Assembly: GCF_000227315.1 (NCBI RefSeq)
Contig: NZ_JH165063.1
Location: 13,334-65,563 of the forward strand
Length of the DNA stretch: 52,230 nt
Direction of reading: 5' to 3'
From: Peptoniphilus indolicus ATCC 29427
Lineage (GTDB): Bacteria; Bacillota; Clostridia; Tissierellales; Peptoniphilaceae
Shown here in pieces: positions 1 through 52,230 of the stretch. Under the pieces are notes generated by a model. It was not told the origin of the DNA and searched no databases. It saw nothing but the letters and a program-made list of their open reading frames with translations. How positions within the stretch are numbered: position 1 is the first letter of the stretch; every line of letters begins with the position of its first letter. The position numbers and the translations under genes were made by a program.

Positions 1-88
1 AACCGTATTAAACAACGATTAGAACTACAATTTTATTACATAGAAAGTTTCTTAAAGAAAGAAAGTAAAAAACTTTTTTTGAAATCTA

Positions 89-117
89 TTGACATTCTTT
101 GACTAAAGGTTTAATAT
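89..117 (+). promoter_or_regulatory. Sigma-A promoter of the hrcA heat-shock operon
   Basis: TTGACA at 89-94 and TATAAT-like TAATAT at 112-117 are separated by exactly 17 bp, a near-consensus housekeeping promoter. It lies directly upstream of the CIRCE operator and of hrcA, so it should drive hrcA-grpE-dnaK. Confidence 0.85.
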
Positions 118-130
118 TTAACCATAAGCT

Positions 131-157
131 TTAGCACTCGAAGAAAAAGAGTGCTAA
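131..157 (+). promoter_or_regulatory. CIRCE operator (HrcA binding site)
   Basis: A perfect inverted repeat TTAGCACTC - 9 nt - GAGTGCTAA matches the classical CIRCE element. It starts 13 bp past the -10 box and ends 15 bp before the hrcA start, so HrcA would block transcription initiation and the element would also lie in the 5' leader. The operon is therefore expected to be autoregulated by HrcA, the product of its first gene. Confidence 0.97.
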
Positions 158-172
158 CAAAAGGGTGATGAT

Positions 173-1192
173 ATGGAATCGAGAAAGGTAGAAATTTTAA
201 ACGCGATTGTAAATTCCTATATAAATTCTCCGAGTCCGGTTGGTTCTAGGACTATATCAAAAGATTTTAATTTAGGTGTAAGTTCTGCGACTATAAGAAA
301 TGAAATGGCGGATTTAGAAGATTTAGGATATTTAAATAAACCACACACCTCAGCTGGAAGAATTCCATCTGTTAAAGCTTATAGATTTTTTGTGAATGAG
401 CTAAGAAAAAACTTAGATGATGATTTTGAAGTGAGAGATAACTTATTAGATTTGATGCTTGACCAGGCAGAGAGTTTAAATGATGTGTTTAAAAATGCAG
501 CTAAAATTTTATCTGAGAAATCAAATTATATTTCTTATGTTATAGCTTTAAAAAAAGCTGATTCAAGGATAAGACTTGTACAGTTAGTATTAATAGATTC
601 GTTCACAATATTACTTTTAGTAGTAGGAGATAAGGGGGTTGTTGAAAAACATTTCTTTAAGTCTGATATTAAAATAGGTGAAAAAGAATTAGCTGATATA
701 AATTCTTTGCTCAATGAGAATTTAGTAGGTATAAATTTATTGGAAGTTGATAGCTTAGATATAACAGTTACGGGGTCTTTGACAAAATGGACAGCTTTTA
801 TAACTCATGTCATAAGAACTATAGCTGAATTCAATGAGGATTCTAATAAGATAGATTTCTTTTATGATGGCATAAAGAATGTGTTCAATTTCCAAGATGA
901 AATAAATAAGAGTCAAGTTATAGATATAATGAATTTGATGGAGAGCAGTCATTTAGTTAATACATTGAATGATTTTGAAGAAGATTTAACGGTTGTAATA
1001 GGGAATGAAAATGAAATAGACATAATAAAAGAAAATTCAATAATTGTGTCATCATTTTATGATAGAAAAAGAGAAATAACAGGTAAAGTTGGTATCTTGG
1101 GACCTATCAGAATGGACTATAGAACTCAAATTCAAAATGTTAAATTGGTAAGCGATAACTTGAAATTAGCTATAGATAAGATGTTGAGGTGA
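173..1192 (+). CDS. hrcA: Heat-inducible transcription repressor HrcA
   Basis: A 339-residue protein of normal HrcA length. Residues about 1-75 form the winged helix-turn-helix, with SSATIRNEMADLEDLGYL followed by the PHTSAGRIPS signature that is diagnostic for the family. The rest is the GAF-like dimerisation domain. HrcA binds CIRCE and represses the class I heat-shock genes, and GroEL normally keeps it active. A CIRCE sits 15 bp upstream, so autoregulation is expected. The start ATG at 173 is preceded by AAGGGTGATGAT, a usable ribosome site. The grpE start follows the stop after one base. Confidence 0.97.
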   Translation: MESRKVEILNAIVNSYINSPSPVGSRTISKDFNLGVSSATIRNEMADLEDLGYLNKPHTSAGRIPSVKAYRFFVNELRKNLDDDFEVRDNLLDLMLDQAESLNDVFKNAAKILSEKSNYISYVIALKKADSRIRLVQLVLIDSFTILLLVVGDKGVVEKHFFKSDIKIGEKELADINSLLNENLVGINLLEVDSLDITVTGSLTKWTAFITHVIRTIAEFNEDSNKIDFFYDGIKNVFNFQDEINKSQVIDIMNLMESSHLVNTLNDFEEDLTVVIGNENEIDIIKENSIIVSSFYDRKREITGKVGILGPIRMDYRTQIQNVKLVSDNLKLAIDKMLR

Positions 1193-1193
1193 G

Positions 1194-1739
1194 ATGGTGA
1201 ACGATAAAGATTTAGAAAATACAGAAGAAAATTTAGAAATTGAAGTAAACGAAGAAGTAGTTACAGAAGAATCTATAGTTGAAGAAGAGATTTCTGAAGA
1301 AAATATTGAAGAACAACAATCAGAAAGAGAAACTCAATTAAAAGATCAACTTATAAGATTGCAGGCAGATTTTACAAATTACAGGAGAAGGTCTGAAAAT
1401 GAAAAGAAAGATTATCTTTCTCTAGGTGCTCAAAAAGTTATTTTGGATTTACTTAGTGTTATAGATAATTTTGAAAGAGCTTTATCTCAAGTTTCAGAAA
1501 AAGATAGTTTTTCTGAAGGAATTGAGCTGATACATGGACAATTGATTGAGTTAATAAAGAAATATGATGTAGAAGAAATAAGTGAAACAAATGTAAAATT
1601 CGACCCTAATATGCACCATGGGGTGCTTGTCGAAGAAAGAGAAGGCGTTGAAGAAGGCCTTATAATAGAAGTTTTGCAAAAAGGATATAAGATGAATGAT
1701 AAAGTGCTTAGACCAGCAATGGTTAAGGTTTCACAATAA
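1194..1739 (+). CDS. grpE: Nucleotide exchange factor GrpE
   Basis: A 181-residue protein. Residues 1-45 are a very acidic, low-complexity tail rich in Glu. Residues about 45-95 form the long dimerising helix (QLIRLQADFTNYRRRSENEK), and the C-terminus forms the beta-wing domain, including PNMHHGVL and the terminal VLRPAMVKVS. GrpE releases ADP from DnaK. The start lies one base after the hrcA stop, with GAGGTGAG as ribosome site, so the two genes are probably translationally coupled. Confidence 0.96.
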   Translation: MVNDKDLENTEENLEIEVNEEVVTEESIVEEEISEENIEEQQSERETQLKDQLIRLQADFTNYRRRSENEKKDYLSLGAQKVILDLLSVIDNFERALSQVSEKDSFSEGIELIHGQLIELIKKYDVEEISETNVKFDPNMHHGVLVEEREGVEEGLIIEVLQKGYKMNDKVLRPAMVKVSQ

Positions 1740-1754
1740 CTAGGAGGAAATTAA

Positions 1755-3572
<1,818 letters not shown>

Positions 3573-3582
3573 TTAATATCTT

Positions 3583-3619
3583 AAAGCTAAATCATACACG
3601 ATTTAGCTTTATTTTTTTT
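3583..3619 (+). terminator. Rho-independent terminator between dnaK and dnaJ
   Basis: An 11-bp perfect stem (AAAGCTAAATC / GATTTAGCTTT) with a 6-nt loop is followed by A and eight T. It would end or attenuate the hrcA-grpE-dnaK transcript before dnaJ. Confidence 0.9.
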
Positions 3620-3661
3620 GTTAAAAAGGTTAAAATATTATTTTAGAAATGTGGTGGAAAT

Positions 3662-4777
3662 TTGAGAGACTTTTATGAAATTTTAGAAGTTGGGAGAAGA
3701 GCTTCTCAAGATGAAATTAAAAGAGCATATAAAAAACTTGCAAAAAAATATCATCCGGATTTAAATCCTGGAAATGAAGAAGCAGAAATTAAATTTAAAG
3801 AAATAAATTTGGCATATGAAGTTTTGTCAGATGAAAATAAAAGACAAAACTATGATATGTATGGAGAAGATGGAATAAATGGTGGAGGATTTGAATCTTC
3901 AGGATTTGGTGGTTTTTCAGATATATTCGGAGATATCTTCGATATGTTTGGAGGATCTGGTGGGTTTAGAACCTCTACACAATATAAAGGACCTATGAAA
4001 GGCGATGATATAAGATATGACATAACTCTAGACTTTAAAGAAGCTGTATTTGGAGTTGAAAAAGAAATAAGCTTAAGAGTTAGAGAAAAATGTCACGTTT
4101 GTGATGGAACGGGAGCTGAAAAAGGTTCTGAAAAGAAAACTTGTGACAAATGTCATGGAACCGGTCAAATAAGAGTTGAGAGCAATTCAGCTTTTGGAAG
4201 ATTTGTTAGAGTTGTAGAATGTGATAAGTGTCATGGAACTGGAGAAGTAATAGAAAAGCCTTGTAAACACTGTCATGGAACTGGAAAAGAAGTAATAACT
4301 AAGAAAGTAAAAGTTAAAATTCCTGCAGGAGTTGACAACAATACTGTAGTTTCAATGAAAGGGCAAGGACATGTCGGAGAAAACGGCGGACCAAATGGGG
4401 ATTTATTTGTATATATCACAGTTAGGGAAGACTCTGTTTTCAAAAGAAATGGATTTGATTTACATTTAAACATTCCAATAACATACATGGACGCAGTGTT
4501 AGGTGCTGAAATAAAGGTTCCTACATTAACTGAATTAGCAGATTATAAAATACCATCAGGGACTGCAGGAGGAACGACTTTTAAGTTAAAGGGCAGAGGA
4601 GTTCCTTATGTAAGACGTGAGGGTAGAGGGGATTTATATTTTACAGTAAATATAATTGTTCCTAAAAAAGTTACAGGAGAACAAAAAGAATTACTTGAAC
4701 AATTGAGAGAGAAGAGTAAGGATACAGTTCAAGAAAACAAGTCATTGTTTGATAAACTTAAAGAGTTTTTTGAATAG
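3662..4777 (+). CDS. dnaJ: Chaperone protein DnaJ (Hsp40)
   Basis: A 371-residue type I DnaJ. The J-domain spans residues 1-70 with the HPD tripeptide in [11 protein letters not shown] Gly/Phe-rich linker follows, then four CxxCxGxG zinc repeats (CHVCDGTG, two [16 protein letters not shown]) and the C-terminal substrate domain. It stimulates the DnaK ATPase and delivers substrates. The start is TTG at 3662, preceded by GTGGTGGAAAT. It is separated from dnaK by a terminator, and a second hairpin overlaps its own stop codon, so it may form a single-gene unit or be expressed by read-through. I could not find a convincing promoter in the 3620-3661 gap. Confidence 0.97.
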
Positions 4778-4806
4778 GCAAGATCTTAGATTTTGTCTAT
4801 TTTTTT
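4773..4806 (+). terminator. Terminator overlapping the dnaJ stop codon
   Basis: A 12-bp stem with two G-U wobbles (AATAGGCAAGAT / ATTTTGTCTATT), a 5-nt loop and a T run. The left arm contains the dnaJ TAG stop, so terminator and coding end are fused. Confidence 0.8.
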
Positions 4807-4819
4807 ACAGGAGGTAATT

Positions 4820-5740
4820 ATGAAATATATAGAATTAATCCTAAAAGCAAAAGATGAAAATCGCGACAACATTTTAAACACATTATATGATAACGAAATT
4901 TATATTTTTGAAGAAGAAGGAAAAGAAATAATAGAAGAACTTGATAAAATTGAAAAAGACTGGGATTTTGTTGATGAGAGAATTCTAAATTTAGAGCCTG
5001 GAATGAGAACTTTTAAAGTTTATTTTCAAGAATCTGAATCAGAGGTTGTTGAAAAATTAAAAACTGACTTGGGAACTTTTGGAGAACTTGAAATAAATGA
5101 AATAGATGATGAAGATTGGGCTAATAATTGGAAAAAATATTATGAACCTGTAGAAGTTGGTGATAGTTTGGTAATAATACCATCTTGGCTTGAATACAAC
5201 GGTTCTCACACTAATAAGATATATATAGAACCAGGAATGGCATTTGGAACTGGAACTCATGAAACAACATATATGTGTTTAGAGGCACTTGAAGATTATG
5301 TTATTGAAGATGATGTTGTGTTTGACATAGGATGCGGCTCTGGAATTTTAGGAGTTGCAGCTACAAATTTGGGAGCTAAAAAAATTGTTGCAGTTGATAT
5401 CGATTCAAAATGTACACAAGTAAGTAAAGAAAATGCAATACTAAATAATGTAGAAGATAAAATAGAAATTCATACAGCAAATTTACTTGATGTAGTAAGT
5501 GGCAAGGCTGACATTATAGTTTCCAATATAATTGCAGAAATTATAGCTGAAATGGTACCTGATTTGAAAGCACATTTAGAAGATGATGGGCTGTTTATTT
5601 CCTCAGGCATAATTGTAGAGAAAATCTATATGGTTGAAAATGCATTGATTGAAAATGGATTTGAAATAATAGAAAAAAGAGAAAAGAACGGATGGGCTTT
5701 ATTAGTAGGTAGGATATGTACAGATTCTTCGGAAAATTGA
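4820..5740 (+). CDS. prmA: Ribosomal protein L11 methyltransferase PrmA
   Basis: A 306-residue SAM-dependent methyltransferase that modifies ribosomal protein L11. Motif I is VFDIGCGSGILGVAA around residue 170, preceded by the family signature PGMAFGTGTHETT. The acceptor-side motif VSNIIAEII lies about 60 residues later. I place the start at ATG 4820 because AGGAGGT sits at 4809-4815. An in-frame TTG at 4793 lies inside the dnaJ terminator hairpin and is not credible. The end overlaps rsmE by 25 bp, so the two are probably coupled. Confidence 0.94.
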   Translation: MKYIELILKAKDENRDNILNTLYDNEIYIFEEEGKEIIEELDKIEKDWDFVDERILNLEPGMRTFKVYFQESESEVVEKLKTDLGTFGELEINEIDDEDWANNWKKYYEPVEVGDSLVIIPSWLEYNGSHTNKIYIEPGMAFGTGTHETTYMCLEALEDYVIEDDVVFDIGCGSGILGVAATNLGAKKIVAVDIDSKCTQVSKENAILNNVEDKIEIHTANLLDVVSGKADIIVSNIIAEIIAEMVPDLKAHLEDDGLFISSGIIVEKIYMVENALIENGFEIIEKREKNGWALLVGRICTDSSEN

Positions 5741-6429
5741 TAGAAAGTGATAAGAAAATAATTTTAGATAAGCAAAATTCACATCATTTTATGAGAGTGC
5801 TTAGGATATCAGGAAATGAAGAAGTTGAAGCTGTAACTGAAAGTGGAATTTTTAAAGCGATTTTTGAGAACTTTGATTCAGAAAATGTAGTTTTACAAAT
5901 TTTAAATAAAGTAGAAAGTGAGCATGAAAGTGAAGTACAGTTGACTTTGGTGCAAGCTATTTTAAAAAGTGACAAAATGGAAGCTGCAATAAAAGGTGCT
6001 GTTGAAGTTGGAGTAGCATTTATAAATCCACTTATAGCAAAGAGAAATGTAAGTGATATAGATAGAAAGACAGATAAAAAAATAGATAGATGGCAAAAAA
6101 TTTCAGAAGTGGCAGCAAAACAATCTAAACGAGATTATATACCACAGGTTTCATATCCGATAAAAATTGAGGATTTGGAAAAATTTGATGGAGAATTGAT
6201 AGTATGCTACGAAAATGAAGAAGACTTAAGATTTTTAGATTTAGATATTAAATCTAAAAATATAGCGCTAGTAATAGGACCTGAAGGTGGATTTGAAGAG
6301 TCTGAAATAGATAAGTTGAAGAGTTATGGAGCTCATATAATATCTCTTGGCAAGAGAATATTAAGAGCTGAAACAGCGGCAATCACTGCCAGCTATCATA
6401 TCATCAATTGTTTGGAAGGAGAAAAATGA
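5716..6429 (+). CDS. rsmE: 16S rRNA (uracil1498-N3)-methyltransferase RsmE
   Basis: A 237-residue SPOUT-class RNA methyltransferase. The C-terminal trefoil knot shows ALVIGPEGGFEESEID and LGKRILRAETAAI, the family hallmarks. It methylates U1498 of 16S rRNA. The start at 5716 lies inside the end of prmA with AGGTAGGA just upstream, and the stop overlaps the mtaB start in an ATGA arrangement. prmA-rsmE-mtaB thus read as one translational unit. Confidence 0.94.
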   Translation: MYRFFGKLIESDKKIILDKQNSHHFMRVLRISGNEEVEAVTESGIFKAIFENFDSENVVLQILNKVESEHESEVQLTLVQAILKSDKMEAAIKGAVEVGVAFINPLIAKRNVSDIDRKTDKKIDRWQKISEVAAKQSKRDYIPQVSYPIKIEDLEKFDGELIVCYENEEDLRFLDLDIKSKNIALVIGPEGGFEESEIDKLKSYGAHIISLGKRILRAETAAITASYHIINCLEGEK

Positions 6430-7715
6430 AAAGAACATTTTCTATAACTACTCTTGGTTGTAAGGTAAATCAATATGAATCTGAGGCGATGAGCGAGTTA
6501 TTTGAAGAAAAAGGTTATATGAAAGTTGATCAAGAAACTGAAGTTGCAGATATATATATAATAAATACTTGTACCGTTACAAACTTATCTGATAGAAAAT
6601 CCAGACAAGTAATAAGAAAAGCAAAAAGAGAAAATCCTGAATCTATTGTTGCGGTTGTTGGGTGTTATTCTCAAGTATCTCCAGAAGAAGTTGCTTCAAT
6701 TGAAGGTGTGGATATAGTTCTTGGAACTACTGAAAGATCAGATATTGTAAATATGGTTGAAAATTTCCAAAATAATGGAGAATTTATTAACGCAGTTAGA
6801 AGTTTGGACGGAGATTATGAATTTCAACCAATAAATATATCAAAAGAATCAGATATGACCAGGGCATATATGAAGGTTCAAGATGGATGTAATAGATTTT
6901 GTACCTATTGCATAATACCTTATGCAAGGGGAAGAATAAGGTCGAGAAGCATTTCTGATTCTGTGAAAGAGGCGAAAAGATTAGCTGAAGCAGGATATAA
7001 AGAAGTTGTATTGACAGGAATACACATAGGATCTTATGGAAAAGAGTCAGGCAAAAGTTTAATAGAACTAATTGAAAGCATAGCTGACGTTGAAGGCATA
7101 GAAAGAATTAGAATGTCTTCTGTAGAACCTATGACAATTACAGAGGAATTTTTACAAAGAGCAATAGCAACGGGAAAATTTTGTGACCATTTCCACTTAT
7201 CTTTACAAAGCGGGTGTGATAAGGTCTTAAAAGAAATGAACAGAAGATATACTACTAAGGAATACAAAGAAGTAGTTGATTTAATTAGAAAATATATGCC
7301 GAAGGCAGGTATAACTACAGATATAATAGTAGGTTTTCCTGGAGAAACTGATGAAGAATTTGAAATAACACGTAGATTTGTTGAAGAAATTGAGTTTTCA
7401 AGAATACACGTATTTAAATATTCTATTAGAGATGGAACTCCAGCTGCTGAAAGAACAGATCAAATTCATGGGGAAGTAAAACATAGTAGGTCTCAAAAAC
7501 TTATTGAATTAAATGAAAAATTAATGAAGAAATTTGCTTCGGAGCAAGAAGAATTAGAAGTGTTATTTGAAGAAAAAATAGAAGATAAATATGTAGGATA
7601 TTCAACCAATTATTTAAGATGTGCTATCAAAAGTGCAGATGACTTAAAAAATATAACCAAAAGTGTTAGAATAGTATCAGAAGAAAACGAACCTTTCGAA
7701 GTAGTTTTAAGTTAG
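6426..7715 (+). CDS. mtaB: tRNA t6A37 methylthiotransferase MtaB
   Basis: A 429-residue radical-SAM methylthiotransferase that converts t6A37 of ANN-decoding tRNAs to ms2t6A. The N-terminal cluster cysteines are visible in TLGCKVNQYES, NTCTVT and VGCYSQ. The radical-SAM triad is CNRFCTYC followed by IIPYARGRIRSR, which is MtaB-like rather than MiaB-like. A TRAM domain is expected at the C-terminus. I chose ATG 6426 over TTG 6408 because GGAAGGAG at 6414-6421 fits only the former. It overlaps the rsmE stop by 4 bp. Confidence 0.93.
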   Translation: MKRTFSITTLGCKVNQYESEAMSELFEEKGYMKVDQETEVADIYIINTCTVTNLSDRKSRQVIRKAKRENPESIVAVVGCYSQVSPEEVASIEGVDIVLGTTERSDIVNMVENFQNNGEFINAVRSLDGDYEFQPINISKESDMTRAYMKVQDGCNRFCTYCIIPYARGRIRSRSISDSVKEAKRLAEAGYKEVVLTGIHIGSYGKESGKSLIELIESIADVEGIERIRMSSVEPMTITEEFLQRAIATGKFCDHFHLSLQSGCDKVLKEMNRRYTTKEYKEVVDLIRKYMPKAGITTDIIVGFPGETDEEFEITRRFVEEIEFSRIHVFKYSIRDGTPAAERTDQIHGEVKHSRSQKLIELNEKLMKKFASEQEELEVLFEEKIEDKYVGYSTNYLRCAIKSADDLKNITKSVRIVSEENEPFEVVLS

Positions 7716-7724
7716 GGGGATATA

Positions 7725-8063
7725 GTGGATTGTTTATTTTGTAAAATAATTACAGGGGAAATTCCATCTGATAAAATTTATGAAGATGAGTTAATATATG
7801 CTTTTAATGACATTGAGCCACAAGCGCCTCAACATTTTTTGGTTGTTCCAAAAGAACATATAACTTCTCTTTATGAAATCGAAGAAAAAGATAAAGCTTT
7901 ACTAGGACATATAATGTTAAAGATAAGTGAAATTGCAAAAGAAAAAAATTTAAAAGATGGATATCGTGTTGTTATCAATACTAGAGAAGATGGAGGGCAG
8001 ACTGTTGGGCACCTACACTTCCACGTATTAGGTGGGAGAAGTATGAAATGGCCACCAGGTTGA
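7725..8063 (+). CDS. hinT: HIT family nucleotide hydrolase (HinT-like)
   Basis: A 112-residue histidine-triad protein of normal length. The N-terminal CLFCKIITGEIPS and the C-terminal GGQTVGHLHFHVLGGR hold the HxHxH triad. Family members hydrolyse nucleoside phosphoramidates and aminoacyl-adenylates. The start is GTG at 7725, preceded by AGGGGGAT. It lies 9 bp after mtaB, so it is probably the last gene of the prmA-rsmE-mtaB run. Confidence 0.93.
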   Translation: MDCLFCKIITGEIPSDKIYEDELIYAFNDIEPQAPQHFLVVPKEHITSLYEIEEKDKALLGHIMLKISEIAKEKNLKDGYRVVINTREDGGQTVGHLHFHVLGGRSMKWPPG

Positions 8064-8071
8064 AAAAGATA

Positions 8072-8100
8072 TTGAAATTTAAAGCTTTAGAGTGTATAAT
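8072..8100 (+). promoter_or_regulatory. Sigma-A promoter of rpsU-yqeY
   Basis: TTGAAA at 8072-8077 and a perfect TATAAT at 8095-8100 with 17 bp between them, 52 bp upstream of the rpsU start. Confidence 0.8.
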
Positions 8101-8151
8101 TAATAAGAATTAGCTAAGAAAAGCTACCTTTCTATGAGGGGAGGGGAAACA

Positions 8152-8334
8152 ATGTCAGAAATTAGAGTTGGAGAAAATGAATCTCTTGACAATGCTCTTA
8201 AGAGATTTAAGAGACAATGTGCCACTAGTGGAGTTCTAAAAGAAGCTAGAAAAAGAGAACATTATGAAAAACCAAGCGTAAAAAGAAAGAAAAAATCTGA
8301 AGAAGCGCGTAGAAAGAAGCGTTCAAGACACTAA
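8152..8334 (+). CDS. rpsU: 30S ribosomal protein S21
   Basis: A 60-residue, very basic protein with the S21 pattern: [18 protein letters not shown], then [14 protein letters not shown] and a Lys/Arg-rich end. It binds the 30S platform near the anti-Shine-Dalgarno. I chose ATG 8152 because GGGGAGGGG precedes it; the in-frame ATG at 8134 lies upstream of that ribosome site. It has its own promoter and is followed after 10 bp by yqeY, the usual rpsU-yqeY pair. Confidence 0.96.
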
Positions 8335-8344
8335 GAGGTGTAGT

Positions 8345-8791
8345 ATGTCATTAAAAGACAAGCTCATGGAAGATTTAAAATCTGCAATGAGAGACAAAGA
8401 TAAGTTGGCTAAAGATACTATCACACTTGTACGTGCCAGCATCAAACAAAAAGAAGTAGATGAGAGAATAGAACTCAATGATTCCGATATACTAAACATA
8501 ATTTCTAAGCAAGTTAAAGAAAGAAGATCGGCAATTGATGAATTCAAGCGTGGTAATAGAGACGATTTAGTTGAAAAAACCAATGCTGAAATTGAAATAC
8601 TACTTAAATATTTGCCAAAGCAATTAGATGAAGAAGAACTAACTGAAATCATCAAACAAGTTATGAGCGAACATGAAATCAACTCACCTGCTGATATGGG
8701 TAAACTTATGAAGAATGTTATGCCTAAAGTCAGTGGAAGAGCAGATGGTAAGCTTGTAAGCGCAGTTGCTGGAAAATTACTAAAAGCCTAG
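8345..8791 (+). CDS. yqeY: GatB/YqeY domain protein
   Basis: A 148-residue protein matching the YqeY family, which is homologous to the tRNA-binding tail of GatB. It shows the typical helical start SLKDKLMEDLKSAMRDKD, then YLPKQLDEEEL and GKLMKNVMPKVSGRADG. The biochemical role of free-standing YqeY is not established. It is co-transcribed with rpsU, and a terminator overlaps its stop codon. Confidence 0.94.
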   Translation: MSLKDKLMEDLKSAMRDKDKLAKDTITLVRASIKQKEVDERIELNDSDILNIISKQVKERRSAIDEFKRGNRDDLVEKTNAEIEILLKYLPKQLDEEELTEIIKQVMSEHEINSPADMGKLMKNVMPKVSGRADGKLVSAVAGKLLKA

Positions 8792-8812
8792 GGAAATCCT
8801 TAGGCTTTTTTT
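8782..8812 (+). terminator. Terminator overlapping the yqeY stop
   Basis: A 12-bp stem (AAAAGCCTAGGG / CCTTAGGCTTTT, one G-U) with loop AAAT and seven T. It ends rpsU-yqeY. Only 15 bp separate it from the next start, so the downstream NfeD operon may depend on read-through. Confidence 0.9.
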
Positions 8813-8827
8813 GTAAAGAGGTGTAAT

Positions 8828-10081
8828 ATGAAAAAAATTATTTTGGGTATTTTTTTGGCTTTAGTACTATTTACAAAGGTTGATGCTAAAGTTTTGGTTG
8901 TACCTATTCAAGGGGAAATCAATTCGGCAAAGACAAATTTTATAGATAGTTCCATAAAAAATTTAAGAAATGAAGATACTGTTATTTTTAAAATTGACAC
9001 ATATGGTGGTTCAATAGCTTCTGCTGAAGAAATAAAAAATTCTATAATGAGGTCTAAAGCTAAGACTATTTCTGTAGTAGATAATAAGGCTGAATCAGCA
9101 GGAGTGTTGTTGACTATTGCAAGTGATGAAGTTTATATGGTTGAGGGTTCAACAATTGGGTCTGCAGAGCCGATTCCTAATACAGAGAAGACTTTATCTT
9201 ATTGGAGATCTATACTTTCAGATACTGCGAGTAGACGTGGGAGAAATATAGACGTTATAGTGGCGATGACAGATTCTGATGTAGTTATAGAAAATGTAGT
9301 TGAAAAGGGAAAACTTTTAAATTTAAATGCGGAGAAAAGTAAAGATTTAGGAATATCTGATTATACGTATAAAGATTTTGATGAATTTTTGTCAGAAAGG
9401 AATATAAAAGATTATGAGTTAGCAAATATGAATGCTGGCATGAAATTTTTAGATTTTATTTCATCTCAATCTGTTTCATCTCTACTACTTATAATAGGTA
9501 TGGCAGCTCTTGTTGTTGAATTATTTATGCCTGGTTTTGGAGTAGGTGGAGTTTTAAGCATAATAGCTTTTGGGCTTTTCTTTATAGGCAATATATTTGC
9601 GGGAAATGCAAGTTGGTATGCTATAGCAATATTTGTTCTGGGGTTAATATTGATATTTATTGAAATAATGATGCCAGGATTTGGAATTGCTGGAATAGGT
9701 GGAATAATATCGTTAGTATTAGGTGTAGTGTTTGCAATGGGTAGTTTAGAAGTTGCTATTAAATCACTATCTTTAGCTATAATTGTTACATTTGCTATAG
9801 GAATGTTTATGGTGAAAAAAGGAATGAAAACTAATTTATTTAATAGTCTAAAGCTAAATAATTCCCTTTCTTCTGAAGAAGGGTTTTTAAGTGTAGATAC
9901 AGCAAATTTAAATGTTGGGGATATTTGCTTAACCAAAACTGTCATGAAACCTACAGGTTTTATTGAATATATGGATGTAAAATATGAAGCGATTTCTGTA
10001 GATGGATACATAGATAAAAATGTTGAAGTTGAAGTTTCAAAGGTTGAAAAATCTAAAATTTATGTAAGGAGGATAATTTGA
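8828..10081 (+). CDS. NfeD family membrane protease (ClpP-class serine protease plus NfeD domain)
   Basis: A 417-residue membrane protein (B. subtilis YqeZ-like). Residues 1-20 are a signal peptide (KKIILGIFLALVLFTKVDA). Residues about 21-190 form a ClpP-like serine protease fold, with FKIDTYGGSIASAEEI, the expected nucleophile in AESAGVLLTIAS and STIGSAEP. Four hydrophobic spans lie between about 210 and 335, and the C-terminal 75 residues form the NfeD OB-fold. Long NfeD proteins are encoded next to flotillins and act at the membrane with them, and floA follows here. RBS AGAGGTG. The stop shares its last base with the floA ATG. Confidence 0.9.
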   Translation: MKKIILGIFLALVLFTKVDAKVLVVPIQGEINSAKTNFIDSSIKNLRNEDTVIFKIDTYGGSIASAEEIKNSIMRSKAKTISVVDNKAESAGVLLTIASDEVYMVEGSTIGSAEPIPNTEKTLSYWRSILSDTASRRGRNIDVIVAMTDSDVVIENVVEKGKLLNLNAEKSKDLGISDYTYKDFDEFLSERNIKDYELANMNAGMKFLDFISSQSVSSLLLIIGMAALVVELFMPGFGVGGVLSIIAFGLFFIGNIFAGNASWYAIAIFVLGLILIFIEIMMPGFGIAGIGGIISLVLGVVFAMGSLEVAIKSLSLAIIVTFAIGMFMVKKGMKTNLFNSLKLNNSLSSEEGFLSVDTANLNVGDICLTKTVMKPTGFIEYMDVKYEAISVDGYIDKNVEVEVSKVEKSKIYVRRII

Positions 10082-11072
10082 TGATGTTTAACAGTGGTGC
10101 GATTTTAGGTAGCGGTGTAATAATTTTATTTATACTTGTTTTGATATTTTCTTTTCTTTTGTTCCAGTAGGACTATGGATAACAGCTTTCTTCTCAGGGG
10201 TTAAAGTGAAAATTTCAACTCTTATTGGTATGAAACTTAGAAGAGTTAGGCCAGGGAGAATTGTAAATCCAATGATAAAAGCCACAAAAGCTGGATTAAA
10301 TTTGAGGATTGAAGATTTAGAAGGACATTATCTTGCTGGAGGAAATGTAAATACATTGGTAGATGCGTTGATAGCTGCAGAGAGGGCTAATATACCACTG
10401 CCTTTTGAAAGAGGAGCTGCAATAGACCTTGCTGGCAGAAATGTATTAGAAGCTGTTCAAGTATCTGTAAACCCAAAAGTAATAGAAACTCCAAATATTT
10501 CAGCCGTTGCCCAAGATGGTATTGAAGTAATGGTAAAAGCTAAAGTAACTGTTCGTGCTAACATAGATAGGTTAGTCGGAGGGGCTGGAGAAGAGACAAT
10601 AATTGCAAGAGTTGGAGAAGGTATTGTAACTACTGTTGGTTCTTCTATGACATACAAAGCCGTTTTAGAAAATCCGGATTCGATTTCTAAGATGGTTCTT
10701 GAAAAGGGATTGGATTCAGGGACTGCATTTGAAATACTTTCTATAGATATAGCTGATGTTGATGTTGCTAGAAATATTGGGGCAAGACTTCAAACAGACC
10801 AAGCTGAAGCAGATAAGAGAATTGCTGAAGCAAAAGCATCTGAAAGAAGAGCTATGGCACTTGCTCGTGAACAAGAAATGAAAGCAGAAGTAGAAGCTAT
10901 GAGAGCTAAAGTTGTAGAAGCTCAATCTCAAGTTCCACTTGCAATGGCAGAAGCTCTTAAAAAAGGCAACATAGGGGCTATGGATTATTATAAAATTCAA
11001 AATATAAATTCTGACACAGATATGAGAAAATCTATATCTAACGCTACAGATGGCAAGGTAGATGATAAATAA
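10081..11072 (+). pseudogene. floA: floA, flotillin-like protein, split by a 5-bp duplication
   Basis: SPFH/flotillin scaffold of membrane microdomains. From ATG 10081 (AAGGAGGA at 10066-10073) the frame encodes an N-terminal membrane hairpin ([14 protein letters not shown]) but stops at 10168-10170 after 29 residues. The rest of FloA ([15 protein letters not shown], then [15 protein letters not shown] to the coiled coil) continues in another frame to 11072. Removing one CTTTT from the tandem CTTTTCTTTT at 10151-10160 restores the conserved [11 protein letters not shown] and a 328-residue protein, the normal size. GTG 10206, with AGGGG upstream, could start a soluble 288-residue form lacking the membrane anchor. 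This could be a real mutation, phase variation or sequence error. Confidence 0.85.
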
Positions 11073-11544
11073 TGGGAAAAATATTAATTCCAATTGTATT
11101 TATTTTAATCAATATTCTTATAGACAAGAAAAAGGTCGATTCTAAAAAAAAATCTGATGAAAAATTAAAATCAGATAGTTTATCGGATAATGCGATGGGC
11201 GATAAACACAAAAAGAATATTAAGCCAAAAAGAAAGAAAGGCAAAGTTCAGTAGAAAATCTAATAGGAAATTTGATTGAGTCTATAAAACCTCATCTTTC
11301 TCCAGAAGACCAGAAAAAATATTCTAAGAAGATTGAGAATAAAAAAGAAACTCAAGAGCTTCTTGAGAAGATAAAAGCTGAAAGAGAAAGTATCAAAAAT
11401 GATAAGTATGAGTTTGTAGAGCCTGAAGTTCAAGATGAAAAAGTAGAGATAAATATGAAAAAAGAATTTACTAGAGATGAACTTGTAAAAGCTATAGTAA
11501 TGAAAGAAATTTTGGATAAACCAGTATCACTTAGGGAGAGTTAA
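11072..11544 (+). CDS. Small charged membrane-anchored protein, probably one gene split by a frameshift
   Basis: Not recognised. ATG 11072 overlaps the floA stop (TAATG) and encodes 60 residues: one hydrophobic segment (ILIPIVFILINILI), then a Lys/Asp-rich tail ending at 11254. A second open frame runs 11224-11544 and has only a TTG (11272) with a poor ribosome site, but reads sensibly upstream of it (SSVENLIGNLIESIKPHL). Adding one A to the A5 tract at 11227-11231 joins them into 157 residues: membrane anchor, basic linker and a charged helical region ending KEFTRDELVKAIVMKEIL. I think it is one gene of the NfeD-floA operon, but two short genes remain possible. Confidence 0.6.
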
Positions 11545-11555
11545 TCTCCCTTTTT
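11533..11555 (+). terminator. Terminator of the nfeD-floA operon
   Basis: A 7-bp stem AGGGAGA / TCTCCCT with loop GTTAA and a T run, overlapping the last stop codon of the operon. Confidence 0.8.
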
Positions 11556-11586
11556 CTGTGTCTGTGTAGAATACAGGATTTATTTA

Positions 11587-11595
11587 TGATATAAT
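11587..11595 (+). promoter_or_regulatory. Extended -10 promoter of phoH
   Basis: TGA-TATAAT at 11587-11595, 22 bp before the phoH start. There is no good -35 box, which is compatible with an extended -10 promoter. It would start the long phoH-to-nif3 run. Confidence 0.65.
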
Positions 11596-11616
11596 TTTAG
11601 GTTACAGGAGGTATTA

Positions 11617-12573
11617 ATGGCAGAATTAAAAGTTGATATTTCAAAATTAAATAGTGATTTAAAACCAGTCTTATTTGGAAAATTAGATGAATATTTAATA
11701 ACAATAGAGAAAAATTTTGATGTAAATATAAAAGCTTCAGATCATTTTTTGAATATAAAGGGAGAAAGAGCTGAGTTCGCTAAAATTCTATTAGAAAATT
11801 TAATAGAGTTGATACTAAGACAAAAGTCATTAGAAAAAAGTGAATTTGATTATGCACTGAGCTTAGTTAAAGATGGGCATACGGAATCAATTGCTGAATT
11901 ATTAAATGAAACGATAGTTTATACAGCTATGGGAAAGCCAATAAGGGCTAAGACATTAGGTCAAAAGAAGTATTTAGATGCAATTAAAAAGAATGATGTA
12001 TGTTTTGGTATTGGCCCCGCTGGTACTGGTAAAACATATTTGGCAATGGCGTATGCTGTAAAAGCTTTTAAAAACCAAGAAGTTTCAAGAATAATTTTAA
12101 CTAGACCTGCTGTTGAGGCTGGAGAAAGTTTGGGATTTTTACCCGGAGACTTACAAATGAAAGTAGACCCATATTTAAGGCCTTTATATGATGCACTTTT
12201 TGAAATGTTGGGCGTAGATAATTACAACAAGTATGTCGAAAAAGGCATGATAGAAGTTGCTCCTCTTGCTTATATGAGAGGGAGAACGTTGGATTCTGCA
12301 TTTGTAATCTTAGACGAAGCTCAAAACACAACTAATGAGCAAATGAAGATGTTTTTAACAAGACTTGGATATGGTTCTAAGGCAATAATAACTGGAGATA
12401 TAACTCAAACAGACTTACCAAAATCAAAAACTTCAGGACTAAAGTTGGTATTAAATATCTTAAAGAATGTAAAGGGAGTTGGAATTACTTATTTAACTTC
12501 AAAAGATATTGTAAGACATCCATTAGTGCAAAGAATTATAGAGGCTTATGACAAATTTGAAAAGAGAAAATAA
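11617..12573 (+). CDS. phoH: PhoH-like ATPase
   Basis: A 318-residue PhoH family protein. An N-terminal KH-like segment (to about residue 110) is followed by the ATPase with Walker A GPAGTGKTYLAMAYAVKA near residue 132, RPAVEAGESLGFLPGD, Walker B FVILDEAQN and the GDITQTDLP motif. Members bind RNA and are linked to ribosome and rRNA maturation. It sits next to ybeY as in most Firmicutes, which supports that role. RBS CAGGAGGT. Confidence 0.94.
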   Translation: MAELKVDISKLNSDLKPVLFGKLDEYLITIEKNFDVNIKASDHFLNIKGERAEFAKILLENLIELILRQKSLEKSEFDYALSLVKDGHTESIAELLNETIVYTAMGKPIRAKTLGQKKYLDAIKKNDVCFGIGPAGTGKTYLAMAYAVKAFKNQEVSRIILTRPAVEAGESLGFLPGDLQMKVDPYLRPLYDALFEMLGVDNYNKYVEKGMIEVAPLAYMRGRTLDSAFVILDEAQNTTNEQMKMFLTRLGYGSKAIITGDITQTDLPKSKTSGLKLVLNILKNVKGVGITYLTSKDIVRHPLVQRIIEAYDKFEKRK

Positions 12574-13019
12574 TGGAAATACTTTTTGATGATAGGCAAG
12601 ATGATGTATATCTTGATGAAGAAGGAATAGAACTAATAAAAAAAGCTGTTGGAGAAACTTTGAACCATCTTAATATGGATAAAGATGTTATAGTAAGTAT
12701 TTCATTGGTCAATGAAGACGAAATACAAACTTTGAACAGAGATTTTAGGGGGGTTGATAAAGTTACAGACGTATTGTCTTTTCCTCTTGATGACGAGTTT
12801 CAAATACATCCTACAATGCTAGGTGATGTGGTAATTAATACTAAAAGGGTTCTTGAACAAGCTGAAGAATTTGGACATTCTAATGAAAGAGAAATAGCAT
12901 ATTTAACAGTGCATTCAACTTTACATTTATTGGGATATGACCATATGGAAGATGATGAGAAAAAAGAAATGAGAGAAATAGAAGAAGCTGTTATGGAGCG
13001 AATGGGAACTTTGAGGTGA
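12573..13019 (+). CDS. ybeY: Endoribonuclease YbeY (rRNA maturation)
   Basis: A 148-residue metal-dependent endoribonuclease of the UPF0054 family. The zinc site HSTLHLLGYDHMEDDE shows the three conserved histidines, and DVLSFPLD is the usual upstream motif. It acts in 16S rRNA 3'-end maturation and ribosome quality control. Its ATG overlaps the phoH stop by one base (TAATG). Confidence 0.95.
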   Translation: MEILFDDRQDDVYLDEEGIELIKKAVGETLNHLNMDKDVIVSISLVNEDEIQTLNRDFRGVDKVTDVLSFPLDDEFQIHPTMLGDVVINTKRVLEQAEEFGHSNEREIAYLTVHSTLHLLGYDHMEDDEKKEMREIEEAVMERMGTLR

Positions 13020-13023
13020 TAGA

Positions 13024-13731
13024 TTGAAAAAAGGTGGATTTATTGCTTCGTTTAACAACGCAGTTCAGGGGATTATATCTGCATTAAAAACTGAAAGAAA
13101 TTTAAAGTTTCATTATATAGCAGCATTGGGCACTATTTTTATATCTCTATTTATGGATTTTACAAAAACAGAATTTTTAATACTACTATTATCTATAATA
13201 TTTGTAGTTGTTGCAGAGATGATAAATACAGCTATAGAGAGAACTGTAGATTTGATTGTGCAAGAATATAATCCAATTGCAAAGTATGTAAAAGACGTTT
13301 CAGCAGGAGCGGTTATGTTAAGTGCTATAAATGCATTTATAGTTGGATATTTGTTGTTTTACAATAAATTTGCAATGTATACTGAATTTGGTTTGAGAAA
13401 AATTGCAAATTCAAATGAGCATTTAGCCTTTGTAACTATTTTATTAGTTTTAATTTTGACTGTTGGAGGAAAATATTTAAGGGCTAAAATAAATGGTGGA
13501 ACTTATTTTCAAGGGGGAGCAGTTTCAGGACATTCAGCTTTGGCTTTTTGTGCTGCAACAATTATTTCTCTCTTAACTATTAATGCATTAATTACATTTT
13601 CAGTATTCGGAATAGCATTGCTAGTTGCAGAAAGTAGAGTAGAAGGTAAAATTCACACTATAAGCGAAGTGATTTCAGGAGCTATATTGGGAATATGTGT
13701 TGCTATTATAATATTTAAGGTAGTGGGATAA
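13024..13731 (+). CDS. dgkA: DgkA-type lipid kinase fused to a PAP2-like membrane domain
   Basis: A 235-residue membrane protein. Residues 1-115 are a DgkA domain (undecaprenol or diacylglycerol kinase) with ALKTERNLKFHY, the core VVVAEMINTAIERTVDL and KDVSAGAVML. Residues about 135-235 are a PAP2-like domain with an AVSGHSALAF motif and AESRVEGKIHTISEV. The latter has Glu where classical PAP2 enzymes have Asp, so catalysis there is uncertain. The kinase probably recycles undecaprenol for wall synthesis. The start is TTG 13024 after GAGGTGAT. The stop overlaps cdd (TAATG). Confidence 0.88.
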   Translation: MKKGGFIASFNNAVQGIISALKTERNLKFHYIAALGTIFISLFMDFTKTEFLILLLSIIFVVVAEMINTAIERTVDLIVQEYNPIAKYVKDVSAGAVMLSAINAFIVGYLLFYNKFAMYTEFGLRKIANSNEHLAFVTILLVLILTVGGKYLRAKINGGTYFQGGAVSGHSALAFCAATIISLLTINALITFSVFGIALLVAESRVEGKIHTISEVISGAILGICVAIIIFKVVG

Positions 13732-14135
13732 TGGAAAATAAAAAGTTAATAGAGATGGCTATTGAAGCAAGAGACAACTCTTCTTATACGCCATATTCAA
13801 ATTTTAAAGTTGGAGCTGCAGTGGAAATGGAAGATGGTTCCGTTTATTCTGGAGGGAATATAGAAATATCTTCATATTCACCAACTAATTGTGCAGAAAG
13901 AACTGCAATATTTAAAGCTGTCAGTGAAGGACATAGAGAGATAAAAAAAATAGCAATTGTATCTAGTGGAGGAGAAACATTTCCGTGTGGAGTATGTAGG
14001 CAAGTTATTAGAGAATTTGGGAAAGATGTTCAAATAATAATAGCGACTACACCTGAGGATTATAAAGTTTTTACACTAGAAGAATTGTTGCCACATAGTT
14101 TTGGTCCGGAAGATCTAGGGGTGAAAAATGTTTAA
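13731..14135 (+). CDS. cdd: Cytidine deaminase
   Basis: A 134-residue homotetrameric-type cytidine deaminase converting cytidine and deoxycytidine to uridines (pyrimidine salvage). Zinc ligands and catalytic Glu are in NCAERTAIFKAV and PCGVCRQVI, and YTPYSNFKVGAAV is the substrate loop. It lies between dgkA and era, as in B. subtilis, with overlaps on both sides. Confidence 0.96.
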   Translation: MENKKLIEMAIEARDNSSYTPYSNFKVGAAVEMEDGSVYSGGNIEISSYSPTNCAERTAIFKAVSEGHREIKKIAIVSSGGETFPCGVCRQVIREFGKDVQIIIATTPEDYKVFTLEELLPHSFGPEDLGVKNV

Positions 14136-15018
14136 ATCAGGTTTTATAACCATAATAGGAAGACCAAATGTTGGAAAGAGTACATTACTTAACCAAGTAG
14201 TTGGTCAAAAAATTTCGGCTATTTCAAATAAGCCACAAACTACGAGAAATAAGATTACTTTTATATATACAGAAGAAGATTTTCAAGCTGTGTTTTTAGA
14301 TACACCGGGAATACAATCTCCAAAAAATAAATTGGGTGATTATATGTTAAAAACTTCAGAATCTACACTTAATGAAGTTGATGTAATAACATATATAGTA
14401 GATTGTTCTACGACAATTGGTAAGTTGGATTCATATATCATAAAGACTTTAAAGGAAATCAATATAAAAACTCCTATAGTATTGTTGATAAACAAAATAG
14501 ATGAAATTCAAAAGGGAAATTTGTTTGAGTTAATAGAAATGTATTCAAACTTAAATCTTTTCAAGGAAATAATTCCAATTTCTGCACTAAAGAATGATGG
14601 AGTTAAGGATTATATTGAAGTTTTGAGAAAGTATTTACCAGAAGGACCTCAATATTATCCGGAAGACTTGGTAACAGACCAACCTGAAAAATTTATTGTG
14701 GCCGAATTAATTAGGGAAAAAGCGCTTAGAAATTTATCTGAAGAAGTTCCACACGGGATAGCAGTTTCTATAGAAAAGATGAAGTATAGAGAAAATAAAG
14801 AAATCTGTGATATAGAGGCAAATATATATATTGAGCGTGAGTCACATAAAAAGATAGTCATTGGTAAAAATGGGGATATGATAAAGAAAATAGGGACTCA
14901 AGCTAGAATAGAGATTGAAAATTTACTAGATTATAGAGTAAATCTAAAGCTTTGGGTTAAAGTTGAAAAAAATTGGAGAGAAAAAGAAATTAAGTTAAAG
15001 AATTTCGGATATCAATGA
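14128..15018 (+). CDS. era: GTPase Era
   Basis: A 296-residue GTPase for 30S assembly and 16S rRNA 3' processing. The G-domain has G1 GRPNVGKST, the TTRNK switch, G3 DTPGIQSPKNKLG and G4 NKID. The C-terminal KH domain has VIGKNGDMIKKIGTQARIE. It binds the 3' end of 16S rRNA, in line with neighbouring ybeY. Overlaps cdd by 8 bp and recO by 4 bp. Confidence 0.97.
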   Translation: MFKSGFITIIGRPNVGKSTLLNQVVGQKISAISNKPQTTRNKITFIYTEEDFQAVFLDTPGIQSPKNKLGDYMLKTSESTLNEVDVITYIVDCSTTIGKLDSYIIKTLKEINIKTPIVLLINKIDEIQKGNLFELIEMYSNLNLFKEIIPISALKNDGVKDYIEVLRKYLPEGPQYYPEDLVTDQPEKFIVAELIREKALRNLSEEVPHGIAVSIEKMKYRENKEICDIEANIYIERESHKKIVIGKNGDMIKKIGTQARIEIENLLDYRVNLKLWVKVEKNWREKEIKLKNFGYQ

Positions 15019-15700
15019 AAAATTCAATAACAACTGAGGCTATTATACTATCTGAAACTAGATACAGTGAGTCTAGTAAAATTCTTAGGGCATATACTAA
15101 AGAAATAGGTAAAGTGAGTATTATGGCAAAAGGAGCGCTTAGACCTAAGTCTAAACTTGTAACTTTTAGTCAACCACATTGTCATTTTCTATGTAATTTA
15201 TCGCAAGGAAAAAACTTTTATTATATAGAGCCTATAAAAATAATAGATTCAAATTTCTTTTTGAGAAGAGACTATACTACAATTGTATTGGCTGGATATA
15301 TTTCAGAAATGGTAGAAAAGAGTTTTTTAGAAGGGGAAACTAATGAAACTGTATTTGATTTGATAGTTAAGACACTTAGACTTATGAACGGAAATAAAAA
15401 TGTTGAAGCATTAGTTTTGGCATTTAGTTTAAAATATATAAGTTATATGGGATATAGACCAAATTTAAAAGAAGTAGAGAATCCATTTTTTCAAACTATG
15501 ATGGTGGAGTTACCAATAAAGGTGGAACCATTTTGAGAATAGAAGATATTTACTACCTAAAAAAATTGTTGTATACTTCATTAGATGAATTAGTATTTGA
15601 TTACGATTTAAGTAGAACGATATTTCTTTTAAATTTAATAGCAGATTATATTAAATATAATTTAGAAATTCACGAATTCAATTCTTTAAAAATTTTATAA
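15015..15700 (+). pseudogene. recO: recO, DNA repair protein, frameshifted at a T6 tract
   Basis: RecO loads RecA onto SSB-coated DNA in the RecFOR pathway. The N-terminal OB-fold is intact (TTEAIILSETRYSESSKILR, then KVSIMAKGALRPKSK). After residue about 157 the frame changes at six T (15486-15491): the original frame stops at 15536 (173 residues). The rest of RecO (FSNYDGGVTNKGGTIL, then DIYYLKKLLYTSLDEL) runs in the next frame to 15700. One extra T gives a 228-residue protein, a normal RecO size. Either a real loss, slippage rescue or a base-call error. The Cys zinc motif seen in some RecO proteins is absent. Confidence 0.85.
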
Positions 15701-15721
15701 GAATTGTAAAAGGAGGAGCAA

Positions 15722-16603
15722 ATGTACTTTCAGGAATTGATACAAACATTACAAAATTATTGGCAAGAAAAGGGATGTATACTAATGCAACCTTACGACA
15801 TAGAAAAAGGTGCTGGGACTATGAATCCACAAACTTTTCTAAAGGCATTAGGACCAGAAGAATGGAAGGTGTGCTATGTAGAACCTTCAAGAAGACCAGC
15901 TGATGGAAGATACGGAGAAAATCCAAACAGATTATATCAACATCACCAATTGCAAGTAATTTTAAAACCATCACCAGAAGATGTTCAAGACTTATATTTA
16001 AATTCTTTAAAGGAAATAGGTATTGATCCATTAAAACACGATATAAGATTTATAGAAGATAACTGGGAATCTCCAACTCTTGGAGCTTGGGGGTTAGGTT
16101 GGGAAGTATGGTTAGACGGTATGGAAGTAACTCAATTTACATATTTTCAGCAAGTAGGTGGAATAAATTGTGAATTGGAATCTGCAGAATTGACTTACGG
16201 TCTTGAAAGAATAGCAATGTATCTACAAGACGTATCCAATGTATATGATATTCAATGGAATGAAAATATTAAATACGGAGATGTATTCAAAGTAGCTGAA
16301 TATGAACAGTCAAAATATGCTTTTGAAGTTTCAAATACTGAAATGTTAGTTGAACTATTCAACACTTATGAAAATGAATGTGAAAGAATTATAAAAGAAA
16401 AATTAGCTCTTCCTGCATATGATTACTGCTTGAAATGTTCTCATACATTTAACTTACTAGATGCAAGAGGTGCTCTTTCTGTGTCTGAAAGAACCGGGTA
16501 TATACACAGAGTTAGAAATTTAGCTAGACAAGTTGCTAGTTTATATTTAGAGCAAAGAGAAGAAATGGGTTATCCATTAAAGAGAGGTGCTGAAGTTGAA
16601 TAA
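15722..16603 (+). CDS. glyQ: Glycyl-tRNA synthetase alpha subunit
   Basis: A 293-residue catalytic subunit of the alpha2-beta2 glycyl-tRNA synthetase. It starts with the family signature [17 protein letters not shown] and includes [31 protein letters not shown] and [19 protein letters not shown] strong ribosome site AGGAGGAG lies just upstream. No T-box leader is present, since only 21 bp separate it from the end of the recO frame. glyS overlaps its end. Confidence 0.98.
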
Positions 16604-18671
16604 ATATTTATTAGAGATAGGGGTTGAGGAGTTACCTTCAAGATTCTGTCAAATGGCGATTGACCAATTAGAAGCGAAAGCAAATAAATTGATGAAGGAA
16701 TATTCTCTAGGATATGAATCAATAAAGGTAAATGCTACTCCTCGTAGACTTACACTTTTTATAAATGGATTAGATGAAAGACAACCTGATGTAGATTTAG
16801 AAGTTAAAGGGCCAGCTGCAAAAATAGCCTTTGATGAAGCTGGAAATCCAACTAAGCCACTACAAGGGTTTATGAAATCACAAGGTATTACTGAAAATGA
16901 AATATTTAAAAAAGATTTAAAAGGCACAGAATATATTTATGCCAATATTCATAAAAAAGGGGCAAGTTTCCAAGAAATAATATCTCAAAATATGTCAGAT
17001 TTAATAAAGTCTATAAACTTCCCTAAAAATATGAAATGGGGAGGTAAAGCTATAAAATTTGCTAGGCCTATTAGATGGATTGTTTCTATTTTAAATGACG
17101 AAGTAGCTTCATTTGAATTTGAAGGAATTAAAGTATCTAATGTGACATATGGACATAGATTCTTGGGAAAGGGAGAAATAGTTGTAGATAAAGTAGATAA
17201 TTACGAAACTCTTTTAGAAGAAAACTATGTAATTTTGGATCAAGATAGAAGAAGAGATATTATAAAATATGGTTCAATGAAATTAGCTAAGTCAGTAAAT
17301 GGAGAAATAGTTCCTGATGAAGATTTAACAGAAGAATTGACATTTATAGTTGAATATCCAACTCCTATTATGGGCGAAATTCAAGAAAGATATTTAGAGT
17401 TACCAAAAGAAGTTATAACAACTCCAATGAGAGATCATTTGAGATTTATACCAATTTATAACTCAAATGGAGGATTGCTACCATACTTTATAACTATTAG
17501 AAACGGCAATGAAGATTATAAAGATATAGTAATCAGTGGCAATCAAAAAGTTTTAGAAGCACGTTTAGAAGATGCTGTTTTTTTCTATAAAGATGATATT
17601 TCTAAACCATTAGAAGAATATAAAGCTAATTTAAAAGGACTAATGTTCCACGAAAAATTAGGAAATATGTTAGATAAAACTTACAGAGATACTAAATTGG
17701 CAATCAAAATTGGAGAAGACTTGCAATTAGGAGAAACAACTAAAGAAGATTTAGAAAGAGCAGCAGAACTTTCTAAAGCTGACTTGACTACTAAATTAGT
17801 ACAAGAATTTACAGAATTACAAGGTGTTATGGGTTCTATATATGCTGAAAATTCAGGAGAAGCTGAAATTGTAGCAAAGGCTATAAATGAACAATATATG
17901 CCAAGATTTTCTGGAGATAAATTACCTGAATCAACAGTAGGTTCTGTACTAGCAATTGCTGATAAGTTAGATAGCATTTGTGGTATGTTTGCAGTGGGAC
18001 TTATACCAACAGGCTCACAAGATCCATTTGCGCTTAGAAGACAAGCTATAGGTATTATAAATATTATTTTAAATAAGAAATGGGATGTGTCACTTAGTGA
18101 TTTAATTGACTCTTCATTATTCTTATATACAGATGGCTTACAAATAACATTTGATTACGATGTAGTTAAAAAAGAAATTATTGAGTTCTTTAAGGGAAGA
18201 GCACAGACAATACTACAAGCTCAAGAAATTAGATATGATGTAATAGATTCTGTTCTAGGAAGCAATGACAATATATTGACCATATTCACAAAATCAGAAG
18301 ATTTAAACAACTTCTTTAAGGAAGATAGAAAAGATATATTTGATAGTTTTGTAAGACTTGAAAATATGTTGGATAAAGCTGAAAAAATAGAAAGAATCAA
18401 TGAATCATTATTAACTGAAAAAGAGGAAATTGAACTTTATAAAAATTCAAAAGAAGTATTACCTGAAGTAGAAAGATTAATTGCTGTAGGAGAATATCAA
18501 GAAGCAATTTTAAAAATGTCTGAACTTTCACCTTCAATCCAAAACTTCTTTGAAAATATATTTGTATTAAGCGATAATGAAAATTTAAAAAATAATAGAA
18601 TGAGTTTACTACATTCAATAGATGTTGTGATCAAGGAGATATTGGATATTAAGAAACTTGTCATAAATTGA
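16596..18671 (+). CDS. glyS: Glycyl-tRNA synthetase beta subunit
   Basis: A 691-residue beta subunit that binds tRNA-Gly. The start [16 protein letters not shown] is typical. An HD-like region, the signature [32 protein letters not shown] and the C-terminal anticodon-binding (DALR) domain follow. I chose TTG 16596 because GAGAGGTG ends 6 bp before it and the protein then starts like its homologues. The in-frame GTG at 16587 overlaps that ribosome site. It overlaps glyQ by 8 bp. Confidence 0.96.
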
Positions 18672-18679
18672 GGTGAGTT

Positions 18680-19303
18680 TTGGAACTAACAAGTAGGCAA
18701 AACGAAATAGTTGCCATTGTCAAAGAAAGAGGTCCTATAACCGGTGATGAAATAGCTAGAGAATTGAATATATCAAGGTCTACTATACGAAGTGATTTAA
18801 CTATACTGACAATGATAGAAATTCTTGGAGCAAGACCAAAAGTTGGATATTACTATTCAATGGAAAATAAAGATAATGGGCTTAAAAAGAAAATAGATAC
18901 TATTCTTGTCAAAGACACTATGAGCGTACCTGTGGTTATGGATGAGAACACTAGTGTATATGACGTTATAGTTGGGTTATTTTTAGAAAATGTGAGTTCG
19001 ATATTTATATCGCAAAATGGAGTTTTATCAGGAGTTGTTTCAAGAAAAGATTTGTTGAGAACAACTCTTGGTAAAATGGATTTAAGTGTAACTCCTGTAG
19101 GTCTTATCATGACGAGAATGCCTAATATAATCTATGTAAAAGAAGATGATAATATATTAGATGCGGCAATAAAAATTTTTGAACATAAGATAGATTCTCT
19201 ACCTGTAGTAAGAAAAAGTAAGTCGGGATTAAAATGTGTTGGCAGGTTTACCAAGACCAACATCACTAGGATTTTTGTTGATTTGGTTAGAGAGGATTTT
19301 TAG
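18680..19303 (+). CDS. ccpN: CcpN-like transcriptional repressor (HTH plus two CBS domains)
   Basis: A 207-residue regulator. Residues 1-60 form a DeoR/GntR-like helix-turn-helix (GDEIARELNISRSTIRSDL). Two CBS domains follow at about 75-130 and 140-200 (TMSVPVVMDENTSVYDVI and LPVVRKSKSGLK). In B. subtilis CcpN represses gluconeogenic genes and is co-transcribed with yqfL, exactly as here. The start is TTG 18680 after AGGTGAG. Confidence 0.9.
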   Translation: MELTSRQNEIVAIVKERGPITGDEIARELNISRSTIRSDLTILTMIEILGARPKVGYYYSMENKDNGLKKKIDTILVKDTMSVPVVMDENTSVYDVIVGLFLENVSSIFISQNGVLSGVVSRKDLLRTTLGKMDLSVTPVGLIMTRMPNIIYVKEDDNILDAAIKIFEHKIDSLPVVRKSKSGLKCVGRFTKTNITRIFVDLVREDF

Positions 19304-19311
19304 GAGGACTA

Positions 19312-20127
19312 ATGACAGATAATACACTTGTAATCTATGTAATTTCAGATTCTGTTGGAGAAACTGGAGAGCTAATTGCCAAAGCCAGTGTAAGACAGTT
19401 TGAGACAAACAATTATGAAGTTAAGAGATATCCATATCATAATAGCATAGAACAAATTGAACCAATTCTTTATGAAGCAGCTAAAGAACAAAAATCTCTT
19501 ATAATTTATACAAATGTAGTTCAAGAAACTAGAGATTTTATAAATGAAAAAGCTGAAGAATTAAATTTAAAAGTTGTTGATGTAATGGGTGAGCCATTAA
19601 ATAAACTTGAAGATGTATTAGGGTATAAACCTTTAAGAGAACCTGGGCTTATTAGAAGACTTGATGAGAATTACTTTAAAAAAGTTGAAGCTGTTGAATT
19701 TGCAGTTAAATATGATGATGGGAAGGACCCAAGAGGCGCTAAAAAAGCAGATATTTGTCTTGTCGGCATATCACGTACATCAAAAACACCATTATCAATG
19801 TATTTGGCTAACAAACATTATAAGGTTGCAAATATACCTTTAGTTCCGGAAGTTCCAGTGCCTAAAGAAGTATATGATAAGGATATTAGAAGAGTTATAG
19901 GACTTACTTGTAATCCGGAAAAATTAATATCAATAAGAACTGAACGTTTAAAAGCGTTAGGTTTGTCATCATCTGCTAAGTATGCAAATATTGAAAGAGT
20001 AAAAGAAGAACTTGATTATTCGAAAAAGATAATGGAAGAATTAGGATGTGTAGTTTTTGATGTTACAAACAGCGCCATAGAAGAAACTGCAGAGCTCATA
20101 ATTGAACACATGAAGAAAGTCTTTTAA
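19312..20127 (+). CDS. Pyruvate, phosphate dikinase regulatory protein (kinase/pyrophosphorylase, YqfL/PpsR family)
   Basis: A 271-residue DUF299 protein. It has the N-terminal YVISDSVGETGELIAKA, the P-loop GISRTSKTPLSMYLAN and the C-terminal DVTNSAIEETAELI. Family members switch PPDK or PEP synthetase by ADP-dependent phosphorylation and Pi-dependent dephosphorylation of a threonine. Its target gene is not in this window. Pairing with ccpN points to control of the pyruvate-PEP node. AGGAGG precedes the ATG. Confidence 0.94.
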   Translation: MTDNTLVIYVISDSVGETGELIAKASVRQFETNNYEVKRYPYHNSIEQIEPILYEAAKEQKSLIIYTNVVQETRDFINEKAEELNLKVVDVMGEPLNKLEDVLGYKPLREPGLIRRLDENYFKKVEAVEFAVKYDDGKDPRGAKKADICLVGISRTSKTPLSMYLANKHYKVANIPLVPEVPVPKEVYDKDIRRVIGLTCNPEKLISIRTERLKALGLSSSAKYANIERVKEELDYSKKIMEELGCVVFDVTNSAIEETAELIIEHMKKVF

Positions 20128-20187
20128 ATTTATTTTTAAAATTTTCGACAGTATTCTATATTTAGAATTTCAAAGGGTGGTGGTAAT

Positions 20188-21216
20188 ATGAATCCAAGAG
20201 AAAATAGAGAAAAACTTGAGCACATGATTTTATACAAGACAGCAACTTTTTCTGATATGTCAAAAGGAAGAGTGAGGATTGAAGAAGATTGTGATATGAG
20301 AACGTGTTTTCAGAGAGATAGAGATAGAATTCTACATTCTAAGGCATTTAGAAGATTAAAGCATAAAACTCAAGTTTTTATATCCCCAGAAGGAGACCAT
20401 TTCAGAACAAGATTAACTCATACCCTCGAAGTTTCCCAAATAGCGAGGACAATAGGTAGGTTGCTTGAATTAAATGAAGATTTGATAGAAGCTATGTCTT
20501 TGGGGCATGATTTAGGACACACACCATTTGGACACAGTGGAGAAACTATTTTAAATAAATTGCATCCAAAAGGATTTAAACACAATGAGCAATCTATAAG
20601 AGTTGTAGAATTTCTATCAAAAACAGAAAATAGAGTCGGTTTAAATTTGACATATGAAGTTAAAGACGGTATTTTAAATCATTCTGGAAAAGGTAAGGCT
20701 GAATCTTTGGAAGGAAAGATAATAAAATATGCTGATAGAATAGCTTATATAAATCATGATATTGATGATGCAATGAGAGCTGGAATAATCAAAGAAACGG
20801 ATTTACCAGATGATTTAATAAAAATTCTAGGCAATAGTCATTCAAAGAGAATTAATACTATGATAACTTCTATTTACAAGAACTCTTACCACAAAGAATT
20901 TGTTAAGATGGAACCAGATATAGAAACTGCAACTTTAGCTTTAAGACAGTATATGTTTAAGAATGTATACTATGATAAAACAGTAAAGTCAGAAAATGAA
21001 AAGATATATCACATGATAGAGTCTTTATTTAATTATTACATGAAAGATTTAAATAGAATACCAAGAGAACACTTGAATTTATATGAAAATATAGAACACA
21101 CAGATGAAGATATTGTAAGTGATTATATAGCTGGAATGACTGATATATATGTAGTCGAGATATATAAAAAATTGTTTATTCCGAAAGGGTGGGCAAATGA
21201 GTTATATAGTAGATGA
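20188..21216 (+). CDS. dgt: Deoxyguanosinetriphosphate triphosphohydrolase-like protein
   Basis: A 342-residue HD-domain phosphohydrolase that probably cleaves dNTPs to deoxynucleosides and tripolyphosphate. It shows the start FQRDRDRILHSKAFRRLKHK, the HD ligands in THTLEVSQIARTI and SLGHDLGHTPFGHSGE, and YADRIAYINHDIDDA. It lies directly before dnaG and overlaps its start, a common linkage. RBS GGGTGGTGG. Confidence 0.92.
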   Translation: MNPRENREKLEHMILYKTATFSDMSKGRVRIEEDCDMRTCFQRDRDRILHSKAFRRLKHKTQVFISPEGDHFRTRLTHTLEVSQIARTIGRLLELNEDLIEAMSLGHDLGHTPFGHSGETILNKLHPKGFKHNEQSIRVVEFLSKTENRVGLNLTYEVKDGILNHSGKGKAESLEGKIIKYADRIAYINHDIDDAMRAGIIKETDLPDDLIKILGNSHSKRINTMITSIYKNSYHKEFVKMEPDIETATLALRQYMFKNVYYDKTVKSENEKIYHMIESLFNYYMKDLNRIPREHLNLYENIEHTDEDIVSDYIAGMTDIYVVEIYKKLFIPKGWANELYSR

Positions 21217-23000
21217 TGAAGTATTAGAAAAAATAAGGTCTCAAGTAGATATAGTTGATTTGATATCCGATTATATACCTCTTAAAAAAAGTGGATCTAA
21301 TTATATGGGACTGTGTCCATTTCATAATGAAAAGACACCGTCTTTTTCCGTTTCTCCAACTAAAGGAATTTTTAAATGCTTTGGTTGTGGGGCAGGTGGT
21401 GATCATATAAGTTTTATAATGAAAAAAGAAAATCTTTCTTTTAGAGAAGCAGTAAAATTTTTAGCAGATAAATATAATATAGAGTTGAAGGAATATGACA
21501 TGCATGAATCTCAACATAGTAAAAAGTTGAGGGAAAAATTATATGAAGCAAACAGAGATGCTGCTATATTTTATATGAATTGTTTGACTAAAAGTTATAT
21601 GGCTTTAAATTATTTAAAAAGTAGAGAAATTGATAGAGATACAATATTAAAGTTTGGCATAGGATATTCTCCTGATGGTTGGACTAATTTATATAGTTAT
21701 TTAAAATCAAAGGGATATGATGATGAAACATTAGATAAAGCTAATTTGATAAGTAAATCTAAAAGGGGGACATACATAGATAGATTTAGAAATAGAATTA
21801 TGTTTCCCATTTTAGACGTATCTAAAAGAGTAATTGCTTTTGGTGGGAGAAGCTTAGATACTTCAATTCCAAAGTATTTAAACTCTAGTGATACACTGAT
21901 TTTCAATAAAGGAGATAACCTGTATAACGTAAATAAGATAAGAGAAGAAAATAAAAGTGGAAAAATTATCTTAGTTGAAGGGTATATGGATGTTATTTCA
22001 CTATATAAAAGTGGTATAAATTATACCGTAGCAAGCCTTGGAACAGCATTTACTGAGAATCAGGCAAAACTTATTAAGAAATATTCTGATGAAGTGTATA
22101 TTTGTTATGATTCAGACCAAGCTGGTATTAGGGCAACAGATAAGGCGATAGATATATTGCTGTCACAAAACATTAAACCTAAGATAATAAGATTGACAGA
22201 AGGTATGGACCCAGATGATTTTGTAAAAAAATACGGCAAGTTAGATTTTGAATTAGAAGTTTCTAAGGCAATAAGTTATTTGGATTACAAAATTTCAAAG
22301 GTGAAATCTAGATGGAATCTTGAATCTTCTGAGGGTGTTGTAGGATTTACAACTGAAGTTTCTGAAATATTAATTAGACTTAAAAATCCGATAGAAAGAG
22401 ATGTTTATATTGATAAAATATCAAAACAGTTTGGGATTAAAGTTGAGTCTATAATATCTTATATTCAGTTGAAAAATAGAGATTTTAAAAGCAAAATAAA
22501 AAAGAACAATTTATTAAAAAAAGAATCTAGAAAAAAAAGAGCAAAGCTCGTTAAGTGTTAAAAAATCACGTGAACAAATTGAGAAGCAACTTATTGCACT
22601 TATGCTACATGATAGAAATCTGTTTAATTTAATTGACTCTAGTATAGAATCATATGAATTTACTGGAATAAAAGAACGGGATGCTTTTGAAATAATAAGA
22701 AATTTTTATATTGATACAGATTTAGAAAATATAGAGAAGCAAATTTTAGATAGTTGCTTAATAAGTAGAGATTACTTATCTGAACTAATGAGTGTGAATA
22801 TAGATTTGAAAAATTCCATAGATATTATAAAAGAATTAATAAAGACAATTAGACATTATAATTTAGAAGATAGAAGAGATAAATTATTAGAAAAGATTAA
22901 ATCTCTAGATAATCAAAATAGAAAATTTGATATGCAAGAATTAAATAGTTTGATAGATGAATTAAATGAGATAAATCTTAAACTAAATCTTCCTAGCTAG
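21197..23000 (+). pseudogene. dnaG: dnaG, DNA primase, frameshifted at an A8 tract
   Basis: Replicative primase. The zinc-binding domain is LCPFHNEKTPSFSVSP and FKCFGCGAGG, and the TOPRIM core has ILVEGYMDVISLYKSGI and YICYDSDQAGIRA. The first frame ends after 454 residues at 22561. The C-terminal DnaB-interacting part (EQIEKQLIALMLHDRNLF, then about 130 residues) continues in the next frame to 23000. Reading the eight A at 22531-22538 as seven joins both into a normal 600-residue DnaG. As the gene is usually essential, a true null is unlikely. Sequence error or slippage on the A tract is more plausible. Upstream ribosome site AAGGGTGGG; overlaps dgt by 20 bp. Confidence 0.88.
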
Positions 23001-23011
23001 GGGGCTAAAAA

Positions 23012-24124
23012 ATGGCAGAAAAACTTAATGGTATAAATAAACCTCATTCAAAAGAGAGTATTGTTGGGGGGTTGAGAAATATAGGCAAGGCTAAAGGTAA
23101 TTTAACTTATGAAGAGATAGTTTCAGCTCTTGAAGAAATACCTTTAGAAAGTGAAGAAATAGATAAAATCTATCAAGATTTTGAAAGTGAAGGTATAGAA
23201 CTTTTAGATGATGAAAAAATAGATTTGGAAATTTCGAGTCAACCAGATGACGATGAAGATATAAAGAAAGAAGATTTATCAGTTCCTAAGGGAGTTAGCG
23301 TAGATGATCCTGTTAGAATGTATCTTAAAGAAATAGGAAAGATACCTTTGCTTACTGGTGAAGAAGAAGTACTAATAGCTAAACGTATGGAAATAGGGGA
23401 AAATTTAGCTAAAAAAGAACTTGCAGAAGCTAATTTGAGATTGGTAGTTTCAATTGCTAAAAGATATGTAGGTAGAGGCATGAGTTTCTTAGATTTAATT
23501 CAAGAAGGAAACCTTGGGCTTATGAAAGCTGTTGAAAAATTTGATTACACAAAAGGATTTAAATTTTCGACATATGCAACTTGGTGGATAAGACAAGCGA
23601 TAACTCGAGCTATAGCTGACCAAGCCAGGACTATAAGAATACCAGTTCACATGGTAGAAACTATAAACAAGTTGGTAAGAGTTCAGAGACAATTAGTTCA
23701 AGAACTTGGTAGAGATCCATCACCTGAGGAAATTGCTCAAGAAATGAGCTTAGATGTTGAAAAAGTAAGAGAAATTCAAAAGATTGCTCAAGAACCAGTT
23801 TCATTGGAAACACCAATAGGTGAAGAAGAAGATTCGCATTTAGGAGATTTTATACCTGATGAAGAAATCTTATCTCCTTCTGATGCCGCAACATTTACTC
23901 TTTTAAAAGAACAGTTAGAAACTGTTTTAGAGACTCTTACAGAACGAGAAAAGAAAGTTTTAACTTTAAGATTTGGTTTAGAAGATGGAAGAGCAAGAAC
24001 TTTGGAAGAAGTTGGAAAAGAATTTGATGTAACTAGAGAGAGAATAAGACAAATAGAGGCCAAGGCACTTAGGAAGTTACGTCATCCAAGCAGAAGTAAA
24101 AAATTAAAGGATTTTTTGGAATGA
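23012..24124 (+). CDS. rpoD: RNA polymerase primary sigma factor RpoD (SigA)
   Basis: A 370-residue sigma-70. Region 1.1-like N-terminus; region 1.2 [17 protein letters not shown]; region 2 with [36 protein letters not shown] and [13 protein letters not shown]; region 4.2 [18 protein letters not shown]. It directs RNA polymerase to TTGACA/TATAAT promoters, many of which are visible in this window. It follows dnaG as in the classic macromolecular-synthesis operon. Its stop overlaps trmK (ATGA). Confidence 0.98.
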
Positions 24125-24786
24125 GATTATCTGATAGATTAAAAACAATTGCAATGATGGTTACAAAAAATTCAAAAATAGCTGATATAGGCACGGATCA
24201 TGGTCAAGTGCCTATTTTTCTATCTGAAAATAAAATATCTGATTATATAGTTTGCTCAGATATAAGTGAACCATCATTATTAAAGAGTAAGGAAATAGTA
24301 AAAAATTTTACTAACATATACCCAAGATTAGGTGACGGATTAAATGTCTTATTTGAAAATGAAGTGGATGAAATAATAATAGCTGGAATGGGTGGGCATT
24401 TAATCGTAAAGATTTTGGAAGAAAATTTAAATATAGTGAAAAATTTAAAGTCTATTATATTACAACCTATGCAGGCATCTGAATATTTGAGGGAGTATTT
24501 ATATAGTAAGTATAAATTTTTAGATGAAAAAGTTGTTTATGAAGATTCAAAGTATTTTGAAATAATACAAGTTGTATATAGTGGAGAAGAAACAGTGGTA
24601 GATGAAATATTTTACGAAATTCCAAAATTATCTTATGAGAGAAAAGATATAGCTTGTTTAGATTTTATAGAACATAAGATTCAAAAAAATAAAGAAATAA
24701 TAAGGAATGTAAAAAAATCAAATAGTGATAGCAACAAAGTAGAGACTTTAGAGTCTAAAAATTTCAATTTAGAGAGGCTTTTATGA
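24121..24786 (+). CDS. trmK: tRNA (adenine22-N1)-methyltransferase TrmK
   Basis: A 221-residue SAM-dependent methyltransferase with the family start [15 protein letters not shown] motif [15 protein letters not shown], then [17 protein letters not shown] and [14 protein letters not shown]. It forms m1A22 in tRNAs. The position rpoD-trmK-nif3 is conserved in Firmicutes (yqfN-yqfO). It overlaps both neighbours by 4 bp. Confidence 0.93.
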
Positions 24787-25559
24787 GTTACAGAGCTGTA
24801 GATATAGTAGAATATATAGAGAAACTTGCAGACCCAAAATATCAAGAATCATGGGATAATAGTGGTTGGCAGATAAAAAGTGATGTTGATGTAAATAAGG
24901 TATTAATATGTATGGATCTTACCTTAGAAAGAATTGAATATGCATTGAAAAATGAATTTCAATTGATAATAACACACCATCCAATGTTCTTTTCAGGTAT
25001 AAAATCAATACAAGATGATTATAAATCTAAGATGATTAAGAAACTTGTTATGAATAATATTTGCGTTTATTCTGCGCATACATCTTTTGATGTTTCAAAT
25101 AGTGGGGTTAATAAAGTACTATTTGATTTTCTAATGTTAGAAGAGCCAAAAGATTTGATAATTACAGATAGTGGGAAAGGTCTTGGATTAATAGGTGTAA
25201 ATAAAAACTTTAAGAGTATAAATGAGTTATTAAAATTTCTAGAGAGCAACTTATTAGTTGATAGTTATAAAGTATATGGTAGAAGTATCAAAGATATAAA
25301 TAAAATAGCTTTGATAGGTGGCTCAGGAGCTAGTGAAATACAATCGGCAATAGACAATGGTGCTGATGTATATTTGACTTCTGATGTAAAGCACCACGAT
25401 GCTCAAATCGCTTATGAAAATGATTTGATTTTAATAGATATAAGCCATAACGATAGTGAAAAATTAGCCTTGAAATGGATGAGTGAATATATAAAAGAAA
25501 AATTTGATATAGAAATTGAGACTATGTTAGATAATGCTTTTACACTAAAACTTGATTAA
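24783..25559 (+). CDS. Nif3-like dinuclear metal centre protein
   Basis: A 258-residue protein of the Nif3/YqfO family, in the short form lacking the middle insert of B. subtilis YqfO. Metal-binding motifs are ITHHPMFFSGI near residue 62, AHTSFD near residue 98 and ISHNDSEKLALKW near the end. The cellular role is unknown. It is the last gene of the phoH-nif3 run; rnpB starts 26 bp downstream from its own promoter. Confidence 0.9.
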   Translation: MSYRAVDIVEYIEKLADPKYQESWDNSGWQIKSDVDVNKVLICMDLTLERIEYALKNEFQLIITHHPMFFSGIKSIQDDYKSKMIKKLVMNNICVYSAHTSFDVSNSGVNKVLFDFLMLEEPKDLIITDSGKGLGLIGVNKNFKSINELLKFLESNLLVDSYKVYGRSIKDINKIALIGGSGASEIQSAIDNGADVYLTSDVKHHDAQIAYENDLILIDISHNDSEKLALKWMSEYIKEKFDIEIETMLDNAFTLKLD

Positions 25560-25580
25560 GGTATTTAATTTTGCTAAAAT
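25552..25580 (+). promoter_or_regulatory. Promoter of rnpB
   Basis: TTGATT at 25552-25557, 17-bp spacer, TGC-TAAAAT extended -10 at 25572-25580. It overlaps the end of the nif3-like gene and places the transcript start at about 25587, right at the P1 stem of RNase P RNA. Confidence 0.75.
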
Positions 25581-25584
25581 TGTT

Positions 25585-25919
25585 AAAGAGTAAGTTATCC
25601 AATCGCATCAATCATTTGATGAGGAAAGTCTGCGCTCCATAGAGCAGGATGCCAGTTAACGACTGGTAGGGGCGACCCTAAGGCTAGTGCAACAGAGATA
25701 TACCGCCTTAAAAAGGTAAGGGTGGAAAGGCGAGGTAAGAGCTCACCAGGTTTTCAGTGATGAAAATGCTATGTAAACCCCATTCGGAGCAAGACCAAAA
25801 TAGGACAAAACAGATGTTGCTCGCATCTGCCGGTAGGTAGGTCGCTTGAGTTATTTGGTGACAAATAATCTAGATAGATGATTGGACTAGACAGAACGCA
25901 GCTTATAAACTTACTCTTT
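25585..25919 (+). ncRNA. rnpB: RNase P RNA, type A
   Basis: The catalytic RNA that removes 5' leaders from pre-tRNAs. Conserved blocks are visible in order: GATGAGGAAAGTC with CTCCATAGAGCAGGATGCC, then AGTGCAACAGAGATATACCGCC, GTAAGGGTGGAAAGGCG, CATTCGGAGCAAGACCAAAATAG, GGTAGGTAGGTCGCTTGAG and AGACAGAACGCAGCTTAT. The ends pair as P1 (AAAGAGTAAGTT at 25585-25596 with AACTTACTCTTT at 25908-25919), and a T run follows and probably doubles as terminator. The layout after P10/11 follows the ancestral type A found in Tissierellia, not the type B of Bacillus. Mature ends may differ by a few bases. Confidence 0.95.
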
Positions 25920-25930
25920 TTTTATTTTAG

Positions 25931-25981
25931 ATAAAAGATTACAAAACATTAAACCTTTTTAACTTTTTTGTAATCTTTTAT
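25931..25981. repeat. Long inverted repeat between rnpB and the NlpC/P60 gene
   Basis: Perfect 16-bp arms (ATAAAAGATTACAAAA / TTTTGTAATCTTTTAT) around a 19-nt AT-rich centre. The right arm abuts the promoter of the next gene. It may be a second or bidirectional terminator after rnpB, or an operator; the sequence does not decide. No c-di-AMP (ydaO) riboswitch, common upstream of such wall hydrolases, is apparent. Confidence 0.6.
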
Positions 25982-26009
25982 TGCTTTTTTGTTACCACTT
26001 TGTTATACT
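25981..26009 (+). promoter_or_regulatory. Extended -10 promoter of the NlpC/P60 gene
   Basis: TGT-TATACT at 26001-26009 with a weak TTGCTT -35 at 25981-25986 (17-bp spacer). Confidence 0.6.
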
Positions 26010-26052
26010 TTAAAAAAGATAAGAAGTCTATAAAGTATAAGGAGTGTTTTTA

Positions 26053-27000
26053 TTGTTTAATATAAGTAAGAGGGTGCCTCTAGGAGTTGCAGCTCTAGCA
26101 GTTGTTTCCCTATTAGGGCTAAAGGATACCGGAATTTTTATAAGCGACCATGTACAAACTACTTATAGCGGAAATCAAGTTTATTTTGAAGCTGGTGAGA
26201 AAGCCGAAATTATAGAAACTTCTGTAAGAGGTTATGTAGTTACAAAAGGCGCAGCTAAAGTAACAATACCGATGTCAAAAATTGCTGTAACAGAAGTTAC
26301 AACATCAACATATAAAGTCATACAATCAGTAGCAATTAAAAATGATGAAAATCAAATTTTGAGAAATTTATTTTTAGGAGAAATTGTTACTTTAAATTCT
26401 AAAAAAGATGGAATATTTAATGTTACTACAGCAGATGGTATAACAGGAAATGTAGCTGTGGAAGCACTCGAATTTAATTCTTCTATTGTTAAATCGATGA
26501 ATAAGGAAGAAGCAATTGTTAAGGCTAAAACTTTTGGTGAAAATGAAATAAAGATGACTGTAAATAAGAGCAGGGCTAGTGTAGCTAATGTATCAGCAGT
26601 TGTGTCATATTCAGCCGAAGCTGTTAGTTCAACAGCTCAAGCAGTTGTATATTCAGCTTCAAATAAACTAGGCGCTCCATATATCTATGGTTCAACTGGA
26701 TCAACTGGATATGATTGTTCAGGGTTAGTTTATGCAGTATATAAAAATGAATTGGGAGTAAATCTTCCAAGAACATCTATGGAACAATCTAAATATGGAA
26801 AGCAAGTATCTAGAAATGAATTACAACCTGGAGATTTAGTATTTTTTAACACTAGAGGAAGCGGTGTTTCTCATGTCGGTATATATAAGGGAAATGGATA
26901 TTTCATTCATGCTTCAACTAGTCAAGGGAAGGTAATAACTTCGAATTTAAGTGAAGATTATTATAATGAAAGATACGTAAATGCAACAAGGGTATTATAA
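26053..27000 (+). CDS. Secreted SH3/NlpC-P60 peptidoglycan endopeptidase
   Basis: A 315-residue exported wall hydrolase. Signal segment near residues 8-24 (PLGVAALAVVSLLGL). Two SH3-like wall-binding stretches follow (YFEAGEKAEIIETS and IVTLNSKKDGIFNVTTADG). The C-terminal 110 residues are an NlpC/P60 Cys-His peptidase: GAPYIYGSTGSTGYDCSGLV holds the Cys, and VSHVGIYKGNGYFIHAS the His. It probably cuts stem peptides during growth or separation. I chose TTG 26053 because AGGAG lies 8 bp upstream. The in-frame GTG 26044 overlaps that site. Confidence 0.88.
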   Translation: MFNISKRVPLGVAALAVVSLLGLKDTGIFISDHVQTTYSGNQVYFEAGEKAEIIETSVRGYVVTKGAAKVTIPMSKIAVTEVTTSTYKVIQSVAIKNDENQILRNLFLGEIVTLNSKKDGIFNVTTADGITGNVAVEALEFNSSIVKSMNKEEAIVKAKTFGENEIKMTVNKSRASVANVSAVVSYSAEAVSSTAQAVVYSASNKLGAPYIYGSTGSTGYDCSGLVYAVYKNELGVNLPRTSMEQSKYGKQVSRNELQPGDLVFFNTRGSGVSHVGIYKGNGYFIHASTSQGKVITSNLSEDYYNERYVNATRVL

Positions 27001-27014
27001 TTTAATATTTATTT

Positions 27015-27040
27015 AATCCAAGGGTAACCTTGGATTTTTT
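27015..27040 (+). terminator. Terminator after the NlpC/P60 gene
   Basis: A 9-bp perfect stem AATCCAAGG / CCTTGGATT, loop GTAA, followed by TTTT. Confidence 0.88.
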
Positions 27041-27080
27041 AATTCTTGGATAAAACGGTTGTTAATGTGATAAAAACTTA

Positions 27081-27089
27081 TGTTATAAT
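27081..27089 (+). promoter_or_regulatory. Extended -10 promoter of the SLH-domain gene
   Basis: TGT-TATAAT at 27081-27089, 24 bp before the start. TTGTTA at 27059-27064 is a possible -35 with a long 19-bp spacer. Confidence 0.6.
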
Positions 27090-27113
27090 AAGAAGTAATA
27101 TGGAGGTATGGAA

Positions 27114-28298
27114 TTGAAAAAGATCAAATTTACGGCTATAGTATTGGGAGCTGTTACACTATTTAGCAGTTCAGTTTATGCTAAGTCTTTTAGAGATGTA
27201 AAACAAAATGGTCAATTTAAATGGATTTATTCTGAATTAAATACACTTTCTGATAGAGGTATATTTGGAGGGTATCCAGAAGGAGATTTTAGACCTAATA
27301 ATCCAGTTTCTTTTTTAGAAATCATACAAGTTATAAAAAATATTAAACAGCCCTCTATTTCAGAATTAGAAGAAGCAAGGGCTAATTATTTAGAAACAAT
27401 TAAAAAATATAATATACCTCATTGGGCTTATGATTCAGTAGCATATGCTTTAAATAATAATACAATAACTGAAAAGACTATAGAAGTGGCTGAAAAGAGA
27501 GGATTTTTTAGAGATAAGAATCCAACTTATCCTAATAGAAATTCTGTTACAGTTTATTTTGGAAGAGCATTTGGATTTTCAGGAATAGGTAATACTCAAA
27601 TTTTAAAGCATTCTGATTTGCAAAATGTTCCGCAAGTTACGTTGGGATATTTATCAGAATTAGTTAAAAATGGAATATTTTCTGAAACGGGTAGTGAAGG
27701 AAAATTTAATGGCTCAAATTATATAAGAAGAGCGGAAGTTGTATCTATTGCAGCTAAGTCTTTAAAATTCTTAGAAAAAAATAATATTAAAACAGACAAT
27801 TTAATTGATTATACGTTGATAAATAAAAAAGAAGAGACTGACAATGTTAATTCAAGTACATTGGAAGAGGTTTCTGGAGTTATAGAATCTGTAGACGTTA
27901 GTAAGAATATAATCAAAATATCATCTAAAGACTATATTGTTTTTTCGTCAACAAATGTAAGTGGTGTAGAAGGATATAATTTTGAAAATATAAATAAATT
28001 AAATGGTGCGAGAGTTACTTTAAAACATATTAATGGTGTTGTGAAAGAAATTAAAGTACATTCACATTTAGAAACTGAAAAATATAATGCTAAATTTGTT
28101 GGAAGAGTTACTGGAAAAACAATAGAAAATGATACAAATAAATTAAGTGTTAATATTTTAGTGTCAAATAATACTGAAATAGTTTCTGGAAGTAATGTTG
28201 AAATTAAAACAGTAAATAATTTTAGTATAGGAGATATCATAACTTTTGATGCAAGAATTGAAAATGGATATATTGTAGAGGTGAATATAAAGAGGTGA
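27114..28298 (+). CDS. Secreted S-layer homology (SLH) domain protein
   Basis: A 394-residue exported protein. Signal peptide KKIKFTAIVLGAVTLFSSS ending VYAKS at about residue 24. Three SLH-like units follow: KSFRDV to FGGYPEGDFRPNNPVSFLE; IPHWAYDSVAYALNNNTI to FFRDKNPTYPNRNSV; LKHSDLQNVPQ to GSNYIRRAEVVSIAAKSL. The C-terminal half (about 245-394) is a beta-rich region that I do not recognise. SLH units usually bind pyruvylated wall polymers. I chose TTG 27114 because GGAGG lies 7 bp upstream; ATG 27108 is too close to it. Confidence 0.83.
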   Translation: MKKIKFTAIVLGAVTLFSSSVYAKSFRDVKQNGQFKWIYSELNTLSDRGIFGGYPEGDFRPNNPVSFLEIIQVIKNIKQPSISELEEARANYLETIKKYNIPHWAYDSVAYALNNNTITEKTIEVAEKRGFFRDKNPTYPNRNSVTVYFGRAFGFSGIGNTQILKHSDLQNVPQVTLGYLSELVKNGIFSETGSEGKFNGSNYIRRAEVVSIAAKSLKFLEKNNIKTDNLIDYTLINKKEETDNVNSSTLEEVSGVIESVDVSKNIIKISSKDYIVFSSTNVSGVEGYNFENINKLNGARVTLKHINGVVKEIKVHSHLETEKYNAKFVGRVTGKTIENDTNKLSVNILVSNNTEIVSGSNVEIKTVNNFSIGDIITFDARIENGYIVEVNIKR

Positions 28299-28318
28299 AG
28301 GTTTGGCCTTCACCTTTA
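28293..28318 (+). terminator. Hairpin terminator overlapping the SLH gene stop
   Basis: A 9-bp perfect stem AGGTGAAGG / CCTTCACCT with loop TTTGG, followed by a short T-rich stretch. The poor T run suggests partial termination. The E1-like gene begins 7 bp later without a visible promoter, so read-through is likely. Confidence 0.6.
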
Positions 28319-28324
28319 TAGGTT

Positions 28325-29019
28325 ATGAGTTTTTTACAACGTTCAGAGATGATAATCGGAAAAGAAAATATAGGGAAATTAAAGAATTCAAAGGTTTTAG
28401 TTTTCGGAGTAGGAGGAGTAGGCGGAAGCTTAGTTGAAAGTCTTACAAGAGCTGGGATAGGACAAATTGATATAGTTGATAGAGATGTATTTGACATAAC
28501 CAACTTAAATAGACAAGTTATGGCTACTTTAGATTCTGTTGGGAATTCAAAGGTTGAAGAGACTAAGAAGAGACTTTTAAGTATTAATTCTGATTTGATA
28601 TGTAATTCTTTTTTTAAAGAGCTAAATGAAAATACTATAGATGAATTTGATTTAGAAAGTTATACATATATTGCAGATGCTATAGACTCTGTTAGTTCAA
28701 AAGTTCTTCTTGCAAAAACTTGTGAAGATAGAAAAATAAAGCTTATTTCTTCAATGGGGGCAGGAAATAGGTTAGATCCAACAAAATTTATGATATCTGA
28801 TATATCAAAAACTCACAGTGACCCTTTGGCAAAGGTTATGAGAAAAAAGTTGAAGGAAGCTGGTGTAAAAAACTTAAATGTGTTTTCTCTACAGAGCTGC
28901 CAACAAAACCTATATATAATGTGGAAAAGAGTTCAACACCAGGTTCAATGTCCTTTGTACCACCGGTGTGTGGTATGGTTATGGCGTCGCAAATTGTTAG
29001 AGAAATTATAGGGGAATAA
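28325..29019 (+). pseudogene. ThiF/TcdA-like E1 superfamily enzyme, frameshifted by a CT duplication
   Basis: Adenylating E1-like enzyme related to TcdA (cyclic t6A dehydratase). The Rossmann ATP-binding motif is KVLVFGVGGVGGSLVESLTR, followed by DRDVFDITNLNRQ (Asp and Arg finger), IADAIDSVSSK and SSMGAGNRLDP. The frame changes at CTCT (28887-28890) and stops at 29011 with an unrelated tail. Removing one CT restores VFSTELPTKPIYN, then PGSMSFVPPVCGMVMASQI, ending at 29019 (230 residues, normal for the family). The E1 core is intact in both versions. It is immediately upstream of pcrA. Confidence 0.85.
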
Positions 29020-29020
29020 A

Positions 29021-33439
<4,419 letters not shown>

Positions 33440-33447
33440 GAGGCAAA

Positions 33448-34884
33448 ATGGATTTAACCAAATTAAAAGGTCATGAGCTTATAAAAGGATATGAAAATAG
33501 AGATTTCAGTTGTAGAGAAGTCACTGAAGCCTATTTAAAAAATATAAAAGAAAAAGATGAAGAAATTAATGCTTATATAACTATAACAGAAGAATTAGCA
33601 CTTGAGAATGCAAGTAAGGTAGATCAAAAATATGAAAATAGAGAGCACTTAGGTATACTTGCGGGAATTCCAACGGCAATAAAGGACAATGTTGCCGTAA
33701 AAGATGTGAGAATGACTTGTGCTTCTAAGATGTTAGAGAATTTTATATCTCCTTATAATTCAAATGTATCTGAAAAGATATTAGAATGTGATGGCGTTAT
33801 TCTTGGAAAAGTAAATATGGATGAATTTGCAATGGGAGCGACTACAAGAACATCATATTTTGGAAATACAAAGAACCCATTAGACACAAATCTTGTTCCG
33901 GGAGGGTCAAGCGGAGGCTCTGCAGCAGCTGTAGCAAGTCATGAGGCAGCTATAGCAATAGGAACTGATACTGGAGGGTCAACAAGACAACCTGCAGGTT
34001 TCTGCGGGATTGTAGGGTTTAAACCTACGTATGGAACTGTGTCAAGATATGGCGTGTCAAGCATGGCAAATACATTTGATACTGTTGGTACAATGGGAAG
34101 AGATGTAGAAGATGCTCATTTGTTGATGAAATCTATTGCAGGAAGAGACTTAAGAGATGCCACTTCTGTAAAAAATGATTCTATTTTTGATGAAATAAAC
34201 TATGAAAATTCAAATTATTTAAAGGAAATGAAAATAGCAGTGCCTAAAGAATATTTAGCTATGGATTTAAATTCTACTGTTATGAATAATTATAGAGAAA
34301 CTATAGAAATTTTAAAAAGAGAAGGAGCTAAAGTTGAAGAAGTTTCATTAAAATCTCTTGAGTACACTATACAAACTTATCATATATTGGTAAATGGAGA
34401 AATAGCTTCTAATTTAGCAAGATTTGATTCTCTAAGATATGGACATAGAACTAACAGTGAATATTATTCTTACGAGGAAATGTTTAAGAAAAGTAGAGCT
34501 GAAGGTTTTGGAGAGGAAGTTAAAAAAAGAATTATGGTGGGAACTCATATATTGAGTTTAGACTTAGCAAATGAATATTATTATAAAGCATTGAAAGTAA
34601 GAACAATGATAAAGAATGAATATGAAGATATATTTAAAAATTTTGATTTGATATTAAGTCCAACTGCACCAGTGTTACCTTTTGAATTGAATTCAGATAT
34701 GAAACCAGTTGAAATATATCAAGCTGATTTATTTACTATTCCTGCTAATATGTCAGGCTGTCCTTCTATATGTGTACCATTTAAGAATTCAGATTTTCCA
34801 ACAGGAATAATGTTTACAGCAAGTAGATTTAAAGACAGTAAATGTATTAAAGCTGGAGTTGGATTTGAAAGGAGTGTGAAATAA
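33448..34884 (+). CDS. gatA: Asp/Glu-tRNA amidotransferase subunit A (glutaminase)
   Basis: A 478-residue amidase-signature protein. The Ser-cisSer-Lys triad is visible: Lys in GIPTAIKDNVAVK, serines in PGGSSGGSAAAVA and DTGGSTRQPAGF. It releases ammonia from glutamine for amidation of Glu-tRNA(Gln) or Asp-tRNA(Asn). RBS AGGAGG; its stop overlaps gatB. Confidence 0.97.
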   Translation: MDLTKLKGHELIKGYENRDFSCREVTEAYLKNIKEKDEEINAYITITEELALENASKVDQKYENREHLGILAGIPTAIKDNVAVKDVRMTCASKMLENFISPYNSNVSEKILECDGVILGKVNMDEFAMGATTRTSYFGNTKNPLDTNLVPGGSSGGSAAAVASHEAAIAIGTDTGGSTRQPAGFCGIVGFKPTYGTVSRYGVSSMANTFDTVGTMGRDVEDAHLLMKSIAGRDLRDATSVKNDSIFDEINYENSNYLKEMKIAVPKEYLAMDLNSTVMNNYRETIEILKREGAKVEEVSLKSLEYTIQTYHILVNGEIASNLARFDSLRYGHRTNSEYYSYEEMFKKSRAEGFGEEVKKRIMVGTHILSLDLANEYYYKALKVRTMIKNEYEDIFKNFDLILSPTAPVLPFELNSDMKPVEIYQADLFTIPANMSGCPSICVPFKNSDFPTGIMFTASRFKDSKCIKAGVGFERSVK

Positions 34885-36302
34885 TGAGCTATAAAACAAT
34901 TGTTGGGCTTGAAATTCATGTTGAACTTTCTACCAAGACAAAAGCTTTTTGTAGTTGTGAAAATACTTTTGGGGGTGAACCTAATTCAAGAGTTTGTCCT
35001 GTTTGCTTAGCTCTTCCAGGGGCAACTCCTGTTCTAAATGAACAAGTTGTCAAATATACTGTAATGTCAGGTTTGGCATTAAATTGTACAATCAACCACA
35101 ATTCTAAGTTCGACAGAAAAAATTATTTCTATCCTGATTTGACTAAAGGATTCCAAATAACTCAAAATTATATGCCTCTTTGTACAGAAGGGTATCTAGA
35201 AATAGATGGTGACGAAGGACTGAAAAAAGTAGGAATTTTCCAAATTCAAATGGAAGAAGATACTGGTAAGTCTTTACATTCAGATGATGAAACATTACTT
35301 GACTATAATAGATGTGGCGTTCCTCTTATTGAGATAGTTTCAAAACCTGATATGAATTCAGGAAGAGAAGGAAGAGAATTTTTAGAAAAGCTAAAAAACA
35401 CTCTAAAATATATAGGTGTGTCTGATGTAAAAATGGAAGAGGGTTCTTTGAGATGTGATGTAAATGTCAACATCAAAGATGAAGAAACTGGCAAGAAAAC
35501 GGCTATTACAGAGGTTAAGAACTTAAATTCATTTAGAGCTGTTGAAAAAGCTATAGATTATGAAGTGCAAAGACATATTAAAATACTTGAAAGTGGAGAA
35601 GATGAACCAAAGACAACTAGACGTTGGGATGATGTAAACAATGAAACAGTATTGATGAGAGTTAAATATACTGCGGCGGATTACAGATTTGCTCCAGAAG
35701 GTGACTTGGTTTCTGTAGTTATAGATGATGAATATATAGAACAAGTTAGAAAAGAACTTCCTGAACTACCAGAGGCTAAGAAGGAAAGATTTATGAATGA
35801 ATATGGTCTTTCAGAATATGATGCCAAAATTCTAACTTCAACTAAGCAACTTTCAAATTATTTTGATGATGTAGCTAAGAATTTTAATGACTATAATATG
35901 GTTAGTAACTGGATAATGACAGAAGTTCTAAGACGTGTAGATGATTTAGAAAATGGATTTAGTTTGCCGTTTGAAGAAGAAGATTTTATTGAGCTATTAA
36001 CTTTAATAAAATCAGGTAAAATTAACAATAATGCTGGTAAAAAAGTTCTTAGAGAGATGTTTGAAACTTCAAAAAAGCCTATGGAAATAATCGAAGAAAA
36101 AGGACTTATACAAGTTTCTGATGACTCACAAATAGAAATATGGGTTGATGAAGTGTTGGGTGAAAATCCTCAATCTATAGAAGATATTAAAAATGGTAAG
36201 GATAGAGCTTTCGGTTTCTTGGTTGGACAAGTTATGAAGAAGTCTAAAGGTAAAGCTAATCCTGGAGTAGTTAATGAAATTTTAAAGAGTAGAGTACAAT
36301 GA
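34884..36302 (+). CDS. gatB: Asp/Glu-tRNA amidotransferase subunit B
   Basis: A 472-residue GatB. It starts YKTIVGLEIHVELSTKTKAFC, with CENTFGGEPNSRVCPVCL carrying zinc-type cysteines, then GVPLIEIVSKPD and the C-terminal YqeY-like tail ending KANPGVVNEILK. It phosphorylates and amidates misacylated tRNA. The window also encodes stand-alone YqeY, homologous to this tail. Confidence 0.97.
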   Translation: MSYKTIVGLEIHVELSTKTKAFCSCENTFGGEPNSRVCPVCLALPGATPVLNEQVVKYTVMSGLALNCTINHNSKFDRKNYFYPDLTKGFQITQNYMPLCTEGYLEIDGDEGLKKVGIFQIQMEEDTGKSLHSDDETLLDYNRCGVPLIEIVSKPDMNSGREGREFLEKLKNTLKYIGVSDVKMEEGSLRCDVNVNIKDEETGKKTAITEVKNLNSFRAVEKAIDYEVQRHIKILESGEDEPKTTRRWDDVNNETVLMRVKYTAADYRFAPEGDLVSVVIDDEYIEQVRKELPELPEAKKERFMNEYGLSEYDAKILTSTKQLSNYFDDVAKNFNDYNMVSNWIMTEVLRRVDDLENGFSLPFEEEDFIELLTLIKSGKINNNAGKKVLREMFETSKKPMEIIEEKGLIQVSDDSQIEIWVDEVLGENPQSIEDIKNGKDRAFGFLVGQVMKKSKGKANPGVVNEILKSRVQ

Positions 36303-36697
36303 AAGAAAATAAATATACAGTTTTTTTAGTTTATTTTATTGGACTAGCTGCTATTTTAATATTGAATTTATTGCTTGGTTGGATAACTATGAATTATAAG
36401 AATGAAAATGGTTTTGTTACGTTTTTGATATTTTTAATACCACTTATTGAAGGTATAATAATTGGTGGTTTATCAATTTTAGTGTATAAGTTACAAATTA
36501 TTTTCAACAATAGATATTTTATATTTTTGACAGTTGTATTTTTTGGTTTAGTAGTAACTTTACCAACACCTATATCAGGTTTTATAAAGTTATATTTAGG
36601 CGTAATGGCTTTGGCAACTTTGATTGGAAATAGTAAAAGAGATAAGTTGATAAGTGATATGCAAAATAAAAAATCAAAAAAGAGAAAAAAGAAATAA
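36299..36697 (+). CDS. Small membrane protein of unknown function
   Basis: A 132-residue protein, not recognised. Four hydrophobic segments (about 8-30, 40-62, 70-90, 95-110) end in a very basic tail (KKSKKRKKK). The ATG overlaps the gatB stop by 4 bp (ATGA), so it belongs to the gatCAB transcript. Orientation by the positive-inside rule puts the tail in the cytoplasm. Confidence 0.75.
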   Translation: MKENKYTVFLVYFIGLAAILILNLLLGWITMNYKNENGFVTFLIFLIPLIEGIIIGGLSILVYKLQIIFNNRYFIFLTVVFFGLVVTLPTPISGFIKLYLGVMALATLIGNSKRDKLISDMQNKKSKKRKKK

Positions 36698-36714
36698 TAT
36701 TCCTAAATAAAAAG

Positions 36715-36754
36715 ATGATGTTGCAGAATAGATGACTCTACTCTGCGACATCAT
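36715..36754 (+). terminator. Long hairpin at the end of the gatCAB operon, cut off by the IS
   Basis: An 18-bp stem (arms 36715-36732 and 36737-36754, one G-U and one mismatch) with loop TGAC. Only three T follow before the IS begins at about 36757. It looks like an operon terminator whose T run was displaced by the insertion, but a non-terminator palindrome is possible. Confidence 0.55.
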
Positions 36755-36784
36755 TTGAGACTGTAAAATAGTTTGTGTATGACG

Positions 36785-36820
36785 AATCCTCCTGATAAGA
36801 TAATACTAATCAGGAGGATT
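36785..36820 (+). promoter_or_regulatory. Hairpin sequestering the transposase ribosome binding site
   Basis: A perfect 12-bp stem (AATCCTCCTGAT at 36785-36796, ATCAGGAGGATT at 36809-36820) buries AGGAGG, the ribosome site for the ATG at 36826. Transcripts entering from outside would contain both arms and be poorly translated, a known safeguard in several IS families. Confidence 0.75.
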
Positions 36821-36825
36821 TTAAT

Positions 36826-38039
36826 ATGTCAAGGAAAAGACCGGAAACCAGACTAAATAAAATATCAAAGATGCTAATCGAAGAATACCAACCGGAAACT
36901 GTACAAGATCTGCAAGATGCATTAAAAGACATTTTAGGGGACACTACGGAGCAAATGTTAAAAGCAGAACTAGATGAGCATTTAGAATATGAATATGTTG
37001 AAAAATCATTATCACTAAACACTAGGAATGGTTCAAGTAAGAAAACCGTCAAACCATCTTATGGGAGATATAGATCTAGCTATACCAAGAGATAGAGAAG
37101 GCTCCTTTGAACCACAAGTTCTTAAAAAATATGAAAAAGACATATCAAACATAGAAAATCAAATAATATCTATGTATGCCAAAGGAATGACAACAAGAGA
37201 CATATCAAGTAATGTCAAAGAAGTATATGGATTTGGAGTATCAGAAGGTATGGTAAGTAAAATAACCAATAAAATACTTCCAACAATAGAAGAGTGGCAA
37301 AATAGACCTTTAGAAAAAATCTACCCTATGCTGTTTTTAGACACAATCCATTACTATGTAAGAGAAAATGGTATAATAGTAAAAAAAGCAGTATATATAG
37401 CCTTAAGATACAATTTAGAGGGCTTTAAAGAGATATTAGGTATGTGGGTTGGAGAAAATGAATCAAGCATACTGGCTCTTAGTATTAAATCAGCTAAAAG
37501 AAAGAGGATTAGAAGATGTATTCATAGTTTCAACAGATAACTTAACAGGATTTAGTGAAGCTATAGAATCAGTATATCCAAAGGCAGAAATACAAAAATG
37601 TATAATCCATCAAATAAGAAAATCAACAAAATTTGTATCATATAAAGATATAAAAGAACTAATGAAAGACTTAAAATCAGTATATAAAGCACCTACAGAA
37701 GAACTTGCCTCAATAAATTTAGATATTTTCGAAGATAAGTGGGGTAAAAAGTATCCAATGTGTGTTAACTCTTGGAGAAATAATTGGGCTGAACTATCCA
37801 CCTATTTCAAATATCCGGAAGGAATAAGAAAACTAATATATACAACAAATGCCATGGAAAGCTTTAACAGGCAACTCAGAAAAGTAACGAAAAACAAGAC
37901 AATATTTCCTAACGACTATTCCCTACAAAAGAGCTTGTACCTTTCAATGGTAGATGCATCTAGCAAGTGGGCCACTAGAATAAGGGGCTGGGATAAGATA
38001 TTGTCGCAATTAACAATATTTTTTGAAGGCAGAATATAA
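36826..38039 (+). pseudogene. IS256-family transposase with two frameshifts
   Basis: DDE transposase split over three frames (36826-37095, 37028-37540, 37449-38039). The catalytic residues are all visible: Asp in MLFLDTIHYYV, Asp in FIVSTDNLTGF and Glu in NAMESFNRQLRK, plus the family CxxH in QKCIIHQIRKS. The first break is an extra G in GGG at 37063-37065 (one G less gives YGDIDLAIPRD). The second, near 37466-37471, looks like loss of AA (AGCAAATAC to AGCATAC). Repairing both gives 404 residues, the normal length. As it stands, no full transposase can be made. Confidence 0.88.
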
Positions 38040-38298
38040 TTTTTTGCCTTCAACATAATAAAAAAACAATTAGGCAAAAAAAGGTGGATTTTTAGTATAA
38101 ATCTTGACCTTTTAATTTAGTTGTGCCAAAATTAGTTTACAAAGATTCTAAAATTGAATTTTTGAATATATTAAATTTTAAGATATTTTTTAGAAAAATA
38201 TTAGCCATATCCTATCAGGAGGGGCTGATACACAAAACTTTTCACATTACATACACTTACCTTTTAACACTACCTACAGACCCATTTATTTTTGTTTT

Positions 38299-41200
38299 CT
38301 ATGCTTCTTCTGTTCCTGTTTCTACTTCTGCTTCTTTTGAAATTTCTTCTACAGACTCTAAATCTTTTGATTCTTCTGCTATATTTTCTTCTGTAACTTC
38401 TAATAATGTTTCATCAGAAGGTCTAACCATTTTTAGCAACTCTTTATTTTCTTTATCTTTTTGTTTTACTTCTTTTTCTCTATTTGTAAAATCTTCTGAA
38501 CCTACTATTTCTATTTTTGTATCTCCATCAACTGATTTTTCATATTTAAATGTTTCTTCTGTGTAATCTTCAGGAGCTTTTTCTACATAATCTTCATCCC
38601 ATGTTCTTGTTTTCTTCATTGTTTCATCTGATTTTAAGAAGTTATCATATGTTTTAAAGTTAGGGTCTGATGTGTATAGTTTACCATTTCTAAATACCTT
38701 TGGGTCATCATGTGTTACGTCTATATGATACCATTTTCCGTCAACCTTAACTGCATTCCATGCGTGGTTCTGTTGGTCTGTACTTTGAATATTAAAGTTT
38801 TCGGCTTTAATTTTCTTGTGCTTTTCTTCTAGTTTTTTAGCTCTCATATCATCATCTTTTATCTTATTTGGTGATATGTGGAATCCTACTACTACTTTTG
38901 AGTCCAAGCCTGCTCTTTCTGCCATTCTTGCAAATGTCATTGCATAGGCTTCACAGACCCCACCATCTCCAAATAGGATTGAACTTGGAAGTTGTTCATT
39001 ATAATTTTTTCTTTCTAAGTCTACTTTGTTATCATTAACTTTATAGTTTGTATTTTCTATGATGTAGTCATGAATTACTTTAACTTTTTGTACTTCTGTT
39101 AAATCCTTACCTTCTATATTTTCTTTAATATACTTATCTATTTTATCTTCTATTTGTTTTAAAGTTTCCTTATTCTCACCATAATTAAATGTTAATTCTA
39201 CATTCCCTTTTCTGTCATTTTCTGTTAAGTTATTTATAGAATCCATTGTAGTATAATATGTGAAATTCCAGTTCCTAACATATCTTACGTTTGCATCTGT
39301 AGATTTATTGTTAAGTTCTGTAATTACATCTTTTACTTCTCCAACCTTAGCTACAAATTGTGCTTGTGGTGCAAGATAATAGATGTGTTTCTTTAAAAAT
39401 TCTTTTAAACCTTCTTTATTACCCGTAAAATCTCTTTCATTGAACTTTAAAACTTTATCATAATCTATTTTATCTTTCTTTATTTCTGCAATTGTAACAG
39501 AATCCATTGTTTTTTCTGTAACTTCTTCTTTTTCTTGTTCTTTTTCTTGTTCTTCTTTTTCTTTTTCAGCTAGTTTTTCTTCTTTTAATCTGTTAATTTC
39601 TTCTTTTGTCTTGATATCTGTTAGAAATTCTATGTCTTTGATACCCTTTTCTGTTAATTCTCTAATTGCATCTGCTCTTGCTTCTGCTAGTGCTAATTTA
39701 TGTTGTTCTAATCTTTTTAGACCCTCTTTTTCTATTTCTTCTTTTGTTTTTAAATTATCTAAGAATGAAATATCTTGTATACCCTCTCTTTGTAATAACT
39801 CTTTATAGCTTTCTAGCATTTCTATTCTATCTGTTTGTTCTCTTGCTGCTTGTTCTCTTGCTGCTTGTTCTCTTGCTGCTTGTTCTCTTGCTGCTTGTTC
39901 TCTTGCTGCTTGTTCTCTTGCTGCTTGTTCTCTTGCTGCTTGTTCTTTTGCTGCTTGTTCTCTTGCTGCTTGTTCTTTTGCTGCTTGTTTGTGTTCTTCT
40001 ATTTTCTTTTCTACTTCTCTGTTTAGTTCTTCTACTGTTTTGTAATTATAGATAAAATCTGTTTCTTTTACCCCTGCTGCTTGTAGTTTTTGTAGTGCTT
40101 CGTTTTGTGCTAATTTTAATTTCTTTTGTTTTTCTTGTTCTTCTTTTTGTTTTCTTTCTAATTCTTTTTGACGAACTGCTTTTTCATGTGCGATTCTATC
40201 TCTTTCTTCTTGTGCTTTTATTGCATTTTCATATAGTTGCTTTATAATATATGGATTTCCATTTTCTAAAATTGCATATTCTGTGGCTTTATCATTAATA
40301 CCCATCTTCCTTAGTTGGTCGATATATGCATCTTTTAACCCTCTAAATAACTCTCTGTCTGGTTTTCCAATTGTTTCTTTATATTTTGTTACATCTGGGA
40401 AGTCATCTTCTAATGGTGCTACAAATTCTGGTTTTTTTTCTGATGGTGCTGGTTTAAGATTAATTTCTCCATCTTTTGTTTCTGTTAAGTGTTTTAATTG
40501 TTCTTCTGTATATTGTCCTTTTACATCTTTATAATCTTCTTCTCTGTTGTATTGTTCAAAGTCTATTGGGTTTTCATCATAACCTGTAATTATTTCTATT
40601 TTTGTTTTTTTCCTACTATCTTCTGTTTCTGTTAAGTGTTTTAGTTGTTCTTCTGTATATTGTCCTTTTACTTCTTCTTTATTGTATTGTTCAAAGTCTA
40701 TTGGGTTTTCATCATAACCTGTGATTATTTCTGGTTTAAATGGTTTTATTGGTTTTAATGGTTCTACTTTTTTATTGTCTTTTGATTTCTCTATTTTCGG
40801 TTCTTGTTTTGTTGTCTTTTGGTCTTTATATATTAATTCTGCTAAATCTTCAAAATATCTATTTTCCCATTCTTTAAATTCTACATATTCGTATGATGTT
40901 TGTACTTCTGCTTTCTTTAAGTTGTCTTTTGTTTCTTCTTCTATTGTGTGTAGTGCAAATTCTGCTTTTACTTCTTTATCTGATTTGATTTGTGATGCAA
41001 AGTAACCCTCTTTTGTGTTAATTAAGATTTGTTTTGTTTCTGGGTGTTTATAATACCCTATGTTTAATACTTTTGCTAAATCTGATAGTCTAAAATAGTT
41101 TCTTCCATTGATTAGAAAACCCTTTAAGTTAAAGTATTTTCCGTTTACCATTATTTTATGTTTTGTATTTAGTACTAATGTATTTAAAAAGTTTCCTTCT

Positions 41201-41544
41201 TTTGCTTGTGTTTCTAATACTGTTTTTAATGCTTCTCTATTTTTAACATCTGTGCCTAGTTTGATTTCTTGTTTTGCATCATCAAAGTTGATTTTAACCC
41301 CTTTGCTTGCGTTTGCATTGATTATGTTTACAAATTCTCTTAATTGTATATAGTTTGTTCCCCCAATTTCTACATTTTGCATATTGCTGGATTTTTTATT
41401 TTCTAGGTTTATTTTCTTTGTTGTTTCTTTTATTTTGAGGTTGTTTTGTCCTACCCCTTGTACTGAATTTGTGTTTGCTACTGTTCCTAATAGTGTTCCA
41501 AATACAATCCCTTTTAGTATTACATTCTTTACGTTTTCATTCAT
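38299..41544 (-). CDS. Large secreted repeat protein with GA-like modules and a transglutaminase-like domain
   Basis: A 1081-residue exported protein. Signal segment 1-30; copper-amine-oxidase-N-like stalk about 55-180 (VNGKYFNLKGFLINGRNYF); duplicated unit EIITGYDENPIDFEQYN about 270-355; helical modules resembling albumin-binding GA domains about 473-515, 570-615 and 612-655 (EALQKLQAAGV, KTVEELN; DAIRELTEKGIKD, KTKEEIN); between the first two, ten (K/R)EQ-type pentapeptides. Transglutaminase-like core about 800-960 with Cys in GGVCEAYAM, His in NHAWNAV and Asp in YHIDVTHDDP, so potentially active. No LPXTG or SLH anchor. I chose the ATG at 41544 because AAAGGAAA precedes it; 13 upstream in-frame codons lack a ribosome site. 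It is flanked by IS debris, with opposite orientation to its left neighbours. A role in host-protein binding is inference. Confidence 0.8.
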   Translation of the reverse strand: MNENVKNVILKGIVFGTLLGTVANTNSVQGVGQNNLKIKETTKKINLENKKSSNMQNVEIGGTNYIQLREFVNIINANASKGVKINFDDAKQEIKLGTDVKNREALKTVLETQAKEGNFLNTLVLNTKHKIMVNGKYFNLKGFLINGRNYFRLSDLAKVLNIGYYKHPETKQILINTKEGYFASQIKSDKEVKAEFALHTIEEETKDNLKKAEVQTSYEYVEFKEWENRYFEDLAELIYKDQKTTKQEPKIEKSKDNKKVEPLKPIKPFKPEIITGYDENPIDFEQYNKEEVKGQYTEEQLKHLTETEDSRKKTKIEIITGYDENPIDFEQYNREEDYKDVKGQYTEEQLKHLTETKDGEINLKPAPSEKKPEFVAPLEDDFPDVTKYKETIGKPDRELFRGLKDAYIDQLRKMGINDKATEYAILENGNPYIIKQLYENAIKAQEERDRIAHEKAVRQKELERKQKEEQEKQKKLKLAQNEALQKLQAAGVKETDFIYNYKTVEELNREVEKKIEEHKQAAKEQAAREQAAKEQAAREQAAREQAAREQAAREQAAREQAAREQAAREQTDRIEMLESYKELLQREGIQDISFLDNLKTKEEIEKEGLKRLEQHKLALAEARADAIRELTEKGIKDIEFLTDIKTKEEINRLKEEKLAEKEKEEQEKEQEKEEVTEKTMDSVTIAEIKKDKIDYDKVLKFNERDFTGNKEGLKEFLKKHIYYLAPQAQFVAKVGEVKDVITELNNKSTDANVRYVRNWNFTYYTTMDSINNLTENDRKGNVELTFNYGENKETLKQIEDKIDKYIKENIEGKDLTEVQKVKVIHDYIIENTNYKVNDNKVDLERKNYNEQLPSSILFGDGGVCEAYAMTFARMAERAGLDSKVVVGFHISPNKIKDDDMRAKKLEEKHKKIKAENFNIQSTDQQNHAWNAVKVDGKWYHIDVTHDDPKVFRNGKLYTSDPNFKTYDNFLKSDETMKKTRTWDEDYVEKAPEDYTEETFKYEKSVDGDTKIEIVGSEDFTNREKEVKQKDKENKELLKMVRPSDETLLEVTEENIAEESKDLESVEEISKEAEVETGTEEA
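39841..39990. repeat. 15-bp tandem repeat, 10 copies, inside the surface protein gene
   Basis: Ten head-to-tail copies of a 15-bp unit (plus strand TCTTGCTGCTTGTTC, with TCTT/TTTT variants encoding Arg or Lys). Each encodes five residues such as REQAA. The unit is a multiple of three, so slippage would change coil length by five residues without breaking the frame. Confidence 0.95.
40481..40732. repeat. Direct repeat of about 105-117 bp inside the surface protein gene
   Basis: Copies at 40481-40597 and 40628-40732 are nearly identical and differ by a 12-bp in-frame length difference (extra DYKD-type residues in one). They encode the duplicated EIITGYDENPIDFEQYN to GQYTEEQLKHLTET unit. Confidence 0.85.
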
Positions 41545-41600
41545 CTTATATTTCCTTTCTTTTCTTTTTGATGGGAGTACCATCAGCCTTTTTAGTGTCC

Positions 41601-41684
41601 TTAAATTCTTTTGTATTTACAATATTTGTTAGACTTATTAGTACTAGACCTGTTATGATGGTTGCTAGTTTTAAATTTTTGCAT
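41601..41684 (-). CDS. Possible 27-residue leader peptide upstream of the surface protein gene
   Basis: A small frame on the leader of the surface-protein transcript: ATG at 41684 with AGGA 6 bp upstream, basic product starting MQKFKTSNHHNRSS and ending at 41601, 56 bp before the main start. A candidate -10 (TATACT, minus strand) lies at 41706-41711. No homologue is recognised. It may be fortuitous. Confidence 0.25.
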   Translation of the reverse strand: MQKFKTSNHHNRSSTNKSNKYCKYKRI

Positions 41685-41831
41685 ATGTTTTCCTGACTGC
41701 TTACTAGTATAATACACTTAAATTAGAAAAAAGAAAATAGAAATAAATAAAAATAAATATTATTAAATTAAGGGTTAAAGTATAAATAAAAACACTTATT
41801 TAAAAGAAATAGTAAGTATAAAACTTTATAA

Positions 41832-41885
41832 TGAACTGACCTCATAATGCTAAATTTCTTGGTCCAACTTTAGGGGTTCAGTTTA
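41832..41885. mobile_element. IS3-family (IS150-like) terminal repeat remnant
   Basis: The minus-strand sequence TAAACTGAACCCCTAAAG followed by TTGGACC resembles terminal repeats of IS150-group elements. TGAACTGACCTCATAATG at 41832 could be the opposite end. No transposase frame lies between or beside them, so this would be a fused pair of ends left after internal deletion. Confidence 0.45.
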
Positions 41886-41891
41886 CATAAA

Positions 41892-41924
41892 AAATCCAAC
41901 CTTGTAAAATACAAGGTTGGATTT
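41892..41924 (-). terminator. Terminator of ssrA
   Basis: A perfect 15-bp stem (AAATCCAACCTTGTA / TACAAGGTTGGATTT) with a 3-nt loop. On the minus strand it lies 5 bp past the tmRNA 3' end and continues into T residues. Being symmetrical it may also stop transcription from the other side. Confidence 0.9.
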
Positions 41925-41928
41925 AGTG

Positions 41929-42271
41929 TGGTGGAGGCGGCGGGAGTCGAACCCGCGTCCGAAAGCCCTTTACAGACAGCTTCTCCGAGTGCAGTTACAT
42001 CATTTAAATTCGATTTAAATCCTCGACGAACAAAGTATTTAAATTATAACAACATTAATACCCACTAAGCTATGTTGTCTTCCCTAGTTTTGTGTCCCGT
42101 TAATTTGACACCTTACTCTAAGCCACGGGGTTCAAAGAGAAGATGAGCTGCGCTTAGGCAGCAAACGCTAATTCGTTATTGTCGTTTAATTTTTTTTGAG
42201 ACTTTTACGTTGTTCTCAAAACGACTCGCTACTGTAAGCTCCAAACCCCCGTCGAAACCAGTTTCGCCCCC
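41929..42271 (-). ncRNA. ssrA: Transfer-messenger RNA (tmRNA)
   Basis: Rescues stalled ribosomes and tags the nascent protein for degradation (ClpXP is encoded nearby). The 5' end GGGGGCGAAACTGGTTTCGA pairs with the 3' end CGCCTCC-ACCA as acceptor stem, and the T-arm GGTTCGACTCC and encoded CCA are visible. The tag frame reads LNDNNELAFAA then TAA at 42156-42154. The resume codon is unclear: the usual position after AAAAGTC gives TCA followed by an A8 tract that is out of frame with the tag, while in-frame reading begins at TCT or CAA. Length 343 nt is normal. Confidence 0.94.
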
Positions 42272-42286
42272 AAGGTAAGTAAGACC

Positions 42287-42315
42287 ATTATAAATTAAAA
42301 ACTACTTTCGGTCAA
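42287..42315 (-). promoter_or_regulatory. Sigma-A promoter of ssrA
   Basis: On the minus strand TTGACC (42315-42310), 17-bp spacer, TATAAT (42292-42287), placing the start about 8-10 nt before the mature tmRNA end. The -35 box lies within the 3' end of the vanZ-like gene. Confidence 0.85.
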
Positions 42316-42874
42316 TTAAACTTAAATAATAACCAAAGATTCCGCCAATAAAATTTAATAAAAAATCATCTATATCAAAAGTTCGGCCAACTGTGAGTTG
42401 TATAATTTCTATTGATAAAATGGCCATGGCAAGTATTAGAGAAATACTCTTTGCTTTTTTTAATTGAGGATATATTTTTGTGAGTAGGTATCCAAATGGA
42501 ACGAATAAAAATGTATTTCCAAAGATATTTAATATTGTATGAGATATACTGGCATATAATATATAGTTTCTAATAGTTCTAAAAGGAACTAAATTTATTT
42601 TAGAATGTTCCAATATATTTTTGAAATTTCCTGCCATGTCAAAATATTGCGTGCTGTTAGAGCCGACAACGTATGAGTTTGGCATAAAAAGGAATATGCT
42701 CATAGTCAATATATAAGAATAGAAAATACTGATATATAGTTCTCTAATTGGTGAAGAACCTTTTTTCAAATGAGGGAAAAAATGAGTTCTTATAATTGAG
42801 AAACAAATAAATGTTACTGAAAATATTATTATCGCCTTTGAAAGAAAAAATAAAATCAATTTTATATCATCCAA
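42302..42874 (-). CDS. VanZ family membrane protein
   Basis: A 190-residue protein with about five membrane spans. The VanZ signature is clear: INLVPFRTI near residue 95, NIFGNTFLFVPFGYLL near 118, EIIQLTVGRTFDIDDFLLNFIGG near 157. VanZ proteins are linked to resistance to glycopeptides or lipid-targeting agents in some species, but the mechanism is unknown and no van cluster is present. The start is TTG 42874 overlapping the HAD gene by 13 bp, with a weak ribosome site, so translation is probably coupled. Confidence 0.85.
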   Translation of the reverse strand: MDDIKLILFFLSKAIIIFSVTFICFSIIRTHFFPHLKKGSSPIRELYISIFYSYILTMSIFLFMPNSYVVGSNSTQYFDMAGNFKNILEHSKINLVPFRTIRNYILYASISHTILNIFGNTFLFVPFGYLLTKIYPQLKKAKSISLILAMAILSIEIIQLTVGRTFDIDDFLLNFIGGIFGYYLSLIDRK

Positions 42875-43497
42875 TCTGTAAAATTTTCTATATAGAAATC
42901 ACACTCTTTTTTGAGCATTTCATAGTTGGCAATTGAATATTGGTCAATTACACAACAAGTTTTTATTCCGGATTTTTTTGCAGCCAATAGGGCAAATTCA
43001 GAATCATCAAATAGAAGTGTAGAGCTTGCTGAAATATTTTCAATGTTTAATATTTTATCAAAGAATTTAGGAGAATCTTTTTTCTCACCAACGGTATCTG
43101 ATGTGTATATTCCGTCAAAATAATGGTATATTCCAAATTTATCTAAAGTAGGCTTTACAAATTCTTCATTTGTAGCAGTTGCAAGCAGTACTTTTTTTCC
43201 AAGTTTTTTATATTTTTTTAAAACTTCTATAGCGCCAACTTTAGGGTCTACTTCATTTAAATAGAAATACATTACTGTATTTTTAAAATCTTTATGAATT
43301 TTATCTGAGCTTTCTGGAAGGTTGTAATATTCTTTTAAAAAAGCTGAACTCATTACAAGGCTCATAGTGCTCATAGTTTTAATGACGTCATCTGTTATTT
43401 TTAGATTTTTACGAAGTAGAAAGTTACTTCCCAGATTTTTCCACATATGCATGGAATCTAAGAGAGTACCATCTAAATCGAACATAATTGTGTTCAT
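42862..43497 (-). CDS. HAD superfamily hydrolase (phosphoglycolate phosphatase-like)
   Basis: A 211-residue HAD phosphatase with a helical cap. Motif I FDLDGTLLDSM (nucleophile Asp), motif II LLATATNEE (Thr), motif III Lys in GEKKDSPKFF and motif IV LLFDDSEFALLAAKKSGI. The substrate cannot be read from the sequence. RBS AAGGAG precedes the ATG. An 11-bp perfect palindrome (43521-43531 / 43537-43547) lies in its leader. Confidence 0.88.
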   Translation of the reverse strand: MNTIMFDLDGTLLDSMHMWKNLGSNFLLRKNLKITDDVIKTMSTMSLVMSSAFLKEYYNLPESSDKIHKDFKNTVMYFYLNEVDPKVGAIEVLKKYKKLGKKVLLATATNEEFVKPTLDKFGIYHYFDGIYTSDTVGEKKDSPKFFDKILNIENISASSTLLFDDSEFALLAAKKSGIKTCCVIDQYSIANYEMLKKECDFYIENFTDWMI

Positions 43498-43520
43498 ATA
43501 AGCTCCTTATTTATAGAAAT

Positions 43521-43547
43521 ATAAACCTTATAAGAAATAAGGTTTAT
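43521..43547 (-). repeat. Inverted repeat in the leader of the HAD gene
   Basis: Perfect 11-bp arms ATAAACCTTAT / ATAAGGTTTAT with a 5-nt loop, 24 bp upstream of the HAD start and downstream of the tRNA-Pro terminator. No T run follows on either strand, so an operator or mRNA-stabilising hairpin is as likely as a terminator. Confidence 0.5.
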
Positions 43548-43569
43548 CTCATTGTTTAAATTTAGGTAT

Positions 43570-43599
43570 AAAAAAAGCACCGCTAATGCGATGCTTTTT
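43570..43599 (-). terminator. Terminator of tRNA-Pro
   Basis: Minus-strand stem AAAAAGCATCGC / GCGGTGCTTTTT (one G-U) with loop ATTA and a run of seven T, directly after the tRNA. Confidence 0.88.
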
Positions 43600-43601
43600 G
43601 A

Positions 43602-43678
43602 TGGTCGGGGTGAGAGGATTTGAACCCCCGGCCCCATGGTCCCAAACCACGTGCGCTACCAAACTGCGCTACACCCCG
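43602..43678 (-). tRNA. tRNA-Pro (anticodon TGG)
   Basis: 77 nt including encoded CCA. Acceptor stem CGGGGTG / CACCCCG; D-arm GCGCAGTTTGGTAGCGC; anticodon loop TTTGGGA with anticodon TGG; T-arm GGGGGTTCAAATCCTCT. proS, which charges this tRNA, is divergently encoded just to the right. Confidence 0.97.
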
Positions 43679-43696
43679 AAATCAAAGTACTAATAA

Positions 43697-43725
43697 ATTA
43701 TAATTCTATTATGACAATTTTGCAA
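43697..43725 (-). promoter_or_regulatory. Sigma-A promoter of tRNA-Pro
   Basis: On the minus strand TTGCAA (43725-43720), 17-bp spacer, TATAAT (43702-43697), 18 bp from the tRNA 5' end. The rest of 43726-43884 is AT-rich with only weak hairpins; I see no T-box leader for proS. Confidence 0.85.
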
Positions 43726-43884
43726 GTCTTTTTTTGTATCTTTTAAAAAGTTTTTTATAAGACTTTGAAATTAATCATTTTTTGAATTCAATTAATTTGT
43801 TCTACCATTGTACATAATTTTTTAAAGAAAAACAATAAATTTTTGAATAAAAATGAAAATTTATATATAGATTGGCTAAATTAC

Positions 43885-43913
43885 TTGAATTAGACTTATT
43901 TTAATAATATAAT
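43885..43913 (+). promoter_or_regulatory. Sigma-A promoter of proS
   Basis: TTGAAT at 43885-43890, 17-bp spacer and perfect TATAAT at 43908-43913, 35 bp before the proS start. Confidence 0.8.
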
Positions 43914-43948
43914 TATATGGCAAATTGTAAGAGGAATTGGAGGAATTT

Positions 43949-45643
43949 ATGAAACTTTCTAAATTATATATGCCAACCCTTAGGGAAGCACCTCAAGATG
44001 CGGAAATAGCATCTCATAAATTGTTGTTAAGAGGAGCTTTTATTCGAAAATCTGCAAGTGGAATATATTCATACTTGCCTTTAGGATATAGAGTGGTAAG
44101 AAAGATTGAAAATATTGTAAGAGAAGAAATGGACAGAGCGGGAAGTCAAGAGATACTAATGTCTGCAATACAACCCAAAGAAATTTGGGAAGCATCAGGC
44201 AGATGGGATAGATTTGGCCCTGAGATGTTTAAATTAAAAGATAGACATGAAAGGGAGTTTTGTCTTGGACCGACTGCTGAAGAGTATTTTACAACTCTAA
44301 TAAAGGACGAAGTAAAATCTTACAAGCAACTTCCTCTAAATTTATATCAAATACAGACAAAGTATAGAGATGAAAAGAGACCTAGATTTGGAGTTAATAG
44401 AGCGAGAGAATTTAGTATGAAGGATGCTTATTCTTTTGATATTGATCCTGAGGGAATGAAAAAGTCTTATCAAGAAATGTATGATGCATATGAAAAGATA
44501 TTTGACAGAATAGGACTTGAATATGTTGTTGTTGAAGGCGACAATGGAGCCATGGGAGGAAACCAATCTCATGAATTTATAGCTCTTGCAGACACTGGAG
44601 AAGGTGTAATTGCTTATGGTACTGGATATGCAGCAACTGCTGAAAAGGCAAAAGTAGTTTATCCCGAAGTTCCAGATGAAGAGGCAAGAGAGCTTGAAGA
44701 AGTTCATACACCTAATACTAAGACTATAGAAGAAGTTTCAAGCTATCTTGGTGAAGAAAAATCAAGATGTTTAAAGGCTGTTGATTTTATGGTTCAAGAA
44801 AAACCTGTAGTAGTTTTTATACCTGGAGATAGAGAAATCAACATGGCAAAACTTGAAGGTTACTTGGGCGTTCCTGAACATGAAATAGAAGCGATGAATG
44901 ATGAACAAATAAAGAGCATAGGAAGTGTGCAAGGATTTACCGGACCTATGGGAATAGATGCAAGACTTATTTTTGATTCATCTGTTGCAAGACTTCACAA
45001 TTTAATAGTTGGAGCTAATAAGGAAGATTACCATATAAAGAATGCAAACTACGGAAGAGACTTCGAAGGGGAAATTGCTGAAGACTTACTTGAAGTAAAA
45101 GAAGGCGATTTAATTGAAGGAACTAATGAAGAATATAAATTTAGACGTGGGGTTGAAGTAGGAAATATATTCCAACTTGGAACTAAGTATTCTGAATCTA
45201 TAGGAGCAACTTATTTAGATCAAAATGGAAAAGAACAAATCATTTGGATGGGTTCTTATGGTGTTGGAGTAACTAGAACTGTAGCGGCAGTAGTTGAGCA
45301 GTTTAATGATGATGACGGAATTATCTGGCCTATATCAGTTGCACCATATCACGTTATAATCACTGTGATGAAGGCAAATGATGAAACTCAAATGGCATTA
45401 GGGGAAGAAATTTATAACGAATTGATTTCTAAAGGATATGAAGTTTTACTTGATGACAGGAATGAAAGACCTGGAGTTAAGTTTAAAGATAGAGACCTTA
45501 TAGGTATTCCTCTAAGAATAACAGTTGGTAAAAAAGCTGACGAAAAAATAGTGGAATATTCTACAAGAAGAGAAAAAAATAATGTTGAAATTGAATTAGG
45601 TGAACTTTATAGTAAAATAGAAGTTGACTTTAAAAATAATTGA
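43949..45643 (+). CDS. proS: Prolyl-tRNA synthetase
   Basis: A 564-residue bacterial-type (ProS class with editing insert) class II synthetase. Class II core motifs: LLLRGAFIRKSASGIYSYLP, QIQTKYRDEKRPRFGVNRAR and GSYGVGVTRTVAA. The INS editing domain lies at about 225-380. The anticodon-binding domain is at the C-terminus (PYHVIITVMKA, LLDDRNERPGVKFKDRDLIG). I chose ATG 43949 because GGAGG lies 5 bp upstream; TTG 43937 overlaps it. It is divergent from tRNA-Pro. Confidence 0.97.
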   Translation: MKLSKLYMPTLREAPQDAEIASHKLLLRGAFIRKSASGIYSYLPLGYRVVRKIENIVREEMDRAGSQEILMSAIQPKEIWEASGRWDRFGPEMFKLKDRHEREFCLGPTAEEYFTTLIKDEVKSYKQLPLNLYQIQTKYRDEKRPRFGVNRAREFSMKDAYSFDIDPEGMKKSYQEMYDAYEKIFDRIGLEYVVVEGDNGAMGGNQSHEFIALADTGEGVIAYGTGYAATAEKAKVVYPEVPDEEARELEEVHTPNTKTIEEVSSYLGEEKSRCLKAVDFMVQEKPVVVFIPGDREINMAKLEGYLGVPEHEIEAMNDEQIKSIGSVQGFTGPMGIDARLIFDSSVARLHNLIVGANKEDYHIKNANYGRDFEGEIAEDLLEVKEGDLIEGTNEEYKFRRGVEVGNIFQLGTKYSESIGATYLDQNGKEQIIWMGSYGVGVTRTVAAVVEQFNDDDGIIWPISVAPYHVIITVMKANDETQMALGEEIYNELISKGYEVLLDDRNERPGVKFKDRDLIGIPLRITVGKKADEKIVEYSTRREKNNVEIELGELYSKIEVDFKNN

Positions 45644-45649
45644 GGTAAT

Positions 45650-45865
45650 ATGGCAGAATTTAAATTTGAAATAACCAGACATGTTGCAACTCTATCAACA
45701 AAGAGTAATGGATGGACAAAAGAGCTAAATATGGTTTCATGGAATGAACGTGCTCCCAAATACGATATAAGGGAATGGGACCCAGAGCACATTAAAATGA
45801 GCAAGGGAATTACATTTGATGAAGCTGAATTTAATGAGTTAGTTGAAGCAATTAAGAATATATAA
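45650..45865 (+). CDS. YdbC-like PC4 family single-stranded nucleic-acid-binding protein
   Basis: A 71-residue protein with the YdbC/PC4 (DUF2128) pattern: FKFEITRHVATLSTKSNGWTKELNMVSWN, then KYDIREWDPEHIKMSKGITF. Homologues form dimers that bind single-stranded DNA or RNA, but the cellular role is not settled. It follows proS after 6 bp with TGAGGTAAT as ribosome site, so it belongs to the proS transcript. Confidence 0.87.
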   Translation: MAEFKFEITRHVATLSTKSNGWTKELNMVSWNERAPKYDIREWDPEHIKMSKGITFDEAEFNELVEAIKNI

Positions 45866-45867
45866 AA

Positions 45868-45897
45868 TTAGACTATCTTTTACCAATATGGTATAAT
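45868..45897 (+). promoter_or_regulatory. Extended -10 promoter of tig
   Basis: TTAGAC at 45868-45873, 18-bp spacer, TGG-TATAAT at 45889-45897, 29 bp before the tig start. Confidence 0.75.
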
Positions 45898-45925
45898 GGA
45901 TTAATTATCATTTACGGAGGATGAA

Positions 45926-47254
45926 ATGACAGATATTAAGAGAGAAAATAACACAGTAAAGTTTGAAATGGTGTTGAAAGCTGAAGAAGTTAAAATCGCC
46001 GAAGATACAGTTTTTAAGAAAAATAGAAAGTATTTCCAAGTTCCTGGATTTAGAAAAGGAAAAGTGCCAAGAAAAATAATCGAAAATGTTTATGGCAAAG
46101 AAGTATTTTTAGAAGATGCTATCAATGAAATTTTACCTAAGAAATATGAAGAAACTATTGAAGAATTAAAGCTTGAAGTTGTAGACCAGCCGCATGTAAA
46201 TATTGAAGAAGCTCACTCAGGTGAAGATATTAAAGTTGAAATTTCAGTAGATGTAAAACCTGAAGTTAAAATCGAAGGATATAAAGGGATAGAAGTTGAA
46301 GATGTTAAATATGAAGTTACTGAAGAACTTTTAAATGCTGAAATTGACCAACAAAGAAGTCTTAATGCAAGAGTTCTGAACATTGATGATAGAGCAGCTG
46401 AAGAAGGAGATAAGGTAAATATCGATTTTGTAGGTAAAGTTGATGGAGAAGAATTTGAAGGTGGAGCTGGAGAAAACCAAGATCTAGTTTTGGGGTCAAA
46501 TACTTTTATTCCGGGATTTGAAAAACAAATAGAAGGACATAATATTGATGATGAATTTGATGTCAATGTAACTTTCCCGGAAGATTATTTTTCTGAAGAT
46601 TTAAAGGGAAAAGAAGCTGTATTCTCAGTTAGATTAAATTCAATCTCAAAAGAAGAACTTCCTGAATTAGATGATGAATTCATTAAAGATATTTCAGAAT
46701 TTGATACAGTTGAAGAATACAAAAATGATTTAAGAGAAAAGAAAGTTAAGCAATTTGAAGAGAGATCAATTGCAGAAAAGAAAGAAGCTATATCTAAGAA
46801 ATTAGTTGAAATTGTTGAAGTAGACGTTCCAAAGGGAATGGTTGACGCTCAAATCAATACTCAGATGCAAAACTTTGATCAAAATTTACGTAGCCAAGGA
46901 ATGAACCTTGAAGACTACTTAGGAATGATTGGTGTTGAAGTTAAAGATTTTGCTGAAAACTTAAGAGAAGATGCTCTTAAGCAAGTTAAAAGTGCATTAG
47001 CTCTTGAAAAAGTTGCTGAACTTGAAGGTATTGTACCGACTGATGAAGATGTAGATGCTGAAATTGAGAATATAGTAAACCTGTATTTCAAAGATAATGA
47101 AGAACAAAAAACAAAAATGAGAGAGTATATGAATGGTTCAAATAGAGAATCCATAAAAGAAGACCTTATGAACAAAAAGACTCTTGATTATTTATATGAG
47201 AATGCTAAATTTATAGAACCTGCCGAAGAAACTGATTCTGAAGAGGATAAATAA
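45926..47254 (+). CDS. tig: Trigger factor (ribosome-bound chaperone and prolyl isomerase)
   Basis: A 442-residue trigger factor. The N-terminal ribosome-docking motif is PGFRKGKVPRKIIENVYG near residue 40. The FKBP-type prolyl isomerase domain is about 155-240 (VNIDFVGKVDGEEFEGGAG, IPGFEKQIEGH), and the long helical C-terminal arms follow. It heads tig-clpP-clpX-lon, a common protein quality-control cluster. Confidence 0.96.
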   Translation: MTDIKRENNTVKFEMVLKAEEVKIAEDTVFKKNRKYFQVPGFRKGKVPRKIIENVYGKEVFLEDAINEILPKKYEETIEELKLEVVDQPHVNIEEAHSGEDIKVEISVDVKPEVKIEGYKGIEVEDVKYEVTEELLNAEIDQQRSLNARVLNIDDRAAEEGDKVNIDFVGKVDGEEFEGGAGENQDLVLGSNTFIPGFEKQIEGHNIDDEFDVNVTFPEDYFSEDLKGKEAVFSVRLNSISKEELPELDDEFIKDISEFDTVEEYKNDLREKKVKQFEERSIAEKKEAISKKLVEIVEVDVPKGMVDAQINTQMQNFDQNLRSQGMNLEDYLGMIGVEVKDFAENLREDALKQVKSALALEKVAELEGIVPTDEDVDAEIENIVNLYFKDNEEQKTKMREYMNGSNRESIKEDLMNKKTLDYLYENAKFIEPAEETDSEEDK

Positions 47255-47283
47255 TTTATAAAAGAGAAAAGAAAGGTGATTAA

Positions 47284-47868
47284 ATGGCATTAGTGCCTAT
47301 GGTAGTTGAGCAAACTGGACGAGGGGAAAGAAGCTACGATATTTATTCAAGATTATTAAAAGAAAGAATAATATTTTTAACAGGCGAGATAAACGACCAA
47401 GTAGCAGACCTTGTAGTTGCACAATTATTGTTTTTAGAAGCAGAAGATAATACTAAGGATATTCAAATATATATAAACAGCCCGGGGGGGTCTGTGAGTG
47501 CGGGGTTTGCAATCTATGACACTATGCAATATATAAAGTGTGATGTTTCCACAATATGTATGGGTATGGCAGCATCTATGGGAGCATTTCTTTTAATAGC
47601 TGGCACAAAGGGGAAGAGATTTGCGCTACCTAATGCAGATATAATGATTCACCAACCTTTGGGAGGAGCTCAAGGACAAGCGACAGACATAAAGATTCAA
47701 GCTGAAAAAATTTTAAAAGTAAGAGAACGATTAAATAAAATACTTTCAGAGAGAACCGGTCAACCGTTGGATAAGATAGAGTTAGATACAGACAGAGACT
47801 ATTATTTAACAGCAGATGAAGCTCTTGAGTACGGTATAATCGATAAAGTAATTGAGAAGAGAAACTGA
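47284..47868 (+). CDS. clpP: ATP-dependent Clp protease proteolytic subunit
   Basis: A 194-residue ClpP. N-terminal [20 protein letters not shown]; catalytic Ser in [10 protein letters not shown], His in [13 protein letters not shown], Asp in LDTDRDYYL. It forms the 14-mer that degrades substrates unfolded by ClpX, including SsrA-tagged proteins (ssrA is encoded at 41929-42271). RBS AAAGGTGAT. No CtsR operator is visible upstream. Confidence 0.97.
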
Positions 47869-47876
47869 GGTGTTAA

Positions 47877-49115
47877 ATGGCAAAAGGTACTTTAAATAAA
47901 GAGGATGAAATTGCCAGATGTTCTTTTTGTGGTAAAGCGTATAATCAGGTTGACAGACTTATTGCAGGACCAAATGTATACATTTGTAATGAATGCATAG
48001 ACCTTTGTGAAGAAATTTTAAATGAAGAACAAAAAGAACTTTTAAACACAGAGTTTGATTTGAAAAAACCTGCAGAAATAAAAAACGTGCTTGATCAATA
48101 TGTTATAAAGCAAGAAAAAGCAAAGAGATCATTAGCGGTGGCTGTATATAATCACTATAAGAGAATTTCAACGCATAGAGATAAAGATGATGTTGAGCTA
48201 CAAAAATCTAATATTCTAATGGTTGGGCCAACCGGTAGTGGTAAGACTCTTCTGGCTCAAACTTTAGCTAAGGTATTAAATGTTCCGTTTGCAATTGCAG
48301 ATGCGACAACTCTTACTGAAGCGGGCTATGTTGGTGAAGATGTAGAGAACATCATTTTAAAGTTAGTTCAAGCTGCAGATTATGATATAGAAAAAGCTGA
48401 AAAGGGAATAATTTACATTGATGAAATAGACAAGATAGCTAGAAAAGCTGAAAATGTATCTATAACAAGAGATGTAAGTGGAGAGGGTGTACAACAAGCT
48501 CTATTGAAAATAATAGAGGGCACAGTAGCTAATGTACCTCCACAAGGCGGAAGAAAGCACCCTAATCAGGAATTTATACAAGTTGATACAACCAACATAT
48601 TATTTATAGTTGGGGGAGCATTTGACGGAATAGATAGTATCATTGAGTCCAGAACTGAAAAATCTTCTATGGGATTTGGAAGTGAATTAACTGATAAAAA
48701 TCGTGACAGAGGACTACTTCTAAAGGATGTAAGGACAGAGGACTTTTTAAAATTTGGTTTGATACCTGAGCTTATAGGTCGTCTACCTATAACAGTTACT
48801 TTAGAACAGTTGGATGAAGATGCTCTGATTGAAATTTTAACTCAACCTAAAAATGCACTCGTCAAACAATATAAAGCATTGTTAAAGCTTGATGATGTAG
48901 AATTAGAGTTTGAGGATGAAGCTCTTAAGTATATTGCAAAGTCTGCAATAGAAAAAAAGGCTGGAGCAAGAGGTCTTAGAAGTATAATAGAAAATACTAT
49001 AATGGATATAATGTATGAAATACCATCTCGAGATGATGTTGAGAAGGTAATTATAACAAAGGATTCGGTTAGTGGAGACAAGAGTCCAGAGTTAATTTTA
49101 AAGAATGTAAATTAA
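47877..49115 (+). CDS. clpX: ATP-dependent Clp protease ATP-binding subunit ClpX
   Basis: A 412-residue AAA+ unfoldase. N-terminal zinc domain [11 protein letters not shown] to [11 protein letters not shown], Walker [18 protein letters not shown], Walker [13 protein letters not shown] and sensor 2 region [13 protein letters not shown]. Also the [18 protein letters not shown] pore-2 region. Pairs with ClpP encoded 8 bp upstream. Confidence 0.98.
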
Positions 49116-49118
49116 TTA

Positions 49119-49145
49119 GGGGCTCACTTAGTGAGTCCTATTTTA
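49119..49145 (+). terminator. Terminator-like hairpin between clpX and lon
   Basis: A stem of about 9 bp (GGGGCTCAC / GTGAGTCCT, two wobbles), loop TTA, followed by ATTTTAT. The imperfect T run suggests partial termination before lon. Confidence 0.7.
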
Positions 49146-49159
49146 TAGTAGGTGATAAT

Positions 49160-51484
49160 TTGAGTGAAAATAAAAAAGTGCCTTTAATAGCATTGAGGGA
49201 TTTAGTCGTTTTTCCAAGGATGGTAACACACTTTGATTGCGGAAGACAAAAGAGTATAGCGGCAGTAGAGGCTGCTGAAATAAACGGCTCATATGTTTTA
49301 TTGGTAGCACAAAAAGATTCTGCAGTATTGGAACCAAAGAGAGAAGATTTATTTGATTATGGAACTTTAGCCGCAATAAAACAAATTTTAAAACTTCCGG
49401 GAGGAGTAGTCAGAGTTCTCGTTGAAGGAGTAAAGAGAGCTAAAATAGAAGAATTTTTTATTGGGGATTTCTTTTATGAAGCCGCAGTTGAAGAGATAAA
49501 ATATGAAAGTAATGAAGACGACAATCAAGAAGTTTTAGCGGCTATGAGACTCATTGAAGAAGATTTAGAAAATTATACTGAATTGGACTCAAGGCTTATA
49601 CCAGGTCTTTTGCAGTCCGTTGTAGATTCATCATCTCCAGAATCTTTAGTAGACACATCAGCAGCGTATATAAATTTAGATTTAGAAAAGAGTCAGGACC
49701 TTTTAGAAACATTGGACCCATTTGAAAGGCTTACTAAGTTTCATGGAATTTTAAAAAGAGAAATAGAATTGCTCTCTATTGAAAGAAAAATTGACAAACA
49801 AGTTAAATCTAATATGAATAAAGTTCAAAGAGAGTATTATTTAAAAGAACAGTTAAAAGTAATACACAAAGAACTTGGCGACAATGCAGAAGAAGATACA
49901 CTTCTTGAGTACGAAGAAAAGATTGAAGATACAGATTTACCTGACTACGTTAGAGAAAAAGCGCTTAAAGAAGTTAGCAGACTTTCTAAGTTAAATCCTT
50001 CTTCACCGGAGTATTCAGTAATTTTAACTTATTTAGATTGGATATTAGAATTACCATGGAATGAATCTTCAGCAGATACAGTTGAGTTGAGTAAAGTTAG
50101 AGAAATATTAGATTCTGAGCACTATGGACTAAAAGATGTAAAAGAAAGAATTTTAGAATTTATGGCAGTTAGAAATTTAACAGAAAGTTCTAAAGGTCCA
50201 ATATTGTGTTTAGTAGGTCCTCCGGGAGTTGGAAAAACTTCCATAGCTTCTTCAATAGCAAATTCTCTATCTAAGGAATTTGTAAGGATGAGTCTTGGAG
50301 GTATAACCGATGAAGCTGAGATAAGAGGTCATAGAAGAACTTATATCGGCGCTCTACCCGGAAGAGTTATAAGCTTAATGAAAAAAGCAGAAGAGAATAA
50401 TCCTGTGTTTTTATTAGATGAGATAGATAAAGTTGGAAGTGATTTTAAAGGGGATCCTGCAAGTGGACTACTTGAAGTTCTTGATCCGGAACAAAACAAT
50501 ACTTTTACAGATAGATATTTAGAACTTCCTTTTGATTTATCGAAAGTTTTCTTTATAGCAACTGCTAACTCAACTTCTACAATACCAAGACCACTTTTAG
50601 ATAGAATGGAAGTAATCAGATTAAGCGGATATACACCACAAGAAAAATTTCAAATAGCTAAGAGATACTTGCTGCCTAAGCAGATAAAAGAGAATGGACT
50701 AAAGAAATCTCAAATTAAATTTACAGACAAGGCAATCGAAGACATCATAAATTATTACACAAGAGAAGCTGGAGTTAGAGGCCTTGAAAAAGAAATTGCC
50801 AAATGTATTAGAAAAGCTGTTTTGAGAATAGTAGAAGAAAATAAAAAATCTCTATCTGTTACAGAAAATAACTTAAATCAATATTTAGGAGAAAAGAAAT
50901 TTCTATTTGATTTAGTTCAAGAAAAAAATAGAGTGGGAGTTGTAAATGGACTTGCTTGGACTGAAGTTGGTGGAGAGACTCTTGAAATTGAATCTACAGT
51001 TATGGACGGTTCAGGGAAATTGATGTTGACAGGTAAACTAGGGGATGTCATGAAAGAATCGGCAAATGCTGCGATTTCTTATATAGCAAGTAATGCAGAA
51101 ACTTTAAATGTAGACTCTGAGTTTAGAAAAAAATCAGACATTCACATTCACGTTCCGGAAGGAGCAGTTCCAAAAGATGGACCATCAGCAGGAGTTGCAA
51201 TGTTTAGTTCTGTGCTTTCAAGTTTAACAGGTCGAAAGATTAAATCAGATGTTGCGATGACAGGCGAGATAACATTGACCGGAAGAGTTTTGCCTATAGG
51301 CGGTTTAAAAGAAAAACTCTTAGCGGCTGAGAGAATGGGAATCAAGAAAGTTTTAATACCAAGAGAAAACGAGAGAGATTTAAAAGAGATTGATGAAAAT
51401 ATTGTAAATAAGCTTGAAATTGTAACTTTAAATGAAGCTAATGAAGCAATAGAACACATCTTTGGAGGAAATGATGAAAACTGA
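49160..51484 (+). CDS. lon: ATP-dependent protease Lon (LonA)
   Basis: A 774-residue LonA. N-terminal substrate domain to about 310 (PLIALRDLVVFPRMVTHFD); AAA+ module with Walker A LVGPPGVGKTSIASSIA near 355 and Walker B PVFLLDEIDKVG; C-terminal protease with Ser in KDGPSAGVAMFSS near 680 and Lys in LKEKLLAAERMGIKKV near 722. It degrades misfolded and regulatory proteins. The start is TTG 49160 after GTAGGTGAT. Its end overlaps engB by 11 bp. Confidence 0.98.
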   Translation: MSENKKVPLIALRDLVVFPRMVTHFDCGRQKSIAAVEAAEINGSYVLLVAQKDSAVLEPKREDLFDYGTLAAIKQILKLPGGVVRVLVEGVKRAKIEEFFIGDFFYEAAVEEIKYESNEDDNQEVLAAMRLIEEDLENYTELDSRLIPGLLQSVVDSSSPESLVDTSAAYINLDLEKSQDLLETLDPFERLTKFHGILKREIELLSIERKIDKQVKSNMNKVQREYYLKEQLKVIHKELGDNAEEDTLLEYEEKIEDTDLPDYVREKALKEVSRLSKLNPSSPEYSVILTYLDWILELPWNESSADTVELSKVREILDSEHYGLKDVKERILEFMAVRNLTESSKGPILCLVGPPGVGKTSIASSIANSLSKEFVRMSLGGITDEAEIRGHRRTYIGALPGRVISLMKKAEENNPVFLLDEIDKVGSDFKGDPASGLLEVLDPEQNNTFTDRYLELPFDLSKVFFIATANSTSTIPRPLLDRMEVIRLSGYTPQEKFQIAKRYLLPKQIKENGLKKSQIKFTDKAIEDIINYYTREAGVRGLEKEIAKCIRKAVLRIVEENKKSLSVTENNLNQYLGEKKFLFDLVQEKNRVGVVNGLAWTEVGGETLEIESTVMDGSGKLMLTGKLGDVMKESANAAISYIASNAETLNVDSEFRKKSDIHIHVPEGAVPKDGPSAGVAMFSSVLSSLTGRKIKSDVAMTGEITLTGRVLPIGGLKEKLLAAERMGIKKVLIPRENERDLKEIDENIVNKLEIVTLNEANEAIEHIFGGNDEN

Positions 51485-52085
51485 TGACGCACGTTTAGAA
51501 CAAGTTGCTGTAAAAAGAGAACAGTATCCGGAACCTGATGTATATGAGTTTGCATTTGCAGGGAGGTCTAATGTTGGGAAGTCATCATTTATAAATGCAA
51601 TGCTTGGGAGGAAGAACCTTGCGAGGACTTCTTCCTCTCCAGGTAAGACAAGAACTATAAATTTTTATAGAGTTTCAGATTTAAGACTTGTGGACTTGCC
51701 GGGATATGGCTATGCGAAAGTTTCTAAGACTGAAAGAAATTCTTGGGCTGGAGTTATAAATACTTATCTTGAAAACAGAGAGAATTTATTAGAAGTATTG
51801 TTGTTAGTTGATATTAGGCATGAACCTTCAGAATTGGATAAAGCTATGTATGATTATCTAATTGCAAATGGACATTCAGGTCTTGTAATTGCAACTAAGG
51901 CAGATAAAATTTCACGTGGACAATACCAAAATCATATTGCAAAGATACAAAAGAAGTTGGGAATAAAAAATAGAGATAATATAATTCCATTTTCTTCTGT
52001 AGATAAAAAAATGGTTGATGAAATGTGGGATATTTTTGAAGATATAGTTGGATTTTATGACGGAAGTGAAGAGGATGAGCTCTAA
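51474..52085 (+). CDS. engB: Ribosome biogenesis GTP-binding protein EngB/YsxC
   Basis: A 203-residue GTPase for 50S assembly. G1 AGRSNVGKSSFINAMLG, G2 region SSSPGKTRTINFY, G3 LVDLPGYGYAKVSK, G4 ATKADKISR. I chose ATG 51474 because GGAGG at 51464-51468 fits it; ATG 51471 and TTG 51462 are too close to that site. It follows lon, as in B. subtilis (lonA-ysxC). Confidence 0.96.
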   Translation: MKTDDARLEQVAVKREQYPEPDVYEFAFAGRSNVGKSSFINAMLGRKNLARTSSSPGKTRTINFYRVSDLRLVDLPGYGYAKVSKTERNSWAGVINTYLENRENLLEVLLLVDIRHEPSELDKAMYDYLIANGHSGLVIATKADKISRGQYQNHIAKIQKKLGIKNRDNIIPFSSVDKKMVDEMWDIFEDIVGFYDGSEEDEL

Positions 52086-52230
52086 TTACGAAGAACTGTT
52101 AAATGAATCGGTTGAAAAACTTACAAATAAGTGTATATTTTCTGCAATAACAGCTCTAGTGAAAACTCAAATTACAATTTAGTTGATAATTATTTATACA
52201 TCTTACAGTATTTACATACATATATAAATT
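52075..52230 (+). CDS. Partial or frameshifted gene of unknown function at the window edge
   Basis: ATG 52075 overlaps the engB stop by 11 bp and gives MSSNYEELLNESVEKL and further to a stop at 52180-52182 (35 residues). From about 52160 another frame (NYNLVDNYLYILQYL) is open to the window end, so one missing A near 52164 could hide a longer gene. I do not recognise it, and the ribosome site is poor. Treat as provisional. Confidence 0.35.

What the first reader, a model, noticed from the sequence alone, without database searches (positions are those of the whole stretch)
38299..41544. 1081-residue secreted protein joining GA-like modules to a transglutaminase-like core
Three helical modules (pattern A..EA...L...GI.., then KT.EE.N) resemble the albumin-binding GA module known from surface proteins of Finegoldia magna and streptococci, but with a shortened middle. 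They flank a pentapeptide coil and precede a transglutaminase-like domain with Cys, His and Asp all in place. A protein that binds host albumin or a similar ligand and then crosslinks or cleaves would be a new combination. No wall anchor is visible.
Basis: partly seen in the sequence, partly recalled or inferred. Interest (0 to 1): 0.65.

Follow-up and report, generated by a model that had tools for sequence, protein, structure and literature searches.

The report
Surface transglutaminase-fold enzyme on GA-module stalk
An anaerobic bacterium of the Peptoniphilaceae makes a large secreted protein in which a transglutaminase-fold enzyme is carried by three shortened relatives of a known albumin-binding module; the modules look more like a stalk than an albumin trap, and related bacteria already mount other enzymes on such modules.

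Summary
The minus-strand ORF (38299-41544, 1081 codons) encodes a signal-like start, a Cu_amine_oxidN1-like N-domain, an acidic linker, module 1, a ten-fold pentapeptide helix, modules 2 and 3, and a transglutaminase-fold domain with Cys/His/Asp in place. The modules are real GA-type relatives: Pfam PF17573 (GA-like) matches, though barely over its cut-off; the stretch scores 26.1 bits against at most 13.0 in 1996 scored shuffles; and an AlphaFold2 model of module 2 superposes on the F. magna GA module at 0.9 A over 50 residues. PF01468 does not match. All three modules are three residues short between the conserved Gly and Lys-Thr, around helix 2 and its loop, where albumin binding mainly resides, so albumin capture is unlikely. 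The enzyme domain is closest to S. pyogenes TglA (Z 19.5).

The exact fusion was not found elsewhere (130 family genomes, 249 order genomes, 113 TG ORF records), but 5 of 19 other GA-like proteins fetched from the family are GH101, GH31 or subtilase enzymes. I read it as a surface TG-fold enzyme on a GA-type stalk: a new variant of a known kind.

The parts
38299..41544 (-). whole gene, 1081 codons plus stop (open frame to 41583)
   Evidence: ribosome site before 41544 read by eye
41455..41544 (-). signal-peptide-like start (Lys-containing n-region, hydrophobic stretch IVFGTLLGTVA)
   Evidence: hydropathy; no signal-peptide program was available, so inferred
41014..41376 (-). Cu_amine_oxidN1-like (PF07833-like) N-terminal domain, two similar halves
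   Evidence: BLAST to family members; of five such members scanned, three pass the PF07833 cut-off (L007, L028, L032) and two fall under it (L029, L036); aligned. P0001 itself gives no PF07833 hit at E<=1 and hhalign to L027 is weak (probability 13.5%)
40474..40731 (-). acidic linker with two repeats (EIITGYDENPIDFEQY...KGQYTEEQLKHLTET)
   Evidence: best other match in 130 family genomes E 0.0018 at 29% identity, in PDB sequences E 0.078
40000..40134 (-). GA-type module 1 (P0001 484-528)
   Evidence: 17.3 bits with GA-like HMM; fold not modelled
39831..39989 (-). ten pentapeptide repeats (R/K)EQAA, probably a rigid single helix
   Evidence: tandem repeat; E to R/K spacing of four resembles (EAAAK)n helical linkers (recalled); not modelled
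39697..39837 (-). GA-type module 2 (P0001 583-629)
   Evidence: model residues 1-50 match 2j5y and 2vdb_B, rmsd 0.9 over 50 residues
39568..39702 (-). GA-type module 3 (P0001 628-672)
   Evidence: Pfam PF17573 best stretch 628-669; 23.1 bits; in the model but not matched separately
38554..39516 (-). transglutaminase-fold domain with N-terminal extension (P0001 690-1010)
38953..38955 (-). codon of catalytic Cys (P0001 C877, only Cys in the protein)
38764..38766 (-). codon of catalytic His (H940)
38719..38721 (-). codon of catalytic Asp (D955)
38302..38553 (-). acidic C-terminal tail, no anchor motif seen
   Evidence: its first 20 residues are at pLDDT under 50 in the model, the rest was not modelled

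Best explanation
It is a secreted, probably cell-surface-associated thiol enzyme of the transglutaminase superfamily. The catalytic domain sits at the far end of a helical stalk built from three shortened GA-type modules and one rigid pentapeptide helix; a Cu_amine_oxidN1-like domain forms the other end. The enzyme attacks an amide or peptide carbonyl of a target protein with Cys877, helped by His940 and Asp955, forms an acyl-enzyme, and then hydrolyses it or passes it to an amine. Sequence or models show the domain order, the GA type of the modules (fold modelled and matched for module 2), the three missing residues and the complete triad. That the modules act as a stalk rather than an albumin trap, that the N-domain holds the protein to the cell surface, and that the enzyme is active and on what, are inferred.
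For: Triad invariant in 23 of 23, and single-Cys protein. TG-fold model: pLDDT 76.5, pTM 0.78; best match S. pyogenes TglA 9crn, Z 19.5, 236 aligned, rmsd 4.4, next 4xz7 at Z 11.9. Profile hit to 9crn E 1.7e-29. GA-type fold of module 2. Modules 1 and 3 are three residues shorter than 20 GA-like modules (20 of the 27 collected), and module 2 has the same short form. PF17573 was used as a stalk domain in PMC9210967 (passage). In five family enzymes GA-like sits between the enzyme and the C-terminus, a stalk position. A family protein, L027, has Cu_amine_oxidN1 + TG without the middle, so the GA/coil middle looks like an inserted spacer. Family relatives of the N-domain also occur with NlpC/P60, glutaredoxin and (as a PF07833 match) GA modules.
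Against: No anchor motif is visible and the N-domain is only weakly assigned. No experiment. PF17573 passes its cut-off by 0.4 bits and Foldseek's own E-values for the module model are weak. F. magna PAB, the best-known protein with this module type, does bind albumin, and its GA module matches the PF17573-type profile strongly (E 1.6e-22), so descent from an albumin binder is likely. The start region is a modest signal peptide. The enzymatic outcome (peptidase, deamidase, crosslinker) cannot be told from the fold.
Confidence: 0.58

Rival explanations
1. One reading: the modules capture host serum albumin (or bring an albumin-bound cargo) and the TG domain then crosslinks or cleaves a nearby host protein.
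For: The modules' own profile finds the PAB GA module (1gab) at E 7.2e-5; module 2 superposes on GA at 0.9 A; PAB GA binds albumin (PMC3962080, passages).
Against: All three modules are three residues short around helix 2 and its loop, the region that mainly makes the albumin contact. The contact residues I recall for PAB (Phe27, Ala31, Leu44; recalled, no call) appear replaced or absent in modules 1 and 2 (by eye).
Confidence: 0.12
2. The modules bind a different ligand (another plasma or matrix protein, or the bacterium's own surface), making the protein a targeted enzyme.
For: Three diverged copies keep L, G, F, KT and EE while the presumed albumin face changed; other family enzymes also carry GA-like modules.
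Against: The kept positions look like core and helix-cap positions of the fold (inference); no ligand-specific pattern was found; no orthologue was found to test conservation of a surface.
Confidence: 0.2
3. The protein acts on the bacterium's own wall or surface proteins (maturation or crosslinking) and has nothing to do with a host.
For: A relative of the N-domain occurs with the wall-enzyme domain NlpC/P60 (L036); pseudomurein endoisopeptidase PeiP is a distant fold match (8z4f, E 5.7e-4).
Against: The PeiP match is far below TglA. The other GA-like proteins I scanned in the family are surface-type proteins or secreted glycosidases and proteases, which suits outward-facing roles better.
Confidence: 0.1

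Closest known systems
Streptococcus pyogenes TglA (PDB 9crn), transglutaminase-like
   Same: TG-fold domain including part of the N-terminal extension: Z 19.5, 236 residues aligned; profile E 1.7e-29
   Different: 17% identity in the fold alignment; the chain has only 379 residues, of which I saw just the aligned parts; no paper on its function was among the rows listed
GA module of F. magna protein PAB (1gab, 2j5y, 2vdb) / Pfam GA-like PF17573
   Same: module 2 model superposes at rmsd 0.9 over 50 residues; PF17573 25.4 bits over cut-off 25
   Different: three residues fewer around helix 2 and its loop; in the model helix 3 of module 2 runs straight into module 3; albumin contact region not kept
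GA-like modules on secreted enzymes of the same family (GH101, GH31, subtilase)
   Same: PF17573 module on a large secreted enzyme in a spacer position: L076, L081, L082, L083, L085
   Different: different enzymes; one canonical-length GA-like stretch each, C-terminal of the enzyme; here three short ones, N-terminal of the enzyme
L027 (genome G129), Cu_amine_oxidN1 + Transglut_core, 416 aa
   Same: same two end domains in the same order
   Different: lacks the linker repeats, GA modules and coil; its N-domain is a clear PF07833 match, ours is not

Membership tests
Transglutaminase-like superfamily (PF01841) | Pfam profile over its curated cut-off | tested here: met
   54.2 bits against 23; 57.9 bits on DNA
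Transglutaminase-like superfamily (PF01841) | Cys-His-Asp triad | tested here: met
   C877, H940, D955 invariant in 23 of 23; in 56 rows Cys and Asp invariant, His in at least 90%
Transglutaminase-like superfamily (PF01841) | papain-like TG fold | tested here: met
   AlphaFold2 model, 9crn Z 19.5; human TG2/TG3/FXIII about Z 8-9
Transglutaminase-like superfamily (PF01841) | crosslinking, deamidase or peptidase activity | not testable with these tools
   needs assay
GA-like (PF17573) | profile over cut-off | tested here: met
   25.4 bits, cut-off 25, 2 stretches; only marginally over. 30.7 bits in the DNA search
GA-like (PF17573) | full length between the conserved Gly and Lys-Thr (helix 2 and its loop) | tested here: not met
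   modules 1 and 3 are 3 residues shorter than the 20 GA-like modules aligned; module 2 has the same short form
GA module (PF01468) | profile match | tested here: not met
   no match in this gene at E<=1, while another protein of the genome matches
GA module fold (PAB/protein G type) | three-helix bundle superposing on solved GA modules | tested here: met
   for module 2 only: 2j5y, 2vdb_B rmsd 0.9 over 50. Foldseek itself gave weak E-values of 1.9 and 2.5. Modules 1 and 3 not tested by fold
Albumin-binding protein | binding of serum albumin | not testable with these tools
   contact region altered; no assay
Cu_amine_oxidN1 (PF07833) proteins | profile match of the N-domain | tested here: inconclusive
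   no direct hit and weak hhalign to L027; three of five BLAST relatives scanned pass the PF07833 cut-off
LPXTG wall-anchored surface proteins | C-terminal sorting signal | tested here: not met
   C-terminus is acidic, no motif by eye; no Gram_pos_anchor hit at E<=1

The most novel reading that the evidence does not exclude
The shortened GA modules are a repurposed class that binds a new host or surface ligand and delivers a transglutaminase-fold enzyme to it, so that the protein is a targeted protein-modifying enzyme made by joining a former albumin-binding module to a TG core.
Probability: 0.2. Interest if true: 0.6.

Novelty: new variant of a known kind. Interest (0 to 1): 0.32.

Why it matters
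It shows the GA fold, the best-known albumin-binding module, in a form that has lost part of its albumin contact region and seems to serve as a tandem helical spacer in front of an enzyme. That warns against reading 'GA' hits in anaerobic cocci as albumin binding. It also adds a transglutaminase-fold enzyme to the surface enzymes that carry GA-type modules in the Peptoniphilaceae (a family of human commensals and opportunists; recalled).

Tried and rejected
Albumin capture as the leading reading: put down because of the three missing residues around helix 2 and its loop. Where the gap falls depends on the alignment: the HMM and MAFFT put all three just before Lys-Thr, while the alignment of the modules' own profile to the PAB module puts one before helix 2 and two inside it. 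Both lie in the loop-helix 2-loop stretch.

A GA-like + TG family with orthologues: no full-length relative in 130 family genomes (the best 5 candidates per genome scored) or 249 order genomes, family genomes included (the best 3 scored). P0001 in viral contigs: 84 pattern matches, none confirmed.

Fibronectin-type binding repeats in the linker (resemblance recalled): best match outside the gene in 130 family genomes E 0.0018 at 29% identity, PDB sequences E 0.078 at best, no Pfam hit; dropped.

Histone H1-like HC2 hits fall on the Lys/Glu/Ala-rich stretch and stay far below their cut-offs: composition.

An integrative element at the ssrA 3' end: the last 25 bases of ssrA occur once in the window and its last 20 bases once in the 17 kb locus L186, so no second attachment site was found; only the synteny break is kept.

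Profile comparison A5 against A8 is circular because A8 holds two of the window's modules; not used. One search's profile also holds those two among its 22 rows. In one search the top row (an LRR protein, E 6.9e-6) is many weak stretches, not a module match. In one search the nominal top row, 7ll8_C (Z 9.6), superposes at only 7.6 A. A8 took 20 of the 27 collected GA-like modules; seven duplicates or divergent ones were left out. L111 was dropped from A6 and A10 because its frame holds unread letters.

LapG, VASH, NAT and PNGase rows are general superfamily matches. Absence of other families from the VIA lists proves nothing.

Papers: among the rows listed none was on a GA/TG fusion, and none was on TglA of S. 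pyogenes; listings are partial. PMC13286765 uses 'GA-like' for glycine-alanine-rich stretches (passages), another meaning. PMC8056022 (passage) only lists PF01841 among S-layer protein domains.
Full report
What is there. The finding's interval holds one long minus-strand gene. From the N-terminus: a short signal-like stretch, a domain at about 70-190, a Lys/Glu/Pro linker with two copies of a repeat of about 40 residues, module 1 (484-528), a tandem pentapeptide helix, modules 2 and 3 (583-672), a transglutaminase-fold domain (about 690-1010) and an acidic tail without a visible anchor motif. Its codon third-position GC (0.155) is slightly below that of all seven other window genes compared (0.165-0.208), while its total GC (0.295) is within their range (0.294-0.346); that gives no clear sign of recent foreign origin.

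Organism. Genome G000 has 2.24 Mb in 98 contigs. Contig lengths coincide for G022, G011 and G015 with Anaerococcus octavius, A. degeneri and Anaerococcus sp. Marseille-P3915, so 'same family' here means the family of Anaerococcus, Peptoniphilaceae in the NCBI taxonomy. The genus of the window itself was not identified.

The modules. Pfam lists PF17573 (GA-like) at 25.4 bits, cut-off 25, with two stretches; at E<=0.001 it is the only PF17573 match in the whole genome. PF01468 (GA) does not match this gene at E<=1, although it matches another protein of the same genome. An HMM I built from 27 GA-like modules of the family finds module 3 (23.1 bits) and module 1 (17.3 bits) but not module 2 (-2.7 bits); in 1996 scored shuffles of residues 470-690 the best score was 13.0 against 26.1 for the real stretch. 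A profile of the three modules alone finds the albumin-binding PAB GA module in the PDB at E 7.2e-5 (one LRR protein ranks above it through many weak stretches). The AlphaFold2 model of residues 580-690 (pLDDT 89.6, pTM 0.71, only two rows in the alignment) has a long helix, a five-residue helix, and a third helix that runs unbroken into the next module. VIA-align puts residues 1-50 of it (module 2) on the F. magna GA module 2j5y and 2vdb_B at 0.9 A over 50 residues (Z 8.8 and 9.3). The 18 candidate chains are mostly GA modules, protein G albumin-binding domains and proteins designed from them, 17 of them at Z 5 or more; the nominal top row, 7ll8_C, superposes at only 7.6 A. Module 3 was not matched separately and module 1 was not modelled. 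Foldseek's own E-values were weak (1.9 and 2.5), and Z values for small helical bundles must be read with care, but the matches are specific to the GA type and agree with the sequence.

What differs from a binding GA module. Aligned with 20 GA-like modules (20 of the 27 collected), modules 1 and 3 are three residues short just before Lys-Thr, where the others have an INKA-type stretch; module 2 has the same short form. Another alignment, to the PAB module itself, spreads the gap over the loop before helix 2 and helix 2, so the exact place is not fixed, but it stays within loop-helix 2-loop. [quoted passage not shown] The altered stretch is therefore the one that matters. A large survey of fibrillar adhesins, PMC9210967, used PF17573 as a stalk domain (passage). 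The pentapeptide (R/K)EQAA puts E and R/K four apart, like engineered rigid (EAAAK)n linkers (recalled). I therefore read modules and coil as a stiff helical stalk, while keeping another ligand open.

The enzyme domain. Transglut_core scores 54.2 bits. C877, H940 and D955 are invariant in all 23 proteins of the first alignment; in the 56-row alignment Cys and Asp are invariant and His is in at least 90%. C877 is the only cysteine in the protein. The model of 690-1030 (pLDDT 76.5, pTM 0.78) is closest to S. pyogenes TglA, 9crn (Z 19.5, 236 aligned, rmsd 4.4; next 4xz7 Z 11.9; LapG and human transglutaminases about 8 to 9.6); the profile gives E 1.7e-29. This gene and L067 of genome G059 share an insertion of about 30 residues before the His. 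Whether the enzyme hydrolyses, deamidates or crosslinks cannot be read from this.

Relatives and novelty. In 130 family genomes 31 have a match at E<=1e-8 to some part of the protein, in the rows shown the TG or the N-terminal region, none full length apart from the gene itself (best 5 candidates per genome scored). In 249 order genomes, family genomes included, 16 match at E<=1e-12, again none full length besides itself (best 3 scored). The two other genomes of the genus lack it: G001 has only partial matches, G002 none. Among 113 TG ORF records in the loci held (overlapping loci counted more than once), only the three records of this gene carry the GA-like module. So the exact fusion is a singleton in what I could search. 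But of the 19 other GA-like proteins I fetched (best matches, not all of them; scanned; 18 of the 19 match PF17573 as whole proteins) five are secreted enzymes: GH101 in L076 and L083, GH31 in L081, subtilase in L082 and L085. Putting an enzyme and a GA-like module together is thus an existing habit of this family. A family protein, L027, has the same two ends (Cu_amine_oxidN1 and TG) without the middle, and the genome itself has a protein with GA modules and a Cu_amine_oxidN1 domain (L090). The protein looks like one more shuffling of locally common parts.

Place in the genome. Upstream (on the same strand) lie tRNA-Pro, a HAD hydrolase, a VanZ-like protein and the tmRNA gene. In G001 this block is 81.8% identical over 1820 aligned columns, and the alignment stops at the last base of ssrA (window 41929); beyond it G001 has another surface-type protein with SLH and SHIRT domains. 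In G002 the block is also present (tRNA-Pro, HAD, VanZ, tmRNA), and none of the window's genes on the other side of ssrA that were tried was found within the 16 kb fetched; what lies there was not annotated. Downstream of the gene is a Mutator-family transposase in two overlapping frames. The slot after ssrA looks variable; no second attachment site was found.

Verdict. Observation confirmed; fold interpretation right as far as tested; albumin interpretation not supported; novelty limited to a new variant: short GA-type modules as a tandem stalk in front of a TG-fold enzyme.

Noticed in passing
window 36762-38246: Mutator-family (PF00872) transposase read in two overlapping frames (37028-37540 and 37449-38039), with inverted-repeat-like arms (79-83% complementary) within 36762-36810 and 38200-38246, ending about 50 bp after the gene's stop. 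Left as it is.
   Followed up: partly
window 41929; L184 1-7729: Identity with the sister genome G001 stops at the 3' end of ssrA; G001 there carries a 1185-aa frame with SLH and SHIRT domains, so the slot after ssrA seems to hold different surface proteins.
   Followed up: partly
L185 1-16001 (G002): The stretch of G002, filed as the same genus, has 49% GC against about 31% in the window's own genome around the gene.
   Followed up: no
L090 1-2790 (G000 contig C3, 197133-199922): Another surface-type gene of the genome with three or four true GA modules (PF01468) and a Cu_amine_oxidN1 domain; it lies in two overlapping frames and runs off the contig end.
   Followed up: partly
L005 1-2184 (G000 contig C5): Second transglutaminase-fold protein of the genome, with List_Bact repeats and a SHIRT domain.
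   Followed up: no
   Followed up: partly
window 41549-41683 (-): A second, overlapping signal-peptide-like frame (LKLATIITGLVLISLTNIVNT) just upstream of the gene's start, without an obvious start codon; perhaps a leader remnant.
   Followed up: no
L067 1688-4519 (genome G059): 944-aa frame with a YSIRK-type signal (just under cut-off) and a TG domain that shares the long insertion before the catalytic His.
   Followed up: no
L036 532-2007; L029 1117-2055: Relatives of the N-domain (PF07833-like, under its cut-off in these two) are joined to NlpC/P60 and to glutaredoxin in this family, so it looks like a general secretion/surface module.
   Followed up: no
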